This document shows, piece after piece, positions 1 through 64,000 of a stretch of DNA of 64,000 nt. Origin of the DNA: Alphaproteobacteria bacterium (GTDB lineage Bacteria > Pseudomonadota > Alphaproteobacteria > Micavibrionales > Micavibrionaceae); contig WGMJ01000003.1 in assembly GCA_016125135.1 (NCBI GenBank), forward strand, positions 310,001 through 374,000, given 5' to 3'. The notes below the pieces were generated by a model, which was not told the origin of the DNA, did not search any database, and saw only the letters and a list, made by a program, of their open reading frames with translations. The stretch's first letter is position 1. Every line of letters begins with the position of its first letter. The position numbers and the translations under genes are program-made.

Positions 1-735
1 CACAGCACCCATCAATGACGCGGGAATAGAGCGTGCTGATAGCGCTGCAAAATTCGCATCAAGGTCGATATTTTCTTCTTCACTATTTGTACAAGCCTCT
101 CTGAAGCCGGCGCCCTCGAAGCGCGCTTTATCACAATAGTCCGCGGCAAGGGCGAGTCTTTCCTCCGCCAACAACTGCGCAGGCGTTAAATTACAACGCC
201 TGTCATCACTCGGGCACTCGATTGTTCTGTTACCAGTCGCCGCCAGATAACCCCGCGCACCTTCTTGCTGGGCCAGTCGTGAAACTTCCAGCGCGGCCGC
301 ACCGGCATTCGATGTTTCTGCAAGCGTAGCCGTGGGAGCCAGCGCGGCTGATTGCTCGTAGCGAGCATTGTTCACCGCCTGTGCTTCTGCTTGCCTTTGA
401 GAGCCTTCACTTTGCAGCTCTGCATCCATCGCTTCCATTTCAGCACGCGCATCGGCGGCGCGCGCTGTTAAAATGCCCGAAGTCATGCCGGTGAGTGCCG
501 CAACAAGCGCCGGACTATCATCACCGATCAGTTGCTGGATCATGCTGCTGAAAATATTGTTGAAGAAACCTGAAATAGCGCCCTGAATAGCGTTGTAAAA
601 AATTGCCGGTATCCCGCAACCGCCATAACAGCACACACAACAGGCTTGCGCCTTTTTCGCCGTGACGGGAGCGCCGAGCAAAAACCCGGTTAGAGCCAGT
701 ACAAGCACTGTCTTTTTCAAAAATTGGAACGGCAT
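1..735 (-). CDS. Exported Cys-rich protein of unknown function, beside type IVB secretion genes (3' end off the window)
   Basis: The reading frame is open from an ATG at 735 to the window edge, giving 245 visible residues. It begins with a signal peptide (MPFQFLKKTVLVLALTGFLL, then an APVTA cleavage region). Next comes a Cys-rich patch, ACCVCCYGGCG, around residues 31-41, a hydrophobic stretch around residues 42-65, and a long Ala/Glu-rich helical region. Four further cysteines lie in the visible C-terminal part. It is divergent from dotI with 175 bp between. Placement suggests an envelope component or accessory of the secretion system, but I recognise no family; a VirB5-like role is only a guess. 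The CDS is partial because the stop is not in the window. Confidence 0.75.
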   Translation of the reverse strand, partial: MPFQFLKKTVLVLALTGFLLGAPVTAKKAQACCVCCYGGCGIPAIFYNAIQGAISGFFNNIFSSMIQQLIGDDSPALVAALTGMTSGILTARAADARAEMEAMDAELQSEGSQRQAEAQAVNNARYEQSAALAPTATLAETSNAGAAALEVSRLAQQEGARGYLAATGNRTIECPSDDRRCNLTPAQLLAEERLALAADYCDKARFEGAGFREACTNSEEENIDLDANFAALSARSIPASLMGAV

Positions 736-910
736 AGAATTAATTTTAGCCCGCGAATACTTAAAATTTTATCTAAATTGATTCTATCACAGGCAGAAAA
801 GCGGCGAAAGCTACCGAAATTGGCCGATTTTGTCCCTTTTCAGACACAAATAAGCAATATAATATATTCGAACGCTTCATAATGACGCGTTTTATAAGTT
901 AGACCCCTCA
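736..910. promoter_or_regulatory. Divergent intergenic region with a possible dotI promoter
   Basis: This 175-bp AT-rich gap separates the divergent exported-protein gene and dotI. A consensus-like -10 hexamer, TATAAT, lies at 858-863, about 48 nt before the dotI start codon. No convincing -35 at 16-18 nt was found, so the promoter call is tentative. Confidence 0.3.
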
Positions 911-1597
911 ATGGCCCAGAAACCCTCACCAGCTTCCCGAAAACAGGCCCCGCCGCCGGATCAGGACACAACAGACGCTACAGGTTTGGCCACTGTTATG
1001 ACCCGAAACGCGTTCTACCGCGACGGTTACCGGACAATGTTAAAGGTGGCGCTTGCGCAAGGTGGGGTTATTGTCGCCTTGATTTTATTGCTATTTTTCG
1101 TAATTCAGGGGTCTAAACCTGAAAACCGCTACTTCGCCACGACCGAAGATGGCCGCCTTGTGCCTATGGTGCCGTTAAACGAGCCAAACCTCAGTACACC
1201 CGCTTTAATGTCTTGGGTTGCCCAGTCCGCCACCGAAGTTATGACATTTGGCTTCCATGATTACCGCCGCCGTTTACAAGAATCATCCCGTCATTTTACC
1301 CGTACGGGCTGGGCCAGCTTTACAAAAGCTCTTGAAGATCAAGGTGTTATCACACGTATCGAGGCCAACCGGCAGGTTGTATCGGCCGCGCCTCTGGCCG
1401 CGCCTGTGATTGTATCCGAAGGTATGGTCGGGCCGCGTTATCAGTGGGTGGTCGAGATGCCGATGAGCATTACCTATCAGGCGGGGTCGAAAATCGGCAC
1501 AACCAATATTCTGGCCAAAATGGTGGTGGTGCGGGTCCCGCAGCTTGAAAGCCCGAACGGAATCGGGATCGAGCAATGGATTGCGGTACCACGTTGA
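911..1597 (+). CDS. dotI: Type IVB secretion inner-membrane protein DotI/IcmL (TraM-like)
   Basis: This 228-residue protein has a cytoplasmic N-terminus, one membrane segment at about 45-66, and a periplasmic domain. The family signature is visible in NRYFATTEDGRLVPMVPLNE, followed by the conserved TFGFHDYRRRLQ region. In Dot/Icm and IncI conjugation systems DotI/TraM forms an inner-membrane subcomplex with DotJ and is needed for substrate export. The order dotI-dotH-dotG-dotF that follows matches the type IVB core. The start has only a weak ribosome site (TAGACCCCTCA). Assignment to the family is firm; whether the system moves effectors or DNA cannot be read here. Confidence 0.9.
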   Translation: MAQKPSPASRKQAPPPDQDTTDATGLATVMTRNAFYRDGYRTMLKVALAQGGVIVALILLLFFVIQGSKPENRYFATTEDGRLVPMVPLNEPNLSTPALMSWVAQSATEVMTFGFHDYRRRLQESSRHFTRTGWASFTKALEDQGVITRIEANRQVVSAAPLAAPVIVSEGMVGPRYQWVVEMPMSITYQAGSKIGTTNILAKMVVVRVPQLESPNGIGIEQWIAVPR

Positions 1598-1657
1598 TGA
1601 TTTTGGAAAGAATTCAGAATTTGCGTTCACAAGCGGGATTCAATAAAACTAACTGAC

Positions 1658-2785
1658 ATGAAAAAGTCTTTATACCTACTGCTGGGTGGTTTGCTGTTTT
1701 TCAGCCTTCCTGCTTTTGCGCAAAGCGAGGCAGACCCGCCAATGCCTGTTCCGATCGAGCAATCAATCCAGCAAGGTGAAGGACGTCCCAAAACACTCTC
1801 TGAACTTCTCCAGCAGGGCCAAAACACACAACCGCAACCCGCGCCAGCACAACAGGCACAGGTAACACAAAATACTCCTGCAAGTACAAGCAACGAAGAA
1901 TTGCCGCCCGGCATGATTTTACCCGTTGGTGAAAACGCACTGAACAACATGGTACAGGGTGCAGCCGGTGAAGAGGCGGCAGAAGCGATGATGCGTGAAA
2001 AAGCATTCGGTGCGGCTGTAAACGGCATGATGCCATTGCGCCCGACAGAAATCCGTCGCTTCCTCGAACTTTACGATGAAACCAAGCAAGCTTCGACCGC
2101 CCCTGTGTACGAGCCGCCCAAACCCGAAATTGCTTTTATGCGCGTGTCGCTCGACCCCGGTAAAGCTCCCCTTATTGTGAAGCTGGCACCAGGGAATGTC
2201 ACAACCATCAATATTGTTGATGCCTCGGGCCAGCCATGGCCGATACAAGATGTTAGCTGGGCTGGCAATTTTGAAGTGTTGCAACCAGAAGCAGGTGGAC
2301 ATGTTTTGCGGATCACACCGCTGGCCGATTTCTCACAAGGGAACATTTCGTTACGTCTTGTGCAGCTCAACACACCCGTTATTCTTTCACTCAATACAGG
2401 CCGCGATGTTGTGCATTACCGTCTTGACCTGCAAGTGCCCGAATATGGCCCGAAAGCGAACGCACCTTTAATACAACAAGCGGCCCTGACAATTAGCGCC
2501 GGTGATAAAACCCTGACGCAGGTTTTAGAAGGCGTACCGCCCGAGTCAGCTGTGAAACTGAAAGTTGACGGCATTGATGGCCGCTCGAGCGCATACAAGG
2601 TTAACGAATTTACTTACGTGCGTACACCCTACACATTATTATCGCCCGCGTGGTTTGCCTCTGTTCGTTCAGCTGATGGGATGAATGTTTATGCCCTTGA
2701 AAAAACCCCCGTACTGTTACTGTCCGACAAAGGACAGATGGTGCGCGCCTATGTCCGTGAAGAAGAAACAGAGGCCACACAATGA
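1658..2785 (+). CDS. dotH: Type IVB secretion outer-membrane core protein DotH/IcmK (TraN-like)
   Basis: This is a 375-residue exported protein. A signal peptide covers about residues 1-21 (LPAFA before QSE), followed by a Gln/Pro-rich linker. The conserved DotH/IcmK domain runs from about 95 to 310 and includes MPLRPTEIRRFLELYDET and the VIVxLNTGRDVVHYRLDL-type strand region. DotH, with DotC, DotD, DotF and DotG, builds the outer-membrane core of type IVB systems. The stop overlaps the dotG start as ATGA (2782-2785), indicating translational coupling. The gap from dotI is 60 bp, so one operon is likely. Confidence 0.9.
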   Translation: MKKSLYLLLGGLLFFSLPAFAQSEADPPMPVPIEQSIQQGEGRPKTLSELLQQGQNTQPQPAPAQQAQVTQNTPASTSNEELPPGMILPVGENALNNMVQGAAGEEAAEAMMREKAFGAAVNGMMPLRPTEIRRFLELYDETKQASTAPVYEPPKPEIAFMRVSLDPGKAPLIVKLAPGNVTTINIVDASGQPWPIQDVSWAGNFEVLQPEAGGHVLRITPLADFSQGNISLRLVQLNTPVILSLNTGRDVVHYRLDLQVPEYGPKANAPLIQQAALTISAGDKTLTQVLEGVPPESAVKLKVDGIDGRSSAYKVNEFTYVRTPYTLLSPAWFASVRSADGMNVYALEKTPVLLLSDKGQMVRAYVREEETEATQ

Positions 2786-4437
2786 GTGATATGGACAACG
2801 AACCACAAGACCTGGAACCGGAAGATCTGGATTTCGACACTGACCTTGGAAATAGCAATGGTGGTCAGTCACTGAAAGAGCTTGTAAAGCAGCCTATGGT
2901 CAAGCTTGGCCTTGTTGCCGGTGGCTTTGTGTTGCTCATCATCCTGATATCGACCTTTGGCGGCAGTAAAAAAGAAGCGCCATCAGTTGTTGCGAACGCA
3001 CCCGACATCAAGGAAGCGCCAGGCACACAGGAACTCAGCCCCGCTGTTGCAGAAGCGGTTGAAAGTTTCAACCAGCAAAAACTGGAAGAAGCGATTAAAA
3101 CAGGGCAAAGCTACGTGCCTGTACCAACCGACCCGATCAAGGACCGTTTGCCTGATAGTGGTGGCATGGATGATACAACCGACCCGCTGGCAAAATGGCG
3201 TGAAATGCAGCGCGAGCGTAAAGAGCGCGAAACCGTGCAGCGCCAACAAGCCATGACACAACTGCAAGTGCCGCAAAAACCAACCAAAGACGACGCAGCA
3301 GAAAAAGAAGCATTGAAAGCCATGGCGCAATCCATGAGCAATCATATGAATAGAATTCTGGGCGACCAATCAAAAGATAAAATGCAGTTCTTTGAAGTGC
3401 CCAATGCCGTTGCTGTGGCAACAGGTATGCAGCAACAGCAGGCGGGCCTGGGTAATTTACTGGGCAGCAACACAGCGAATGCAACGCTTGCAAATAACAA
3501 CGCTGCTCTCACGCCAGAACAACAAGCAGCCCTGATGCAGGAGCAGAAAAAGAAAACACTTGTGCCCGCAGGTAAGATTGAATATGCGCAGCTCATTACC
3601 GAAGCCAACACCGATGCCCCGGGCCCTGTGCTCGCTGAAATTGTGAGCGGCCCGTTACGTGGTAGCCGCTTGCTGGGAAGCTTCCGTGACACAAATGATT
3701 ATCTGACGCTCAGCTTCAATACTGTTGTTTATAAAAAAGAGAGTATCCCGATTGAAGCTGTTGCGGTGAACCCTGATAACGCGCTTCCCGGCCTTGTGAG
3801 CGAAATTGACCGCAAATACTGGAGCCGTGTTATTTTGCCTGCCGCTGCCCGCTTTATTGAAGGTATGGGTGAAGCCATCGCCGAGAGTGGCAGCACAACT
3901 GTGACTGTTGACGGTGGTGCAGCTGTTTCAAGCCAGAATGATTTGGATGCAAAACAAGAACTATATAAAGGTGTTGAAAAAGCCGCGGAAGAACTTGGCA
4001 ATATTTTTGAAGAAAACCGCACCGAGCGCCCGACAATTGTTGTTTATTCCGGTACGCCGATGGGCATAATTTTCATGCGGCCCGTTGTTGAAGGCCAGAC
4101 TTACGATGCCATGTATGCCCAACAGCAAGGTCAGGGCGGTTTCTCCCCTTACGGAAACCTGACATCGAACTGGAACGGCATGGGCGGCGGCATTCCGGGC
4201 TTTGGTACAAATAGCTCTTACCAGCCGTATGGCAGTAGTGGTTTTGGTAACACACCGTTAACCGGATATAGTGCACAATTGGGCGCACCAGCTGGCAGCA
4301 CGGGAAGCTTGGGTTACTATCCGTCATACGGAACAGGCTATGGTAATAGTTACAACCCCTATTCGTCCTACCAGCCGACATCCACGCCGACAACAACCGG
4401 CACCGGCAGCACAACAACGACTGGGACAAGCAAATAA
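2782..4437 (+). CDS. dotG: Type IVB secretion channel protein DotG/IcmE (VirB10-like C-terminus)
   Basis: This 551-residue protein has an acidic cytoplasmic head, one membrane segment at about 43-59, and a Gln/Ala-rich periplasmic region. The VirB10/TrbI-like domain is at about 265-435 (GPLRGSRLLGSFRD, LSFNTVVYKKESIPI, then RPTIVVYSGTPMGIIFMRPV). DotG spans both membranes and lines the channel in Dot/Icm machines. At 551 residues it lacks the long pentapeptide-type repeats of Legionella DotG and is nearer the size of IncI TraO. It is unusual in continuing past the VirB10 domain as a low-complexity tail of about 105 residues rich in Gly, Tyr, Ser and Thr, ending in a Thr/Gly tract. Confidence 0.9.
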   Translation: MSDMDNEPQDLEPEDLDFDTDLGNSNGGQSLKELVKQPMVKLGLVAGGFVLLIILISTFGGSKKEAPSVVANAPDIKEAPGTQELSPAVAEAVESFNQQKLEEAIKTGQSYVPVPTDPIKDRLPDSGGMDDTTDPLAKWREMQRERKERETVQRQQAMTQLQVPQKPTKDDAAEKEALKAMAQSMSNHMNRILGDQSKDKMQFFEVPNAVAVATGMQQQQAGLGNLLGSNTANATLANNNAALTPEQQAALMQEQKKKTLVPAGKIEYAQLITEANTDAPGPVLAEIVSGPLRGSRLLGSFRDTNDYLTLSFNTVVYKKESIPIEAVAVNPDNALPGLVSEIDRKYWSRVILPAAARFIEGMGEAIAESGSTTVTVDGGAAVSSQNDLDAKQELYKGVEKAAEELGNIFEENRTERPTIVVYSGTPMGIIFMRPVVEGQTYDAMYAQQQGQGGFSPYGNLTSNWNGMGGGIPGFGTNSSYQPYGSSGFGNTPLTGYSAQLGAPAGSTGSLGYYPSYGTGYGNSYNPYSSYQPTSTPTTTGTGSTTTTGTSK

Positions 4438-4467
4438 TACGCTGACGCCCCTCTTGAGGAGACAACT

Positions 4468-5742
4468 ATGAGCGACAACAGAAACAATGACGGCTTTGAA
4501 GATTCTCTTGATTGGGATCTTGACGAAGAGCTGGACGCGCAAGATATCAACGAAATCGAGGGCATTGCCCCGACTGAAGATGTTTCCGGTGGCGAGGAAC
4601 TGCCCTACGCAAAATCCCGCATCAAAAAACAAAAAGGTCTGGTTGATTACCTGATTATTGGTGGCGGTGTTGTTATTGGTCTTGTGATTATGTTGTTCCT
4701 TTTTGGTGGCGGCGGTGATTCATCTGCACCACAACAACAAAATGCCCAGCAACAGCAACAAGCGGGTGTTGCGCCTGAACCCGTCATGCAGGAACAGGCT
4801 GTGCCAGCTCCGCAACAAGCCGGACTTGAAGCAGTGCCACCACAGCCGGAAACAGATGGCGGCATGTTGAATGACCCGAATTTACTTGCGGGCATCCAGC
4901 CACCACCACAAGTGATGCCGGAAGTAGCACCACCACAGCCCGAGCAAGCAGCGCCAGTTGACCCGCTTTTGAACCCTACTTCACCCGATCTTTCAGCACA
5001 GGCACCAGCACAAGTGAACGAACCAATGCCGACACCCGTTGACCCCAACGCTGTTGTGGCAGAACCTACACCCGTGCCGATGGCTGACATTACAACGCCG
5101 CAACAACCCCCTGTCGAGCAGGTAACGCCCGATATTCAGGCGCAGCAATTACCCCCACAGGAAGTTGCACAACCAGCACCCGATGCCAGCGCCGATGTTG
5201 CTGTTGCTTTCGAACAGCGTATTACACGCATCGAACAGCAGATCATCGAGATGCAAAACAGCGTACAAAGCCAGAATAATGCAAATGATATGCAAGCCAT
5301 CCGTGATACATTGGCACGCCTTGAACAGCGCCTGAACGAAACAGCAAATGTAGCCGAACAAGCCAAGCAGCAAGCAGCAAGCAAGCCTGCAGCAAAAGCG
5401 GCTGAACCTGCTGATGATGAACCAGCACCGGCCCCTGTGAAAAAAGCGGCCAGCAAGCCAAAACCAAAACCGGCGTCAGAAACCAATACATGGGACAAGC
5501 CCTACAACCCGAATAATGCAGCCCCCGCCAGCCCCTCAACAGGTATTAGCGGTCCTGCAACACGCGGCTATGAGCTTCGTAGCGCACAACCTGATGTTGC
5601 CTATATTTCAAAATCAGGCTCCGACACACTACAGGCCGTGCGCGTGGGCGATAATGTGCCGGGTATCGGCACGGTCAAAGCCATCACCGCACAAAACGGT
5701 GTCTGGGTTGTAATCGGCACACAAGGCACGATCCGTCCGTAA
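4468..5742 (+). CDS. DotF/IcmG-like type IVB secretion inner-membrane protein
   Basis: The 424-residue protein has an acidic N-terminal cytoplasmic part and a membrane helix at about 60-80. A long Pro/Gln/Ala-rich periplasmic linker runs to about 245, followed by a coiled-coil at about 246-300 (FEQRITRIEQQIIEMQNSVQ onwards) and a Lys/Pro/Ala stretch. A compact C-terminal domain ends NGVWVVIGTQGTIRP. This architecture and the position after dotG fit DotF/IcmG/TraP, but the linker is low complexity, so the assignment rests on layout, context and the C-terminal domain. A GAGGAGA ribosome site precedes the ATG. It ends 2 bp before cmk, so the secretion and cmk genes may be read together. Confidence 0.7.
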   Translation: MSDNRNNDGFEDSLDWDLDEELDAQDINEIEGIAPTEDVSGGEELPYAKSRIKKQKGLVDYLIIGGGVVIGLVIMLFLFGGGGDSSAPQQQNAQQQQQAGVAPEPVMQEQAVPAPQQAGLEAVPPQPETDGGMLNDPNLLAGIQPPPQVMPEVAPPQPEQAAPVDPLLNPTSPDLSAQAPAQVNEPMPTPVDPNAVVAEPTPVPMADITTPQQPPVEQVTPDIQAQQLPPQEVAQPAPDASADVAVAFEQRITRIEQQIIEMQNSVQSQNNANDMQAIRDTLARLEQRLNETANVAEQAKQQAASKPAAKAAEPADDEPAPAPVKKAASKPKPKPASETNTWDKPYNPNNAAPASPSTGISGPATRGYELRSAQPDVAYISKSGSDTLQAVRVGDNVPGIGTVKAITAQNGVWVVIGTQGTIRP

Positions 5743-5744
5743 TT

Positions 5745-6425
5745 ATGATGGGCGCTGTTGTTGCTATTGATGGCCCTTCCGCAAGTGGTAAGGGAACGCT
5801 CGCAAAAAAGATTGCAGCAAAACTCGGCTTTGCCCATCTCGATACGGGCTCGCTTTACCGCTTTGTTGCCCTTAAAACGCTTGAGAATAATCTCGACGAA
5901 ACAGCGCCTGAAAAAGTGATTGCCCTTGCCCGTGCCGTGCACCAGCAGCTTGTGCAAGAGGGACTATCGATCCTTGATACAGATGCCATCCGCACCGAAG
6001 AAGTAAGTGTGATGACCTCGAAAACAAGCGCTATTCCGGGTGTGCGGGAGATATTGCGCGACATCCAGCTTGGTTTTGCTGCAAACCCGCGCCGGCATGA
6101 CGGAAGTTCCGCAAAAGGCGCGGTCATTGACGGGCGTGATATCGGCACCGTGATATGCCCGCTCGCCGAAGCCAAGTTATTTGTAACCGCCAGCACCGAG
6201 GAGCGTGCCCGCCGCCGCCATGCCGAATTGCGTGACCGTGGCCTGCCTGATAGCTATGAGGCGATACTCAAGGATATGCAGGAACGTGACGAGCGGGACC
6301 GCAACCGCCCTGTCTCCCCCACCATCCCCGCAACAGACGCTTTTGTGCTGGATACGACCGATATGACAAGGGATGCCGCCCTTGAAAAAGCCCTGCAGAT
6401 TCTACTTGAAAAGGGGCTGGAATAA
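5745..6425 (+). CDS. cmk: Cytidylate kinase
   Basis: Phosphorylates CMP/dCMP with ATP in the cytoplasm. The P-loop GPSASGKGT is at residues 10-18, followed by LDTGSLYRFVAL; the NMP-binding signature GAVIDGRDIGTVICP and the lid ERARRRHAELRDRG are clear. Length (226 residues) is standard. In many alpha- and gammaproteobacteria cmk lies directly before rpsA, as here. Two adjacent ATGs (5745 and 5748) are possible starts; both follow the dotF-like stop closely. Confidence 0.96.
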   Translation: MMGAVVAIDGPSASGKGTLAKKIAAKLGFAHLDTGSLYRFVALKTLENNLDETAPEKVIALARAVHQQLVQEGLSILDTDAIRTEEVSVMTSKTSAIPGVREILRDIQLGFAANPRRHDGSSAKGAVIDGRDIGTVICPLAEAKLFVTASTEERARRRHAELRDRGLPDSYEAILKDMQERDERDRNRPVSPTIPATDAFVLDTTDMTRDAALEKALQILLEKGLE

Positions 6426-6581
6426 GGCTTATAGTGCGGCCACATCGCGGTTTCTCCTGCGGCCTTTTTATAAAACGCCGGGAAAACATGGAGAAATTCG
6501 GGATATTACGGTGTTTCGTTAGCCAGTGGGCCACAGGCCGAGCGCAACGATAAACGCCAAAATCAGTTAAGGAAATCTCAA

Positions 6582-8345
6582 ATGGGAAAAGCATCTGCTA
6601 AACTGCGCGACCGCGCAGAATCAAACAACTTTGCCAATTTATTGGAAGAGTCGATGAAAGAAAAAGCAACACAAGGTGCCGTGGTAAACGGCCGTGTGAT
6701 TGCGATCAACGACGATAACGTCGTCGTTGATGTCGGTCTGAAATCGGAAGGGCGCATTGCACTGCGTGAGTTCTCGATGCCGGGCCAGCCACCTGAAGTA
6801 AAGGTTGGCGATATCGTTGAAGTATTCGTGGAACGCCTCGAAGACCGCAACGGTGAAACAGTTCTATCACGCGAAAAAGCACGCCGCGAAGAAGTCTGGT
6901 TCGAGCTCGAGAAACTGCACAAAAAAGCAGAGCGCGTTACCGGCGTTATCTTCAGCAAAGTCAAAGGTGGCTTTACGGTTGATCTGGGCGGCGCACTCGC
7001 GTTCTTGCCTGGTTCACAAGTGGATATCCGCCCGATCAAGGATGCAAATCCGATCATGGGCACGCCACAGCCGTTCATCATCCTCAAAATGGACCGTCAA
7101 CGTGGCAACATTGTTGTCTCACGTCGTGCTGTTCTTGAAGAGAGCCGCGAAGCAAACCGTAGCGAGATCATGGGCCAGATTTCTGAAGGCCAGACGCTCA
7201 AAGGAACCGTTAAAAACATCACAGATTACGGCGCATTCGTTGATCTGGGCGGTGTTGACGGTCTTCTGCACATCACAGACATCTCATGGAAGCGTGTAAA
7301 CCACCCGTCCGAGATGCTGTCTGTTGGTCAGCAAATTGACGTTCAAGTGATCAAGTACAACCAGGAAAACCAACGTATCAGCCTGGGCATGAAACAGCTT
7401 GAAAATGATCCATGGGCTGGCGTTGCCGAGAAATTCTCTGCTGGTCAGAAACTCAGTGGTAAAGTGACGAACCTCGCCGATTACGGTGTATTCGTTGAAC
7501 TGGGCGAAGGCGTTGAAGGTCTTGTTCACGTGTCAGAAATGTCATGGACGAAGAAGAACGTTCACCCGAGCAAACTTGTGACACAAGGTCAGGATGTTGA
7601 CGTTGTGGTGCTTGAAGTTGATAACGACAAACGTCGTATCAGCCTTGGCATGAAACAGGCACAGGAAAACCCATGGGCGAAATTTGCTGATACACATAGC
7701 GCAGGCGATGTGATTGAAGGCGAAATTCGCAACGTAACGGAGTTTGGTCTGTTTATTGCACTCGGCCCGGATATCGACGGTATGGCCCACATGTCTGATC
7801 TCTCATGGGAGAAATCAGGCGAGGAAGCCATCAAGGAATACGCAAAAGGTTCTACTGTGAAGGTGAAAATCCTTGATATGGACCCCGAGAAAGAGCGTGT
7901 ATCACTTGGCGTGAAACAACTAACAAACGATCCGTTTGATGGCGCCATGAAAGGCGTTGAAAAAGGCGCGGTTGTAACCTGTACAGTGACCGAAGTGAAC
8001 GATAAAGGCATTGAAGTGACCGTGAACGACTATCTGAAAGGCAGCATCAAAAAGGCTGATCTTTCTAAAGAACGTTCTGAGCAACGCCCTGACCGTTTCG
8101 CTGTTGGCGAGAAGGTAGACGCAAAAGTGCTCACCGTTGACCTGAAGAAGCGCATCATCACACTTTCGATCAAAGCGAAAGAAATTGATGAAGATAAAGC
8201 AGCGCTTGAAGCCTTCGGTTCAACCGAGTCTGGTGCGTCACTTGGTGATATTCTTGGTGCAGCCCTCAAAAAAGACGGCGGCAGCGAAGAAACAGCACCA
8301 AAGAAAAAAGCCACTAAAAAAGCTAAAGACGAAGCAGCTGAATAA
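6582..8345 (+). CDS. rpsA: Small ribosomal subunit protein S1
   Basis: This 587-residue protein has six S1 RNA-binding domains, at about 33-98, 115-185, 203-272, 288-360, 375-447 and 462-530. They are marked by repeats such as VKNITDYGAFVDLGGVDGLL and VTNLADYGVFVELGEGVEGL. The tail is Lys/Ala-rich. S1 binds mRNA leaders on the 30S subunit. The ribosome site AAGGAA lies 9 nt before the ATG. The 156-bp gap after cmk holds a GC-rich stretch ending in a T-run (about 6435-6467) but no clean hairpin, so I do not call a terminator there. The gene ends at a strong hairpin terminator. Confidence 0.97.
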   Translation: MGKASAKLRDRAESNNFANLLEESMKEKATQGAVVNGRVIAINDDNVVVDVGLKSEGRIALREFSMPGQPPEVKVGDIVEVFVERLEDRNGETVLSREKARREEVWFELEKLHKKAERVTGVIFSKVKGGFTVDLGGALAFLPGSQVDIRPIKDANPIMGTPQPFIILKMDRQRGNIVVSRRAVLEESREANRSEIMGQISEGQTLKGTVKNITDYGAFVDLGGVDGLLHITDISWKRVNHPSEMLSVGQQIDVQVIKYNQENQRISLGMKQLENDPWAGVAEKFSAGQKLSGKVTNLADYGVFVELGEGVEGLVHVSEMSWTKKNVHPSKLVTQGQDVDVVVLEVDNDKRRISLGMKQAQENPWAKFADTHSAGDVIEGEIRNVTEFGLFIALGPDIDGMAHMSDLSWEKSGEEAIKEYAKGSTVKVKILDMDPEKERVSLGVKQLTNDPFDGAMKGVEKGAVVTCTVTEVNDKGIEVTVNDYLKGSIKKADLSKERSEQRPDRFAVGEKVDAKVLTVDLKKRIITLSIKAKEIDEDKAALEAFGSTESGASLGDILGAALKKDGGSEETAPKKKATKKAKDEAAE

Positions 8346-8365
8346 TCAGCGCTTCTCTTTCAAAC

Positions 8366-8397
8366 AAAAGGCGGGATTAGTTTCCCGCCTTTTTTGT
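8366..8397. terminator. Bidirectional intrinsic terminator for rpsA and the LysR gene
   Basis: A seven-base-pair GC stem (GGCGGGA/TCCCGCC, 8370-8376 with 8383-8389) is flanked by an A-run on the left and a T-run on the right. It can therefore terminate both rpsA and the convergent LysR gene. The LysR stop codon lies within the hairpin. Confidence 0.88.
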
Positions 8398-9264
8398 TTT
8401 TACCAGATCCACAAAATGCGTGATCAGTTTATCAGGCCGCTTCCTGTAAATCAGCGCGAAGCCTGTTTGCCCTTCCGTGCCGTTTAAATGCTTGTAAACA
8501 AGCCCACGCACGGGAATTGTCGCCATACAATCAGGCACAAGGCCGACCCCCAGCCCGCTGGCGGCAAGGCCCGCAATCGTCATTTGCTCGGGTGCCTCCT
8601 GAATAATATCGGGCGTGACCTTGTTTTCGAGAAAGAACCGCATCATCGCGTCATACCCGCCGGGGCTGTTATAGCGCGGATAAAATATCAACTTCTCACC
8701 CACCAGATCCTCCACAGTGACGCTATTTTTCTTGGCAAGCCTATGTGTTTTTGTGCAGGCGATTGACCAGCCCTCACGCGCAAATTCAAATATCTCAAGC
8801 CCACTGGGTAAATTCTCAGGCAGGCGAATAAGTGCAACATCAAGTACGCCATCAACCACTTGCTGAGGCAGATCACCGTTCACGCCTTGTGCGATATCAA
8901 GTACAACGGCAGGCAACTTGGCGCGCGCTGCCTGCACAATATTCTGTAACACGCCGCTAATGGCAGAGCTGATAAACCCGAATTTTATAACGCCTGTTTT
9001 ACCATCCCCTACCAACCGCGCCGCAATTTTTGCGTGGGACGCATCATTTAAAATTCTGCGCGCTTGCACTAAAAATTCTTCGCCCGCACACGTGATCTCG
9101 ATTGCGCGCCCGACACGGTCAAACAGGGGCGTGCCAATCTCCTCTTCCAACTGCTGGATGGTGAGGCTTAAAGGTGGCTGCGAAATATTGAGACGGGCAG
9201 CCGCGCGGTGGATATTCATCTCCTCCGCGACAGCCACGAAATAGCGCAAATGCCTTAATTCCAC
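8377..9264 (-). CDS. LysR-family transcriptional regulator
   Basis: The 295-residue protein has an N-terminal winged helix (MELRHLRYFVAVAEEMNIHR, then AAARLNISQPPLSLTIQQLEE, residues 1-60). The effector-binding periplasmic-protein-like domain runs from about 88 to 290. The N-terminus resembles the CatR/BenM-type subgroup (aromatic or organic-acid regulators), but the ligand cannot be told. It faces the 9381 gene with a 116-bp AT-rich gap holding an inverted repeat, the normal arrangement for a LysR target. Confidence 0.92.
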   Translation of the reverse strand: MELRHLRYFVAVAEEMNIHRAAARLNISQPPLSLTIQQLEEEIGTPLFDRVGRAIEITCAGEEFLVQARRILNDASHAKIAARLVGDGKTGVIKFGFISSAISGVLQNIVQAARAKLPAVVLDIAQGVNGDLPQQVVDGVLDVALIRLPENLPSGLEIFEFAREGWSIACTKTHRLAKKNSVTVEDLVGEKLIFYPRYNSPGGYDAMMRFFLENKVTPDIIQEAPEQMTIAGLAASGLGVGLVPDCMATIPVRGLVYKHLNGTEGQTGFALIYRKRPDKLITHFVDLVKTKKAGN

Positions 9265-9278
9265 GTAATGAGCCTCAA

Positions 9279-9299
9279 TTGATATATTATATATATCAA
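9279..9299. promoter_or_regulatory. Inverted repeat in the LysR divergent promoter region
   Basis: The half-sites TTGATATAT and ATATATCAA are separated by 3 bp, just upstream of the LysR start and 82 bp before the next gene. The position suits a LysR-type autoregulatory site, though the AT-rich composition weakens the case. Confidence 0.4.
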
Positions 9300-9380
9300 T
9301 ATAATAAAAATATAGTATTTTTTATATCAGACACTTTTCTTTATCTCTGTTCGTACTAACTCAACGCAAAGGAAAGCACC

Positions 9381-9740
9381 ATGACATCTGATGAAGTAAA
9401 AATAAAAAGCCTGAAAATGCATTTCGACAATGCAAACTGGCAACTACTGGAAATTGATTACCTCGCACCACAAGACCTCGAGAATGTTTTGCAGCTTTTT
9501 GATGGGCAATATATTGCAGACTACTATATTTTCGATGATGGCTCGGAGTCAGATTTCAACGGCCCCGGCACTTATGTTGTAATCCCCCCAAAAAATGTTG
9601 AAGACTTCAAAGCGGGGCTTAAAATATTCCACCGTTGGCGCGGCGCGATTGTAACAGAGCGGGATTTTTCATCCCTTGAAACAAGCCTTAGCAAAAGAGG
9701 CAATGGCAATGATTTCATGTATCACATCCGCCATCTTTGA
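9381..9740 (+). CDS. Hypothetical protein, 119 residues
   Basis: I do not recognise the family. It is a soluble, acidic protein without signal peptide or membrane segment, with aromatic-rich segments (QYIADYYIFDDGSESDF, KIFHRWRGAIVTERDF). An AAAGGAAAG ribosome site lies 8 nt before the ATG, supporting translation. It is divergent from the LysR gene and may be its target. It is the first gene of the accessory block that runs to 18.5 kb. Confidence 0.65.
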   Translation: MTSDEVKIKSLKMHFDNANWQLLEIDYLAPQDLENVLQLFDGQYIADYYIFDDGSESDFNGPGTYVVIPPKNVEDFKAGLKIFHRWRGAIVTERDFSSLETSLSKRGNGNDFMYHIRHL

Positions 9741-9788
9741 AATTAAAAGCTTCCTTTTTCAGCGATTTAGCTGCTTCATGTCATTATT

Positions 9789-9805
9789 TTGAAGATTTAG
9801 TTCAA
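9789..9805. promoter_or_regulatory. Palindromic operator, copy 1 (TTGAA-N7-TTCAA)
   Basis: The sequence is TTGAAGATTTAGTTCAA, matching 15 of 17 positions with the copy at 12493 and the same half-sites as the copy at 11041. It lies 86 bp before the 9892 gene. A TCAT followed by a TACATA block lies downstream at nearly the same offset as in the other two copies. Confidence 0.6.
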
Positions 9806-9891
9806 AATAATATAAATTTTTTAATTTTAACAATAATTTTAACACGATCATTTATTATACATAATATAAATATAGAAAATATGTAAGAGAC

Positions 9892-10206
9892 ATGACAATG
9901 GATCGTTTGGCACAAGATAAAAGCACTTTGATAAGGCAGTTTGGCGAGATTGTAACGGGCCAGAGGCAAGGGTCAATTTACTATATGAGAACAAATCCCG
10001 ATGGGTCATGCACAGAAGAACGCGTGAACAGGGACAGCCTTCTCGCAACGGGATCGCTTTTGAGCGCAGCGAACGCATTTATGGAAGCAATGGGTTGCCT
10101 CGGTGGAGGCCAAACAACTTATCAATTGGCCTTAGAGATACGTGATGCCCCGGAACAATTTTTAGCGCGCGTGCCACAGGAAATAGCAGAACGCTTCACA
10201 CGCTAA
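9892..10206 (+). CDS. Hypothetical protein, 104 residues
   Basis: I do not recognise the family. The protein is small and soluble, with a conserved-looking amphipathic C-terminal half (LATGSLLSAANAFMEAMG, then YQLALEIRDAPEQFLARVPQ). A TAAGAGA ribosome site precedes ATG 9892; a second ATG is at 9898. The upstream operator copy links it to the small-protein genes downstream. The 3' end overlaps the convergent winged-helix gene by 11 bp. Confidence 0.6.
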   Translation: MTMDRLAQDKSTLIRQFGEIVTGQRQGSIYYMRTNPDGSCTEERVNRDSLLATGSLLSAANAFMEAMGCLGGGQTTYQLALEIRDAPEQFLARVPQEIAERFTR

Positions 10207-11038
10207 GTGCAAAATAATAGTGGAATTTTTTCTTCAAAGCCGCAGCCTCTTTGGCGTTGCGCTTTATGGTCAGTTTGATGCGTGAGGGCAGTGTCACCGT
10301 TTGTGTAATGGCGCTGATATCAAGATCATCCGGCCCAGTAATGTTTTTATATAGATTAGCCAGGGGCGCGCGTAGCTCGGGTGTAATACGCGTCTCGACA
10401 ATAAAATCATCAACGACGCCAAAGAACTTCTCCATATCCTTATGGAATGGGCTTGTTGAAAATGACCAAAGGCTCCCGCGTGCATCCCAGTGGCGTGCAA
10501 GCAACCGCGCCAGCCAGCCATCCGCGCCAATAATGCGCAAAAACTGACAGTTGGTCGCCTCAACAAGTTTCAGGAATTTCTGCTCGGTGTCCTGACTGGC
10601 CAGATGGAACCAGACAAACGGCACCCACTCATAAAGCTTTTTTTCTTTCGCGTTTTTAATGAGCGACAAATAAACCTCGTTCACATGCGGCATATAAGAC
10701 TGGATCGTGAAGAATTCCAGTTTCTCCTCCTCGCCATCTTCAAGGTTCATCGTATATTCAATTTTGCTGAGCTGGTTATTATAAGCGCGCTGCCAGAACA
10801 TAAATTGCTCGGCCACCCCCAGCGGATCAAGGCTTACTTTTTTCTTGTACTTTTTCAGGAGCCCCTCAGCCTGCAATTTTTCAAAAGCGAGGTAGATCCC
10901 CTTCAGGCTAAAGCTGCGTTTTTTGCTTTCCAGCGTTTGCTGGATCTCGAGTGCGCTTAAGGCCTGCCCTGCGGCTAGCAGGCGGACAATCTCTTCATCG
11001 AGCTGCTTTTCTGGCTTTTTGGTGTCCGTTATACGCAT
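10196..11038 (-). CDS. Winged-helix DNA-binding protein, putative regulator of the local regulon
   Basis: The 280-residue protein carries a predicted N-terminal winged helix-turn-helix (EEIVRLLAAGQALSALEIQQ, then a recognition region KGIYLAFEKLQAEGLLKKYK, residues about 15-66). The C-terminal domain of about 210 residues is uncharacterised (SLWSFSTSPFHKDMEKFFGV) and could be a sensor of the TrmB/ArnR-like kind. Its start lies 2 bp from the palindrome at 11041-11057. On the minus strand that palindrome contains a perfect TATAAT six nt before the ATG, so the mRNA is probably leaderless and binding there would repress the gene. That makes it the best candidate for the protein that reads the palindrome; this is inference. 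Confidence 0.65.
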   Translation of the reverse strand: MRITDTKKPEKQLDEEIVRLLAAGQALSALEIQQTLESKKRSFSLKGIYLAFEKLQAEGLLKKYKKKVSLDPLGVAEQFMFWQRAYNNQLSKIEYTMNLEDGEEEKLEFFTIQSYMPHVNEVYLSLIKNAKEKKLYEWVPFVWFHLASQDTEQKFLKLVEATNCQFLRIIGADGWLARLLARHWDARGSLWSFSTSPFHKDMEKFFGVVDDFIVETRITPELRAPLANLYKNITGPDDLDISAITQTVTLPSRIKLTIKRNAKEAAALKKKFHYYFALSV

Positions 11039-11040
11039 TT

Positions 11041-11057
11041 TTGAATTATAACTTCAA
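11041..11057. promoter_or_regulatory. Palindromic operator, copy 2, overlapping the winged-helix gene promoter
   Basis: The sequence is TTGAATTATAACTTCAA. It lies directly before the winged-helix gene (minus strand), where it includes that gene's TATAAT -10 (11045-11050). Its start is exactly 57 bp before the promoter block of the 41-residue gene on the plus strand. A site at this position could repress one gene and activate the other. Confidence 0.65.
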
Positions 11058-11097
11058 AAAATTACCAAATAAAGCCCTTTTCCACTCCTCATGCCCA

Positions 11098-11122
11098 TTT
11101 CATGAGATATTTTACATATAAC
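11098..11122 (+). promoter_or_regulatory. Repeated promoter block, copy 1
   Basis: A 25-bp stretch identical to 12550-12574 begins TTTCATGAGATA and ends in TACATATAAC. It holds a -10-like TATAAC (11117-11122), 26 nt before the start codon at 11149. There is no good -35, which fits an activator-dependent promoter. Confidence 0.7.
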
Positions 11123-11148
11123 AAAAAAACAACACAGGGAGAAAAACG

Positions 11149-11274
11149 ATGGGACTAACAGGCGCAGAAAGCATGGGTATGGGCAGTCAATTCCAGACAG
11201 CAATGGAAGCAGCTGAAGCAGATAAGCATCCATGTAACACGGTAAATGCTTTGCTACTTGGCATGAACCGCTAA
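11149..11274 (+). CDS. Small protein, 41 residues, under the shared promoter block
   Basis: The short frame starts MGLTGAESMGMG and ends NALLLGMNR. A strong AGGGAG ribosome site lies 7 nt before the ATG, and the promoter block and operator are shared with the 12604 gene. No signal peptide or membrane helix is visible; it has a single Cys near residue 29. It sits 32 bp before the 372-residue gene and is likely co-transcribed. Function unknown. Confidence 0.6.
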   Translation: MGLTGAESMGMGSQFQTAMEAAEADKHPCNTVNALLLGMNR

Positions 11275-11306
11275 TCAGAAAAATCAAAACATAAAAGGAG
11301 AAAACA

Positions 11307-12425
11307 ATGATACCAGCAACTTTTAATGACCAAGCAACAGCAGTTCAACCATCGGTCGATTCTGATATTGCAAATATAGAAACCCGTCTCGCTACACTCA
11401 TAGCTGCAGCCGAGGCGATAAACACAAATCTGCCTCAAGGCGTACAAATCAGAATCCGGCCAAGCTCCTTTATTGAGAGTTCTAAAGAAGAGTTGGTAGA
11501 GATTGCTGCAGGTACAGCCACGTTAGAGGAAGGCGATACGCTCGAAAGCTTGCGCGCACAATGCCTTGCAGACATAGCCGCTATTTCCCTATCGATCAGC
11601 ATTCCCAGTGCGGGTAGGGAGGATGCGGCCTCACTGGATGTAAGGGACTTACAACTTGATAACCCTGTGGCTGCTGTTGCGGCGCTGGTACGCACGCAAA
11701 TTGAAAAGGTTGGCTATGTGACCCGCGCAGATAAAGTCGTAAAGGCAACAAAAATTGTTGATGTCGCCGAAATGCTGGGTGACATTGCAAAAGACCCGCG
11801 CGCTTTACTGCACCCACAGTTTCTAAAGGAGGCATCATTAGCAGCACAGGCACCATTCTTTGCAAGCAAAGGGAACGATACTTTTATGGATGCCTATGTG
11901 CAGAATGTACTCGGCGCAGATGCAAGCGAGTATATTGTGAAGGCCATTACACAAATTTGTGGACGCAAGGGTTCTGATGGCGTAAGGCACGCCCATGTTC
12001 TTGCGGGGCATGAAGAAGAGAACGTTGAAAGAATAGCTGAAATTAATGCCATTGCCGATCAAGCTGAACGAGAGAGAAGACTTGCAGCACTGGAAGAACG
12101 CTCTTCCGAGCGTAGAAGCGATATGGCAGAAATTCATGCGAGAATGCGCATATTGATCGAAGGCTCTGCGAGAACGCTCGCCGCCATTGAACAGGAAGGA
12201 ACAGATGTTTTTAATCAGGCTGTGCGTATTCTGGAAGTTGCCACAAGTCTGGATGGTGATCCTTTGAATGCTCTGGAATACCCAGGTGTCGTCGGACTTG
12301 ACCGGAATCAGACAGGTCCTGAACAACAAGCAATACTTGATACAGTTCTGGCCCTGCCGAATATCGTCACGCAAGCGGCTAAAATTGCGGAGCCGCGCAT
12401 GCAAATGCCGACGCAAAGCGTGTAA
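11307..12425 (+). CDS. Hypothetical protein, 372 residues, mostly helical
   Basis: I do not recognise the family. It is a soluble, largely alpha-helical protein with a central charged helix (EINAIADQAERERRLAALEE, about 248-267) that may form a coiled coil. It has no signal peptide. The ribosome site AAAGGAG lies before the ATG. It follows the 41-residue gene in the same direction and ends at a hairpin terminator, forming a two-gene unit. The style (long N-terminal Ala/Asp-rich helices, no known motif) resembles the 257- and 322-residue proteins farther along. Confidence 0.65.
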   Translation: MIPATFNDQATAVQPSVDSDIANIETRLATLIAAAEAINTNLPQGVQIRIRPSSFIESSKEELVEIAAGTATLEEGDTLESLRAQCLADIAAISLSISIPSAGREDAASLDVRDLQLDNPVAAVAALVRTQIEKVGYVTRADKVVKATKIVDVAEMLGDIAKDPRALLHPQFLKEASLAAQAPFFASKGNDTFMDAYVQNVLGADASEYIVKAITQICGRKGSDGVRHAHVLAGHEEENVERIAEINAIADQAERERRLAALEERSSERRSDMAEIHARMRILIEGSARTLAAIEQEGTDVFNQAVRILEVATSLDGDPLNALEYPGVVGLDRNQTGPEQQAILDTVLALPNIVTQAAKIAEPRMQMPTQSV

Positions 12426-12457
12426 AAATTTCTCCCGCGTCTGAACTTCGCAAAAAA

Positions 12458-12495
12458 CAGAAACCCTGCTGGCCTGTGCGCTGGCAGGGTTTTTG
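12458..12495 (+). terminator. Intrinsic terminator after the 372-residue gene
   Basis: The stem AAACCCTGC / GCAGGGTTT (12461-12469 with 12484-12492) has a 14-nt loop and is followed by TTTTG. The right end touches the next operator copy. Confidence 0.85.
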
Positions 12496-12509
12496 AAGTT
12501 TTACTTCAA
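12493..12509. promoter_or_regulatory. Palindromic operator, copy 3
   Basis: The sequence TTGAAGTTTTACTTCAA is a near-perfect inverted repeat (TTGAAG/CTTCAA). Its start is 57 bp before the promoter block at 12550, the same offset as copy 2 to its block. Confidence 0.65.
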
Positions 12510-12549
12510 ATTATGCGCAAAATTGGTCGTTTTCCCCCGTAAACCGTCG

Positions 12550-12574
12550 TTTCATGAGATATTTTACATATAAC
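12550..12574 (+). promoter_or_regulatory. Repeated promoter block, copy 2
   Basis: Identical over 25 bp to 11098-11122, with the -10-like TATAAC at 12569-12574. It lies 29 nt before the 50-residue gene. The sequence between operator and block is only partly similar in the two copies, so the identity is local. Confidence 0.7.
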
Positions 12575-12603
12575 GATAACAAACAAAAACGGGGAGAAAT
12601 AAA

Positions 12604-12756
12604 ATGGAAGCACTAAATGCAATAAACAAAAAAGTAAAAACAGCTTGGGACATGAGCATTGAAGATAATGGCGCTGGCATGATTCCTGAGTTCGCACGTG
12701 AGAACATGGCCGCGGTACGCAGCGAAAACACAACAGCTTACAAAATGGCAGCTTAA
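12604..12756 (+). CDS. Small protein, 50 residues, paralog of the 16404 protein
   Basis: It starts MEALNA and has TAW near residues 13-15. The C-terminal block NMAAVRSENTTAYKMAA is shared with the 16404 protein, whose block ends KLAA. The DNA of this block is also nearly identical, with few synonymous changes. A GGGGAG ribosome site lies before the ATG. It forms a single-gene unit between its own promoter block and a bidirectional terminator. There is no signal peptide, no double-Gly leader and no membrane helix. Function unknown; a regulatory microprotein or a precursor peptide are both possible. Confidence 0.75.
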   Translation: MEALNAINKKVKTAWDMSIEDNGAGMIPEFARENMAAVRSENTTAYKMAA

Positions 12757-12785
12757 TAAAATTTACACCCACCAACCCAGCAAAT

Positions 12786-12815
12786 AAAAACCCCGCTTTG
12801 ATGAGCGGGGTTTTT
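12786..12815. terminator. Bidirectional intrinsic terminator
   Basis: AAAAACCCCGCT, a six-nt loop (TTGATG), and AGCGGGGTTTTT form a perfect 12-bp inverted repeat between the 50-residue gene and the convergent hpf. Confidence 0.92.
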
Positions 12816-12830
12816 CTATTTTTAGAGACA

Positions 12831-13439
12831 CTACTTCGTGCCGTTCAGCTTGTCGAGTTGCGGGTCAATCCAGCCTATATTCCCGTCAGGCCTGCGGTAA
12901 ACAAGATTCAGGCCCTTGTTGCCGGCATTACGGAACAAAAGCACAGGCTGGTCAGACAAATCCATCCGCATCACCGCTTCGGAAACTGTGAGCGTCACAA
13001 TATCCGTTGTCATTTCAGCAATCACCACCGGCTCGTCTTTTTCTTCTGCTTTCTCATCATGGGATGAATCAAGCAATTGTGCGGCCAGCACGTAATCACG
13101 CGCTTTGATTGATTCAACCTCGGCTGAAGTTTCATGCTTGTTATGATGGTCACGTAGTTTGGTTTTGTATTTGCGTAGCTGTTTTGCAACTTTTGCCGCC
13201 GCTGCATCGAATGCTGCATAGGGGTCGGTTTCTTCGGCTGTGCCTTGTACTTTGATATCCTTGCCGACATGAAGCGCGATATGGCATTTGAAAAATGCCG
13301 AACCTTCCGGCGAAATTGTTACAGCAGCATCTGTGAGGCGGTTAAAATATTTGTCTTTGATTTCTGAAATTTTCTCTTCGATATGCTCTTTGAGGGCATC
13401 CCCCAAACTTAATTGTTTGCCCTGAATAACGACTTGCAT
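12831..13439 (-). CDS. hpf: Ribosome hibernation promoting factor, long form
   Basis: This 202-residue protein has an S30AE domain at about 1-105 (MQVVIQGKQLSLGDALKEHI). The C-terminal dimerisation domain is at about 145-200 (AVMRMDLSDQPVLLFRNAGN, NLVYRRPDGNIGWIDP). Long Hpf drives 100S ribosome dimers in starvation. In proteobacteria it commonly lies downstream of rpoN, as it does here with one nudix gene between. An AAGGAGA ribosome site precedes the ATG. Confidence 0.94.
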   Translation of the reverse strand: MQVVIQGKQLSLGDALKEHIEEKISEIKDKYFNRLTDAAVTISPEGSAFFKCHIALHVGKDIKVQGTAEETDPYAAFDAAAAKVAKQLRKYKTKLRDHHNKHETSAEVESIKARDYVLAAQLLDSSHDEKAEEKDEPVVIAEMTTDIVTLTVSEAVMRMDLSDQPVLLFRNAGNKGLNLVYRRPDGNIGWIDPQLDKLNGTK

Positions 13440-13540
13440 GACGTGTTCTCCTTACTTATTTCTCGGATAATTAAAATAGTGCTTTTTGAATAAAAGGACA
13501 TGAGATTCTTTAATTTTATGCCTGAAATCTTAAAGGCCAC

Positions 13541-14089
13541 TTAAAGCGCTTTTTTAGACAGAATCTCGTGAATGAGCCCCAAATGTGCAATTGGCGCTAT
13601 CTCGCCACGTGCCATCATCGCTTTCATCGCAGCCAGATCGACCCACGCCGCTTCAATATCCTCGCCGTAATCAAGGTTACGTTCATTAGTTTCGATAAAA
13701 TCATTCACGAAAAATAATGTCACGCGGCCGGTGCTGGCAACAGGGTCTATCACATATTCACCGATCTTCTCGGCCTTTGTTGCAACAACACCTGTTTCTT
13801 CTTTTAGTTCACGCAAAGCAGCTTGCAGCGGCTCTTCACCCTTCTCAAGGCGGCCCGCTGGCAACTCCCATGTTAAAATATTATTCGGGTAACGGTTCTG
13901 CCGCTCCAGCAAAACTTTGCCATCGGGCGAGAGAACAAAAATAGCAACCCAGCTATGGTTGATACGGTAATGGTAGCCTTGCAGCAATTTGCCGCCCGGT
14001 AACTCCACATCATCGCGCATAAGTGTGTAATACGGATTCTCGTATACTGTTTCGCTTTTCAGCTGCTTCCAGCTTTTCGGATTCGTCAT
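13541..14089 (-). CDS. NUDIX hydrolase, ADP-ribose pyrophosphatase type
   Basis: The 182-residue protein contains a perfect Nudix box at residues 79-101 (GRLEKGEEPLQ...RELKEETGV). The preceding strand WELPAG is typical of ADP-sugar pyrophosphatases. It hydrolyses nucleoside-diphosphate-linked substrates, most likely ADP-ribose. Its start overlaps the rpoN stop (ATGA, 14086-14089), so it is translated with rpoN. Confidence 0.9.
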   Translation of the reverse strand: MTNPKSWKQLKSETVYENPYYTLMRDDVELPGGKLLQGYHYRINHSWVAIFVLSPDGKVLLERQNRYPNNILTWELPAGRLEKGEEPLQAALRELKEETGVVATKAEKIGEYVIDPVASTGRVTLFFVNDFIETNERNLDYGEDIEAAWVDLAAMKAMMARGEIAPIAHLGLIHEILSKKAL

Positions 14090-15522
14090 GATTGCAATTT
14101 CTTCATGCGGCGGCGCTGCACGGATGACGCAATACCTGCAGCTTCGCGGTATTTAGCAACAGTTCTACGTGCGATCTCGATATTTTCTTTTTGCAGCAAA
14201 GTAACAAGATCATCATCCGAGAGGATATTATCAAGCGTTTCAGCATCAATCAGTGTTTTAATGCGCGCCTTCACCGCTTCCGATGAATGTACAGCCCCGC
14301 CATCATCACCGCCAACACCTGAAGTGAAGAAGTATTTCAGCTCAAAAATGCCGCGCGGCGTACCAATAAACTTGGCCGTTGTCACGCGTGAAACTGTACT
14401 TTCATGCATTTGTATTTTTTCAGCGATTTCTTTCAGCGTCATTGGTTTTAAAAATTCAACGCCATAAAGGAAAAACGGTTCCTGTTCCTCGATAATTTCT
14501 GCGGCAACTTTCAGGATCGTCTGGGCACGGCTATCAAGCGCTTTCACAAGCCAGCTGGCATTGTTCAAATGCGTATCCATAAATTGCTTGGCGGCTTTGT
14601 CCTTCGTGCCCGTTACCACATCGGCATAATATTGCTGGTTGATAAGCACACGCGGCAAGGTTGCGTGGTTCAGTTCTACACGCCAGCCGCCGCCCTCATT
14701 CTTGGGCTTTTTGCGCATCAACACATCGGGCAGGGCCGTTTGCACAACAAAATGCTCGAACGTAGAAGCAGGCTTGGGGTTAAGCGCGCGGATATGGGTG
14801 AGAATTTGCTGTATATCCTCAACGCCCACCTCGCAAATTTTTGCAAGCCCCTTCAAATCATGGGCTGCAACCTTATCCAGATTTTGCAGCAAAATTTCGG
14901 CCTCCTCGGTCAGCTGCCCGCGCTCGAAAAGCTGGGCCGCCAGACACTCTTCCAAATTCCGTGCAAAAATACCCGCAGGGTCAAGCTGCTGGAGCTTTTT
15001 CAATACTATTTCAAGCTTTTCCACATCAACACCAAGGCGGGTGCTCAAAACGGCAAGGTCTTCGCGCATATAGCCTGCTTCATCAAGGCTATCGAGTAGC
15101 AGTAACGCGAGGCGATATTCCTTATCGTCTGTTATCTCGACAGCAATCTGGTCATATAAATGTGTGCGTAAATCTTTTGGTTTTTCAATTGTGGCAAGCG
15201 GGTCATATTCATTGTCCTCGAATTTACTGTTGCCACCCGCGCCGACTGTTGCCATTTCAGAGCCTGTATCAAACGCGGTTTCCATGGCATCAGGTTGTTC
15301 ATCACGCGGCTCGTTCGTCTCTTGTGTCTCGTCTTCACCGCTATCCTCGTTCGGCCCTTTTTCAAGCAGCGGGTTCTGTGCAATTTCTTCTTCCAGAAAC
15401 GCCGCCAGATCCATATTCGACATTTGCAGCAATTTAATGGCCTGCTGCATTTGCGGCGTCATCACCAGATTCTGCTGCTGCTTGGTCGAAAGATTTTGCG
15501 AAAGAGTGGGCGTTTGTGCCAT
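14086..15522 (-). CDS. rpoN: RNA polymerase sigma-54 factor
   Basis: The 478-residue protein has a Gln-rich N-terminal activator-interaction region (MTPQMQQAIKLLQMSNMDLA). An acidic linker (about 55-110) is followed by the core-binding domain, a helix-turn-helix (HESTVSRVTTAKFIGTPRGI) and the RpoN box ARRTVAKYRE at about 451-460. It directs -24/-12 promoters that need an enhancer-binding ATPase. It follows the TrmB-type gene by 16 bp on the same strand, so the order is regulator-rpoN-nudix, with hpf after a 101-bp gap. Confidence 0.96.
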   Translation of the reverse strand: MAQTPTLSQNLSTKQQQNLVMTPQMQQAIKLLQMSNMDLAAFLEEEIAQNPLLEKGPNEDSGEDETQETNEPRDEQPDAMETAFDTGSEMATVGAGGNSKFEDNEYDPLATIEKPKDLRTHLYDQIAVEITDDKEYRLALLLLDSLDEAGYMREDLAVLSTRLGVDVEKLEIVLKKLQQLDPAGIFARNLEECLAAQLFERGQLTEEAEILLQNLDKVAAHDLKGLAKICEVGVEDIQQILTHIRALNPKPASTFEHFVVQTALPDVLMRKKPKNEGGGWRVELNHATLPRVLINQQYYADVVTGTKDKAAKQFMDTHLNNASWLVKALDSRAQTILKVAAEIIEEQEPFFLYGVEFLKPMTLKEIAEKIQMHESTVSRVTTAKFIGTPRGIFELKYFFTSGVGGDDGGAVHSSEAVKARIKTLIDAETLDNILSDDDLVTLLQKENIEIARRTVAKYREAAGIASSVQRRRMKKLQS

Positions 15523-15538
15523 GCCCCTATTTTACCAT

Positions 15539-16315
15539 TCAATCAGGGGCGTGGAAACCCCACAGCATTTCATAGACCAAGCGGAGGGATTGGTTAATAC
15601 GGACATTCCGCAGGATGATGCCCCCTACGGGCGGGAGAGGGGAGTAAATCAGCACTTTGTCGGCATAGAGATAAAAAGAGATCTGGAACTGTTTTTTCGG
15701 GTCATCGAAATAGCGGACGCTGCGTTTTGTGCGCTCATCATTCTGCCAGCCCTTTTCATCAGCGGCTGTGCGCGGGGCAATAATCCGGATGGGGAACATA
15801 TATTTCTCACGACGTGAAACAATGTAGGAATCCCCGCCGGGCAAGTATTTGCGCACATGCTGGCCTGAGGAAATATTCAGTATTTCTTTGTCATCCGAAA
15901 CGCGCAGCGACAAAAACAAATCGTCATACATCTGGCGGATTGCATCCGGCCCTTCGAAGAAACGCACTTCGGTTTCGGCTTCGCTTGCCTTCATTTTTTG
16001 CAGCAACGGAATGGCAGCTTTCAAACTATCTGTCAGTTGCTCCTGCTGGAATAATAATGTTTCCGGCGGGATTGCCTTATAGCGGGAGCGCTTGCCGTCC
16101 TTCGCCTTGGTCAGAACGCCCCTTTCCAGCAAACGGCTAATAATCAGGTCACAGGAAGTGCGCTTTATTTTGGTCGTTTCGGCTATCTCGTATGAAAATC
16201 CTCCATCTTTCATGTTCAGAACAGCCACATAGACACGCGCCTCTAATGGCTTGAAACCAAGGTTTTTAAAGATATTTGTGAGTTCTGCGATCATTACTCT
16301 CTCATAATACGCCAT
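15539..16315 (-). CDS. TrmB-family transcriptional regulator
   Basis: The 258-residue protein has an N-terminal TrmB winged helix (NLGFKPLEARVYVAVLNMKD, IKRTSCDLIISRLLERGVLT, about 15-80). A short coiled coil follows at about 90-110, then a TrmB-like C-terminal domain (RQMYDDLFLSLRVSDDKEIL, residues 120-250). TrmB proteins sense sugars or other small ligands. A later Met (16294) is an alternative start. It is divergent from the 52-residue small-protein gene with a CtrA-box-containing gap, so it may control that gene. Confidence 0.85.
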   Translation of the reverse strand: MAYYERVMIAELTNIFKNLGFKPLEARVYVAVLNMKDGGFSYEIAETTKIKRTSCDLIISRLLERGVLTKAKDGKRSRYKAIPPETLLFQQEQLTDSLKAAIPLLQKMKASEAETEVRFFEGPDAIRQMYDDLFLSLRVSDDKEILNISSGQHVRKYLPGGDSYIVSRREKYMFPIRIIAPRTAADEKGWQNDERTKRSVRYFDDPKKQFQISFYLYADKVLIYSPLPPVGGIILRNVRINQSLRLVYEMLWGFHAPD

Positions 16316-16321
16316 AAATAA

Positions 16322-16338
16322 TGGAATTTTTACTAAAA
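16322..16338. promoter_or_regulatory. Degenerate operator copy
   Basis: The sequence TGGAATTTTTACTAAAA matches 13 of 17 positions of the operator at 12493 but lacks the right half-site. It lies between the TrmB gene and the 52-residue gene. No promoter block follows at +57, so it is a weak call. Confidence 0.25.
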
Positions 16339-16345
16339 TTTATAT

Positions 16346-16360
16346 TTAACATAATATTAA
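16346..16360. promoter_or_regulatory. CtrA-type full box upstream of the 52-residue gene
   Basis: TTAACATAATATTAA is a perfect TTAA-N7-TTAA, the binding site of the alphaproteobacterial cell-cycle regulator CtrA. It lies 43 bp before the ATG at 16404. AT-rich surroundings make a chance match possible. Confidence 0.45.
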
Positions 16361-16403
16361 ATCATGGGCGCTGGGGAGCATCCAAAAACAAGGGAGAGAG
16401 AAA

Positions 16404-16562
16404 ATGGAAAAACTAAACGCAAGACAAAATGATCTGATGACAGCCTGGGTAGAACTGACAATGGGCAACATGGTTCCTGATTGCGCAATCATCAGTCAAT
16501 TCGCAGGCAACATGGCCGCAGTACGCAGCGAGAACACAACAGCTTACAAACTAGCTGCTTAA
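16404..16562 (+). CDS. Small protein, 52 residues, paralog of the 12604 protein
   Basis: It starts MEKLNA, has TAW at residues 13-15, and ends GNMAAVRSENTTAYKLAA. This C-terminal block is almost identical to that of the 12604 protein in both residues and codons, while the middle differs (including a Cys near residue 27). An AGGGAGAG ribosome site precedes the ATG. Unlike its paralog it lacks the 25-bp promoter block and has a CtrA box instead. It is followed 30 bp later by the 257-residue gene, so a two-gene unit is likely. Function unknown. Confidence 0.75.
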   Translation: MEKLNARQNDLMTAWVELTMGNMVPDCAIISQFAGNMAAVRSENTTAYKLAA

Positions 16563-16592
16563 TAACAAAATTGAAAACAAGGGGAGACGACA

Positions 16593-17366
16593 ATGACAAA
16601 CACAATTATAGCATCAGTAAAAGCAGCAAGGGGCACAATAACAACACGCGGCTATGAGCCAAGGGTGGGGCTTGATTGCGGCGCATCTGCAGATGGCAAC
16701 AACTATAGCAGACGCATAGGCATTGTTGATTATGCACTGATGCCAGGAAACCTCAGCTATACAACCGTAGACCGCCGCGCAGATTTGTGGGCATCCACAA
16801 CCGATACAAATGAAGAGATGTTCGCGAAATTGCTGTCACTCGCTGACGAACTGGGCGCTGACAATATCAACATACATTATATGCAAGACGACCTTAACGG
16901 CTATGAAACAGCCCGTTTGATGGGCGCCCTGCTTGCGGCTGCGCAATCCTACAAGAATGGGCAAACAAATCCGTTTCTTCTTGCACGCGAAGTGGAAGAA
17001 TTCGAATGCCAGATGGATATAGAGCACGTTGGCGCAACAGCGCTTGCTGCTGCGAGACGTTTTCAGGCAGAAAGAGAGGAAAGGCACATCAGGGCGTGGG
17101 GCGGCCCGAATGAAGGCCACTATCTGAATCAACCTATCTCGGATGAAGAAGTGCAGAAAGAGGTCAAAGATAAACGGGCAAGCCAACAATCACTGCAAGA
17201 AGCATGGCGAATGGGCTTGGCAATGAGCCACGAGATTGGCAAGGCTATGGTGACTGATGAAGCAACTGTGAGGCCGCTGATCAAACAAATGATTGAGTTC
17301 ATGGAAGCAAGACCGCCGGTTGCAGCGGGTCCGCAACAACACGCAAATACGCGTCAATTCGGTTAA
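16593..17366 (+). CDS. Hypothetical protein, 257 residues
   Basis: I do not recognise the family. It is a soluble protein with an N-terminal beta-rich part (YEPRVGLDCGASADGNNYSR, IGIVDYALMPGNLSYTTVDR). A helical middle follows (LADELGADNINIHYMQDD; ARLMGALLAAAQSYKNG) and then a charged helical C-terminal half. A GGGGAGA ribosome site precedes the ATG. It shares a likely transcript with the 52-residue small protein, so the two may act together. The stop is merged with a 27-bp repeat that also follows the next gene. Confidence 0.65.
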   Translation: MTNTIIASVKAARGTITTRGYEPRVGLDCGASADGNNYSRRIGIVDYALMPGNLSYTTVDRRADLWASTTDTNEEMFAKLLSLADELGADNINIHYMQDDLNGYETARLMGALLAAAQSYKNGQTNPFLLAREVEEFECQMDIEHVGATALAAARRFQAEREERHIRAWGGPNEGHYLNQPISDEEVQKEVKDKRASQQSLQEAWRMGLAMSHEIGKAMVTDEATVRPLIKQMIEFMEARPPVAAGPQQHANTRQFG

Positions 17367-17456
17367 ACAAGTTCTCTCTCCCCAGAGAGTGGGGTTGGGT
17401 AAAAGATAGAGCGACTATCAAAAGCCCGACCCCGCCAGAGAGGAGGGGATTAAAGA
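17363..17456. repeat. Intergenic hairpin repeat (REP/MITE-like), full copy
   Basis: The first 27 bp (17363-17389, starting at the preceding TAA stop region) recur exactly at 18453-18479. The left arm (CTCTCTCCCCAGAGAG, then GGGGTTGGG) pairs imperfectly with the right arm (CCCGACCCC, then CCAGAGAGGAGGGGATT). This gives a long imperfect stem with an AT-rich centre. It lies between two genes of the accessory block and may also terminate transcription. Confidence 0.55.
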
Positions 17457-17487
17457 TAAAAAGACAAATACATTGGGGAGAAATATA

Positions 17488-18456
17488 ATGAGTATTATAA
17501 CAACACCATCAATATCAAATAACTTTGAACGTACAAATGTTTTAGGCCGTGACGCGGTTTCAAACATGATTAGCGAAGGCCACCAATTTTTCACACCAGG
17601 CATAGACGACGAACAGGTTGCACAGGCTTTTATAAATCATGTGCAGGATATGCGCCGCCAGCTTCTACTGCGCGAGCAACTTGCGAACATACCATTAAAG
17701 GATCTGTTGCACTCAATAAAAAACTTTGCAACACCAGCAGGCGCAGTTGATCCTGCAAACTTAACAGCTGAACAACGTGACAGAGTAGAACGTATGGTAG
17801 AACCTTATATCAGGCTTTGGATCGACCTTGAAAGATCCAGCAAGGGCGTTACAGCGACCTACCTTACAGAGAAAGCTGTGCCACTACTCAGCCTATGTTC
17901 TGAAGAGGCCGCCAGCAGCTTCCAACAAGAAATTGACGCCTTTAATGCCACACGTGAAGAAAGGCTTGAAATACTTCGCAGTATACCAAGAAGTGAAACG
18001 CTAGACATTGTTGTTGTTGATGTTGATGGCACACTTATTCTTGACGATAATGGTGAGCTACAGCTGAACGAAGAAGTCATTCAAACCTTGCGCTTACTGC
18101 AGGCTGCAGGCGTCCCATTCCAGATTGCAACATTGGGCGACCCTGAAAACCGTCTTGCTGCTTTACGTGCGCTCGGTATGGATGAAAGCCTGCTTGTAAA
18201 TGGTGTTGTTGATAAGGAAATATTTGCAGGCAAGCGTGTTTTAGGTGTTATTGACGATACAAAAGCCGAAGCGCAGTTCATCAAAACGATGAGCGATTAC
18301 ACAGTCAACAGTGTTTACGGCAGTATGACCAACCATTCGGGCGACACGCTATCACCTGAAAGAGTGGCAGCCTCGCTCATTGAGGCACACCAAAGCTGGG
18401 TGCGAGCCCGCGCAGAAATTGTTGTTGAAAGTAACAATACACCAACAACACTTTAA
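17488..18456 (+). CDS. Unknown N-terminal domain fused to a HAD-like phosphatase domain
   Basis: The start is placed at ATG 17488 because it follows a GGGGAG ribosome site of the same form as neighbouring genes; a TTG at 17473 is less likely. The first 165 residues are helical and unrecognised. The C-terminal part has HAD motifs: motif I DVDGT at 178-182, a threonine-containing strand FQIATLGD as motif II, and GVIDDTKAEA as the acidic motif IV. This suggests a phosphohydrolase or phosphotransferase, possibly on a protein or nucleotide. The N-terminal domain may give specificity. It ends in the second copy of the 27-bp repeat. Confidence 0.7.
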   Translation: MSIITTPSISNNFERTNVLGRDAVSNMISEGHQFFTPGIDDEQVAQAFINHVQDMRRQLLLREQLANIPLKDLLHSIKNFATPAGAVDPANLTAEQRDRVERMVEPYIRLWIDLERSSKGVTATYLTEKAVPLLSLCSEEAASSFQQEIDAFNATREERLEILRSIPRSETLDIVVVDVDGTLILDDNGELQLNEEVIQTLRLLQAAGVPFQIATLGDPENRLAALRALGMDESLLVNGVVDKEIFAGKRVLGVIDDTKAEAQFIKTMSDYTVNSVYGSMTNHSGDTLSPERVAASLIEAHQSWVRARAEIVVESNNTPTTL

Positions 18457-18479
18457 ACAAGTTCTCTCTCCCCAGAGAG
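18453..18479. repeat. 27-bp repeat, second copy (left arm only)
   Basis: Exact match to 17363-17389, again merged with a gene's TAA stop. The small hairpin CTCTCT/AGAGAG is present but the right arm of the longer element is not. Confidence 0.6.
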
Positions 18480-18550
18480 CGTGGCTGGTGGTAGAATGGG
18501 TCGCTCCCGTTCACACCGGCTGCGCATTTTTATAGAAGATTGGTTTTTAC

Positions 18551-19399
18551 ATGAAAAATATTATTGCTGTTCTTATTGCCGTTACTGCTGTCAGTTACTT
18601 CTGGTTTTCAAACCAGTCTGTAAAACCTGCTGCGCAAGCAACAAATCAAAAAGCTTTTGCCCGCATAATGAAAACAGGCGAGCTGCGCTGCGGGTATTTT
18701 CCGATGCCCCTGATGCTTGAGAAAGACCCGAATACAGGCGCTATGATAGGTGTTTTGTTTGACTATATGACAGCACTTGCAGAAGCAGCCGATATAAAAA
18801 TCAACTGGGCTGAAGAAATAAACCTCGCCACCTACACACAAGATATTACGAATGGCCGCTACGATGTAGAATGCGCAGGTGGCTGGGCCAATGCGCTGCG
18901 TGGCAAGCATTTATACTACGTAGAGCCTATTGCCTATTACCCCGTCTATGCCTATGTGCGCGGCGATGACACACGTTTTGATGCGGATTACGAAGCCATC
19001 AACAAGCCTGAGATAAAGGCTGCTGTGCTGGACGGTGAAACCTCGGCACTGATCAGGCAGCGCCGCTTCCCGCACACTACAGCACATGAAGTGCCACAAA
19101 TGGCGGGCGCACCAGGCATGATGTTATTACAGGTGACAACGGGTAAGGCAGATGTGGCTTTTGCCGATGCCGCCACCGCGCAGGAATTCTTAAAATCAAA
19201 CCCCAACAGTATAAAGCCGTTGAAGCAGGAGACCTTGCGCCTGATCCCCATCAGCGTGTCAGTCGCGCGAGGCGAGGCAGATTTGCAGCAATTCCTGAAT
19301 ACAGCCACCACCGAAATGCAGCTTGACGGCATGATTGAAAGAATTCTGCAGAAATACGACCCCGCAGGCGAAGTGTTTATTCACGTTCAAGCGCCGTAA
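18551..19399 (+). CDS. Extracellular solute-binding protein, family 3 (ABC importer), paralog 1
   Basis: The 282-residue exported protein begins with an N-terminal hydrophobic segment at 3-20 that has no clear cleavage site. The family 3 fold begins at RIMKTGELRCGYFPMPLM and continues with DYMTALAEAADIKINWAEE. It binds an amino acid or similar small polar solute in the periplasm. It precedes a permease, a second binding protein and an ATPase in the same direction, giving one import system. Two Cys (in LRCGYF and VECAGG) match positions in the second paralog (LRCAFT, ALCSML) and may form a disulfide. Confidence 0.85.
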   Translation: MKNIIAVLIAVTAVSYFWFSNQSVKPAAQATNQKAFARIMKTGELRCGYFPMPLMLEKDPNTGAMIGVLFDYMTALAEAADIKINWAEEINLATYTQDITNGRYDVECAGGWANALRGKHLYYVEPIAYYPVYAYVRGDDTRFDADYEAINKPEIKAAVLDGETSALIRQRRFPHTTAHEVPQMAGAPGMMLLQVTTGKADVAFADAATAQEFLKSNPNSIKPLKQETLRLIPISVSVARGEADLQQFLNTATTEMQLDGMIERILQKYDPAGEVFIHVQAP

Positions 19400-19440
19400 A
19401 CTATGGACATTTTGGCGTTAAAGGCGATAATAACGGCATA

Positions 19441-20106
19441 ATGTCCGTATTCGATATTCTTGTTAAATATTATCCAGCTTTTCTGGGCGGCCTGTGGGTC
19501 ACGCTCCAGCTTTCCATGATCATCTGGGCCAGCGGTCTCCTTCTGGGCGGTGCCTTGGGTATTGCAGGCTGGCGCTCACCCATCAGCGTTGGCATTCCCT
19601 CACGTATTACATCTTTTATTCTAGGTGGTATTCCGTTGCTCGTGTTCCTGTTCTGGCTGCACTACCCCGTGCAAGCCATGTTCAATGTTGTTATTGACCC
19701 GTTCTATACCGCCGCCTTTACATTGGGCATCATTAATATCTTCGGTGTTGCAGATATTGTGCGCGGTGCGCTCGATGACTTCCCGCGGCAGTATTTACTT
19801 GCAGCAAAAGTAACAGGCCTTACGAACAAGCAAACAATTTTTCGTATCCAGCTACCGCTGATTATGCGGCAAATCACCCCGTCTTTATTGATGTTACAGG
19901 TGACCATGCTGCACACAACCCTGTTTGCATCCCTCATTTCGGTTGAAGAAATTTTCCGCGTGGCGCAGCGTATCAACGCCCAAATTTACCGCCCCGTTGA
20001 AATTTATACAGCGCTTGGCCTGTTCTTCCTTGCTGTCTGTCTGCCGGTAAACGCCATTGCCCTGACACTGCGTGACAAATTCACCCGCAACCTGTCGGAG
20101 CAATAA
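19441..20106 (+). CDS. ABC importer permease, polar amino-acid (HisMQ/GlnP) type
   Basis: The 221-residue inner-membrane protein has about five hydrophobic segments. The EAA loop that docks on the ATPase is visible as LAAKVTGLTNKQTIFRIQLP (residues about 120-139). Only one permease gene is present, so the channel would be a homodimer. Its stop overlaps the next start (TAATG). Confidence 0.88.
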   Translation: MSVFDILVKYYPAFLGGLWVTLQLSMIIWASGLLLGGALGIAGWRSPISVGIPSRITSFILGGIPLLVFLFWLHYPVQAMFNVVIDPFYTAAFTLGIINIFGVADIVRGALDDFPRQYLLAAKVTGLTNKQTIFRIQLPLIMRQITPSLLMLQVTMLHTTLFASLISVEEIFRVAQRINAQIYRPVEIYTALGLFFLAVCLPVNAIALTLRDKFTRNLSEQ

Positions 20107-20927
20107 TGCAGCGCATTCTTGCTCTTCTGTTTTTTTTGCTAACGGCGAGCTTACCTGTATTTGCAGGGCCTGTTTTTGACAATGTCGTTAAAACCGGCGT
20201 TCTGCGTTGCGCCTTCACTTCCGTTGACCCCTATATTTATAAGGATCTTGCCGATGGAAAAGTGCGGGGCCCCGTTGCCGACATTCTTGAAAAAGCGACC
20301 GCACAAATTGATTTAAAAGTAGAATGGGTGGCGGAGGTTGGTTACGCCGATTTTGCCGACGGCTTTAAAACCGGCCGTTATGATGCGCTATGCAGCATGC
20401 TTTCATTTGCGCCACAGCGCGCCCGTGTGACGCGCTTCACCGACCCGATATTCTACCTGCCATTTTACGCCTATGGCCGTACAACGGAGACACGTTTCAA
20501 GCAGATGGATGACCTCAATAGCGACGCATTAAAGGCTGCTGTAACAGATGGTGAGGTGTTCGAGCGTATGACACGTGAACGCTTTCCGCTTACACCCCAT
20601 CAAAGCCACCCGAACATGACGCTTCAGGGCCAGCTCTTTCTGGATGTTGCTGACAGCAAGGCTGATTACGTTGTTCATGACGCGCAGATTTTCAAGCAGT
20701 TTGCCCTGAAAAACCCGGACCGCATCAAACCCTTGTTTTCAGAGCCGGTCCATATTGTCCCTGTGGGTTGGGCGCTTCCCTTGGGTGAGGATGATCTCGC
20801 AAACCTGATAAATGCGAGCCTGCGCACGATGCATGACCTTGATCTGGTCGACAAAATTCTTGATAAATATAAAATGACTGAAAAAGAAGTGCTGCGTATC
20901 AATAAAAACTACACAATTCCGGAATAA
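20106..20927 (+). CDS. Extracellular solute-binding protein, family 3, paralog 2
   Basis: This 273-residue protein has a signal peptide (LFFLLTASLPVFA) and a family 3 domain starting VVKTGVLRCAFTSVDPYIYK. It is a diverged paralog of the 18551 protein, with matching motifs along the whole length (ITNGRYD/FKTGRYD; KPEIKAAVLDGE/SDALKAAVTDGE). Two binding proteins for one permease implies two ligands or a heteromeric receptor. Confidence 0.87.
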   Translation: MQRILALLFFLLTASLPVFAGPVFDNVVKTGVLRCAFTSVDPYIYKDLADGKVRGPVADILEKATAQIDLKVEWVAEVGYADFADGFKTGRYDALCSMLSFAPQRARVTRFTDPIFYLPFYAYGRTTETRFKQMDDLNSDALKAAVTDGEVFERMTRERFPLTPHQSHPNMTLQGQLFLDVADSKADYVVHDAQIFKQFALKNPDRIKPLFSEPVHIVPVGWALPLGEDDLANLINASLRTMHDLDLVDKILDKYKMTEKEVLRINKNYTIPE

Positions 20928-20929
20928 AA

Positions 20930-21670
20930 ATGGCCTCTTTAAGCGCAACCAATATCCACAAAAGCTTTGGCGAAAAGAAAGTTTTGCGCGGCGTTGACCT
21001 TGCGGTCGAACCAGGGAAAATCACCTGCCTTATTGGCCCCTCCGGCTCCGGTAAAACAACGCTTTTACGCGCTATGGCGCTGGTTGACCTGCCTGATAAA
21101 GGCACTGTGAAGGTTGATGAAACCACTTACAATTTTCCGCTTCCGCCAGAAGTCGTGGAGGTGTCCCCCGCACCATGGCCAAAGGTGACGGCTGTATTCC
21201 AGTCACTTTTTCTCTGGCCACATATGAGCTTGCGCGAAAATATTTTGCTGCCCGCAACAAATGTGAATGCAGAGAATGCCGAAAAAGACCTTGCCGGGCT
21301 TTGCAAGGTTTTTGAAATGGAAGAATTTATCGACCGCTACCCGAATGAAGCCTCGGGCGGACAAAAGCAGCGTGCGGCACTGGCGCGTGCGCTTATTCTG
21401 AACCCGCAATATATCCTGCTTGATGAAATTACAAGTGCGCTTGATATCGAGCAAACCGCACGTATTCTCACCAAACTCGGCCATTTGAAAGAACGCGGCA
21501 TTGGCGTGTTGCTTATTACACACCATCTTGGTTTTGCCAAAGCGATGGCTGACCAGATTGTGTTTATGGCTGACGGCATGGTTGTGGAAAGCGGGGGGCC
21601 ACCCATACTGCAAAACCCCGAAACAGAACGCATGAAAGCCTTCCTCCATATGGTGGAGGCGGTCGGATAA
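20930..21670 (+). CDS. ABC importer ATPase, polar amino-acid (GlnQ) type
   Basis: The 246-residue protein has Walker A GPSGSGKTT at about 31-39. The signature ASGGQKQRAALARAL, Walker B YILLDE and the switch His region LLITHH follow in order. It powers the importer with the permease at 19441. It starts 2 bp after the second binding-protein gene, completing a four-gene operon. Confidence 0.93.
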   Translation: MASLSATNIHKSFGEKKVLRGVDLAVEPGKITCLIGPSGSGKTTLLRAMALVDLPDKGTVKVDETTYNFPLPPEVVEVSPAPWPKVTAVFQSLFLWPHMSLRENILLPATNVNAENAEKDLAGLCKVFEMEEFIDRYPNEASGGQKQRAALARALILNPQYILLDEITSALDIEQTARILTKLGHLKERGIGVLLITHHLGFAKAMADQIVFMADGMVVESGGPPILQNPETERMKAFLHMVEAVG

Positions 21671-21692
21671 AGCGTACAAAAAGGAACGCAAC

Positions 21693-22418
21693 GTGAAAAA
21701 ACAAAATGGTTTTACGCTTGTTGAAATCGCGATTGTCATCGTCATCATTGGCTTGCTGATTGGCGGTGTAATGAAAGGGCAGGAGTTACTCCGTACAACA
21801 CAAATGAATTCTCTCATTACCGATATGACGGGAATTGACACCGCTTTCACTCAATTCTGGAATAAATACAACGCAATACCCGGTGACATTCTGAACCCCA
21901 GTGGTATTTTGCCGAATTGTACTGCTGGCGCATGTGCGGATGGCGGCGATGCAAACCTGCAAATTATGGATTCCAATGCCGCTGAATCGGCAATTCCTCC
22001 TGCGCATACAGAGGAGAAATTTTCTGCCTTCCACCACCTACAAGCAGCCGGATTGATTACTGGCATTAAGAGCCAGCTCATGAGTTTCGGAGAAGGGATG
22101 CCCGCAGCAGCAATTGGCGGCGGCTACTGGTTGGGGCATGATCTGGGGACAGCAACAACAACCGTTCCTGTGGACCACCGGTCAGGGACTTATATTTCCT
22201 ACGGCGAATCACGAACAACGACAAATGGCGAACATATGGGCGGTATGTTGGGCGCAGAGGTTGGCGCGATTGACCGCAAAATTGATGACGGCACCCCTTA
22301 CACAGGCAGAATTGTGAACCATGGCGACCCTGCCAATTGTGTCACCGGTGGCACTGCCTATGTCGAGAACTCGACAGTTACAAATTGCTCGATCGCCATG
22401 AAAACAACAACCAGATAA
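21693..22418 (+). CDS. Type IV prepilin-like protein 1
   Basis: Starts at GTG 21693 with AAGGAACG upstream. The short Lys-rich leader KKQNG is followed by the class III prepilin motif GFTLVEIAIVIVIIGLLIGG with Glu at +5, then a GMKGQEL-type helix. The globular part has KYNAIPGD, Cys pairs and IDRKIDDG near the end, as in pseudopilins and minor pilins. Processed by prepilin peptidase. No assembly ATPase, secretin or peptidase gene is in the window. Confidence 0.85.
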   Translation: MKKQNGFTLVEIAIVIVIIGLLIGGVMKGQELLRTTQMNSLITDMTGIDTAFTQFWNKYNAIPGDILNPSGILPNCTAGACADGGDANLQIMDSNAAESAIPPAHTEEKFSAFHHLQAAGLITGIKSQLMSFGEGMPAAAIGGGYWLGHDLGTATTTVPVDHRSGTYISYGESRTTTNGEHMGGMLGAEVGAIDRKIDDGTPYTGRIVNHGDPANCVTGGTAYVENSTVTNCSIAMKTTTR

Positions 22419-22439
22419 ATATTCAGGAAAGTCCATTCT

Positions 22440-23201
22440 ATGCGAAATAACACAGGCTTTACACTTGTAGAAATTGCAATCGTTATCGTCATTATCGGCC
22501 TGTTGATTGGCGGTGTGATGAAAGGGCAGGAGTTAATCCGCTCAAGTGCTATTAGTGCTTACATCAGTCAGCTGAAAGAAGTGGAGACCGCTGTGCGTTT
22601 CTTCAAAAATAAATACGGCGTGCTACCAGGCGACATGACAAATCCTGATACTCTTTTGCCAGGCTGTGATGGAACGGCTGGTTGTGATCAGGTGGGGGAC
22701 GGTAATACAAAAATTAACGGCGCGGGGGACGCAAGCATTTTCCAGGTCGGCGCGGGGGGCGGGCCTATTGCCTCCACAGGCGATGAACGGGTTTTTGCGT
22801 GGTCACATCTTGCAGCAGCTGGATTGGTAGGTGGGGTCAACATTGATTCCACGACCATCCGCGCCGGTGAAGCAATCCCCGCAGCGAAAATTAATAACAC
22901 AATGATGTTCCTTGGATGGGCCAACGTTGTAGGCGCGGGCCTTTCTTATGATATGCCATTGGGGACCTACCTGATCAGCGTACCCAGTGTTGATTTAACT
23001 GACTCGGGCAGACTCGCTCTTTTATCAGGCGGAGAAATCGCGCAGATGGATCGTAAAATTGACGATGGTAATGCGCGAACCGGGGTTATTGTTGAAGCCC
23101 TTGCCAATACCAACTGCCGTACAGCAACTGGCGGGGATGAATATCTCGAGACAAGAGGCAATCCCACCTGTAACTTCTTCTTCCGGTTGGGCCTTAATTA
23201 A
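22440..23201 (+). CDS. Type IV prepilin-like protein 2
   Basis: This 253-residue tandem paralog of the preceding gene has the leader MRNNT, the same GFTLVEIAIVIVIIGLLIGG helix, NKYGVLPGD, and MDRKIDDG near the C-terminus. The helix is nearly identical and the globular domains have diverged, so they may be partner subunits at a pilus or pseudopilus tip. It begins 21 bp after its paralog. Confidence 0.85.
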   Translation: MRNNTGFTLVEIAIVIVIIGLLIGGVMKGQELIRSSAISAYISQLKEVETAVRFFKNKYGVLPGDMTNPDTLLPGCDGTAGCDQVGDGNTKINGAGDASIFQVGAGGGPIASTGDERVFAWSHLAAAGLVGGVNIDSTTIRAGEAIPAAKINNTMMFLGWANVVGAGLSYDMPLGTYLISVPSVDLTDSGRLALLSGGEIAQMDRKIDDGNARTGVIVEALANTNCRTATGGDEYLETRGNPTCNFFFRLGLN

Positions 23202-23298
23202 TTGAAATAAGGTTATTTTTCTCTTTTTTGCTGTGCAATATAGCTTTTGCAGTTTGCTGTGCTAGGGTTTTCCCAAAATTAAAACAGGGAAAAACCAC

Positions 23299-23898
23299 AT
23301 GAAACTTTCACGCTCAGCCGCAGCAGCGGCGATTATCGCTCCCGCCTTGGCAGCCGCGCCTTTCGTTCAATCCGCTTTTGGCCAACAGGCTGAGGTTTCC
23401 GCAATTACCGGCGTTGATTTCACAGACCCCGAGGCTGATCTGCCAAACCCTTACCGCACAAATCTCGGCGATGTAGAAGGTACAGAAATTGCGGTTGAAG
23501 GTGATTACGACATGCATTGCGAGGCGGATATGTCACGCGTGGATAATCTGCCACCACAAGCTCTTAATAACCGTGACGATTTTGAAGAGGTCCACCGCCG
23601 CGAACGCGAAGAGCTGGAGTTGGATGCGATAGAAAACGCAGCCGAAGATTGTTTAGAGGCCGGTCTGCGCCGTCGTGCCGGTGGTGCCTTTGGACAAGGG
23701 GAAGGTGGTCAGGATGGCCGCCGTGTCGGAGGCCGCGAAGGGCTTGGATTTTCAGCTTCGCCTGATCGTGTCCGCGCCCGTGTGCGGCAGGATTTTGGAC
23801 ATGTAGGTGATACAACAATCACGGGGGTTGTCAGTGGTGACACAGATGGCGAAGTCTATGCCGGTATCCGTGTATCGCGCACCCGCCAACCAGATTAA
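23299..23898 (+). CDS. Exported hypothetical protein, paralog of the 24010 protein
   Basis: The 199-residue protein has a signal peptide (AAAAAIIAPALAAAPFVQSA, cleavage near FGQQ). Mature features are two Cys (YDMHCEADMSR and ENAAEDCLEAGLR), a charged helix rich in Arg/Glu, a Gly/Arg-rich linker and a C-terminal segment ITGVVSGDTDGEVYAGIRVS. The same order of two Cys and the C-terminal segment occurs in the 24010 protein, so they are tandem paralogs. Probably periplasmic; family not recognised. Confidence 0.65.
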   Translation: MKLSRSAAAAAIIAPALAAAPFVQSAFGQQAEVSAITGVDFTDPEADLPNPYRTNLGDVEGTEIAVEGDYDMHCEADMSRVDNLPPQALNNRDDFEEVHRREREELELDAIENAAEDCLEAGLRRRAGGAFGQGEGGQDGRRVGGREGLGFSASPDRVRARVRQDFGHVGDTTITGVVSGDTDGEVYAGIRVSRTRQPD

Positions 23899-23925
23899 TG
23901 AATAAAATCAATATCTTGAATAGAG

Positions 23926-23953
23926 AAAAAGCGGTATAAGGCCGCTTTTTTAT
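23926..23953 (+). terminator. Intrinsic terminator
   Basis: AAAAAGCGG, loop TATAAGG, CCGCTTTTT: a nine-bp stem with a T-run, 28 bp after the first exported paralog. Confidence 0.88.
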
Positions 23954-24009
23954 TGTCCTTTTAATTGCCCCCTTGTATTTTTCATAACTATATAGTATAA
24001 ATAAGGGTC

Positions 24010-24576
24010 ATGAAATCAATTACAAAAATTCTGGCTACCGCCGCTTTAACCACCGCCCTTGCCGGTACCGCTGCTGCCCAGGACGCTGATGTTAGTCCGG
24101 TTGCGACAGATACCGAAACAAGCTTTACCGTAAGCTTTGATGACCCGAACAACCTGACGAGCCGATGGGTGCAACCGTCTTACCTTGAAGAAGTCTCCCC
24201 AATTGAAATCCAGCCTGTCGATAATTCTTGTGCAGCCGCTACTTTCACGGCACGTGACCCCGGCCACACAAACACACGCATCGCCCAAAGAGAAGCCGAG
24301 GAAGCAGGGGAACGTGACCTTGATGCTGTAAGCGAAGCCGCAGAAGATTGCGCAATGAGCGCTGTTCAAAGCCGTTTTGGCTGGGGTGGGAATGATGGCA
24401 CAGCTGAAATCGGTAGTGGTGGGCAACAAAGCCGTGGTGACTTTTCAATCTCGGCAAGCCGTGCCCGATATGAACGCGAGCTGGCGAGAGTTGGCGGGAC
24501 AGAAGTCACCGGGATGATTGGCTATGAAGAAGACCGCGAAGGCGTAATAGGCATACAGGTTTTCCGCCGTAACTAG
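24010..24576 (+). CDS. Exported hypothetical protein, paralog of the 23299 protein
   Basis: The 188-residue protein has a signal peptide ending ALAGTAAAQ. It carries the same pair of Cys contexts (DNSCAAATFTAR; SEAAEDCAMSAVQ) and C-terminal segment VTGMIGYEEDREGVIGIQVF as its neighbour. AAGGGTC lies 6 nt before the ATG. A separate terminator between the two genes suggests independent expression. It overlaps the convergent zinc-finger gene by 4 bp at the stops. Confidence 0.65.
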   Translation: MKSITKILATAALTTALAGTAAAQDADVSPVATDTETSFTVSFDDPNNLTSRWVQPSYLEEVSPIEIQPVDNSCAAATFTARDPGHTNTRIAQREAEEAGERDLDAVSEAAEDCAMSAVQSRFGWGGNDGTAEIGSGGQQSRGDFSISASRARYERELARVGGTEVTGMIGYEEDREGVIGIQVFRRN

Positions 24577-26168
24577 GCTCCCGTTTTCCATCGAAACCAC
24601 CAGAAACATGCAGCAAATAAAGCTGCCAAAAGTGCGCTCACCATCAGCGCACCACCACTTTTTTCAGATGCTGCTTTTACATTTAACCCCAACACACGCC
24701 GCAAACGCTTTGTAGAGAGTGCAAATACAAGCGGCTTCACCATAAAGGCAATAAGCAGCGTTACAAAAAACGCGCCAGCATCAGCCACATGCAATGTTGT
24801 ACCGTGATATTGCGTGGCAAATGAGGGCAGGCCCAGCACAGGCGCAAACCAGTATCCCCCCTGCAGCAAAACACCTGCAAAAAACATTGCCATCAATGAA
24901 GCGCTGCGTGATTTCTCGGTCAGTTTTTGCCATGCCGCCGCTGCAAATTCAGTCAGTTTGCGTGCAGCCAGTGCCGACATGCCATGCGGGTACAAACGCA
25001 GCAACTGCCGCTCGGGCGTTGCGGTTTTTGCTCCTGCCAGCGCGCACTGGAATGCTTCGTTCACCATGCGTAACCGTAAGGCCTGCCGCACCGCCTGCAG
25101 CAAATGGCCCTTGCCCTGCAGTGCTTTTTGCAAGCGCTGCAGCTCTTTTTTCGCAATACCGTCCAGAAAGTTCGGTATATCAAAAAGCCGGCCCTCAACG
25201 CCCAGCACACTGGCCGGCACATCCATCTGCCCCAGCTTTATTGTGGCTTCACCAGCCTCGGCTTCAATCTGGCTCACGTAAATCAGACGGCTTGGTACAG
25301 GTGGGCTTTCAGTTACAGGCCCCTCAACCGGCAGGAGTTTGATCTCTTTTGCTTCGTAGAATTTTTTCCAGCCCCGTTGCAGCAATCTTTGCAGGCTGGC
25401 GCGCACTTCAGGCATCACCAGATGCCACGCCGAAGCCCATGAGAAAACAATCGTCATCACTTCACTGAACCAGCCTGACCCCTGACACGGCCCGCAGGTA
25501 ATTTTGCCTTTGCCGTGGCAATGGTTACAGGTAATACGGCCCGCCCCGCGGCACAAACTACAAACAACGCGGCCCTGCCCGCCGCAGGTATTGCAACTAA
25601 CACGGTTTGCACCTTGCTGCACACCGCCCGTCCCGCGGCAGTAATTACAAATTGTGCGGCCCGAAGCACTACAGCCATTACAGGTGACCTGCCCACGCGC
25701 AGCACAGGTATGGCAAGTATCAGCACCATTCCCCAGACATTTCGTGCATTTCTCGTGCACCGTTAGAACGCGGTTATATTGTGCGGGGATCTGCCCGCTT
25801 TCCTGCTGCACAAAATTGATTGTATGCGCCTGCACATCTTTCGTGAAACTCTCCATCAACCCGGCATCACCTGTTAAATTCGCATAGGTCTGGGCAACCA
25901 TCTGCTCGAAACGCGCCTTGTTTTCAATGACCTCTCCTTTAGCCACCTTGCCGGGGATATGCTCGACCGCGCTCTCTTGCTGCAGCGTGATGACTAACTC
26001 GGCCGGAATATCATACTGATACCATTCCGTAATGCTAACCTCGACCTCTGCAGGCTTTAGCCCGTTGCCGGTAATGATTTTCTGGATACGTGCTTTTATT
26101 TTGCCAGCCAGATTTTCAGGCGGGGCAGGGTCTTTCTTTGGTGGGGGCGCGGGGATATCGGCAAGCAC
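24573..26168 (-). CDS. Membrane protein with eight DnaJ-type CxxCxGxG-like zinc-binding repeats
   Basis: The 531-residue protein has a Pro-rich N-terminus and a domain at about 25-135, then eight consecutive CxxC repeats at about 140-235: CTKC, CHTC, CNGC, CNYC, CNTC, CSLC, CNHC and CGPC, most followed by GxG or xxG. Such repeats fold in DnaJ as paired zinc sites, and eight would make four. A helical middle region follows, then about three membrane helices near 425-445, 460-482 and 505-525. There is no J domain, so it is not DnaJ. A scaffold or protein-folding role at the membrane is possible; function is unknown. Confidence 0.75.
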   Translation of the reverse strand: MLADIPAPPPKKDPAPPENLAGKIKARIQKIITGNGLKPAEVEVSITEWYQYDIPAELVITLQQESAVEHIPGKVAKGEVIENKARFEQMVAQTYANLTGDAGLMESFTKDVQAHTINFVQQESGQIPAQYNRVLTVHEKCTKCLGNGADTCHTCAARGQVTCNGCSASGRTICNYCRGTGGVQQGANRVSCNTCGGQGRVVCSLCRGAGRITCNHCHGKGKITCGPCQGSGWFSEVMTIVFSWASAWHLVMPEVRASLQRLLQRGWKKFYEAKEIKLLPVEGPVTESPPVPSRLIYVSQIEAEAGEATIKLGQMDVPASVLGVEGRLFDIPNFLDGIAKKELQRLQKALQGKGHLLQAVRQALRLRMVNEAFQCALAGAKTATPERQLLRLYPHGMSALAARKLTEFAAAAWQKLTEKSRSASLMAMFFAGVLLQGGYWFAPVLGLPSFATQYHGTTLHVADAGAFFVTLLIAFMVKPLVFALSTKRLRRVLGLNVKAASEKSGGALMVSALLAALFAACFWWFRWKTGA

Positions 26169-26198
26169 AACATGGATATGCTAGCACTACACTGCTAT

Positions 26199-26906
26199 TT
26201 AAGCCAGATTCTGCCTTAAAAAATCAAGCGTGCGCCCGTTTGCAAGCTGGGCAGCATTCGCATCGAAATGCTCGCCGCCCATGCGGGCAAAGGCATGGTC
26301 AACACCCGCGTAGGAATGAACGGTAACGGCGGCATTGCCATCAAGCGCATGCTTGATCTGACGTTGCGCATCCTTGCTCACAAACTTGTCTTCTTCAGCG
26401 ATGTGCAACATCAAGCGGCTTTTAATGCTTGAAGCTTCCCCCATAAGCGTTTCCAGTGCCACACCGTAATAACCCACACTGCAATCAATATCGGTGCGGG
26501 CGGCTGTTAAATAGGCCAGCTTGCCGCCCAAGCAATAGCCAATCGCGCCCACTTTACCGGTATTTTCTTTTTGCGCGCGCGTATGGGTAATCACAGCCTG
26601 TATATCGCGGATCCCCTGATCGATATCAAAGCGGTTCATCAGCCCGAAAGCCTTGTCCCATTCTTCCTTACTCTTATCAGTCAGTTGCACGTTTGGTTCC
26701 AAACGCCAGAACAGGTCAGGCGCAACAGCCAGAAAGCCTTTGGCGGCGAGATCATCTGCTGTTTCGCGGATAAACCCGTTCACGCCGAAAATCTCCTGTA
26801 TCACCACCACCGCAGCGCTTGGTTTTTGGGCGGGCAGGGCCACATAGGCGCTAAAAGACTGGTTATTTCCGGCAGGAATCTGCCATTCAGTGCGGGTAAT
26901 GCTCAT
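26199..26906 (-). CDS. Dienelactone hydrolase family protein
   Basis: This 235-residue alpha/beta hydrolase has nucleophile Cys in GYCLGG (about residue 125), Asp in AEEDKF and His in GVDHAFAR, the Cys-Asp-His triad of carboxymethylenebutenolidase-type enzymes. The N-terminal VVVIQEIFGVNGFI is also typical. Substrate unknown. It is divergent from the 27018 gene. Confidence 0.9.
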   Translation of the reverse strand: MSITRTEWQIPAGNNQSFSAYVALPAQKPSAAVVVIQEIFGVNGFIRETADDLAAKGFLAVAPDLFWRLEPNVQLTDKSKEEWDKAFGLMNRFDIDQGIRDIQAVITHTRAQKENTGKVGAIGYCLGGKLAYLTAARTDIDCSVGYYGVALETLMGEASSIKSRLMLHIAEEDKFVSKDAQRQIKHALDGNAAVTVHSYAGVDHAFARMGGEHFDANAAQLANGRTLDFLRQNLA

Positions 26907-26980
26907 CTACGCTCCATCTCGCGAGAAAGAATATCATCTAGCACTCCAACGCGTGAAACCAAAGCGGAATCGGAATCTTA

Positions 26981-27009
26981 TTGACATATAAATCACAGAT
27001 TTTTAAGAA
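26981..27009 (+). promoter_or_regulatory. Promoter for the 27018 gene, probably leaderless
   Basis: -35 TTGACA at 26981-26986 and a -10-like TAAGAA at 27004-27009, with 17 nt between. The second ATG (27018) begins 8 nt after the -10, which would place the transcript start at or next to the start codon. Confidence 0.5.
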
Positions 27010-27017
27010 TGCTGTGT

Positions 27018-28583
27018 ATGCTGGCCCTATTTAAAAGAACCGTGGTTGAAGACGCTGTGGTGGAACCCCCGCCATACGACATTTGGCAGGGCTATGATAC
27101 AGCGAGACTGGCGCTTGTTCAAAAGGCACTTGAATGCCGTACAGGTGACTGGCACGACAAAACAGTTGACGAACAAAAAGAGATTGAAAAACAAATTCTC
27201 GCGAAATTCGGCGTTCATTTTGTGCAACATGGCTTACTCACGGGTGATGCACATTTCGATGAAGTGTTTTTCGGCCGCATTCTGGATTGCTGCGCAAAAG
27301 GTCTAGACCATACGCGCTACATCCTTGAAAGCTGGCTGATTGATAAGCGCGATTTTTACTCATGGCCTCATACACGCTACGCGAAAATATGCCTGCGTCT
27401 GCTCGGCTATCATGTCCCCACGCTTGACGGAGAACACACGGAAATACTCAAGGAAATATGCGACCGTTACCGCAATGATTACCCGTATAGCGTCCAAGCC
27501 GTTACCGGCGCAGCATGGAAATGTCACGAAGATCTGGTGCCTACCTCTAACGGCATCAGTGTCGGTTTTCATGATGTCGTAAAAGCGGCCGTTGTCATAC
27601 CGCAAGAGGCTATGCGGCCTGCTGTGATCGCGTATATAGAAAAAGCACGCCCCCCCTTCGAGTCTGTGCCCCTCTATAATGGCCCGCCCCTGGTGCAGCA
27701 ATTTAATGCCGCCGGCATGGCAGCGCCCCGAGTTCTTGTTGGCTCGCCCGGCGGCTATTTACGCCATCATAGCAGCCCCCTCAGTATGCAGAAGGGGCAA
27801 GCCCTCTATATGAAATGGCTTGCCATGCAAACAGCGCTGGAAACAGCCGGCGCAGAGACCGAGATTGTTGCCTTTAATCATAAAAATCTTGAATTGGGCC
27901 TCTTTGCCCGCGACCGCGTTTTTATTCTAGGGCATGATGTGTTTGTCCCCGATATAAACGACATAAGAGAAAATCCAAAATATTTAAGTCGGCGCGCCAA
28001 AAACAAAATCGAAAGCGACATCTATACAACTCACCTTGCGAAGCAGGGCTATAACATCCATTTTTGCGAGGGGAGTTTCTTTGAGGGGGGCAATCTGCTC
28101 GCCTACCCGCAGAAAGGCATCATCTTCGCAGGCTATACCCCACAAGGCGGGTTTGCACATCTTGTACGCCTTGCCGAACATGTAAATGCAGCGCAGCCCA
28201 ACAAATGGGATTTTGTTTTTGTGCCACTGATGAGTAGCAATTTATACCATCTTGATGTTGGCATGACGGAAGAGCTGCCAGACGGAGAAGCTGGGCTTTG
28301 CAAGCAATTGACAACGGAAGATGTTTATTATCAAATTATTGAAATAATTGGAAAAAATAACATTCTTGATATCGGTTTCGATGAAGCCTCGGGCATGGCT
28401 GCGAACCTGAAAATGGTGAGCCGCATAGCTGTTTTAACAAGTAACGCCGAAAATTTTGCTACAGCTCTGCAAGAACGCAAATATGACACAATTTTACCAC
28501 GTCATATGGGGCAGGAAGACTTCATCATTGGCCAAGGTGGTGTGCATTGCATGACAAACGAACTGCTGCCGCGGTTTGTTTAG
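27018..28583 (+). CDS. Guanidino-group modifying enzyme superfamily protein (amidinotransferase/deiminase-like) with long N-terminal extension
   Basis: The start ATG 27018 is chosen from the promoter spacing; ATG 27009 adds three residues and is possible. The C-terminal half (about 235-521) carries the pentein-fold landmarks in order. These are an acidic strand region ELGLFARDRVFILG, FFEGGNLLAYP (the substrate-binding acidic/GG motif), YHLDVGM (His-x-Asp) and GGVHCMTN with the nucleophilic Cys at about 511. Enzymes of this superfamily hydrolyse or transfer guanidino groups of arginine, agmatine or peptidyl-arginine. The N-terminal 230 residues match no family I know. It stands alone between convergent neighbours. 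Confidence 0.75.
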   Translation: MLALFKRTVVEDAVVEPPPYDIWQGYDTARLALVQKALECRTGDWHDKTVDEQKEIEKQILAKFGVHFVQHGLLTGDAHFDEVFFGRILDCCAKGLDHTRYILESWLIDKRDFYSWPHTRYAKICLRLLGYHVPTLDGEHTEILKEICDRYRNDYPYSVQAVTGAAWKCHEDLVPTSNGISVGFHDVVKAAVVIPQEAMRPAVIAYIEKARPPFESVPLYNGPPLVQQFNAAGMAAPRVLVGSPGGYLRHHSSPLSMQKGQALYMKWLAMQTALETAGAETEIVAFNHKNLELGLFARDRVFILGHDVFVPDINDIRENPKYLSRRAKNKIESDIYTTHLAKQGYNIHFCEGSFFEGGNLLAYPQKGIIFAGYTPQGGFAHLVRLAEHVNAAQPNKWDFVFVPLMSSNLYHLDVGMTEELPDGEAGLCKQLTTEDVYYQIIEIIGKNNILDIGFDEASGMAANLKMVSRIAVLTSNAENFATALQERKYDTILPRHMGQEDFIIGQGGVHCMTNELLPRFV

Positions 28584-28589
28584 CCTCGT

Positions 28590-29525
28590 TCAAGGTGCGC
28601 AACTGCTGGGCGGCCAGACATTCTCGGGGAAGGCCGGCGCAACAAGCTGAACCAGTTCTTTGCTGGCCTTTGGCGGCGCGGCAATAATCGCATCGGTATC
28701 GTAATTTGCAGGTGCGCCCTTCATATCGGTGACAATAGCACCTGCTTCACGCGCAATCAGAAGTGCTGCAGCAATATCGTGTGGCTTCAGGCTTGTTGCA
28801 ACCACACAGATTTTACGGCCCATCGCCAGGTTCATCAGATCAAGCGCGCTCGAGCCTGATTTTCTGAAGCCTGAAACACGCTGCATGATGGGAGAAATAA
28901 TTTTATCCGGTTTGAGAGAAAGCGGGCCTGTACTTGTGCCCGCCATTGTCACATCTTTGCGCATGCCGGCGATCGTAATTTTATCATCCGCACCTTTTAC
29001 AGGGATCTCGCACTCGAACTGCATTTGCGCCAGCGGCGCTTCTGTATCGGCAATATTTTTTAATGGATAAGTAACTGATTTTGTTATTAAAAATGCGCCT
29101 TTCCCCTCTGCTGCCATCGCCACTGTGCCGCGCATCGGGTCAGCCACCGCCGCTGCTTTAACGACACCATTTTCAACATAGGCCGCACATACGGCGAAAT
29201 AGTCACGTAGCGCCACAAAATTGCTGGTGCCATCAAGCGGATCAACCAGAAAGAATTCCGCACACTCCGCGGCATTACGTTGCACACCTTCTTCGCCAAT
29301 AAAAGGTACATCACCATAGGAGGCTTGCAGCGCTGCCTCTATCACCTGCTGGATGCGGACATCGGTATTCGTCACATAATCGGGCAAATTATCTTTTGTC
29401 CCTTTTGACTCAACAGCCACACTGCCAGCCAGCATATTGCTTTCAAAATCTGCCGCTGCAATCTCGGCCCCTTGCGCCACGGCCGCCGCCAGATCCTGCA
29501 TTATTCTTGTGTAATCTTTGCTCAT
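28590..29525 (-). CDS. Inositol-monophosphatase family phosphatase
   Basis: The 311-residue protein has the metal-binding motifs GEEG (FIGEEG), DPLDGTSNF and a C-terminal PHDIAAALLIAREAGAIVTD in place of the usual WDxAA. Family members act on inositol phosphate, histidinol phosphate or PAP. The Pro-His-Asp variant retains the metal-ligand Asp. Its start overlaps the nucleoside hydrolase stop (ATGA), so it belongs to the salvage operon. Confidence 0.88.
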   Translation of the reverse strand: MSKDYTRIMQDLAAAVAQGAEIAAADFESNMLAGSVAVESKGTKDNLPDYVTNTDVRIQQVIEAALQASYGDVPFIGEEGVQRNAAECAEFFLVDPLDGTSNFVALRDYFAVCAAYVENGVVKAAAVADPMRGTVAMAAEGKGAFLITKSVTYPLKNIADTEAPLAQMQFECEIPVKGADDKITIAGMRKDVTMAGTSTGPLSLKPDKIISPIMQRVSGFRKSGSSALDLMNLAMGRKICVVATSLKPHDIAAALLIAREAGAIVTDMKGAPANYDTDAIIAAPPKASKELVQLVAPAFPENVWPPSSCAP

Positions 29526-30505
29526 TTTATCCCTCCGATATTATCCACCAAACGTCTTAAAAAACCATTTCTGTCAATTGTTTTTGCCACTCTGACTGAC
29601 GGGTGATCATAATTTTCCGCATCAATCAGGCTTTGCCCTGCAGGGGCCGGTAAAGGGTCTGCCACAATCCGCAAGGGCACCGTGACAAATTCGAAAAGCT
29701 CGGGCGCATCAACCGCTGCCATGGCAATCACATCGTGCAGGGCACGCACAGGGTCATCCGGTGTTTCACGCAGCGGGCCGTAATCCTGCACATCATCTTC
29801 GCCGACGGTTGAAAGTATTGCTGCAGCCCGCAAGCCCGCAACATTTTTCGTGCCCCGCAAGGCGGCTTCAACGCGGCTATTGTATAACACCGCCCGCGTC
29901 ACATTCAGCCCGACGAGCGTGATCTTTTTAAAACCTGCACGGAACACGATTTTGGCCGCTTCAGGGTCACAGGCGAAGTTGTATTCAGCGTAATCGCTGG
30001 CACCATCTGGCTTATAATTCCCCATGCGCTGCCATACAGGCTCGGGGAAGGGGCAGCCCCCCATAATGAACAGTTCCTCGATTTGCTGCGGGAAGGCGGG
30101 GTCATTCTGGATTTGCAGGGCAAGGTTTGTTAATGGTCCGGTGGCTACGAGAATAGGCGCACTGGCAATGGTTTTGAAATCCTGCGCAGGCACCATGTTG
30201 CGGGGTGCGTTTTGCGGCAGCGGTAAATCCTCGCCGCCTGCCATGCCTGTTTCACCAAACACTTCAGGTAGGCTGACAAGCGGGCGGGCGAGAGGCTTTT
30301 CGGCACCTGTATAAACAGGAATATCGCCACGGCCAGCAAGTTCGAGAATTTGCAGCGCGTTTTTGGCACATTGGCGCACATCCACATTGCCGCCCACAAC
30401 ACTGAGCGAACGAATATCGATCTTCGGGCTGCCGAGCGCATAAAGAAGCGCTATGGCATCGTCCTGCCCGGGGTCACAATCATAGTGGGCTTGCAGCGCG
30501 GCCAT
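29522..30505 (-). CDS. Inosine/uridine-preferring type nucleoside hydrolase
   Basis: The 327-residue protein shows the Ca-binding N-terminal motif DCDPGQDDAIAL (residues 9-20), VATGPLTNLAL and EYNFACDPEAAKIVF, standard for N-ribohydrolases. It cleaves nucleosides to base and ribose. It overlaps the upstream PRTase-like gene by 26 bp; a base released here could be re-phosphoribosylated by that partner. Confidence 0.93.
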   Translation of the reverse strand: MAALQAHYDCDPGQDDAIALLYALGSPKIDIRSLSVVGGNVDVRQCAKNALQILELAGRGDIPVYTGAEKPLARPLVSLPEVFGETGMAGGEDLPLPQNAPRNMVPAQDFKTIASAPILVATGPLTNLALQIQNDPAFPQQIEELFIMGGCPFPEPVWQRMGNYKPDGASDYAEYNFACDPEAAKIVFRAGFKKITLVGLNVTRAVLYNSRVEAALRGTKNVAGLRAAAILSTVGEDDVQDYGPLRETPDDPVRALHDVIAMAAVDAPELFEFVTVPLRIVADPLPAPAGQSLIDAENYDHPSVRVAKTIDRNGFLRRLVDNIGGIK

Positions 30506-31382
30506 TATAGGCTCCTGTTTTTAGTAGGTTTTCCATGGTTGCAGCAATTTCAGCCTGTGGGTTTGAAAGCACCACCGGCTTTTTGAGTGCATTAAAGGTA
30601 ATTTTGGCAGGCGCGGCCCCCCATAATTGCGCTGCCGCTTCCAGACAGGCTTTTGACTGGGACGCAGCAAATTCGGGCGGGATCGAAGCCCAGTTTTCAA
30701 TATCCCCATAGGGGAACAAATAAGGAGCTGTCGCATAGCTGCCATCAGCCGCAATCACATTCCGACCACCACCGGGCGCACCCACAATGAAGTCCCTCAT
30801 ACAGATTTCATCCAACACAGCAGGGTAGATATAATCGGCATAAACTGTTGTGCCCCGTTCGGCTAGTTTGGCAACAGCTTCTTCCAGCGCCACAGAGGCA
30901 TAAATGACGGGCACCTTGGTGCCTAATTGTTCGAGAGATTCAATGATCTTCAGCATACTGCCGCCTGTAAAAACAACATCATCAGCAAGGGCCACTTCAG
31001 GGCCAAGTTGTGCAGCATTATTAAATTGGACTTCAAGGCTTCCCGCATCCTGCCAGCGCGGCATCAGCGCGGCTGTAACATCGCCATTCGCATCTGTTAT
31101 AAGCGAGCGGGAGAGAAGAAGCGGGTAAGCACCATCTTCCGCATCCAGAAATTCGGCAAGGGACAGCACCGGAATAGCGCTATTTTTGACGCAATCCTGC
31201 AAGTAAGCCTCTATCTGGCCCCCTTCGATCCGGTCCACATTGGGGAATATTTTTTGCAAGCCACTTGTAACTTGTCTGGAAGCGGCCTCGATGGCCTCTA
31301 CAGGCACAGCAGACAATGCGCCTTCACTATTTGCGAAGACATTCACAAGGTCATCCGTCACGACATATGGAATATTACTCAT
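30480..31382 (-). CDS. Phosphoribosyltransferase-like protein
   Basis: The 300-residue protein contains a PRPP-loop-like stretch VALADDVVFTGGSMLKIIES (about residues 150-169). It matches the acidic-acidic-x-x-x-T-G-G/S pattern of type I PRTases, and the next strand is VPVIYASVA. It is longer than a simple purine PRTase, with extra N- and C-terminal regions. The nucleoside hydrolase overlap suggests a linked salvage step. Substrate base unknown. Confidence 0.7.
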   Translation of the reverse strand: MSNIPYVVTDDLVNVFANSEGALSAVPVEAIEAASRQVTSGLQKIFPNVDRIEGGQIEAYLQDCVKNSAIPVLSLAEFLDAEDGAYPLLLSRSLITDANGDVTAALMPRWQDAGSLEVQFNNAAQLGPEVALADDVVFTGGSMLKIIESLEQLGTKVPVIYASVALEEAVAKLAERGTTVYADYIYPAVLDEICMRDFIVGAPGGGRNVIAADGSYATAPYLFPYGDIENWASIPPEFAASQSKACLEAAAQLWGAAPAKITFNALKKPVVLSNPQAEIAATMENLLKTGAYNGRAASPL

Positions 31383-31431
31383 TATTTACACCCTACTAAC
31401 AGCTCTCTACCGGCTTTTCTATTTTTTGTTT

Positions 31432-31446
31432 TAATGTATTAATACG
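31432..31446. promoter_or_regulatory. Candidate YerC operator, copy A
   Basis: TAATGTATTAATACG contains the perfect palindrome GTATTAATAC. It lies 49 bp before the PRTase-like start (minus strand) and matches copy B at 14 of 15 positions. Confidence 0.5.
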
Positions 31447-31458
31447 ATACTTGTTCTT

Positions 31459-31761
31459 TTAATGGGAAAGTTGCGAGATGAGCTGGCGGTAGCCGCCATG
31501 GTCTTCATCAAAGAGGAAGCGGGCCACGCGGGTGACGGTTGCGGTGCTGGCACCTGTGCGGGAGGCAATCTCGCGGTACGACATTTTGCCCTCATCAAGC
31601 AAACGGGCAATCAGCCAGCGCTCGGCCAGGGCCGCGGCTTCTGTTTTGGTGCAGAGGTCAATCAGGAATTTTTCTGCCTCTTCCGGGCTCTCGATGCGCG
31701 CAACCGCACCGCAAAGTTCGCGGAAAGACGCCCAGTCAAATTGGTTCTGCCCTCTATTCAT
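31459..31761 (-). CDS. YerC/TrpR-like DNA-binding repressor
   Basis: The 100-residue protein has the TrpR-superfamily helix-turn-helix near residues 45-80 (AERWLIARLLDEGKMSYREI, ASRTGASTATVTRV). The family (YerC/YecD) is widespread and its ligand is unknown. It lies upstream of the PRTase-like, nucleoside hydrolase and IMPase genes with a 76-bp gap and probably controls them and itself through the duplicated 15-bp sites. Confidence 0.85.
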   Translation of the reverse strand: MNRGQNQFDWASFRELCGAVARIESPEEAEKFLIDLCTKTEAAALAERWLIARLLDEGKMSYREIASRTGASTATVTRVARFLFDEDHGGYRQLISQLSH

Positions 31762-31765
31762 GTGC

Positions 31766-31780
31766 TAATGTTTTAATACG
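31766..31780. promoter_or_regulatory. Candidate YerC operator, copy B
   Basis: TAATGTTTTAATACG is 4 bp upstream of the yerC-like start codon, in the same orientation as copy A. Its position fits autorepression. Confidence 0.5.
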
Positions 31781-31871
31781 TGATAACATAAAAGTCAAGA
31801 AGATTCGACTCTTTGCTATTTTTCGCGTAAAAACAAACCTGTAACCCCTGCAAAACCTTGAGAGAGGCCGC

Positions 31872-32186
31872 ATGAAAGTTAACTTCAATATTGAATGCAC
31901 CCCCGAAGAAGCCCGCCGCTTCTTTGGCCTGCCTGATATCGCCGGTATGCAGGAAGCTATGTTATTGGAATTGCAGAAGAAATTAGAGCAAAATATCCGT
32001 GAAATGGATGCCGAAACGCTAGCAACCACATGGATGCCGCTTGCGATCCAGAGCTGGCAGGGGATCCAGAAAGGTTTCTGGGACCAGATGAGCAATGCCG
32101 GCAGCATGAACCCGTTTTTCAACATGAACTTTACAGGGAGTGGTAGTGAAAGTACCGAACCCCCGAAGAAATCCACCCGCAAATAA
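31872..32186 (+). CDS. Conserved hypothetical alphaproteobacterial protein (DUF6489-like)
   Basis: The 104-residue protein begins MKVNFNIECTPEEARRFFGL, has a helical middle and a low-complexity tail ending PPKKSTRK. The CTPEEARRF(F/M)GLP opening is one I associate with DUF6489 proteins next to mnmE in alphaproteobacteria. AGAGAGG precedes the ATG. It is 17 bp before mnmE. Function unknown. Confidence 0.75.
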   Translation: MKVNFNIECTPEEARRFFGLPDIAGMQEAMLLELQKKLEQNIREMDAETLATTWMPLAIQSWQGIQKGFWDQMSNAGSMNPFFNMNFTGSGSESTEPPKKSTRK

Positions 32187-32203
32187 ACTTTCACAACCAT
32201 ATC

Positions 32204-33568
32204 ATGACCGCGACAATCTATGCCCTTACGACCCCGCTCGGGAAATCCGGCGTTGCCGTTGTGCGCGTTTCAGGCCCGGCGGCCAAGGACAGCCTGAAAG
32301 CCCTGACGGGCCTTGAAGGCCCCGAACCCCGTTTTGCTTACTTCAAGAAAATCACCCACCCCGCAACAGGGGCCGGTATTGATGAAGCGCTTGTCATCTA
32401 TTTTAAGGCCCCGGCCAGTTTTACCGGCGAGGATGTGGTGGAATACCACCTCCATGGCTCGGTCGCGATTATCAATGCGCTTTTGGGCGTGCTGCAGCAT
32501 CAGCCACACCACCGCCATGCAACGGCCGGTGAATTTACCCGCCGCGCCTTTGATAACGGCAAGATTGACCTGACCGAAGCTGAAGCAATCGCCGATTTGA
32601 TCGATGCCGAAACCGAAGAACAGCGCTTGCAGGCTTTTACGCAGGTGAGCGGGGGTTTACGCGCCCTTTATGAAGACTGGGCCGGGCGCTTGGTGAAATC
32701 ACTCGCTTATGTGGAGGCGAATATCGACTTTGTCGAGGAAGACGACACGGTTGAAGCCCTGCATAGAGCCCTGCCGCCCCTTGCTGATATTGCTGCAGCA
32801 ATTGAAAACCATTTACAGGATGGGCGACGCGGCGAGCGGCTACGCCACGGGCTGCAAGTGGCTGTTGTAGGGGCTGCGAATAGCGGCAAATCAACCCTCG
32901 TAAACGCGCTTGCACAAAGAGATGTTGCGATTGTATCCGCAACCGCTGGCACCACGCGTGATGTGCTAGAAGTCCACCTCGATATTGGCGGCTACCCTGT
33001 TATTTTGCTGGATACTGCGGGTTTGCGCCCTGAGGATATACTGCAAGATGCGCAAGGACAGATCGAAGCCGAAGGGATCCGCCGCACACGCGCAAAAGCG
33101 CAAGCGGCTGATATCAAAATCCTGATGTTTGACGGGGCGGACCTCCCCGCTTTATCACCTGAAACACTCGCTTTGAAGGATGGAAACAGTCTTTTAGTAA
33201 TAGGCCGCAGCAAACTGGCCCCCGAAAATGCTGCACTAGCCGTGCAAGAGGCTATTTTAACGGACGCGCAAAGCGGCGCAGGCCTGCCTGAATTGCTGCA
33301 AGCGCTCGAGAAGCAGATCAAGACCGTGCTCGGCACAAAATCATCAACACCACCACCTACCCGCACACGTTATAGTGAAGCCTTGCAAGAATGTTTGGCA
33401 GCCTTGGCGCGTGCCAAAGAACAGGCAAGCCGGGGCGAAGCGGGTGACCCCGCTTTATTTGCTGAGGATATGCGCCTTGCGGTGCGTGCCATAGGCCGCA
33501 TTACGGGCCGTGTGGATGTTGAAGACCTGCTCGACATTATTTTCCGCGATTTTTGCATCGGGAAATAA
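32204..33568 (+). CDS. mnmE: tRNA modification GTPase MnmE
   Basis: The 454-residue protein has an N-terminal folate-binding domain (1-118), a helical domain and an inserted G domain with G1 GAANSGKST, G2 TAGTTRD and G3 DTAGLR. The C-terminus CIGK carries the conserved Cys. With MnmG it makes the 5-carboxymethylaminomethyl group of wobble uridine. In alphaproteobacteria mnmE is usually followed closely by mnmG; here they are 12.4 kb apart. Confidence 0.96.
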   Translation: MTATIYALTTPLGKSGVAVVRVSGPAAKDSLKALTGLEGPEPRFAYFKKITHPATGAGIDEALVIYFKAPASFTGEDVVEYHLHGSVAIINALLGVLQHQPHHRHATAGEFTRRAFDNGKIDLTEAEAIADLIDAETEEQRLQAFTQVSGGLRALYEDWAGRLVKSLAYVEANIDFVEEDDTVEALHRALPPLADIAAAIENHLQDGRRGERLRHGLQVAVVGAANSGKSTLVNALAQRDVAIVSATAGTTRDVLEVHLDIGGYPVILLDTAGLRPEDILQDAQGQIEAEGIRRTRAKAQAADIKILMFDGADLPALSPETLALKDGNSLLVIGRSKLAPENAALAVQEAILTDAQSGAGLPELLQALEKQIKTVLGTKSSTPPPTRTRYSEALQECLAALARAKEQASRGEAGDPALFAEDMRLAVRAIGRITGRVDVEDLLDIIFRDFCIGK

Positions 33569-33597
33569 GCTACACTAAACCAACATTTCAGGTTTTC

Positions 33598-34503
33598 ATG
33601 ATTCTCGGTTTTATACCCCTTTGGGTGGTGTTCGGTTTAGCGGCAGCGATACTTGGCGCAACCTGGCTTTTAATTCAGGAACATTTCAAGGCGCCCGGCT
33701 TTGCCATGGCCTACTGGAACAAGATTGTAACAGCCCTTGTAACTATGCCTTTCGCGCTTTTTATGGGCTTCCCCCAAGACCCGCTTTTTTACCTGTTTCT
33801 AACCATGAATGCGTCCCTATGGCTGATCAGTGATATTATTTTATTCGGCAATGTCGCCAAACACGGGGCAGGTGTTATCTCGCGCCTCTTGCCGCTGGCG
33901 GTGCTGGCAAGCTTTGTTCTCTGGTTTTTCTTTGACCCCGCCTTGTTGCAGCAATATCTCTCGACCCCCGTTCGTTCAGCACTGATTGTTATTGTTTTAT
34001 GCGCCACTGTTTTCTTCACAACCCGTCTGAAAAAATGTGAGGTTTCGTGGAGCGCGCTGCGCTCCGTCTGGTTTGTTATTTTTGCAGCAATTATCGGCCC
34101 GATCCTGATTAAAACCATTACGCAACATACAGGGATGAAACCCCTTGAGGGCGCCTTCAGCTATGTTTTTTGTGAAGCCGTCTTTATGCTTTTTATGTGG
34201 AGCATCTATTACGCAATACGTCACCCCGTGCCCTTTGCCGCTATGATTTCCCGCCAGACTATCAAGGCAGGCCTTAGTATCGGGGCTATTTGCGGATTTT
34301 CTGTTGTACTGGGGATTGCAGGGTATTCCTATGTCGATAACCCGGCCTTTATGCCGGCAATCAAATATCTCGATTCTGTTTTTATCCTGATGTTCTACAA
34401 AATCACAGGGCGTAAAGAGACAGCTGATGTGAAAACCGGTCTTGCGGTGGTGGTGTGTGCTGCGCTGTTGATTATTCTGAAATCAGGTAACTGGAATTTT
34501 TAG
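33598..34503 (+). CDS. Multi-pass membrane protein, EamA/DMT-transporter-like
   Basis: About ten hydrophobic segments in 301 residues suggest a drug/metabolite-type transporter. The C-terminal helices contain LDSVFILMFYKITGRKETAD, as in EamA proteins. I place the start at ATG 33598 because the upstream extension (TTG 33553) overlaps mnmE and is not membrane-like. No clear ribosome site is present. Substrate unknown. Confidence 0.65.
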   Translation: MILGFIPLWVVFGLAAAILGATWLLIQEHFKAPGFAMAYWNKIVTALVTMPFALFMGFPQDPLFYLFLTMNASLWLISDIILFGNVAKHGAGVISRLLPLAVLASFVLWFFFDPALLQQYLSTPVRSALIVIVLCATVFFTTRLKKCEVSWSALRSVWFVIFAAIIGPILIKTITQHTGMKPLEGAFSYVFCEAVFMLFMWSIYYAIRHPVPFAAMISRQTIKAGLSIGAICGFSVVLGIAGYSYVDNPAFMPAIKYLDSVFILMFYKITGRKETADVKTGLAVVVCAALLIILKSGNWNF

Positions 34504-34513
34504 CGTCGAGGGC

Positions 34514-35011
34514 CTAAACCATATAAGGGCCATCATCCAGCAATGTTTGGGGGGCTGCTCCACCTGAGGGGCTAAAGCTGTTGCGCCAACGCTCTATGGT
34601 GCTTCTTTGCTCTTCCGAGAGCCCTTCCATTTCAGCAAAACGCGCAGCTTCGGCGAAAGGCGTTTGGCCCACCCATTTCCTGTCGTCCAATGAAAGATCA
34701 CGTGCAACCTGCGCCATCAAGATAGCGGCTCTATACGCCGAATAACCAGAGGCCGGCATAATGTAGCATTCCTCGATTGCAGGAATAATATGGTCAAGGC
34801 AAAGGCGTGGATATTCTTCACGGCTGACAAAGTTTGTAAGAGCCAGCGCTTGGGCCAGTTTTCCAGCGACAACATTCTCCGCCAGCACAGGACCATCAGC
34901 GCCACGAAAAGCGTTTTTGCGGGCCTCTTCCAGACCACGGATAATCGTTTCGACCGCGCCATTTTGCGCACCGGCATTCTGACCAAACAAGTGGGTAACC
35001 ATTCCAGACAC
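34514..35011 (-). CDS. Hypothetical protein, 165 residues
   Basis: Not recognised. It is a helical, acidic protein with segments LCLDHIIPAIEECYIMP and AAILMAQVARDLSLDDRKWV. An AAGGGAGTG ribosome site lies before the ATG. It sits 49 bp downstream of the MurF-like gene on the same strand, with an 11-bp inverted repeat between them. In composition it resembles other lineage-specific proteins in this window. Confidence 0.6.
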   Translation of the reverse strand: MSGMVTHLFGQNAGAQNGAVETIIRGLEEARKNAFRGADGPVLAENVVAGKLAQALALTNFVSREEYPRLCLDHIIPAIEECYIMPASGYSAYRAAILMAQVARDLSLDDRKWVGQTPFAEAARFAEMEGLSEEQRSTIERWRNSFSPSGGAAPQTLLDDGPYMV

Positions 35012-35040
35012 TCCCTTTTATATTTATTCTTGCTTTTATT

Positions 35041-35065
35041 TTTGGCGAAATTTTATTTCGTCAAA
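35041..35065. repeat. Inverted repeat between the MurF-like and 165-residue genes
   Basis: TTTGGCGAAAT, three T, then ATTTCGTCAAA: 11-bp arms with one mismatch. There is no T-run after the stem on the minus strand, so it looks more like an operator for the 165-residue gene than a terminator. Confidence 0.45.
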
Positions 35066-36677
35066 TTCTCAATTTGTTTTCATATATATCAGGGAGATCA
35101 TTCTCAAGCAACACAATATCGCCTTTATGATGATTTTTTTCGAGCCACTGACTGGCAGCGGCAAAGCTTGGAACCTCTATAAGCTGTTGTTTTGGCAGCA
35201 TGTTTTTGCGCAAAGTAGCTACAAAACTCGGGATGCGGGAAGGCAGAACCGCCAGCACTATATCGGCCTTTTTCGCGGCATATTCGCCCAGTTTTGTATG
35301 TTCTTCGTCATGTTTTGCGCCCAGCTCGACCATCCCCGGCGTCACCAGAATGCGCCTGCTCTTGTGCTCACGGCCCAGAAAATCCAGCAGGTCCAGCGCG
35401 GCATGGAAGCCTTTCGGGTTGCTATTATAGGCATCATCAATCAACCAGCCCGCTTCGGTCTTTTTCACTTCCAGCCTGTGGCGGATCTGTGGGGTCGTGG
35501 CCAGCGCCCGCACCGCATCTTTTGGTGCAACCCCTGCCAGTACGGCAGCGGCAAAAGCCAGTGCCACATTCGCCGCATGGTGCAGGCCGAAAAGCGGCGT
35601 TGTGACCCAGTGCGTTTCACCATTATGGATCAACGACATTTCAAGCCCGTTCTTGGTCTGGGTAACCGAGCGAATTCTGATATCACCATCCTCACCGCAT
35701 ACAATAAAAGCACTGCGATTGCCCTCAACAAATTGCTGCGCATATTGCCGCTCGAGTACCGAGTCATGGATAATGGTTTTGCCGCCCTCTTTAATCGCCG
35801 CTTCAGCAATTTCAAATTTGGCTTTGGCGGTATCTTCCAATGTTTTGAAGCGTTCGTAATGGGCTTCGCCAATCGCTGAAATAATCGAGAGTTTGGGCGG
35901 GGTAAAGCGGCATAAACGCGCAATCGAACCAATCCCGTAAGCGCCCATTTCAACAATGAAAAACTGGTGCTGCGGCTGTAATTGCTCGCGGATAATACGG
36001 GCAATGCCCATCTCGGTGTTCACGCTGCCGGGGGTTGCCAAACTTGGTGCAACCGACCCCATAATATGCGCAAGAATATGCTTCACCGATGTTTTGCCGA
36101 AGGACCCCGTCACAGCAATAACCATCGGTTTGATTTTCTCGAGTTTCTGGACAGCCTCGCGCCGGAAACGGGCATTAATCTGGGCCTCGTAAGGGCTTAA
36201 AAGCCCGACCGAAAGCGCCAGCATAAAAGGAATTGCCTGAATGCTGATGAGTGCAGCAATAAATGTCTGGTCGAGACCGGTCAGCAGCACCGAGAGCCCG
36301 ATCAACAGCACAAAAGCCACACAGAAAATACGCTTTGCGCGGTCCGTCAGCACAAGGGCTTTCTTGGCTTTTTGCAGCCGCTTGCGGTCCCGCGCCATAA
36401 AAACAAGAAATAGCACGGCAGTGAGAGAAACCGGCACAATATAAGCACCGATATTCGCCAAAAATGCGATTTTCGTCTCGAGAAAATGCTGCAGCGGGAT
36501 CATTGCCAGCACCAGAATGCTGAGACGCTTGTCAAAAGCGCCATTCCGCGTAACCCAGCGCAAGAAGCGCCCCGCGTCATAATCCTCCTGCTGCAAAATA
36601 TGCAGATAAGTGAGGAGCCGCTGGAAGGTGAAAATATGCAGCGTCAGGAATAGAAACAAAATCCAGATGAGTGTCAT
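35061..36677 (-). CDS. Membrane-anchored Mur ligase family protein, MurF-like
   Basis: The 538-residue protein has membrane helices in the first 160 residues (for example 1-18, 53-68, 76-95 and 118-160). The ATP-binding loop VTGSFGKTS is at 189-197. The Mur ligase central and C-terminal domains follow (GIARIIREQL, VEMGAYGIGSIARLC, DDAYNSNPKGFHAALDLLDF). MurF adds D-Ala-D-Ala to UDP-MurNAc-tripeptide. The DDAYNSNP motif is MurF-specific, but the membrane N-terminus is not part of canonical MurF. The gene is away from any dcw cluster yet near ddl and a vanX-like gene. Its start overlaps the hydrolase stop (ATGA). Confidence 0.8.
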   Translation of the reverse strand: MTLIWILFLFLTLHIFTFQRLLTYLHILQQEDYDAGRFLRWVTRNGAFDKRLSILVLAMIPLQHFLETKIAFLANIGAYIVPVSLTAVLFLVFMARDRKRLQKAKKALVLTDRAKRIFCVAFVLLIGLSVLLTGLDQTFIAALISIQAIPFMLALSVGLLSPYEAQINARFRREAVQKLEKIKPMVIAVTGSFGKTSVKHILAHIMGSVAPSLATPGSVNTEMGIARIIREQLQPQHQFFIVEMGAYGIGSIARLCRFTPPKLSIISAIGEAHYERFKTLEDTAKAKFEIAEAAIKEGGKTIIHDSVLERQYAQQFVEGNRSAFIVCGEDGDIRIRSVTQTKNGLEMSLIHNGETHWVTTPLFGLHHAANVALAFAAAVLAGVAPKDAVRALATTPQIRHRLEVKKTEAGWLIDDAYNSNPKGFHAALDLLDFLGREHKSRRILVTPGMVELGAKHDEEHTKLGEYAAKKADIVLAVLPSRIPSFVATLRKNMLPKQQLIEVPSFAAASQWLEKNHHKGDIVLLENDLPDIYENKLRI

Positions 36678-37435
36678 GCTTTTTCAGCCCCCTCTTTTAC
36701 AAGCTGCAGCACAAAATGCCGCCCCTGTGTGAGTATCGAATAATGGTCAAGCGCTGGCGCAATGTGCAAATGTGAATTTGGCATTAACCGCGCAAAACTC
36801 TGCCCCACATCAACCGGTGTTTCGCTGTCATTCTCGCCGTAAATCAGCGTCACAGGTACCGCAATTTGCTGCGCATCCTGCGCCAGATTTTCATTCACGA
36901 CTTTTATAAAAGTCCCGCGTAAAATGCCTGCATTCAAATAGTCGCGGCTGCCGTATTTTTGTCTAAGTTTTTCAATAGTTTGCTCATCTTTCGCCAGCCC
37001 CTTTAGCAGCTTGAAAAGCCGTGCGCGGCAAAAGCCTTTCAGGCGCGTAAAGAGGCTCCGTTTACGTGGCACACCGGCCGCTGCAATCAATACCAGATGC
37101 TGCAATAAATTTTTATGTGTGGCCGCGAGTTTGATGCCTACACGGCAACCAAAAGAATGCCCCACCCAGATCGTTTTTTGTTGCGGCAAACTCCCCAGAA
37201 ACGCCGCCATCAGCTCCGCATAATCGCCCACCGCCCAATCTGTGCTCGGGGCAGCGCTGCTGCCGAAACCGGGAAAATCAACCACGTAATGTGTATAGTC
37301 CCCCGCCAGGCTTTCAGCGAGCGGCAAAAGCGCTGCGCCTGACTGGCCCCAGCCATGCGCCCACACCACCGCAACTTTGCCATTGCCGTGACAGGTAAAA
37401 CTCATTGCTTGCCCGTTGTAATTGAAGGAGTTCAT
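36674..37435 (-). CDS. Alpha/beta hydrolase
   Basis: The 253-residue protein has the oxyanion region VWAHGWGQSG, nucleophile elbow GHSFGCR (Ser about 94), Asp in YGENDSET and His in ALDHYSI. It resembles BioH-like or esterase-type hydrolases; substrate unknown. Translationally coupled to the membrane MurF-like gene, which hints at an envelope substrate. Confidence 0.85.
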   Translation of the reverse strand: MNSFNYNGQAMSFTCHGNGKVAVVWAHGWGQSGAALLPLAESLAGDYTHYVVDFPGFGSSAAPSTDWAVGDYAELMAAFLGSLPQQKTIWVGHSFGCRVGIKLAATHKNLLQHLVLIAAAGVPRKRSLFTRLKGFCRARLFKLLKGLAKDEQTIEKLRQKYGSRDYLNAGILRGTFIKVVNENLAQDAQQIAVPVTLIYGENDSETPVDVGQSFARLMPNSHLHIAPALDHYSILTQGRHFVLQLVKEGAEKA

Positions 37436-37471
37436 GACTATCCTTGTGAGAATAAAAGAGAAAGTTCGAAA

Positions 37472-39748
37472 ATGACAGATAGAAAAGCGATAACGGCGAA
37501 TACTCTTCTCTTCAGCATCACGATTTTTTGGGGCGCGTGGCTGCTTTTCAGCATACAGCCGATGTTCGGCAAAATGCTATTGCCGCCCCTCGGTGGCGGC
37601 CCGCAAATATGGAATGTAGCCATGCTGTTTTTCCAGTGTGCTCTCCTCATCGGCTATATGTACGCACACACGTTGAGTCATTACCTGCCCTTACGCTTCC
37701 AACCACTTATTCATTGCGCGCTCTTAATCGCGGCGGCTTTTCTATTGCCACTCTCTCTGCCCGCTGAAACCTGGTCGACACAGGAAAACGCAAATCCGGC
37801 GCTGTGGCAGCTAGGGGCAATGCTGCAAACCATCGGACCTGTTTTTATTATTCTCTCGGCAACATCGTCATTATTGCAGCATTGGTTCGCGGCCCAAACA
37901 GGGGCGGCAGGCAAAAACCCCTACACGCTCTATGCCGCGAGTAATTTAGGATGCCTATTAGCGCTACTGGCCTATCCGTTCATTATTGAACCCGCATGGG
38001 GTCTTGAGGCACAAAATATGTTTTGGGGGTGGGGCTATAAGGCACTCATCCTTTTCTTCATCATCATTGGCGTGGGCCTTTGGCGCACACCTGCAATACA
38101 TACGCAGCAAAACAAGAAAAAAGTAAAATCAACAAAAACTCCCGATTGGCGCGCGTATTTGCAATGGTGCCTTCTTGCGGCCATTCCGGCGGCGCTTTTG
38201 CCTGCCGTTACAGCCTACATCACGATGGATGTCGCCGCCATTCCCCTATTCTGGATCATCCCACTAGCACTTTACCTGATCACGTTCATTATCGCCTTTT
38301 CTGCTGAAAAACAGCTGCAGGCGATTAAAACCACATCATTACACCTGCTCCTGGCTGTCCTTTTGGGCAGCATCCTTATTATCGTTGCTGGGCTTTATCA
38401 AAATCTTGTCCTTGTAGTAACTGCCCATCTGCTGATTTTCTTTTTTGCGGCACTATTCTGTCATTCTTTTTTAGCGCAGCAAAAACCGAAGCCGCTTTAT
38501 CTAACAAAATTCTACTTCTTTTTGGCCCTTGGCGGCGCGTTGGGTGGCGTTTTTGTTAACTTACTTGCGCCGTTTATTTTCACATATCCATTTGAGTATC
38601 CTGTGAGCCTTTGTTTTGTGCTACTTGCTTTTGCTGCACCCCATTTTCACTGGCCCATGTTACGTTTAGGCACTTTGCAAAAGCAAAAAATCTGGGGCTT
38701 TTTAGGGGCTTTGCTGCCTGTCGGTTTTGTCGTTACGTTGGCCGTTATTTTCTTGGGTGACTACGGGAGCCCGCCTTGGAAAATGGGTGCCATATTACTT
38801 GCAGCGCTTGGCTTTATATTACTGACAAAACGGCCTGTTACACTTGCGTCCGGCGCTATTCTGCTTATCATTGTCGTTTTTATCATTCCCTTCTTGCAAC
38901 ATGCGCCGCATAGTAAAACGCTCTATGCAAGCCGCGACTATTTCCCCCTTAAAATGGTCAACGAAAGCGTGATACGAAAATTTCATCTTCTTATGCATGG
39001 ACAAACAATTCACGGCGCACAGTTTATGGACCCGCACCGCGCAAAAATCCCCCTTACCTATTATCACCCTAATGGTCCACTTGGTGATGTTTTCGCCACC
39101 CTGCCTCCCGGCATACAAAATATCGGCGTTTTGGGACTCGGCGTTGGTAGCGTTGCCTGTCACACAGCTCCCAACCGCTCATTTGATTTTTACGAAATTG
39201 ACCCAGCTATACAGGAAATTGCCGAGAACCCAGCCTATTTCACCTATCTTAGAGATTGCGGGAGCCCCTATAAAATAACCATTGGAGATGGCCGCCTTAA
39301 AATCGCTCATGCAGACAACCGTTATTACAACCTGATCCTTCTTGATGCCTATAGCTCCGACAGTATCCCTGTACACACCTTAACGCTCGAAGCCTTTAAA
39401 CTTTATAGGTCAAAACTGCAAAGCGATGGCATGATTGCAATACACCTCACAAATCGCCATCTTGATTTGCGACCCGTCTTGCAAAAAATAGCTGAAAAAA
39501 TGGATATGCAGGTTCGCTTTATCACACGAAACGGCGGTATGGATAGCCGCGGCGTAGGTTATTACACTAGTAGCTACGCAGTCCTCACCAACAATACTGA
39601 AATATTGCAGCATCTAAAGTCCACCGGCTGGCTGAAACTCAACTATGGTGAGAGTAACAAGACGCAAGTCTGGACTGACAATTACGCGAATATCGTGGGT
39701 TCGCTGAAGTTTATGGCGCCACAGCCCTTTACTATGACGCCGGACTGA
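37472..39748 (+). CDS. Membrane protein fused to a spermidine-synthase-like methyltransferase-fold domain
   Basis: The start is ATG 37472; a longer frame from 37355 would overlap the divergent hydrolase gene. Of 758 residues, the first 500 carry about 14 membrane helices (IFWGAWLLFSIQPMFGKMLL, then PLGGGPQIWN), the hallmark of fused MFS/spermidine synthase proteins. The C-terminal cytosolic domain has the aminopropyltransferase fold (IGVLGLGVGSVACH, FDFYEIDPA, NLILLDAYSSDSIP). It keeps the second acidic strand but shows no clear polyamine-gate motif, so catalysis is uncertain. Function of this fused family is largely unknown. Confidence 0.8.
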   Translation: MTDRKAITANTLLFSITIFWGAWLLFSIQPMFGKMLLPPLGGGPQIWNVAMLFFQCALLIGYMYAHTLSHYLPLRFQPLIHCALLIAAAFLLPLSLPAETWSTQENANPALWQLGAMLQTIGPVFIILSATSSLLQHWFAAQTGAAGKNPYTLYAASNLGCLLALLAYPFIIEPAWGLEAQNMFWGWGYKALILFFIIIGVGLWRTPAIHTQQNKKKVKSTKTPDWRAYLQWCLLAAIPAALLPAVTAYITMDVAAIPLFWIIPLALYLITFIIAFSAEKQLQAIKTTSLHLLLAVLLGSILIIVAGLYQNLVLVVTAHLLIFFFAALFCHSFLAQQKPKPLYLTKFYFFLALGGALGGVFVNLLAPFIFTYPFEYPVSLCFVLLAFAAPHFHWPMLRLGTLQKQKIWGFLGALLPVGFVVTLAVIFLGDYGSPPWKMGAILLAALGFILLTKRPVTLASGAILLIIVVFIIPFLQHAPHSKTLYASRDYFPLKMVNESVIRKFHLLMHGQTIHGAQFMDPHRAKIPLTYYHPNGPLGDVFATLPPGIQNIGVLGLGVGSVACHTAPNRSFDFYEIDPAIQEIAENPAYFTYLRDCGSPYKITIGDGRLKIAHADNRYYNLILLDAYSSDSIPVHTLTLEAFKLYRSKLQSDGMIAIHLTNRHLDLRPVLQKIAEKMDMQVRFITRNGGMDSRGVGYYTSSYAVLTNNTEILQHLKSTGWLKLNYGESNKTQVWTDNYANIVGSLKFMAPQPFTMTPD

Positions 39749-39792
39749 CAATAATCAGAATATAACAAGACTTTCCTCTCTATGAGACAAAC

Positions 39793-40995
39793 ATGACAAT
39801 AAGAAAAAAAATTGCAGTTTTCATCGGTGGCCGCAGCCCCGAGCATGATGTGAGCGTGGTTTCAGGTCTACAGGCCTTTGCCGCGCTCGACCGCCGCAAA
39901 TATGACCCGTTTATCGTTTATATCGCGCCGGACGGTGTGTGGTTTACAGGCAAGGACCTCGAGAAACGCGAAAATTACATCCCTGAAGGCCATGCGCGTG
40001 ACAAACTCACCCGTGTGGTGCTGGACACAAATAACTCGCGTGACCCCTGCCTGATGCCCGAAAAACGCGGGTTATTTGCCGGTGGCCCGCTTTATTTCGA
40101 CATTGCCCTGCCGGTTTTTCACGGTTTGCACGGCGAAGATGGCGCATTTCAAGGTTTGCTAGAAATGGCGAACGTGCCTTATACCGGCATGCGGCTGAAA
40201 GCCTCGGCAGTTTTCATGGATAAAGCCACAACCAAAGATGCGCTTACTTCTTGCAATATCCCGATGCTCCCTTATGTGAGCGTTACGCGCCCTGCACTCG
40301 GCTATCTGGTCGAGGAAAACTTGCTGCAGCAAAAAGTGAAAGAGATTGGTTACCCGTGCTGCGTGAAGCCAGCCAATCTCGGAAGCTCCATCGGTGTTGG
40401 CAAGGCAACAAATCTTGAAGAAGTGCGCGCGCTTCTAGCCCGCGTATTCCAGTATGACAGCAAAGCAATTATCGAGCCGTTTGTGCAGCATCTGGTCGAG
40501 TATAATGTGGCTGTGCGCAGCGAAACAGGCAAGGCTGTTACAAGCGCGATTGAACGCCCAAAAACAAGTGCTGAACTACTTGATTTTAAAGAGAAATATA
40601 TGTCAGGCGGCGGCAAAAAAGGCGGGCTGAAAACACCGGCTCAATCAAGTGAAGGCATGCTCTCACTCACGCGGGATATCAACCCTGATTTACCAGCAGA
40701 ACTTGCAGCGCAAATCCGTAACATTGCGGTCACTGTTTTTGACAGGCTTGATGGGAGCGGCACACCGCGCATTGATTTTGTCGGCAACAGCAAAACCGGC
40801 GAGATCTGGTTCAACGAACTGAACCCGTGCCCTGGCTCACTTGCTTATTTCCTGTGGGAACGTGCCGAGCATCCTTTACTCTTTACAGAGCTGCTCACAA
40901 AGCTTATTGAAGAAGCCGAATATCACCATGGCAGAAAGCAGATACCGGCTGATCCTGTGCCGCAAGATGCCAGATTATTGAAGCGTAAAAACTAG
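39793..40995 (+). CDS. ddl: D-alanine--D-alanine ligase family protein
   Basis: The 400-residue ATP-grasp ligase has IAVFIGGRSPEHDVSVVSG at the N-terminus, PVFHGLHGEDGAFQGLLEMA, the glycine-rich loop CVKPANLGSSIGVGKA and the metal-binding end WFNELNPCPGSLAYF. It joins two D-alanines (or D-Ala and another D-acid). The last motif has CPGSLAYF where housekeeping Ddl usually has a Pro-Gly-(Phe/Met)-Thr sequence, and the protein is longer than E. coli Ddl. A vanX-like gene follows after 2 bp, so a second, non-housekeeping Ddl is possible. Confidence 0.88.
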   Translation: MTIRKKIAVFIGGRSPEHDVSVVSGLQAFAALDRRKYDPFIVYIAPDGVWFTGKDLEKRENYIPEGHARDKLTRVVLDTNNSRDPCLMPEKRGLFAGGPLYFDIALPVFHGLHGEDGAFQGLLEMANVPYTGMRLKASAVFMDKATTKDALTSCNIPMLPYVSVTRPALGYLVEENLLQQKVKEIGYPCCVKPANLGSSIGVGKATNLEEVRALLARVFQYDSKAIIEPFVQHLVEYNVAVRSETGKAVTSAIERPKTSAELLDFKEKYMSGGGKKGGLKTPAQSSEGMLSLTRDINPDLPAELAAQIRNIAVTVFDRLDGSGTPRIDFVGNSKTGEIWFNELNPCPGSLAYFLWERAEHPLLFTELLTKLIEEAEYHHGRKQIPADPVPQDARLLKRKN

Positions 40996-40997
40996 AG

Positions 40998-41798
40998 ATG
41001 AATATACAAACAGCCAGCGAAACGCCGATCCCGCCACGCTTTGGCGCGCTACTTAAGCCATTGAATTATAATATAATTCCGTTTGATGAAGCCGCGCCTG
41101 AAAGAGACGAGCCGCTTGTTGATGCGCTTGCCATGGGTTTTGCAGGCGAGAGTTTTTACGGCCGTGATGATGGCTTTAACGCGCCTTATTACACACGTTT
41201 TGCCGACGCTTACGATACTGTTTATATCCGCAAAGGTGTCGCGATGCGTTTGTTGCGCGTGAATGAAAGCCTCGCAAAAGCAGGGCTTGAACTTTACCTG
41301 CTTGATGGCCACCGCCCGATCAGCGTGCAGCAAAATCTGTGGGACCATTTCACCAAAGTCGCGAATGAAAAAATGCCTGACGCTTCAGCAGAAGAAAAAC
41401 TGGAATATGTGAGCTTCCATGTTTCAAGCCCGACAAGGTTTGATAAAAATGATTTCACAACATGGCCAATTCACTCGACAGGCGGCGCGATTGACCTGAC
41501 CTTGAAACGCAAAAACAGCAATGAATTGCTGCCTATGGGCGGTATTTTCGATGAATCCGGCCCGCCAGCCAAAGCCTGTTTTTACGAAGATATTGCAGAA
41601 GGCCAACGCACGGATGGTGATATTGCTGCCTTGAAAAACCGCCGGATTTTGTACCACGCCATGCGTGAAGCAGGCTTTACGAACAACTACAACGAGTGGT
41701 GGCATTTCGACTATGGCACACAGCGCTGGGCCAATGTGAAGCAAATAGAAACAGGGCTTCCAGTGAAAGCCCTGTACCCGACAATCGAACTAAAATAA
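40998..41798 (+). CDS. D-alanyl-D-alanine dipeptidase, VanX/DdpX family
   Basis: The 266-residue zinc peptidase shows LLDGHRPISVQQNLWD, the metal motif HSTGGAIDL (His159, Asp166) and EWWHFDYG (catalytic Glu233, zinc His236). VanX-type enzymes split D-Ala-D-Ala. No signal peptide is seen, so it acts in the cytoplasm. Pairing with ddl two bp upstream gives a ligase-dipeptidase unit. Confidence 0.88.
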   Translation: MNIQTASETPIPPRFGALLKPLNYNIIPFDEAAPERDEPLVDALAMGFAGESFYGRDDGFNAPYYTRFADAYDTVYIRKGVAMRLLRVNESLAKAGLELYLLDGHRPISVQQNLWDHFTKVANEKMPDASAEEKLEYVSFHVSSPTRFDKNDFTTWPIHSTGGAIDLTLKRKNSNELLPMGGIFDESGPPAKACFYEDIAEGQRTDGDIAALKNRRILYHAMREAGFTNNYNEWWHFDYGTQRWANVKQIETGLPVKALYPTIELK

Positions 41799-41803
41799 TT
41801 TTA

Positions 41804-42361
41804 TTACGGCGCTGTAGGCGTAATAGGTGTTACTGTAACGCGATCTGCAACGGGGTTATCATCTGTGCAGGTGAAACCGCTGCCCACAACAACATCTCTG
41901 CCGCATTGTAACCCCTCTGGCTGGTGTCCATAAGGTACGGCATCAGGGTCCGGCCGCTCTTCTGCAATAGAAAGCCTGTCAATTTCACATTCACCACGTA
42001 GCCCGCAATAGCCGGGGGAAAGGCTCACATAATATTCCTGCCCGCTAACGTTGAACGCAAGCGTCTGCGCTTCTGTAAGACCTAGCATAACGCGGCGATT
42101 GACGCCCGGAATGCCTTCAACAAAAACATCGGAAGTATTTCTGGAGACGCCGACAATCTGGATATTGTTAACCCATGCTGGGTTCTCGATTGCAACACGC
42201 GCGGGCGCTGTCTCCACACGGTATTCAGGGAAGCGGGGGCGCGCATCTTCTGTGTCCGGGTATTCGGCACGCGCAGGCGAATTTACAGTTTCATCTGGTT
42301 GTGGCGTGCATGCAGCAGCGAATCCGGCGGCAAGCAAACAAGCGGCTAAAGCTCTTTTCAT
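41804..42361 (-). CDS. Putative lipoprotein
   Basis: The 185-residue protein has a lipobox-like end to its signal peptide (ACLLAAGFAAAC, Cys18). A Pro/Glu-rich segment follows, then a compact domain with four Cys (LSPGYCGLRGECEIDRLS; GLQCGRDVV; GSGFTCTDD). It is probably anchored in the outer or inner membrane. The gene carries a good promoter on the minus strand (TTGACA at 42430-42435). Family not recognised. Confidence 0.7.
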   Translation of the reverse strand: MKRALAACLLAAGFAAACTPQPDETVNSPARAEYPDTEDARPRFPEYRVETAPARVAIENPAWVNNIQIVGVSRNTSDVFVEGIPGVNRRVMLGLTEAQTLAFNVSGQEYYVSLSPGYCGLRGECEIDRLSIAEERPDPDAVPYGHQPEGLQCGRDVVVGSGFTCTDDNPVADRVTVTPITPTAP

Positions 42362-42466
42362 TATTGATCTCCTCTATTTTTCTTGATGAAGCCAAGTTTA
42401 TAGTTCCTTGCTACACCCACTAGCAAGCTTATGTCAAGAATAAATGTATTAAGGAAATAAAATTAC

Positions 42467-42943
42467 CTAGATAGGTTTATCGAGGATAACGATGCCGTCT
42501 TCATCAGCATAAAGATAATCCCCGGGATGCACCGGAATAGAGCCAACTTTCACCGTCACATCACGTGTGCCCTGACCCTGCTTATTGGTTTTTTGCGGGC
42601 AGGTGCCTAGGGCTTTCACCGCAATATCAATCATCGCGATTTCATGGATATCACGTACCGCTGCCAGCACCACAATGCCTGACCAGTTATTCAGCGCGGC
42701 TTTTGCGGCTAATTGTCCGCCCAGCATCGAACGGTTTAATGACCCGCCCCCGTCAACCACCAGCACACGGCCATTGCCCTTTTCCTCGAGCGCAGCATGG
42801 ACAAGCGAGTTATCCTCGAACGCTTTGATGGTCGTGACGGGGCCGTGGAAAATACGGCGGCGCCCATAATCGCGAAACGCGATATCGATGATTTTTGCGT
42901 CAGGGCGCGCATCACAAATATCAGCCGTATGAAAGTTTTTCAT
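42467..42943 (-). CDS. RraA-like protein (RNase E regulator / HMG-CHA aldolase family)
   Basis: The 158-residue protein contains TADICDARPDA, VLVVDGGGSLNRSMLGGQLA, VVLAAVRDI and GDYLYADEDGIVIL, the RraA fold landmarks. E. coli RraA inhibits RNase E; close relatives are metal-dependent aldolases acting on 4-hydroxy-4-methyl-2-oxoglutarate. Here the catalytic Arg in the GxxLNRS-like region (SLNRSMLGG) is retained, so either role is possible. Confidence 0.88.
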   Translation of the reverse strand: MKNFHTADICDARPDAKIIDIAFRDYGRRRIFHGPVTTIKAFEDNSLVHAALEEKGNGRVLVVDGGGSLNRSMLGGQLAAKAALNNWSGIVVLAAVRDIHEIAMIDIAVKALGTCPQKTNKQGQGTRDVTVKVGSIPVHPGDYLYADEDGIVILDKPI

Positions 42944-42985
42944 CCCTCAATTGTAGCACGTGCCCGATAAAGAAAAAGCTTAAGG

Positions 42986-43153
42986 TTAGCGTGGTGTTAC
43001 TTCGAAATAGCCGATACCCGCCTCGGTAATATCAACCCCTGTCAGGTCTTCATCGTCATAAGCCCCCGCACCAGCTTCAACAAGACCCGGGGGGAAGTCG
43101 TTTGTTGTCAGATCTTCATCAAGCGATTGGAATGTATTGCGGAGTTTACTCAT
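42986..43153 (-). CDS. Small acidic hypothetical protein, 55 residues
   Basis: I place the start at 43153 (MSKLRNTFQSLDEDL) because an AGGGAAG ribosome site precedes it; a longer frame to 43243 would overlap the transglutaminase-like gene. The product is acidic, Gly/Asp-rich and ends GIGYFEVTPR. Function unknown. Confidence 0.5.
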   Translation of the reverse strand: MSKLRNTFQSLDEDLTTNDFPPGLVEAGAGAYDDEDLTGVDITEAGIGYFEVTPR

Positions 43154-43214
43154 AAAATTGGCTCTTCCCTGTTTCTCTATTTCTAGCGGAATACGCTCTT
43201 GAAAATCAAGTTTT

Positions 43215-43775
43215 TTAAGGGTTTTCGCGTTCAAGCCAGCCATTCAACGCCGCAAAAAACGCCCCTGTTTTCGCCATATAATCTTCAATGACCTTTTTGT
43301 CGCTCAGCCAGCCCCATGCATAGGGGGCCTGCTCGTCAGGCTCATAGAGTTTTTTAATGCGGAAGCACGGCATATTTGCTGCGCCGAATTCCGAGAAGGG
43401 CAGATTGTATTTTTGTGCGAAATTCTTGTTCCATGACGGGTCAAGCACGAACCAGTTTCCGTCATCCATCATAATCTCGGGATAGAAATGAGTGAAAAGA
43501 ACGCTTGTATCAAGCAACGCTAGAACATCCGCAGGGTATGGCCCGTCGTGCCAGTCTATTTCGCCCACACGGGCCCGCACTGTATACCCTAAAGTGGTGA
43601 GTAATCTGATGAGCTCCGTACCTTTAAAATAGCAATTATCGGCTGGCTTCTCGCCCGATAATGCCACACGGTAAGGCCGGTCACGGATATCTTCGAAAAT
43701 TTTTGCTGCAATCTCGTTGCGGGCAAGGGGGCGTGTCATAAAGAGAAGGATGCTGGTAAAAAAGGTAACAATCAA
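43215..43775 (-). CDS. Transglutaminase-like (papain-fold) protein
   Basis: In 186 residues the order Cys-His-Asp appears: NCYFKGTELIRLLTTLGY with Cys about 48, FTHFYPEI with His about 96 and NWFVLDPSWN with Asp about 112. This is the transglutaminase/arylamine-N-acetyltransferase-like layout (Cys on a helix, His and Asp on strands). A short hydrophobic N-terminus may be a signal or anchor. The start overlaps the 245-residue gene's stop (ATGA), so the two are coupled. Substrate unknown. Confidence 0.6.
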   Translation of the reverse strand: MIVTFFTSILLFMTRPLARNEIAAKIFEDIRDRPYRVALSGEKPADNCYFKGTELIRLLTTLGYTVRARVGEIDWHDGPYPADVLALLDTSVLFTHFYPEIMMDDGNWFVLDPSWNKNFAQKYNLPFSEFGAANMPCFRIKKLYEPDEQAPYAWGWLSDKKVIEDYMAKTGAFFAALNGWLERENP

Positions 43776-44509
43776 GCCATGACAAATTCATTTGCAGACC
43801 TAAGAGGCGTGACCGTTGCAGGATGAAGAGACATGTAACTATTATAAGCAGCATCGGCGAAAAATCGCTGTACCCCAAGATCTGCATTTTCCAAGACATT
43901 TTCGTGATATTTGCCATGACTGATAACAATCTGCCGTGTACGCAGATCTATGAAGCCGTCATAGGGGCCTGCCCCCTGATAAACTGCTGTTATATCCATG
44001 TTCTCCGCATCGGCAACGGTCCGCAATATTTCGTCATTGACCCAGTAGGAAGCCAAGACAGTATGTGCAATCCTTATAGCATTTCTTTGATCTTCTGATG
44101 CCGTTAGTAATCCCGCTTGCGCAATTTCTTGCGGAGTGGGTGGTGTAGGCAGCCCTTCGGCAAAGTCGACACCACCAAATGGGACGGTGATAAATCTTTT
44201 ATCGGCAGAAAAATTCTGTAAAAAATTTTGTGTGTTCTCGCGTGCATAGCGGCGGACAGCTTCTTCTCCCAGCCCGTAGAGACGGTCCGATACAAAAATA
44301 TGAATTATACCCGAGGCCTCAGCAGCATCTTCAGCCATAACGGCCAAACTGCCACATGGCGCTACTTGAAGAGTTGAAATATAGTCAACATCATGCTCGG
44401 CAGGCCGCACAACAGTAGCCGTCCCATACATACAATTGGCCAGCTTCTCTACCGCTATTGAGGCAGGCGGCAGCTCGATATTCGTCCCGTTGTTAAAAAC
44501 AGTCTTCAT
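43772..44509 (-). CDS. Hypothetical protein, 245 residues
   Basis: Not recognised. It has no signal peptide; motifs that stand out are YGLGEEAVRRYARENTQNFL, ITVPFGGVDFAEG and DLRTRQIVISHGKYHENVL. It has a strong promoter immediately upstream and is translationally coupled to the transglutaminase-like gene, so both likely act in one process. Confidence 0.65.
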   Translation of the reverse strand: MKTVFNNGTNIELPPASIAVEKLANCMYGTATVVRPAEHDVDYISTLQVAPCGSLAVMAEDAAEASGIIHIFVSDRLYGLGEEAVRRYARENTQNFLQNFSADKRFITVPFGGVDFAEGLPTPPTPQEIAQAGLLTASEDQRNAIRIAHTVLASYWVNDEILRTVADAENMDITAVYQGAGPYDGFIDLRTRQIVISHGKYHENVLENADLGVQRFFADAAYNSYMSLHPATVTPLRSANEFVMA

Positions 44510-44519
44510 CGCACTGAAT

Positions 44520-44548
44520 ATCTTATATATTCTAAGTTATTATGTCAA
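44520..44548 (-). promoter_or_regulatory. Strong sigma-70 type promoter
   Basis: On the minus strand: -35 TTGACA (44543-44548), 17-nt spacer, -10 TAAGAT (44520-44525), then 10 nt to the ATG at 44509. The TTATTGACATAATA context recurs in front of the 56874 gene. Confidence 0.65.
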
Positions 44549-44582
44549 TAAAATAGGGGGCAATCCGCTATTTCCGGCTGTC

Positions 44583-45782
44583 TTATAGCTGGAATTTGCG
44601 GTTTCCTGCAAGAATGCCTTGAAATTCCCGATACAGGTCAATTGTTCTATTGCCCACATCAGGCTCCTGCCACACACCACGGCCATGGCGCAGCGTCATC
44701 GTTACACCGCTCAGTAATTGCGAGACATGGTAGCCATGTTCGTGATTTGCGGCATCAAGCGCGGGCAAAGTATTTGCGAAGCGTGTAAACGCATCTCTGA
44801 AATCACTACGGTCACGCTCGTTCATGTTTGCGTATAGATCACCCCAGTGCCCGTCATAAACACCGTAAAGCGCGTCTTCTTCCTTGCCGCCATAAGGCGC
44901 GTGCGAATGCGGCACGCCGATATCCATCAAGCGTTTCAGTGTTCCCGCTGCGCCGTAAACATCGTTGAGCGCGCGGTAATAACCACCTGCCCCTTCATAG
45001 GCACGGCGGAAAGCAGGCAAGAATTCAAACACACTCCGCAGCGGCATGGCAGAGGTGCCATCACCCTCGGCCGCTGCACCAAAAATGCTGCGTAAACGGT
45101 CTGCTTCAACCATGGCCGCAACCGATTTCGGCTCCTCAATCGGTGCATAGCGGAAACAAGCTGTTAAATGCTTGGCCCACAGCCAGTGTCCTGCTTGCAA
45201 TATTTCCTCATCGTTTTTGCCGGTCTGGTCGGGCATTATTTCATGGCGAACACTATCAAGATCTTTCTTGTTTTCCTTGAAGTAACTGCGTGCATCATGC
45301 GCCGTCACCATATATTCGCCCGTTTCGGTATTTTGCAGGAGCGCGTATTTCAGCAAGCTCGCACCCGTCGCTGCAATCCAATGGTTGCTTGTGGCGTAAT
45401 CAGCGGGGCGAAAGTCGTTTTGTGATGTCGCGATAAACGCAGCATATTGCTCCGCCGCCGCATGGTCAGCTGGGTAAGTCTCCTTGTGCATACGCCACAA
45501 TTCTTCAGCGGTTTCTCTTGTATGTTCCGAGCGGAATAGCAGACTGCTGGCTTTGCGCAAACGCTCTTGCTGTTTCTGCCCTTCCATTAAGGCGGCATAA
45601 AGCGCGGGGTCTTCCAGTTGAGTTTTCGCGAGGTCACTTTTTGGTTTTTCTTCATCGTACCATTTGGCGACTTTCTCGCCGTCAGACACAGCAACCAAAC
45701 GCCATGGCAAGACTTCCGGATTATCAAGCCTCTCCTCGAACCCGCCATGCTGCAAATAATTGATAATCTGTTCCTTGTTCAT
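44583..45782 (-). CDS. Hypothetical protein, 399 residues
   Basis: The start is ATG 45782 (MNKEQIINYLQHGGFEERLD), with CGGGAG upstream; a longer frame to 45836 lacks such support. The protein is soluble and helical, with segments WRMHKETYPADHAAAEQYAA, SNHWIAATGASLLKYALL and GYHVSQLLSGVTMTLRHGRG. No known domain is recognised. Several conserved-looking His residues (SNHWIAATG, HSHAPYGG, NHEHGYHVS) could bind metal, which is speculation. It is divergent from the mnmG region. Confidence 0.65.
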   Translation of the reverse strand: MNKEQIINYLQHGGFEERLDNPEVLPWRLVAVSDGEKVAKWYDEEKPKSDLAKTQLEDPALYAALMEGQKQQERLRKASSLLFRSEHTRETAEELWRMHKETYPADHAAAEQYAAFIATSQNDFRPADYATSNHWIAATGASLLKYALLQNTETGEYMVTAHDARSYFKENKKDLDSVRHEIMPDQTGKNDEEILQAGHWLWAKHLTACFRYAPIEEPKSVAAMVEADRLRSIFGAAAEGDGTSAMPLRSVFEFLPAFRRAYEGAGGYYRALNDVYGAAGTLKRLMDIGVPHSHAPYGGKEEDALYGVYDGHWGDLYANMNERDRSDFRDAFTRFANTLPALDAANHEHGYHVSQLLSGVTMTLRHGRGVWQEPDVGNRTIDLYREFQGILAGNRKFQL

Positions 45783-45874
45783 TGGAAATCTCCCGACCCG
45801 CTTATTTTCATTATGCGGGCAAGTATGGCTTTGCAATTTTACGAAAGCAATATGGTTTTACTAGCTTTTCGCTA

Positions 45875-45883
45875 TGTGGATAA
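45875..45883 (-). promoter_or_regulatory. Perfect DnaA box upstream of mnmG
   Basis: TGTGGATAA here is TTATCCACA on the minus strand, the highest-affinity DnaA box. It lies 15 bp before the short mnmG-like leader frame. It may couple mnmG transcription to DnaA, or be left from an origin-linked arrangement. Confidence 0.6.
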
Positions 45884-45898
45884 GTTATAACCGCAACG

Positions 45899-46018
45899 AT
45901 GGAAACGAATTTCGATGTAATCGTGGTTGGAGGCGGCCATGCGGGCTGTGAGGCGGCGCGTTGCACTTTGTGCAACAGGGAAGAATCGCCGCCGCACAAT
46001 AAGGGGCCTGGAAAATGA
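45899..46018 (+). pseudogene. Translated remnant of an mnmG N-terminus, coupled to the intact mnmG
   Basis: The 39-residue frame opens [20 protein letters not shown], the FAD-binding start of MnmG, then becomes unrelated ([19 protein letters not shown]). The matching 16 codons in the intact gene (from [16 protein letters not shown]) differ at about a dozen third positions with no amino-acid change. This fits a remnant of an older or foreign mnmG rather than a recent local duplication. Its TGA overlaps the true mnmG ATG (ATGA). It contains a perfect hairpin GTTGCAC-TTT-GTGCAAC at 45960-45976 just after the match ends. A functional leader peptide is the alternative. Confidence 0.7.
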
Positions 46019-47913
46019 CCCAAAGCTTCGATGTTATCGTTGTCGGGGGGGGCCACGCTGGTTGCGAGGCTGCGGCGGCGTCTGCCCGTATGGGTGCGCA
46101 CACGGCGTTGCTCACGCACAAACTTGATACAATCGGGGTGATGTCATGCAATCCTGCTATCGGAGGCCTTGGCAAGGGACATTTGGTGCGCGAGATAGAT
46201 GCGCTTGATGGTATTATGGCGCGGGTGATTGATGAAAGCGGTATCCAGTTCCGTATGCTCAATGCCTCGAAAGGTGCGGCTGTACGGGGCCCGCGCGCGC
46301 AGGCTGACCGTAAGTTATATCGCGAGGCGATGCAGAAATTACTAGGGAGCTACCCTAACCTCACCCTCCTTGAAGGTGCGGCAGATGATGTGCTGCTGGA
46401 TGATGCGGGCACAGTGCGCGGTGTAAAAACACTCGACGGGCATGAATTTGCGTGCCGCTGTATGGTACTGACAACAGGCACATTCTTGCGTGGTATTATT
46501 CACCAGGGCGAGCAGCAATGGCCTGCAGGCCGTATGGGCGAAGAGCCAACAATTGGCCTTGCGCAAACATTGGAGCGTTTGGAATTCCCGCTCGACCGTT
46601 TGAAAACAGGCACACCGGCGCGGCTTGACGGGCGTACAATTAACTGGAGCATACTGGACGAGCAAAAAGGTGACACACCACCACAGCCATTTTCCTTTTT
46701 AAATCAAGAAGTTAAAGTACCTCAAATTTCATGCTATATCACGCATACGACTGCGCGTACGCACGAAATTATCCGCGAGAACGTGAAACGCTCGCCGATG
46801 TATTCCGGTCAGATCAAATCAACAGGCCCGCGCTATTGCCCGTCCGTGGAAGATAAAATCATGCGCTTTGCAGATAAAGAACGGCACCAGATTTTCCTCG
46901 AGCCAGAGGGGTTGGATGACCCGACCGTATACCCGAACGGTATTTCAACTTCCCTGCCTGTTGAAGTGCAGGACGCGTTGATCCGCTCGATCCCCGGCCT
47001 CGAGGATGTTAAAGTTATGCAATATGGTTATGCAATCGAGTATGATTATTGCGATCCACGTGATTTGAAAAATACGCTCGAAAGCAAGCGCCTCCCCGGA
47101 CTGTTTTTAGCGGGGCAAATCAACGGCACCACTGGCTACGAAGAAGCGGCAGCCCAAGGGTTGATGGCTGGCATCAATGCCGCGCTTCAGGCTAAATCGC
47201 CGGAGGGTCAAAATGTTTCACGTGAAACATCCGAGGTATTTGTTCTCGATCGCGCCGATGCCTATATTGGGGTGATGATCGATGATTTGATCTCGCGCGG
47301 GGCGCCAGAGCCATACCGCATGTTCACCAGCCGTGCCGAGTACCGCCTCCGCCTGCGGGCCGATAATGCGGACCAACGTCTGACCAATAAGGGAATTGCC
47401 ATTGGATGTGTAGGGTCTGAGCGGGCCACAATATGGGGCGAAAAAGAGGCCGCCCTGATGGCTGGGCGCGCCTTGATGGAGACCTTAAAAGCCACTCCGA
47501 ACGAGCTAGCCAAGCAAGGCTTGACGATCAACCAGGACGGCGTCCGCCGCTCGGCTTTTGACCTGCTGCGATACCCGGATATTGAATGGAATCAATTAGC
47601 TAGTATATGGCCAGAAATGGACCAGATTGCCCCGCTTATCCGCGAGCAGATTGAAATTGATGCCGCCTATACGGGCTATATGGACCGCCACGAAGCCGAC
47701 ATTCAGGCCTTCCGCAAGGACGAGAATTTGCGCCTCCCCGAAGGTCTCGACTATGCCCAGATCGGGAGCCTTTCCACGGAAGTTCGTACCAAGCTGGAGC
47801 GTGCCCGCCCCACCACTTTGGGGGCAGCCTCACGCATCCCCGGCGTGACCCCAGCCGCTATCATTGCCCTCCTAAGACATGTCAAAAAAGATGACAAAAA
47901 ATCTGCCGCCTGA
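46015..47913 (+). CDS. mnmG: tRNA uridine-5-carboxymethylaminomethyl modification enzyme MnmG
   Basis: This 632-residue flavoprotein has the Rossmann motif [12 protein letters not shown] near residue 10 and [46 protein letters not shown] and [20 protein letters not shown] are also present. It works with MnmE on wobble uridines. A perfect parS site lies in the coding sequence at 47214-47229, read as NVSRET. The 3' end overlaps rsmG by 35 bp. Confidence 0.97.
47214..47229. other. parS centromere site 1 (in mnmG)
   Basis: TGTTTCACGTGAAACA, a perfect 16-bp ParB site. It falls in the variable linker of MnmG and is read in frame as V-S-R-E-T. It is within 2 kb of parA, the usual place for chromosomal parS clusters. 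Confidence 0.95.
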
Positions 47914-48460
47914 TGTTTTAGAGAAGCTAAAGACCTATGAGGCCCTACTCCTCAAATGGCAAAAAACCATCAACCTTGTGGCCCCCTCGACCCTGCCTCA
48001 AGCATGGGAAAGACACTTCCTTGATTCGCTCAGGTTGGTCGATTTGATACCTCAAAACCTGACAGTCTATGACCTCGGCTCGGGGGGCGGCTTCCCCGGC
48101 ATGGTGCTGGCGATTGTCAGGCCAGACCTTAAAATCTACCTGATTGAGTCGGACCAGCGGAAGTGCGCTTTCCTCCAAAATGTTTCACGTGAAACATTTT
48201 TCCCTGCAACTATCCACAATAGCCGGATCGAGGAAGCCGCAAAAATCTTGCCTCAGCCAGATCTACTCACAGCACGTGCATTATCTGCTCTGAATAACCT
48301 TGTGGAATATATGGAGATGTTCCACGCCCCACGCGGTATATTTATGAAGGGGGATAAGGTACAGGAGGAAATCGCCGAGGCCAGAAAAGCCTATAATTTC
48401 GACCTAGTCCTGCATGATAATAATATATGTGATGTAACAAACGTTTCACAGATTTCTTGA
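47879..48460 (+). CDS. rsmG: 16S rRNA 7-methylguanosine(527) methyltransferase RsmG
   Basis: The 193-residue protein has the SAM-binding motif [20 protein letters not shown] and the following acidic strand [20 protein letters not shown]. It methylates G527 of 16S rRNA. The start is ATG 47879, or 47891 four codons later. It overlaps mnmG, so the two are coupled. A perfect parS site encodes its NVSRET stretch. Confidence 0.94.
48181..48196. other. parS centromere site 2 (in rsmG)
   Basis: TGTTTCACGTGAAACA, identical to site 1 and also read in frame as V-S-R-E-T after an Asn codon. It lies 313 bp before the parA ATG. Confidence 0.95.
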
Positions 48461-48485
48461 CTCGAAAGCTTCATATATTGTTAAT

Positions 48486-48501
48486 TGTTTCACATGGAAC
48501 A
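48486..48501. other. Degenerate parS site over the parA start
   Basis: TGTTTCACATGGAACA differs from parS at two positions and spans the parA ATG (48494). ParB binding here would allow autoregulation; binding would be weaker than at the perfect sites. Confidence 0.5.
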
Positions 48502-49336
48502 AAACACACCCAAAATCCCCAAAATTATATCAGTTGCAAACCAAAAAGGCGGCGTTGGTAAAACAACCACAGCTGTAAACCTTGCTACCGCCTTAAGCGC
48601 GGTTGGCCAGCGGGTTTTGTTACTAGACCTTGATAGCCAAGGTAACGCTACCACTGGACTGGACATAAGACGGTCTCAAATCGAGGGCAGCGTTTATGAG
48701 GTTCTTTTCGGTGATATTTCGCCGCTGCAATCAGCCATGAAGACAAAAGTGCCGAACCTGCACGTGATTCCGTCTTCGATCCACCTTTCAGGCGCCGAGA
48801 TTGAACTTGTGAGCACAGAGAACCGTGAATTCAAACTTCGCAACGCACTTCGCCAAACTATGCCATATGATTACATCATTATTGACTGCCCGCCGTCCCT
48901 CAGCCTGTTGACCCTGAACGCGTTTGTGGCTTCTGACTCAATTCTTGTCCCTTTACAGTGCGAATTCTATGCGCTGGAAGGCTTAAGCCATCTTGTGAAA
49001 ACGATCGAGCGCGTCAAAACGCACTTCAACCCCGTACTCGACATACAGGGAATCGTACTGACCATGTATGACCCCAGAAACAAGCTCTCAGCACAGGTCG
49101 CCGAGGAAGTACGCAACCACTTTGGCGAGAAGGTCTACAATACGGTTATACCGCGTAATGTCAGGCTTTCCGAAGCGCCGTCCCATGGCCTGCCGGCGAT
49201 TGTCTATGATATGAAATGCGCCGGTTCACAAGCGTACATCCAGCTGGCCCGCGAGGTTATAGCGCGCGAGAAAACATCCCCGAATAATGGCCCGAAAAAC
49301 GACGATGTACCTTCTGTACGCGTCAACGCCGCCTAA
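48494..49336 (+). CDS. parA: Chromosome-partitioning ATPase ParA
   Basis: The deviant Walker A motif NQKGGVGKTTTAVNLATALS is at about 17-36, with Walker A' region LLLDLDSQGNATTGL and Walker B IIIDCPPSLSLLTLNA. It moves ParB-parS complexes over the nucleoid. I chose ATG 48494 (MEQNTPKIPK); a TTG at 48485 would add three residues. It is the first gene of a run to parB in which four unrelated genes intervene. Confidence 0.96.
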   Translation: MEQNTPKIPKIISVANQKGGVGKTTTAVNLATALSAVGQRVLLLDLDSQGNATTGLDIRRSQIEGSVYEVLFGDISPLQSAMKTKVPNLHVIPSSIHLSGAEIELVSTENREFKLRNALRQTMPYDYIIIDCPPSLSLLTLNAFVASDSILVPLQCEFYALEGLSHLVKTIERVKTHFNPVLDIQGIVLTMYDPRNKLSAQVAEEVRNHFGEKVYNTVIPRNVRLSEAPSHGLPAIVYDMKCAGSQAYIQLAREVIAREKTSPNNGPKNDDVPSVRVNAA

Positions 49337-49372
49337 AATAAAGAATTTCAGGAAGAGTACAGGGAGAGAAAA

Positions 49373-50425
49373 ATGGTAAATCTGATTGACCGGACAAAAC
49401 TGGCACGTGTTGTCAACACACGCACATTGGGCACCACAGACCCCTATAGCGATGAAGCTGCGATGTCTATCATAAAAATCCGCGATGTCGCCAACGCAAA
49501 TGATGTGGCGCTCGACATATCGGTTGATGTTCTTGGTTGCGATATACGCTGTGACCATTGCTTTGTCTCGAATGCAAGCCTTGCCGCTGATTACAGCCAT
49601 CCTTCTATTCAAAGCAAATTGAAGAAACTGCCTAAAGCATTTCGACAGGCACGCAGCTCCGCCACCGAACTAGCAGCCTATCTTCATACCAAGCTCGCAA
49701 AATCAGCAAAACAACATGAGGGGAGCGGCGTATCTTTCAGTGGTGGCGAGCCTTTACCTTATCGTGGTGGTATAAAAGCGATTGCAGAATATTTCCAAAC
49801 GCAGCCCGAGCCTTTCTACGTGAATGTTGAAACACACGGTGAACTGATTGCACTTGATGAAACATATCTTGATGCATTTGAGGGGCTACAAGATACGCTC
49901 CGCTTCTATGTTTCTATCAAAGCGACAGATGATAAAAATTTCGCGCGTTTCACAGGCGCGAAACAGGGCCGCGATGACGCCTTTATTGCGCTTGAGCGAT
50001 TGCTGAAGCGCGGCTTCCTCGCAACACCTGGTGGTGTAGTTCTGGATTGCTTTGAAGCGCCTGAAAATCTGAACGCAGAGGATAATGCCATTACCCGTCT
50101 ACATACACGCTTGAGTGAGATTCACCCTGATTTGCCGCGCGCGATTGCCTATCACAGCGTGACAAAGGGGCAGGTACAAGCCCCACAGGAACAGGAAGCA
50201 AGGATGCGCAAAAGCGGCTACTGGGATCTTCGTCCCAAGCCTGTGCAACAAGCATTACTGGCACATTTCGCGGCACGCGGTACGCCCGTTATCATGGCGG
50301 ATAACACAACAAAGGTAAAAGGCGCCGAATATCAGCGCACAGCTACGTTGCTCAAAGACATCATTGCAGACCTGCAACAAAAGGGCCGTAAAAAAACCCG
50401 CACAAGAGAACGCGCTCTCGTATGA
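49373..50425 (+). CDS. Radical SAM protein
   Basis: The 350-residue protein has the 4Fe-4S motif CDIRCDHC (Cys56, 60, 63), the SAM-contact SGGEPLPYRGG and a following NVETHGELIAL strand, as in pyruvate-formate-lyase-activase-like or QueE-like members. There is no SPASM Cys cluster at the C-terminus, which is instead Lys/Arg-rich. A strong AGGGAGAG ribosome site precedes the ATG. It sits 36 bp after parA and overlaps the next gene as ATGA. Reaction unknown; oxygenase-like and transporter genes downstream suggest a shared small-molecule or peptide modification pathway. Confidence 0.8.
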   Translation: MVNLIDRTKLARVVNTRTLGTTDPYSDEAAMSIIKIRDVANANDVALDISVDVLGCDIRCDHCFVSNASLAADYSHPSIQSKLKKLPKAFRQARSSATELAAYLHTKLAKSAKQHEGSGVSFSGGEPLPYRGGIKAIAEYFQTQPEPFYVNVETHGELIALDETYLDAFEGLQDTLRFYVSIKATDDKNFARFTGAKQGRDDAFIALERLLKRGFLATPGGVVLDCFEAPENLNAEDNAITRLHTRLSEIHPDLPRAIAYHSVTKGQVQAPQEQEARMRKSGYWDLRPKPVQQALLAHFAARGTPVIMADNTTKVKGAEYQRTATLLKDIIADLQQKGRKKTRTRERALV

Positions 50426-50862
50426 CCGCAAAAAGAAAAAACAGGAAAAGAGGCTTCTTTACACGTTTCGCGAAGAAAGTTGCGAGCTATACGGGCAAGC
50501 CCTTTGTGTTCTTTTTTGCCGTGCTGTTTATTATCATCTGGGCGGTGACAGGCCCGCTTTTTGGCTTCTCGGACACATGGCAACTGGTTGTGAATACCAG
50601 CACGACAATTATAACCTTCCTGATGGTTTTCCTGATCCAGAACACGCAAAACCGTGATACGGAAGCGTTGCAACTCAAACTCGACGAACTGATCCGCGCG
50701 ACACAAGGAACGCACAATGTGCTACTGGACCTTGAAGAGCTTGAAGAAGACGAGCTTGATAAAATTCGTGACAGTTATGAAGCGATTGCCAAAACCGCAC
50801 GCAAAGAATTGAAGCACGGCAAGGATGATACTGATACGCCCGAGGTAAAAATCAGGTCATGA
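50422..50862 (+). CDS. Low-affinity iron permease family-like membrane protein
   Basis: The 146-residue protein has a Lys/Arg-rich N-terminus, two membrane segments (about 27-45 and 57-75), then TTIITFLMVFLIQNTQNRDT and LQLKLDELIRATQGTHNVLL. These are landmarks of the Iron_permease (low-affinity) family, which is often a small two-helix protein in bacteria. Function in ion homeostasis is uncertain. Overlaps both neighbours by ATGA. Confidence 0.8.
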   Translation: MTAKRKNRKRGFFTRFAKKVASYTGKPFVFFFAVLFIIIWAVTGPLFGFSDTWQLVVNTSTTIITFLMVFLIQNTQNRDTEALQLKLDELIRATQGTHNVLLDLEELEEDELDKIRDSYEAIAKTARKELKHGKDDTDTPEVKIRS

Positions 50863-51902
50863 CACAAAAACCCTATAGAACAAAAACAAGCTCTGGCAAA
50901 GATGCGCTGAAAGTCGAAGTGCCCTTCAATATCCGTGCCGCAAAACCTGTTGATGTTGCCGGCTTTGAAGCCCTGAAAATTTCGGACCAGCACCCTTTTT
51001 TCTATATGCCTGAAAGCCAGATACCACGGCAATTCACAACACTAAACGCACAGGATAGTTACTTCGGGCATTTACCACGCATCTGGGCGCGCGCAACGGC
51101 CTTTAACCGTATGGTTGGTGAAACCTGCGTGCCCTTGGGCAGGTTGCCTGCAGAAGATCTGGCGCTGATGTCACAAAGCCCTATAGGGTTGAATTTCATG
51201 GCCAAGGGGCCAAAATGGAAACACGGCCATTTGCAAATTCCGCAAGAGGTTGCCATCTTTATGAACACGCTTGGCTATTTACAAGCCAACCTGCCGGACC
51301 CGCGCCTGTGGCCTGCTGTAGAAGTTGTTTTTAAAATTTCATCAGACCTTGTGAAGGCCGGAACAACCGCACAAGACCCTTTCGCCGTACAACGCAAGAA
51401 GGGACAAGGGGCCGGCTGGCATACAGATGGGGATAGTGATGAAGAGTCAAAGATACTCAAAGAAAATGGTGGTGAAATTATACGGGTTGAGAACCCGCAC
51501 CCGCAATGGAATGCCCATGCCTTTTTGAAGCAGCGCATGATTGTTGATAATTTTGTGCCGACTTACTATTCGGACTCGTGGCATTTTAGTGATGTAGAAA
51601 AAATAGAGGGCCAAAGCCTCAAATTTGAAGGCTATCCGCTCCTGAATGGCTACCCGCCCCGCGAGATTATAAAACCCACCTTCTTCCCCGTTGGTACGCC
51701 CGTTAGCTTTACCAATAACAACATGCACTCACCCCGCCTCGCCGAAGCAGATGGCCAGCGTATGATCATTATTACCAGTGGCACCCTTAACTGGAGTAAC
51801 CTCCGCCGTCTGCAAAAAATACACCCTGATTTGCGCTGGGAAAATTTCTCGACCGAAGCCCCGCAACAAATTCTCGTCCCGCAACGCTGGAGCATTGTAT
51901 GA
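50859..51902 (+). CDS. 2-oxoglutarate/Fe(II) oxygenase-like protein
   Basis: The 347-residue protein shows a plausible jelly-roll iron site: GAGWHTDGDS (His-x-Asp) and, about 115 residues on, NNMHSPRLAEADGQRMIIIT (His then a cofactor-binding Arg). The N-terminal half is unfamiliar. This is motif-based inference; a related cupin is an alternative. It is coupled to the radical SAM and symporter genes by ATGA overlaps. Confidence 0.55.
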   Translation: MTQKPYRTKTSSGKDALKVEVPFNIRAAKPVDVAGFEALKISDQHPFFYMPESQIPRQFTTLNAQDSYFGHLPRIWARATAFNRMVGETCVPLGRLPAEDLALMSQSPIGLNFMAKGPKWKHGHLQIPQEVAIFMNTLGYLQANLPDPRLWPAVEVVFKISSDLVKAGTTAQDPFAVQRKKGQGAGWHTDGDSDEESKILKENGGEIIRVENPHPQWNAHAFLKQRMIVDNFVPTYYSDSWHFSDVEKIEGQSLKFEGYPLLNGYPPREIIKPTFFPVGTPVSFTNNNMHSPRLAEADGQRMIIITSGTLNWSNLRRLQKIHPDLRWENFSTEAPQQILVPQRWSIV

Positions 51903-53341
51903 CCGCCCAGCAAACATTACTTCTGAGCGCGGCCTATATTGCCGTTATGCTTGTTGTTTCCTGGCTCTCGAAGCTCAAGCGTGAAACGGCGAGTGATTTT
52001 CTTGTGATGAACAGGGAGCTTGGCACCTTTCGCGGGGCCTTCAGCATTGCGGCTTCATGGATCTGGGCACCTGCTGTTTTTATCTGCGCGCAAAAAGCCT
52101 ACGAACAAGGCTTGCCCGGCATTTTCTGGTTTACATTGCCGAATATTCTTTGTTTCTTTGCATTTATTCCGCTTGCATTACGCGCTCGCGACCTTCTGCC
52201 GCAGGGCTATTCAATGCCTGATTACTTATACGCGCGCTTTAATAGCAAAGCGGTTCACCTTTCCTCCCTGCTTGTTTATTTCGGCTATCAGCTTGGTGCA
52301 ATCGTGATAAATGCGCTGGCGGGCGGGGCACTACTCAACATGCTCACCGGCCTCTCTGTGCCGCTCTGCATTGGTTTAATGACGGGCGCAGCAATCAGCT
52401 ATTCACTTATCAGTGGTTTGCGCGCTTCCGTTATCACCGATGTCGTGCAAATGGTGCTTATCCTCTTTATTGCTTTTCTGGTTGTGCCGTGGGTTTTGCA
52501 TGAAGTAGGCGGGCTCGCAACATTACAAGCAGGTTTAGGCGGCAAAACGGGCGAATTTGGTAATATATTTGATCTGAAAGTAGCTTACGGCTTCGGGATC
52601 GCTGCAACAATCTCGCTTATTTCAGGGCCTGTAGCAGACCAGATGTTTTTCCAGCGGGCTTTTGCCGCGAAACGTGAGGAATTGCCGCGCATTTTTGCCT
52701 TGGGCGGGCTTGCCTTCGGCATTGTTCCAATCGTTCTTTCACTACTCGGCTTTGTTGCGGCTGCGCCCGCAATGCAAGAAACATTCAACATACAAAATAC
52801 ACAAATGGTCGGGCCTGAAATTGTGGCGCATTTCCTGCCCACATGGGCTTTAGCAGGTTTTGTTCTACTTGCTTTTGCAGGGCTATCTTCAACGCTCGAC
52901 TCCGCTTTCGCTGCCATTAGTTCGCTGTGGGTGGTTGATGTCTACAAACGCTATATAAAACCGCAAGCTGATGACCAGAAAATGCTGCAAGTTGCACGCC
53001 TTGCCATGCTTGTGTTTGCGCTTGCCGGAACAGGTATTACACTACTCCAGCCGCAACTTCTATGGGTCTTTCTTATTTACGGGGCGCTGGCGTCTGCGAT
53101 GTTCATTCCTGCTTGCTATGCCCTCTTTTCAAAGCGCATTACAGCCACTGGCCTCACCGTCGCCATTTTACTCTCGGTTCTTGGTAGTGTGCCACTCTCG
53201 ATGTTTGCGAATACAACAGGTGATGTGAACCTTGTTGTACTCTCAGCCCTTGTTTCGCCCGTTATCGGGCTTCTGGTTTGCAGCGTTTCAGCGCTACTGA
53301 ATAAAACACCAAAAGAATTTCACGCAATTGAAAGGTACTAG
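51899..53341 (+). CDS. Sodium:solute symporter (SSS) family protein
   Basis: The 480-residue protein has about 13 membrane helices. Family features are SDFLVMNRELGTFRGAFSIA, WIWAPAVFICAQKAYEQGLP, and SGLRASVITDVVQMVLILFI. It also has FAGLSSTLDSAFAAISSLWV with the Na-site serines. It probably imports an organic solute. The substrate may feed, or be the product of, the radical SAM and oxygenase pair upstream. It ends 3 bp before parB. Confidence 0.85.
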   Translation: MTAQQTLLLSAAYIAVMLVVSWLSKLKRETASDFLVMNRELGTFRGAFSIAASWIWAPAVFICAQKAYEQGLPGIFWFTLPNILCFFAFIPLALRARDLLPQGYSMPDYLYARFNSKAVHLSSLLVYFGYQLGAIVINALAGGALLNMLTGLSVPLCIGLMTGAAISYSLISGLRASVITDVVQMVLILFIAFLVVPWVLHEVGGLATLQAGLGGKTGEFGNIFDLKVAYGFGIAATISLISGPVADQMFFQRAFAAKREELPRIFALGGLAFGIVPIVLSLLGFVAAAPAMQETFNIQNTQMVGPEIVAHFLPTWALAGFVLLAFAGLSSTLDSAFAAISSLWVVDVYKRYIKPQADDQKMLQVARLAMLVFALAGTGITLLQPQLLWVFLIYGALASAMFIPACYALFSKRITATGLTVAILLSVLGSVPLSMFANTTGDVNLVVLSALVSPVIGLLVCSVSALLNKTPKEFHAIERY

Positions 53342-53344
53342 AAA

Positions 53345-54304
53345 ATGACTGAACAAGACGCACAACAACAGAAAAACCGCCGTGGGCTTGGCCGTGGTTT
53401 GAACGCGCTTTTCGAGGATGAAGAGCACGCCTACCCGACCCCCAAAGGCATGGTCAAAGCAGGCGAAGATGCCCCCACAAACGCAGGCGCCACAGGCCCG
53501 AATGCTGGCCGCAAGGTGATTTCCATTACGCAATTAGAGCCGGGCAAATACCAGCCGCGCCGCGTGTTTGATGATGAAGCGATTGAAGAATTGGCAACAT
53601 CCCTGAAGCGCCACGGCTTGCTACAGCCGATTGTTGTGCGCCCGAAGAAAGATTCCGCCGGTTACGAGATTGTTGCGGGTGAACGCCGCTGGCGCGCTGC
53701 ACAGCGTGCAAAACTACACGAAGTACCGGTTATTATACGTGACCTCACAGATGCTGAAACGCTTGAGCTTTCGATCATCGAGAACTTGCAGCGTGAAGAT
53801 TTGAACGCGGTTGAAGAAGCGCAAGCCCTGAAGCGCCTGATGGACGAGTTTGGCCATACGCAAGAAGCGCTTGCAGGCATTATCGGCAAGTCACGCTCTT
53901 ATGTTGCAAACCTTACACGTCTTCTCTCGTTACCCGAGGACGTGCTGCGCCTGATTAACGAAGCCAAGCTAAGTGCGGGGCACGCGCGCGTGCTGGTAAC
54001 AGCGGCTGACCCGTTACAACTTGCGAATGAAATTATCTTCGGTGGGCTTTCTGTCCGTCAGGCAGAGGCCCTGGGCCGTAAAGCCCCAGCCAAAAAAGGT
54101 GTGAAGCGCGCGATACGCGAACCCGCAAACAAGAACGCCGATGACAAGGATGTGAATTTGAAGGCGCTCGAGCAGCAGCTTTCACTCAATACAGGCCTGA
54201 AAGTCAGCATTGATATGAAAGACAAGGTGGCGGGTGCGCTGAATATCGAGTTTAAAAATCTCGACCAACTCGATGACATGATTAAACGCCTGATGGCACG
54301 TTAA
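53345..54304 (+). CDS. parB: Chromosome-partitioning protein ParB
   Basis: The 319-residue protein has the N-terminal ParA-activating patch NRRGLGRGLNALF and the CTPase domain (PGKYQPRRVFDDEAIEELA, GERRWRA). The parS-binding helix-turn-helix lies around TQEALAGIIGKSRSYVANLT, and the C-terminal dimer domain ends LDDMIKRLMAR. Three bp separate it from the symporter gene, so it depends on read-through from the parA operon or on an internal promoter. Confidence 0.96.
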   Translation: MTEQDAQQQKNRRGLGRGLNALFEDEEHAYPTPKGMVKAGEDAPTNAGATGPNAGRKVISITQLEPGKYQPRRVFDDEAIEELATSLKRHGLLQPIVVRPKKDSAGYEIVAGERRWRAAQRAKLHEVPVIIRDLTDAETLELSIIENLQREDLNAVEEAQALKRLMDEFGHTQEALAGIIGKSRSYVANLTRLLSLPEDVLRLINEAKLSAGHARVLVTAADPLQLANEIIFGGLSVRQAEALGRKAPAKKGVKRAIREPANKNADDKDVNLKALEQQLSLNTGLKVSIDMKDKVAGALNIEFKNLDQLDDMIKRLMAR

Positions 54305-54366
54305 CTTATTGTGTTTATGTTATTTTTTTGTTGAAAATGACATAATAAATTAGGTAGGGTGGCTGC

Positions 54367-54975
54367 ATGCCAAAAGCTGCGACCCGTCAATATCCGCCAC
54401 AGCGCGTGAAAACAATTGAACGCATTGAAGATACACGGGCGTATATATTGGGCGAAAAACCAACGCATGATGCTATCGCCTTTTCATCACCCGATGTTGC
54501 TCAACTATGCAATGGCTTTTGCTATCTAACGCATTATCCAGTGCTAAGCCCGGAAGATGCCCGCCATGATATTCAGGCACGCTATGATCATCAAAAAAAC
54601 GAACTGGTGAATTTTGTCTATCTCTCCGGTCCTGCACGTGGTGAAGCAATTGCCCTGAGACAGAAGGCTGTGCTGGGCCCGCACTTCGCCCTCGCTGCCC
54701 GCATACTGAAGCCAGCTTTCTTGCGGCAGAATTTTGCCCTTGCTTATGGTGCGCGTGGCTGGGGGATGGGTACAAAAATGCACAAGGATGATGATTATTT
54801 CTGGACTGCAACTTTTGCACTTGGCGAGGATAGGCCGGGTGTGCGCTGGCCCCAAAACCGCGGGATGGGGCAGGCACGCGCCAACCATGTTATTATTGGC
54901 GCTCCCGATTTTCTGCATGAATCTCCCTATTATGACGGCACGCGGGCTGTCATTTCAGGGCTGGGGTTAGAATAA
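54367..54975 (+). CDS. Putative oxygenase-like protein, paralog 1 of a tandem pair
   Basis: The 202-residue protein carries a possible jelly-roll iron site: KMHKDDDYFW (His-x-Asp), DFLHESPYYDGTRAVIS (His and Arg). Its order and spacing match 2-oxoglutarate oxygenases. The paralog downstream aligns over FALGEDRPG/TMGHDRPG and over the last 25 residues. A TAGGGT 6 nt before the ATG suggests a leaderless transcript. Substrate unknown; assignment tentative. Confidence 0.5.
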   Translation: MPKAATRQYPPQRVKTIERIEDTRAYILGEKPTHDAIAFSSPDVAQLCNGFCYLTHYPVLSPEDARHDIQARYDHQKNELVNFVYLSGPARGEAIALRQKAVLGPHFALAARILKPAFLRQNFALAYGARGWGMGTKMHKDDDYFWTATFALGEDRPGVRWPQNRGMGQARANHVIIGAPDFLHESPYYDGTRAVISGLGLE

Positions 54976-54976
54976 A

Positions 54977-55534
54977 ATGGCGCAGCAATATCCCCATCAA
55001 CCTGTCACAAAAGTAGGCAGCCTTGCCGAAGCGATAGACTGTGTGAGTGGCGACAACCCTGTCTATTATGGAGCTTTGTTACAAACAAAAGGCATACGTG
55101 ATCTTTGCCGCAGTTTTTCCTACACACAACACCGCCGGATCACAGATGAATTTTCTTTCTTTACCAACTATATTCAGGGGCATAGTTTTGGTGGCTTTGC
55201 GTCTTTTACAAGTGGTGCAAATAAAACAGAGTTATCCGCAGAGGCCTGCGTAATATTAAGAGGGGTCTTCCAGCGCGCCGCTGACATTATAGACCCGCGC
55301 ATAACAGGTGATTACACCGTTTTCTATGATGACAAGCAGGGCAATGGTGGTGACTATCATCAGCATATTGGCGCGAAGTGGTTCGCCACACTTACCATGG
55401 GGCATGACCGCCCGGGCACAAAATACCCCGAAGGAAAGGTGCCCCCCGCTCCATTACTGGTTGCAAACCCTGCGTTCTGGCATGGCACGCCGCCCTGCAT
55501 ACGGGCGCGTATCTCCCTCGGATTTTTCCGCTAG
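54977..55534 (+). CDS. Putative oxygenase-like protein, paralog 2 of a tandem pair
   Basis: The 185-residue protein starts 1 bp after the stop of its paralog. The corresponding metal site is YHQHIGAKWFATLTMG and ANPAFWHGTPPCIRARISLG: His-x-His instead of His-x-Asp, then His and Arg. The changed ligand may mean altered or lost activity. Its stop overlaps the convergent PH-domain gene by 4 bp. Confidence 0.5.
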   Translation: MAQQYPHQPVTKVGSLAEAIDCVSGDNPVYYGALLQTKGIRDLCRSFSYTQHRRITDEFSFFTNYIQGHSFGGFASFTSGANKTELSAEACVILRGVFQRAADIIDPRITGDYTVFYDDKQGNGGDYHQHIGAKWFATLTMGHDRPGTKYPEGKVPPAPLLVANPAFWHGTPPCIRARISLGFFR

Positions 55535-55983
55535 TTTGTTCCGTCTTTTTTATCAAGCGCTTCATGGAGCGCGCGGCGCAGCGCCAAAGGTGCCGCAATA
55601 CATCTGAAAGGTGTCGCGCCTGTACCAACGCCGTTGACTGTGACATCACCAAAATCAAGCAAACGGCCCATAATACTCTGGTCGATATTCAGACTTTCAA
55701 CGCGCGATAAATTCAGCTCGAACGTCTTGCGCAATATAAACCCGTATTTTGCAATCACGCGTTTGTTGGTAATCGCAAGCTCGGTCGCGATGTATAAAAA
55801 GAACGCGTAAAGCGCAAAAGGCAGCGAGAGCAGTACAAATAAAAGCGCCTGTGGCCCCATTGGCACAAACAGCAATATTGCAAGCGCCACAATGAAGGCC
55901 GGCATCGCAAAGATAAACCAGTGCACCCGCGCCCGCGCGGCCACAATTTCATTCGGCATCAGATTTTCATCAATATAACCCAT
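55531..55983 (-). CDS. Membrane PH-domain (bPH2/DUF304) protein
   Basis: The 150-residue protein has two adjacent membrane helices (about 23-42 and 46-68). A bacterial PH-like domain follows (ELAITNKRVIAKYGFILRKT, FELNLSRVESLNIDQSIMGR, FGDVTVNGVGTGATPF). Typical of the YdbS/DUF304 family; role unknown. It is divergent from the 56035 hydrolase gene. Confidence 0.85.
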   Translation of the reverse strand: MGYIDENLMPNEIVAARARVHWFIFAMPAFIVALAILLFVPMGPQALLFVLLSLPFALYAFFLYIATELAITNKRVIAKYGFILRKTFELNLSRVESLNIDQSIMGRLLDFGDVTVNGVGTGATPFRCIAAPLALRRALHEALDKKDGTN

Positions 55984-56034
55984 CTTTCCAGTATAAAGGC
56001 TTTTACCTGCCTTGCCAATTTGCTAGAAAAAACC

Positions 56035-56826
56035 ATGGATTTCTCTTTTAAAAACCGCCATGGCCTTAAAATCGTCGGCATTTATGACGAAGCAAATACC
56101 GCAGCAAAAAAGGGCCTTGTTTTCCTGCAACATGGCTTTAGCGGCCATATGAACCAGCCGCATATTCTGGTGATGTGTGATTGCTTTCTGAAAGCTGGTT
56201 ACGACGTTGTGCGCTTTGATTGCACACATGCGTTTGGTGACAGTGAAGGCGACCTTTCACAAGCCAACCTCACCAACCATGCGGACGACCTCGAGGATGT
56301 AATTGAATGGGCGCGCGGGCAAGACTGGTTCCGTGAACCATTTATACTCGCAGGTCACTCGCTCGGCGGCGGGTCAAACCTGCGCTATGCAAGCCGCCAT
56401 CCTACACATGTCGCTGCCATGGCGCCCCTTTCCGCTGTTATTTCTTATGAGTTGATGATCGAAGCTTATAAGCGCAACAAAGCGGACGAACTAGAGGCAC
56501 TGTATCGCGATGGCTTTGTGTGGAAAGAAAGCGCTACACGTGCGGGCTATCGCGGCAAAAAGACTGTGCAATATGTCGAGAACCTGAAACAACATGATTA
56601 TCTATCTGCTGCAGCAAAATTCACAATGCCTGTGCTGATAGTTGTGGGGGAACATGATGACATCACTCTGCCCGAACACCAGCAAAAGCTTTACGATGCC
56701 CTGCAGGGCCCGAAAATGTACCGGATGATTGAAGGATCTGAGCATACTTTCCGCACCGAAACCGAGCTTACCCGCCTTAGCGCGGTTATGGATGAATGGC
56801 TTAACTCATTGAGAAATAATAAATAG
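56035..56826 (+). CDS. Alpha/beta hydrolase
   Basis: The start at ATG 56035 (MDFSFKNRHGLKIVGIYDEA) is chosen because a longer frame overlaps the divergent gene and is not family-like. In 263 residues the triad is Ser in AGHSLGGGSN, Asp in VGEHDDITLP and His in EGSEHTFRTE. It resembles the YqiA/serine aminopeptidase (hydrolase 4) group. Substrate unknown. Confidence 0.85.
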   Translation: MDFSFKNRHGLKIVGIYDEANTAAKKGLVFLQHGFSGHMNQPHILVMCDCFLKAGYDVVRFDCTHAFGDSEGDLSQANLTNHADDLEDVIEWARGQDWFREPFILAGHSLGGGSNLRYASRHPTHVAAMAPLSAVISYELMIEAYKRNKADELEALYRDGFVWKESATRAGYRGKKTVQYVENLKQHDYLSAAAKFTMPVLIVVGEHDDITLPEHQQKLYDALQGPKMYRMIEGSEHTFRTETELTRLSAVMDEWLNSLRNNK

Positions 56827-56839
56827 CCCATAATTGTTA

Positions 56840-56867
56840 TTGACATAATACATGAAAATGCTATTGT
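56840..56867 (+). promoter_or_regulatory. Promoter of the 56874 gene, probably leaderless
   Basis: TTGACA (56840-56845), 16-nt spacer and -10-like TATTGT (56862-56867). The ATG follows after 6 nt and no ribosome site can fit, indicating a leaderless mRNA. The surrounding TTATTGACATAATA also occurs before the 44509 gene. Confidence 0.55.
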
Positions 56868-56873
56868 AGCCGG

Positions 56874-58199
56874 ATGGGCAAAGACCAGATTATAAAGCCC
56901 GGGCGCAAGGGCCAGAAAGACCTTGTGAACTGGTTGCGTAAAGGCACGCAAGCAAGCGAGCTTGCGCGGCGCGTTGATGCAGAAATAGAAACGCTAGCGC
57001 CCTTTCTTGACGGATTTTCTGAACGCCTTATAGACGCAACCAGCAGGAGCGCCTACTATCACTACAGGGGCGGAAAGCAACACCTCGCTGACATCTTCAG
57101 GCTACAGGCGAACCGTGTTGGCGGCCTTGTAACTTCAACTCTGACCGTTGCATCATTTCGCGATTTCAAAGAGGCGATACGCGGCCCCGATACCCTCCCT
57201 GTAGAACAAATGCAAAAGCGCAAAACACGCGGCTTCATGCCGGCACGACATATTGGCGATGAAAAATATGTGCTTGCCTTTGGTCAGCATACTTCAAATT
57301 TCCCGCAAAAATCATATTTTAGCGGCGGCTTTCTAACGATTGACCCCGCCTATGATTTTTTACTTGAGGACCCGAACCCCGCCGCAAGAAAAATAATGGA
57401 AAATTTGCGCGCAATGGCCACCTATGGCAACCATGACTGGCTGCACCAGCTAACGCCAGAGGCTGTTATGGGGAGTATTGCAGAAGACCGCAACGGCGAG
57501 CATACAAGCATTGTCAAAGCCTGGCATAATATACATTTTCTCGATGATTGGGAGCAGATGAAGCACTATGGTGATCTCACCTACTACGAAGCATTCTTGC
57601 ATACAAGCCACGCCAGAACTTTCGCTCATCTCTATGCAACACGGGCAGATTTCAGAGACAATGTGCACCAAACACAAACAGATCTTTTCATAGCGCTTGG
57701 TGAGTACACACACGCCCAGCGTGCGGCCGGAGAGCAAGAACTTGCACATAAAACACTTCACTATGTCGGCAATTACCTTTTACTTTCCCTGATGCGCTTT
57801 GTACCTATGGATCACCCTCTCATGGTAGATGCGCTTAACCAGATTCACGCGCTTGACACCGCACCTGAAAAAGCGGTTTGCATCTCAGAACAAGATGAAA
57901 AAACATACGGGCGTGAATATGCGAAAGTTCTTGAGCTTCTCCCGATACCGGAGGGCACCCCTGCAACATCACCCGAAGTTTACAAAACACTCAAACTTCG
58001 TGAGGTTGCCACCTTCTACCCCAGCATTCCAATGCTTTTGAACGAGGTATTCTGTGGCAACAGCGACACATCTTTTATACAAGAGCTTGAGAAGGTCGAG
58101 ATCGAGATGATGACATGCCTTGGCCGTGACATGCAGAGGTTTCTCGAGAAATCAGCGGATAAAAAGGGGCTGGCGCTTTTCACGCGTGATATAGCCTAA
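56874..58199 (+). CDS. Hypothetical protein, 441 residues
   Basis: Not recognised. It is a soluble, His-rich helical protein (FGQHTSNFPQKSYFSGGFLT, ATYGNHDWLHQLTPEAVMGS, YYEAFLHTSHARTFAHLYAT). The concentration of His, Asp and Glu in the middle could suit a di-metal helical bundle, but I see no canonical motif. It follows the alpha/beta hydrolase by 47 bp with its own promoter. In style it resembles the 399-residue protein at 44583. Confidence 0.65.
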   Translation: MGKDQIIKPGRKGQKDLVNWLRKGTQASELARRVDAEIETLAPFLDGFSERLIDATSRSAYYHYRGGKQHLADIFRLQANRVGGLVTSTLTVASFRDFKEAIRGPDTLPVEQMQKRKTRGFMPARHIGDEKYVLAFGQHTSNFPQKSYFSGGFLTIDPAYDFLLEDPNPAARKIMENLRAMATYGNHDWLHQLTPEAVMGSIAEDRNGEHTSIVKAWHNIHFLDDWEQMKHYGDLTYYEAFLHTSHARTFAHLYATRADFRDNVHQTQTDLFIALGEYTHAQRAAGEQELAHKTLHYVGNYLLLSLMRFVPMDHPLMVDALNQIHALDTAPEKAVCISEQDEKTYGREYAKVLELLPIPEGTPATSPEVYKTLKLREVATFYPSIPMLLNEVFCGNSDTSFIQELEKVEIEMMTCLGRDMQRFLEKSADKKGLALFTRDIA

Positions 58200-58209
58200 C
58201 GCAATATAT

Positions 58210-58644
58210 CTATTCCGCAGGGGGAACGGTTTCCCAGGGGCAGCGCGTCACTTTCACAGAAGAGCAATATTTCAAACAGCCGCCCGTTGGTGAGAATTCT
58301 TCACAGCCGCGGAAGCAGGCCCCGCTTTGCTCATACATCATGCAGTTTTTAGCATCAGGCTTCAGGTCACAGAGCCCGTCACGGCATACTGCTTCGGTTG
58401 GCGGCACAACATCCACCATCATGCATTTGGGGCCGCCCATTTCACTCATCTTCTTTTTCCAAGCTGTAAACTCAGCTGCTTTGGCTTTGCTGATACTACC
58501 ATAACTCCCCGGGCATTGACCGATTTCCAGCACGATACAGTCGCTATCCTGCTGGCAGGTACGATATTCGTCACGTGCAGCATAAGATGCAGCAGAAATA
58601 ATGATGAAAAAGAAGAAAAATGCGGCTGTAGTAAATGCGCGCAT
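58210..58644 (-). CDS. Exported Cys-rich protein
   Basis: The 144-residue protein has a signal peptide (AFFFFFIIISAASYAA). The mature part has about twelve Cys, including TCQQDSDCIVLEIGQCPGS and GACFRGCEEF, implying several disulfides in the periplasm. It starts on the rho stop (TAATG), so it is read with rho. Function unknown. Confidence 0.7.
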   Translation of the reverse strand: MRAFTTAAFFFFFIIISAASYAARDEYRTCQQDSDCIVLEIGQCPGSYGSISKAKAAEFTAWKKKMSEMGGPKCMMVDVVPPTEAVCRDGLCDLKPDAKNCMMYEQSGACFRGCEEFSPTGGCLKYCSSVKVTRCPWETVPPAE

Positions 58645-59912
58645 TACTGGTTCATCGACTGGAAGAAGTCGCCGTTATTCTTCGTGTCTTTGAGTTTATC
58701 AACGAGGAACTCAACTGCATCGACTGTACCCATCGGATTGAGAATGCGGCGGAGAACCCACATTTTCGAGAGTGTTTCCTTGCCAACCAGCAATTCTTCC
58801 TTACGGGTGCCGGATTTCTGGATATCAATGGCCGGGAAGACACGTTTATCGGCCAGTTTACGATCAAGCACAATCTCGGAGTTACCGGTTCCTTTGAATT
58901 CTTCGAAAATAACCTCGTCCATACGCGAGCCTGTTTCAATCAGGGCTGTTGCGATGATGGTGAGCGAGCCACCTTGCTCGATATTACGTGCAGCACCAAA
59001 GAAACGCTTCGGACGCTGGAGGGCGTTAGCGTCCACACCACCGGTGAGAACCTTACCGGATGACGGCACAACAGTATTGTAGGCACGCGCTAGACGTGTA
59101 ATTGAATCGAGTAGAATAATAACATCGCGTTTGTGTTCAACCAAACGCTTGGCTTTTTCCATGACCATTTCAGCCACCTGTACGTGACGCACAGCCGGCT
59201 CGTCGAATGTTGATGAAATCACTTCACCACGCACAGAGCGGGCCATATCGGTCACCTCTTCAGGGCGCTCATCGATGAGAAGAACGATCAGGTAAGCGTC
59301 AGGGTGGTTCTGGGCAATGGAGTGCGCCATATTCTGCAGCATAATTGTTTTCCCAACGCGGGGCGGTGCAACAATAAGCGCACGTTGTCCGAAGCCGATT
59401 GGTGACACCAGCTCGATAACACGCTGGGTCATGTTTTTCTTGGTCGGATCCTCGAGCTCGAGGTTGATCTTGCGCTCGGGATAAAGCGGCGTGAGGTTAT
59501 CGAAGTTGATGCGGTGGCGCAGTTTCTCGGGCGGTTCACTGTTAATCGCGCCAACCTTCAAAAGCGCAAAATAACGCTCGTTATCTTTTGGCGCACGTAC
59601 CTCGCCCTCGATCACATCGCCAGATTTCAAACCAAAGCGCTTCACCTGTGAGGGAGAGACGTAAATATCATCCGGCCCGGGGAGATAGTTCTCCTCCGGT
59701 GCGCGTAAAAACCCGAAACCATCCTGCAGCACTTCAAGCACACCATTTGCAGCAATCGGCACACCCTGCTCGGCCAGTTTTTTCAGCACAGCGAACATCA
59801 TGTCCTGCTTGCGCATGACGTTGCAGTTTTCGATTTCCAGCTCTTCAGCGAAAGCAAGGAGTTCGGCGGGTGATCTTGTTTTAAGGTCTTGGAGGTTCAT
59901 CAGGGATGTCAT
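58644..59912 (-). CDS. rho: Transcription termination factor Rho
   Basis: The 422-residue protein has an N-terminal helix bundle ([20 protein letters not shown]), an RNA-binding cold-shock-like domain ([20 protein letters not shown]), the P-loop APPRVGKT and [12 protein letters not shown]. It forms the hexameric helicase that ends transcription. Family comparison favours the second Met (59900) as the start; the first ATG is 59912. Located before the putative origin and reading away from it. Confidence 0.96.
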
Positions 59913-60030
59913 AGGGAAGATAAGGTTATTGGGGAAATATGAATTGTGCTCAATGATTTCAGCGACTTCACAAAACCAAACAGTAATTAAAGGATTTCAG
60001 TTTTTAGAGGGTCGCCCAGCAATTTCCTGT

Positions 60031-60115
60031 CTTTTATCGTTGTTTCGAGAAATTGTGATTGATATCCAGCATAAAGCACATTTATTATCAAAACGTCAAT
60101 AGAAAACGATAAAAG
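60031..60115. repeat. Separated 11-bp inverted repeat in the rho/60152 intergenic region
   Basis: CTTTTATCGTT (60031-60041) and AACGATAAAAG (60105-60115) are exact complements 63 bp apart, inside the 239-bp gap between rho and the 60152 gene. They could be paired protein-binding sites or a structured rho leader. Nothing else stands out in this gap. Confidence 0.45.
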
Positions 60116-60151
60116 CTTGCATAAAGCTCAACAGGGATTTATAAATATATT

Positions 60152-60529
60152 ATGAAAAACAAAACGGGGCGCACAGTCCGTGCGGCTGCTAGAGCCAGTA
60201 TCTTCTGGCATGGCTTTGCTGCACTTCGCACCGGCGGGCTGGGCCTTGCAACCCAGTTCGACGAAGTCTCTATTCCGTTTATCAATAACGCCATTCTCGA
60301 TGACTGGCTGAACCTTGAAAGCCTCAGTCTGTCCGATGATGCAGTCCCGCAATTTGTCAGTTGGCTGAACGAGACGGTCCCCCTCATTTCTGTACCCCCC
60401 GATGCAATTGCTCCGTTTTTTTACGCGTGGTGCCTATACAATATTGGCGCAACAGCCGGATCACTTGGTCTTCTCAACAAGAGCAAGAACGCATCACCTG
60501 CATCTGAGCCGGTGCCCGCAAAAAACTGA
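60152..60529 (+). CDS. Hypothetical protein, 125 residues
   Basis: Not recognised. The N-terminus is basic, a central segment ILDDWLNLESLSLSDD is acidic, and a hydrophobic stretch near 88-108 (APFFYAWCLYNIGATAGSLG) may be a membrane helix. A -10-like TATAAA (60140-60145) lies 6 nt before the ATG with TTGCAT 17 nt upstream of it, again suggesting a leaderless message. It is convergent with the 60535 gene. Confidence 0.5.
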   Translation: MKNKTGRTVRAAARASIFWHGFAALRTGGLGLATQFDEVSIPFINNAILDDWLNLESLSLSDDAVPQFVSWLNETVPLISVPPDAIAPFFYAWCLYNIGATAGSLGLLNKSKNASPASEPVPAKN

Positions 60530-60534
60530 TAGCT

Positions 60535-61140
60535 TTAATGGCCGAATAGATTATCGATGACAGGAATATCCTCGACGAGGATTTCTTCATTGCGCAACTT
60601 CACTTCACCATTTTCAGTGACGCTTATTTGCGAGCGGTAAAGTGACTCGTGAAAAAGAATTGTTGCTTCACATGTAAAGCTGCCATCAGCTTGTGCTTGT
60701 GGTTTGATGGTTTGCAACATCATGGAGAGCGCACGGCGTGCATTCGGTGGCGGCTCTTCGCGCCACTTGATATCATCAACCGATTCAACAATTTCAAAGC
60801 GGCCATGCTGGCCTGACACAAAGGTCAGGAAAAACCTGATATAATCAGCAATTGTGCCATCATGCAGCATCAACGGCACAGAACTATTCAGTGCATAGAT
60901 AGGCGCGTTGGTGCCATCAAGAATATAATAAACATTATGATATTCGATTGCGAAACGATGCGGCGCCGGGTATTGCTCGGGGTCGGAAACATCATGCAAA
61001 AAAGCCCCCGGATAAAACGGGATCTCGCAACGATGCACGACCGGTTTTTGAAAGGGGTTTCCATCAAGCAACTTTGTCACGTTGTCCACGACGTTCGACG
61101 CTTCTTTGTCTTTGAGTTTTTCGTAGCTACCTTGATACAT
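60535..61140 (-). CDS. Hypothetical protein, about 201 residues, adjacent to the putative origin
   Basis: Not recognised. It is a soluble protein with conserved-looking segments FYPGAFLHDVSDPEQYPAPH, FAIEYHNVYYILDGTNAPIY and FVSGQHGRFEIVESVDDIKW. I prefer Met 61140 (MYQGSYEKLKDKEAS); a start at 61158 would add six hydrophobic residues. No membrane segments. It reads away from the putative origin. Confidence 0.65.
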   Translation of the reverse strand: MYQGSYEKLKDKEASNVVDNVTKLLDGNPFQKPVVHRCEIPFYPGAFLHDVSDPEQYPAPHRFAIEYHNVYYILDGTNAPIYALNSSVPLMLHDGTIADYIRFFLTFVSGQHGRFEIVESVDDIKWREEPPPNARRALSMMLQTIKPQAQADGSFTCEATILFHESLYRSQISVTENGEVKLRNEEILVEDIPVIDNLFGH

Positions 61141-61289
61141 GGGAACTATTAATACCACGAAGCATATGTAATGCGAAACCGTTTTTGAAGGAACGTCCGT
61201 TTCAAATATGTCATGTGCGGGACTCGCGGGATAACCCTATGAATTACAGACTGATGACTCTGTTCATAGTTTCTCCCCACAATTCTTTC

Positions 61290-61304
61290 TTAATACTTTT
61301 TTAA
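61290..61304. promoter_or_regulatory. CtrA full binding box in the putative origin
   Basis: TTAATACTTTTTTAA is a perfect TTAA-N7-TTAA. In Caulobacter, CtrA boxes in the origin block DnaA and also control the hemE promoter. Confidence 0.6.
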
Positions 61305-61402
61305 CTTATACAGGCGGGATAGTTTTTCCAAACCGCACTATGGAATGTGTATGATAAAAACACGGTTCTTTATTTCAAAGGGGGACTCACGTTGTATAGT
61401 TT

Positions 61403-61411
61403 TGTGCATAA
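61403..61411 (-). promoter_or_regulatory. DnaA box in the putative origin
   Basis: TGTGCATAA is TTATGCACA on the minus strand, fitting TTATNCACA exactly. It lies 99 bp from the CtrA box, on the hemE side. Confidence 0.6.
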
Positions 61412-61516
61412 ATTTCTGACAGAAAAATATACACAAACCCACAGCCCCTATAACTACAATAACCTATACTAAATATATATTTTCTTTTTTGTCTTTCTTC
61501 GTTACAGCTTCTTTCC

Positions 61517-62548
61517 ATGAAGCCCTTACTCTGTGTTTTAACCACGAAAGAACCCCTCGCTATACCACCTGTCTGGCTGATGCGTCAGGCGGGCCGCTAC
61601 ATGCCCGTATACAGGGCTCTGCGTGAAAAGGTAGGTAGCTTCTGGGGCATGGCATTCAACCCCGCCCACGCCGCGGAAATCACGCTGCAGCCCATACGCG
61701 CATTCCAGATGGACGCTGCCATTCTGTTTTCTGACATTCTGACCATTCCGCATGCGATGGGTTGTACGGTCGAATTTAAAGCAGGAGAGGGGCCTGAAGT
61801 TGAAAAATATGTTTCAGGCCAGACTTTACTGAGCGCGGCAGACCAGAATTTCTGCGAAACGCTTGAACCTGTGTTTGAAGCGATGCGCGAAACACGGCGT
61901 AAACTTGCAGCCGAGAAATTCGATAATGTCGCGCTCATCGGCTTTTCAGGGGCGCCATGGACATTGGCCTGCTACATGCTTTGCGGCAATGGGCACGACA
62001 AGAATTTTACCGCTGCACAGAATTTTGCGAAAAACCACCCGCAAGAATTTACTGCGTTAATCGACAAACTCACAGACGCAGTGATCTGGTATCTGAAAGA
62101 GCAAATCAAAGCCGGGGCGGAAGCTGTGCAGCTTTTTGACAGCTGGGCGGGGATTGTTCCACGTGAATCCTTTAACGCCTATATCACAACACCTGCACAA
62201 AAAATTGTTGCGAGCCTGAAGGCCGAATTTCCGGAGGTGCCTGTCATCGGGTTTCCACGCGGGGCGGCCACAAATTATGAAGCCTATGCAAGGACAACAA
62301 AAGTTGACGGGCTTGGTGTTGATGAAAGTGCAGATATTACAAAACTTGATGTTTCCTGTGTATTACAGGGCAATTTAAGCCCTGAAGTTTTACTGGGTGA
62401 TGAAGCTGTGCAGGATAAAAAAATAAAGGAAATACTGGAGAAAATGCGGGGCCGGCCCTATATTTTCAACCTCGGGCACGGCGTTATCAAGGAAACAGAC
62501 GAAGCGCGCGTGCAAAGACTGGTTGATACAGTAAGGCAAAAATTATGA
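61517..62548 (+). CDS. hemE: Uroporphyrinogen decarboxylase
   Basis: The 343-residue protein has PPVWLMRQAGRYMPVYRALR at the N-terminus (catalytic Arg region), LIGFSGAPWTLACYML, and FDSWAGIVPRESF. Converts uroporphyrinogen III to coproporphyrinogen III in heme synthesis. Its stop overlaps the hemH start (ATGA), and it flanks the putative origin. Confidence 0.97.
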   Translation: MKPLLCVLTTKEPLAIPPVWLMRQAGRYMPVYRALREKVGSFWGMAFNPAHAAEITLQPIRAFQMDAAILFSDILTIPHAMGCTVEFKAGEGPEVEKYVSGQTLLSAADQNFCETLEPVFEAMRETRRKLAAEKFDNVALIGFSGAPWTLACYMLCGNGHDKNFTAAQNFAKNHPQEFTALIDKLTDAVIWYLKEQIKAGAEAVQLFDSWAGIVPRESFNAYITTPAQKIVASLKAEFPEVPVIGFPRGAATNYEAYARTTKVDGLGVDESADITKLDVSCVLQGNLSPEVLLGDEAVQDKKIKEILEKMRGRPYIFNLGHGVIKETDEARVQRLVDTVRQKL

Positions 62549-63615
62549 GCAAAACAGCTGTTGTTCTTCTTAATCTCGGTGGGCCTGATTCAAAAGAGGC
62601 GATAGCCCCCTTCCTGAAGAATTTCTTCATGGATAAAAACATTGTGCGTTTGCCGTTGCCATTTCGCTTTATGCTTTCACGCCTCATCGCCTGGCGGCGT
62701 TCGCGTAAAGAAGCGGGAAACTCTTATGCGGCGCTGGGGAATAAATCACCGCTGCTGGAAAATTCAGAGGCGCAAGCAAAAGCACTTGAAGCCGCGCTTA
62801 ACGGTGGTGGCACAGGGCAGGATTATAAATGCTTTATTGCTATGCGTTATTGGCACCCGTTCTCAAGCGAAACCGCAAAACTGGTGCAGGATTATGCGCC
62901 CGACCGCGTTATTTTACTGCCCCTTTACCCGCAATATTCAACGACCACAACGCGCTCATCCTTTCAGGAATGGGTCAAAACAAACATCACACAAAACACA
63001 TCACTGATTTGTTGTTATCCGTTTGATGACGGGTTTATCACAGCGTCTGTTGAAAACATCAAACGCATTTACGAGAGTGCACAAAAAGACGGGCACGAAA
63101 ATATCCGCGTTCTGTTTTCTGCGCATGGCCTGCCTGAAAGTATCATCAAGGACGGTGACCCGTACCAATGGCAGTGCGAAGAGTCTGCACGTAAAATTGT
63201 GCAAGCGCTCGAAGATTATAATGGGGGGCCTCGCCTCGATTGGCAAGTTTGTTACCAGTCACGCGTGGGCGCACAAAAATGGATTGGCCCGTCAACTGAA
63301 GAAGCGCTCGAAAAAGCAGCGCATGACAAAGTATCCGTTGTTATTTATCCGCACGCCTTCGTGAGCGAACATGTAGAAACGCTTGTTGAGATTGAAGAAG
63401 AATACCGCGAAATAGCTGAAAAAATGGGGATTCACGGCTTTTACCGTGTGCCGACCGTGATGACACACCCCGCTTTTATTGAAGGTTTGCGACGCCTTGT
63501 GAAAAAACACGAGAAAGAGATTGGAACAATTCTGCCGCCTACGGGTTATGCATTATGCCCACCACATTTCAGACGTTGCGCTTGCCGCGATAACTTGGTA
63601 CAGGGGTTAGTATGA
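62545..63615 (+). CDS. hemH: Ferrochelatase
   Basis: The 356-residue protein has VVLLNLGGPDSKEAIAPFLK, the catalytic His in LFSAHGLPES and the C-terminal FVSEHVETLVEIEEEYREIA. It inserts Fe(II) into protoporphyrin IX. The C-terminal end has several Cys (ALCPPHFRRCACRD) that could ligate a 2Fe-2S cluster, as in some bacterial and animal ferrochelatases. It overlaps hemE and the mechanosensitive-channel gene by ATGA. Confidence 0.96.
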   Translation: MSKTAVVLLNLGGPDSKEAIAPFLKNFFMDKNIVRLPLPFRFMLSRLIAWRRSRKEAGNSYAALGNKSPLLENSEAQAKALEAALNGGGTGQDYKCFIAMRYWHPFSSETAKLVQDYAPDRVILLPLYPQYSTTTTRSSFQEWVKTNITQNTSLICCYPFDDGFITASVENIKRIYESAQKDGHENIRVLFSAHGLPESIIKDGDPYQWQCEESARKIVQALEDYNGGPRLDWQVCYQSRVGAQKWIGPSTEEALEKAAHDKVSVVIYPHAFVSEHVETLVEIEEEYREIAEKMGIHGFYRVPTVMTHPAFIEGLRRLVKKHEKEIGTILPPTGYALCPPHFRRCACRDNLVQGLV

Positions 63616-64000
63616 CTTTATTTGGCAAAATCGTGCCGCACAAGCGCTGGGCCAAATGGCTTTTGCTTCTTGTTTTGATGACGGCACTCGGTTTAAGCGG
63701 AACGGGTTATCTGCTCGATCTGCAAAAATTTCTCTCGCAGGATTATCTGACGCTCGAGTTTGGCGCGGAGACAAAAATCACTGCCTGGATGGCACTCAAA
63801 ACACTTCTTGCTGTGATTGTTGTATTCTGGTGTGCGCAGGCGCTCAACGAATTTATCGATAAGCGCCTCAATAACATGGTGACGATGAAGCCGCAAAGCC
63901 GCGTGTTGTTTGGCAAGGCTTCGCAAATTGCAGTTTATGGTGTTGCGGCGATTACAGGCCTGAATCTACTCGGCATCAGCCTGACATCACTCGCGTTTCT
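63612..64000 (+). CDS. MscS-family mechanosensitive channel, N-terminal part (runs off the window)
   Basis: 130 visible residues with membrane helices near 13-32, 50-70 and 102-125. The segment SRVLFGKASQIAVYGVAAIT, then GLNLLGISLTSLAF, is typical of the region before the pore helix of MscS-like channels. It overlaps hemH (ATGA), forming a hemE-hemH-channel operon. The 3' end lies outside the window. Confidence 0.75.
   Translation, partial: MTLFGKIVPHKRWAKWLLLLVLMTALGLSGTGYLLDLQKFLSQDYLTLEFGAETKITAWMALKTLLAVIVVFWCAQALNEFIDKRLNNMVTMKPQSRVLFGKASQIAVYGVAAITGLNLLGISLTSLAF

What the first reader, a model, noticed from the sequence alone, without database searches (positions are those of the whole stretch)
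12604..16562. A new small-protein family with an invariant C-terminal block
The 50- and 52-residue proteins (12604-12756 and 16404-16562) share ME-x-LNA at the start, TAW near residue 14 and NMAAVRSENTTAYK-x-AA at the end, with a diverged middle. The DNA for the end block is nearly identical, including the TAATAA stop, although the genes are 3.8 kb apart under different upstream elements. A strongly conserved tail with a variable centre suggests a recognition tag, as in precursor peptides, toxin parts or regulatory microproteins. Neither has a secretion signal.
Basis: partly seen in the sequence, partly recalled or inferred. Interest (0 to 1): 0.75.

Follow-up and report, generated by a model that had tools for sequence, protein, structure and literature searches.

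The report
Twin orphan microproteins, one conserved tail
Two tiny proteins encoded by one little-known bacterium are duplicate copies whose last 17 residues are held constant while the middle drifts; they look like real, regulated genes, seen so far in this genome only, and what they do is not yet known.

Summary
ORFs 12604-12756 (50 aa) and 16404-16562 (52 aa) are whole-gene paralogues. Their last 57 nt are 91% identical; dN/dS is about 0.1 in the tail and 0.6 in the first 15 codons, and the middle has drifted about as far as a neutral sequence would. Both look translated: strong Shine-Dalgarno, coding-like base usage, and for the 50-aa gene its own terminator.

The 50-aa gene also has one of only three exact genomic copies of a 19-nt palindrome; all three are at this locus, each with a TATAA 59 nt downstream, around an orphan regulator-like gene. 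The 52-aa gene heads another unit, divergent from a TrmB-type regulator and ahead of an amino-acid-type ABC transporter.

"Family" means two members in one genome: no significant match in 57 other relatives, 141 of the order, 384 of the class, or the genome, viral, phage and plasmid collections.

Best reading: a lineage-restricted, regulated intracellular microprotein pair whose tail is the working part and, ending -[ML]AA, perhaps a ClpX-type degron (inferred). Rival: the tail is a type IVB secretion signal; DotI/DotH/DotG-like genes lie 8-12 kb from the 50-aa gene. Novel as sequence, modest in kind.

The parts
12604..12756 (+). 50-aa microprotein gene (paralogue 1), apparently monocistronic
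   Evidence: coding-like base usage z 4.1 against nucleotide shuffles
16404..16562 (+). 52-aa microprotein gene (paralogue 2), first gene of a unit with the 257-aa gene 30 nt downstream
   Evidence: z 3.4
12703..12759 (+). conserved tail block incl. TAATAA, copy 1
   Evidence: D1; dN 0.04, dS 0.38 over 17 codons
16509..16565 (+). conserved tail block incl. TAATAA, copy 2
   Evidence: D1
12492..12510 (.). palindromic operator-like site TTTGAAGTTTTACTTCAAA upstream of the 50-aa gene
11040..11058 (.). operator-like site between the 280-aa regulator-like gene and the 41-aa/372-aa unit
9788..9806 (.). third operator-like site, upstream of the 104-aa gene
12550..12579 (+). promoter-like element holding TATAAC, 59 nt after the operator; 93% copy of 11098-11127
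   Evidence: not reported by the sigma-70 consensus scan
11098..11127 (+). promoter-like element of the 41-aa/372-aa unit, same 59-nt spacing
   Evidence: not reported by the sigma-70 consensus scan
12458..12495 (+). intrinsic terminator after the 372-aa gene
   Evidence: 16-pair stem; fold z -5.1
12786..12815 (+). intrinsic terminator after the 50-aa gene
   Evidence: 13-pair stem; fold z -5.25
10196..11038 (-). 280-aa orphan protein, possible winged-helix regulator of the three operator-like sites
   Evidence: only weak FUR match E 0.017, below cut-off, and hhalign E 0.051, probability 1%, to the TrmB set; position beside the operator
11149..11274 (+). 41-aa ORF, first gene of unit 1
   Evidence: z 2.6
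11307..12425 (+). 372-aa orphan protein, second gene of unit 1
   Evidence: no relative at E<=0.01 in 37 other relatives
9892..10206 (+). 104-aa orphan gene behind the third operator-like site
   Evidence: no Pfam/NCBIfam/PHROGs match
15539..16315 (-). TrmB-type regulator, divergent from the 52-aa gene
   Evidence: Pfam TrmB E 3e-11
16342..16362 (.). AT-rich palindrome/core-promoter-like element before the 52-aa gene (arms 16344-16349 and 16357-16362)
   Evidence: read by eye; no TTTGAA-type operator here
16593..17366 (+). 257-aa orphan protein downstream of the 52-aa gene
   Evidence: no relative at E<=0.01 in 57 other relatives
17488..18456 (+). 322-aa protein with a divergent HAD-like C-terminal domain
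   Evidence: Pfam Hydrolase E 7e-5, below cut-off; TIGR00099 E 3e-4, below cut-off
17363..17398 (+). 36-nt 3' element copy 1 (starts at the 257-aa stop)
18453..18488 (+). 36-nt 3' element copy 2 (starts at the HAD-like stop)

Best explanation
The two ORFs are genuine, translated, paralogous microproteins of one alphaproteobacterial lineage. SHOWN by sequence: duplication of the whole gene, purifying selection on the 17-residue tail, a near-neutral middle, two different control regions, and a cluster of three operator-like sites of which one belongs to the 50-aa gene. INFERRED: they act inside the cell (no signal peptide or hydrophobic stretch by inspection) as small regulatory or adaptor proteins made on demand. 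The conserved tail is the working surface, and its -[M/L]-Ala-Ala end makes the protein short-lived by ClpXP, so that the dose follows promoter activity. The 50-aa copy would serve the regulon of the 280-aa regulator-like protein, and the 52-aa copy the TrmB/transporter unit.
For: Tail dN 0.04 vs dS 0.38; first 15 codons dN 0.36 vs dS 0.58; middle DNA similarity fits a neutral divergence of 0.5-0.7. Coding-like base usage, z 4.1 and 3.4. Starts behind GGGGAGAAAT and AAGGGAGAGAG Shine-Dalgarno sequences. The 50-aa gene sits between two strong terminators. Its promoter element occurs twice in the genome at up to 3 mismatches, reversed control 0. Its palindrome has 3 exact sites in the genome, all here, each with TATAA 59 nt downstream. 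Degron part: both proteins end in Ala-Ala. [quoted passage not shown] Of 54 larger window ORFs, 2 end in AA. The genome's own tmRNA tag also ends in AAAA.
Against: No functional homologue or structure: the AlphaFold2 model is two helices at mean pLDDT 62.8, too weak to use. The AA end is shared by descent, so it counts once. The tail has 14 conserved residues before the variable M/L that a degron need not have, and the tmRNA tag is otherwise unlike it. dN/dS rests on few changes (3.5 synonymous, 1.5 non-synonymous in the tail). The sigma-70 consensus scan does not report the TATAAC element as a promoter, and counts of promoter-like (20 vs 13.3 shuffled) and terminator-like sites (16 vs 12.6) in the region are within about two standard deviations of chance. 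One match of the reversed control pattern was found in the palindrome search. No expression data.
Confidence: 0.35

Rival explanations
1. The conserved tail is a C-terminal translocation signal for the type IVB secretion system whose DotI/DotH/DotG-like genes lie at 911-4437; the microproteins are exported.
For: T4BSS_DotI_IcmL E 1e-57, T4BSS_DotH_IcmK E 1e-77 and TrbI E 4e-9 in the same window. [quoted passage not shown] the tails have Leu/Met at -3, and the 41-aa (Met) and 104-aa (Phe) orphan proteins of the locus also have a hydrophobic residue there. A T4BSS can act on rival bacteria (PMC9519443, abstract in the listing, passages).
Against: The EExxE and FxxxLxxxK signals named are absent from the tails (by eye). 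The 372-, 257- and 322-aa proteins of the locus have no hydrophobic residue at -3/-4 and do not share the tail. Further secretion genes were not found among the 10 of 13 upstream ORFs (120 aa or more) given to Pfam; completeness in the genome is unknown.
Confidence: 0.12
2. Quorum or signalling peptide, or RiPP-like precursor: the tail is released or modified.
For: Short precursor-like length and an almost identical tail.
Against: No modification, protease or peptide-exporter family among the 25 neighbours given to Pfam. In typical RiPPs the leader is conserved and the core varies (recalled), the opposite of this. No signal peptide by inspection.
Confidence: 0.06
3. Toxin or antitoxin small protein.
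For: Orphan small ORFs in separate, regulated units.
Against: No partner gene shared by the two units and no hydrophobic toxin-like segment (by inspection); no PADLOC match for either protein.
Confidence: 0.07
4. The repeat is a DNA or RNA element (recombination site, structured RNA) and the ORFs are incidental.
For: The DNA itself is 91% identical over 57 nt including both stops.
Against: In the tail codons plus stop, substitutions fall 1/0/4 on codon positions 1/2/3 and dN/dS is about 0.1. Between the copies lie core genes (hpf-type, NUDIX, sigma-54), not an element. No Rfam match in the window at the gathering score.
Confidence: 0.05

Closest known systems
Lineage-restricted (orphan) bacterial small proteins
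   Same: short, no homologues found, local paralogues, real-looking expression signals
   Different: here a sharply bounded constrained tail and two different regulatory contexts
ClpX-type C-terminal degrons (ssrA-like, ending Ala-Ala)
   Same: both end [M/L]-Ala-Ala
   Different: a longer conserved block upstream (NMAAVRSENTTAYK); the genome's own tmRNA tag differs
Dot/Icm (type IVB) C-terminal translocation signals
   Same: C-terminal position, hydrophobic residue at -3, secretion-core genes in the window
   Different: no EExxE, no FxxxLxxxK; tail not shared with the larger orphan proteins of the locus
RiPP precursors
   Same: length
   Different: conserved end and variable centre instead of conserved leader (recalled); no maturation enzyme among the neighbours scanned

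Membership tests
Protein-coding gene pair (versus chance ORFs) | purifying selection in frame | tested here: met
   tail dN 0.04 / dS 0.38; substitutions 1/0/4 by codon position in the tail; small numbers
Protein-coding gene pair (versus chance ORFs) | translation and transcription signals | tested here: met
   Shine-Dalgarno, terminators around the 50-aa gene, shared promoter-like element; the element is not a sigma-70 consensus hit
Protein-coding gene pair (versus chance ORFs) | detected peptide or ribosome footprint | not testable with these tools
   no expression data held
Wider protein family | members in other genomes | tested here: not met
   0 of 57 other relatives at a significant E (four at 0.41-0.81); 0 of 141 others of the order at E<=0.01 (three at 0.04-0.09); 0 of 384 others of the class; none confirmed in genome contigs, viral contigs, phages, plasmids
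ClpX C-terminal degron substrate | C-terminal Ala-Ala | tested here: met
   both sequences; importance per PMC7652416 passages
ClpX C-terminal degron substrate | ClpXP-dependent turnover | not testable with these tools
   needs pulse-chase
Type IVB effector signal | EExxE or FxxxLxxxK near the C-terminus | tested here: not met
   tails printed, read by eye; motifs named
Type IVB effector signal | hydrophobic residue at the extreme C-terminus | tested here: met
   Leu or Met at -3; a weak, common feature
Type IVB effector signal | a complete secretion system in the genome | tested here: inconclusive
   DotI, DotH, DotG-like genes at 911-4437; none more among 10 of 13 upstream ORFs; genome not surveyed
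RiPP precursor | adjacent modification enzyme | tested here: not met
   25 neighbours scanned with Pfam; the radical SAM protein found is 33-37 kb away

The most novel reading that the evidence does not exclude
A self-contained, species-specific circuit: an orphan regulator with three exact operator sites in the whole genome drives orphan proteins and a microprotein. A duplicated copy of that microprotein has been placed in front of a TrmB-controlled transporter operon. Both copies share a constrained C-terminal tail that addresses them to one cellular machine (ClpX or the type IVB secretion coupling complex), making the tail a new native address tag.
Probability: 0.15. Interest if true: 0.65.

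Novelty: new member of a known kind. Interest (0 to 1): 0.36.

Why it matters
If translated, the pair is a clean natural experiment on how a new microprotein gains function: one copy sits in a tiny local regulon and one at the head of a unit before a transporter, and selection marks which 17 residues matter. It also gives a defined tail to test as a native degron or export address in a little-studied alphaproteobacterial lineage. As it stands it is a two-member orphan family without a demonstrated function.

Tried and rejected
tmRNA mimicry: I suspected the tail copies the organism's own ssrA tag; the tag reported is ANDNSMFVAANDNREVAFAAAA, so no. GHKL-ATPase relation: Pfam gives HATPase_c_3 E 0.01 and Antibiotic_NAT E 0.031 for the 50-aa protein, both below cut-off, and a histidine-kinase-like ORF of the same genome matches at E 0.059. 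The HATPase-like stretch is the variable EDNGAGM part, absent from the 52-aa copy, so I treat it as chance. Mobile-element ends: rejected, since core genes lie between the copies. Small proteins beside other TrmB homologues: genes divergent from seven homologues (L016-L022) were read by eye and none looked like the pair. In one search I read the wrong side for the minus-strand loci (L015, L017, L020-L022); redid L017 and L020-L022, and L015 is the window's own gene. Structure of the 280-aa protein: mean pLDDT 39.6, unusable, so no fold search was run. A relationship of the 280-aa protein to TrmB was not shown (BLASTP E 0.91; hhalign probability 1%).

Weak hits not followed to a conclusion: four at E 0.41-0.81 and three at E 0.04-0.09, each covering part of the query; I count them as chance. 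One search printed plus-strand ORFs only, so it does not settle the minus-strand ones among the four. The three were not looked at.
Full report
Observation. The two ORFs are present as described: 12604-12756 (50 aa) and 16404-16562 (52 aa), both on the + strand. Their alignment shares ME-x-LNA, TAW and a 17-residue end block. The DNA of the end block with both stops is a 57-nt repeat at 91% identity. A search of the genome with one protein recovers the other at E = 9.9e-7 and 7.0e-7. The window lies in an unnamed 2.2-Mb genome of 23 contigs, 99.79% complete. Its tmRNA matches the Rfam family alpha_tmRNA at 232.5 bits against a cut-off of 50, which only 1 of 14 control genomes passes.

Coding status. 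In the 17 tail codons dN is 0.04 and dS 0.38; in the first 15 codons dN is 0.36 and dS 0.58. The middle DNA reaches a score that 0.7% of 3000 shuffles reach, and that score is typical of a neutral sequence at divergence 0.5-0.7, given the gaps I imposed from the observed alignment. The middle protein alignment is not better than shuffles (p = 0.26). So this is one duplication of the whole gene, followed by purifying selection on the tail, weaker constraint on the start and near-neutral drift in the centre. The numbers of changes are small (codon-position counts 1/0/4 in the tail plus stop). Base usage by codon position resembles that of the window's ordinary genes (z 4.1 and 3.4). Both ATGs follow strong Shine-Dalgarno sequences.

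Control of the 50-aa gene. It lies between two terminator hairpins, 12458-12495 and 12786-12815, the longest stems of the scan, although the total count of such sites is near chance (16 against 12.6); they fold at z -5.1 and -5.25. Upstream is a 30-nt element that copies (93%) the one before the 41-aa/372-aa unit. Its 23-nt core occurs only at these two places in the genome at up to 3 mismatches, with none for the reversed control. The sigma-70 consensus scan does not list it. Farther upstream each has a near-perfect palindrome, and a third copy precedes the 104-aa gene. In the genome the shared pattern has three exact sites, all here; four further places match with 2 mismatches, and the reversed control gives 1 match. 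A TATAA lies 59 nt after the palindrome in 3 of 3 sites; the 9788 site has another TATAA at 5 nt. The 11040 and 12492 sites are copies of each other in the promoter element, so they are not independent; the 39 nt between palindrome and element agree at 17 of 39 positions there. If TATAAC is the -10 box, the palindrome is centred near -80, a class I activator distance (inference, recalled). The 280-aa gene reads away from the middle palindrome and its start codon lies 1 nt from it, so its product is the natural candidate regulator. Its winged-helix nature is only hinted at, and it has no relative at E<=1e-4 in 37 other relatives.

Control of the 52-aa gene. It has no such palindrome. It is divergent from a TrmB-type regulator (Pfam E 3e-11) and 30 nt ahead of a 257-aa orphan gene, for which no relative was found in 57 other relatives, genome contigs, viral contigs or plasmids. 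Then follow a HAD-like protein (below cut-off) and ABC transporter genes: a binding protein nearest to the lysine/arginine/ornithine kind but below its cut-off, a permease and an ATPase. In relative G017 the TrmB homologue is divergent directly from a binding protein homologous to the one at 18551 (33% identity, E 2e-54). The 52-aa, 257-aa and HAD-like genes are therefore probably additions between a regulator and its transporter. The other TrmB homologues read have different neighbours. A 36-nt element follows the stops of the 257-aa and HAD-like genes; its 19-nt core occurs only there at up to 2 mismatches.

Distribution. Besides the two copies: 0 of 57 other relatives at a significant E-value (four at E 0.41-0.81), 0 of 141 other genomes of the order at E <= 0.01 (three at 0.04-0.09), 0 of 384 other genomes of the class at E <= 0.01. 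None was confirmed among 71 pattern matches in genome contigs or 45 in viral contigs; there was no match in phages or plasmids at E <= 1 with the 52-aa protein. These genome sets overlap, and the genome and viral scans start from short patterns, so distant relatives can be missed. No other species of the genus is listed, so the blank may reflect sampling. The string VRSENTTAY is in none of the held papers.

Function. Pfam, NCBIfam, PHROGs and PADLOC give nothing above cut-off for either protein; the solved-structure search gives only E >= 0.054. The predicted model is two helices with mean pLDDT 62.8. I judge the pair to be intracellular regulatory or adaptor microproteins with the tail as the working part. 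The Ala-Ala end fits ClpX recognition as described in PMC7652416 (passages). The type IVB alternative deserves a test because DotI, DotH and DotG-like genes lie at 911-4437, but two of the three signal types named in the passages are absent from the tails. RiPP, toxin and DNA-element readings are disfavoured as listed.

Papers: PMC7652416, PMC9519443 and PMC7251119 were seen as passages, and as listing entries; all others only in search listings. The statements on RiPP architecture and class I activator distances are recalled.

Noticed in passing
window 9788-9806, 11040-11058, 12492-12510: Three exact copies, the only exact ones in the genome, of a 19-nt palindrome pattern, each with TATAA 59 nt downstream: a local regulon of orphan genes beside an orphan regulator-like gene.
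   Followed up: partly
window 911-4437: DotI/IcmL, DotH/IcmK and DotG/TrbI-like genes: part of a type IVB secretion core in an alphaproteobacterium.
   Followed up: partly
window 17363-17398 and 18453-18488: 36-nt element right at two stop codons. Its complement contains GGGAGAGAGAA, identical to the Shine-Dalgarno stretch of the 52-aa gene, so the 3' element could pair with that start site.
   Followed up: partly
L016, L017, L021 upstream of TrmB homologues: AATAACA-N7-TGTTATT palindrome before the regulator gene in three loci (read by eye), a likely TrmB-type operator; not seen before the 52-aa gene.
   Followed up: no
window 11149-11274: 41-aa ORF heading the 372-aa unit, a further small orphan protein without visible relation to the pair.
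   Followed up: no
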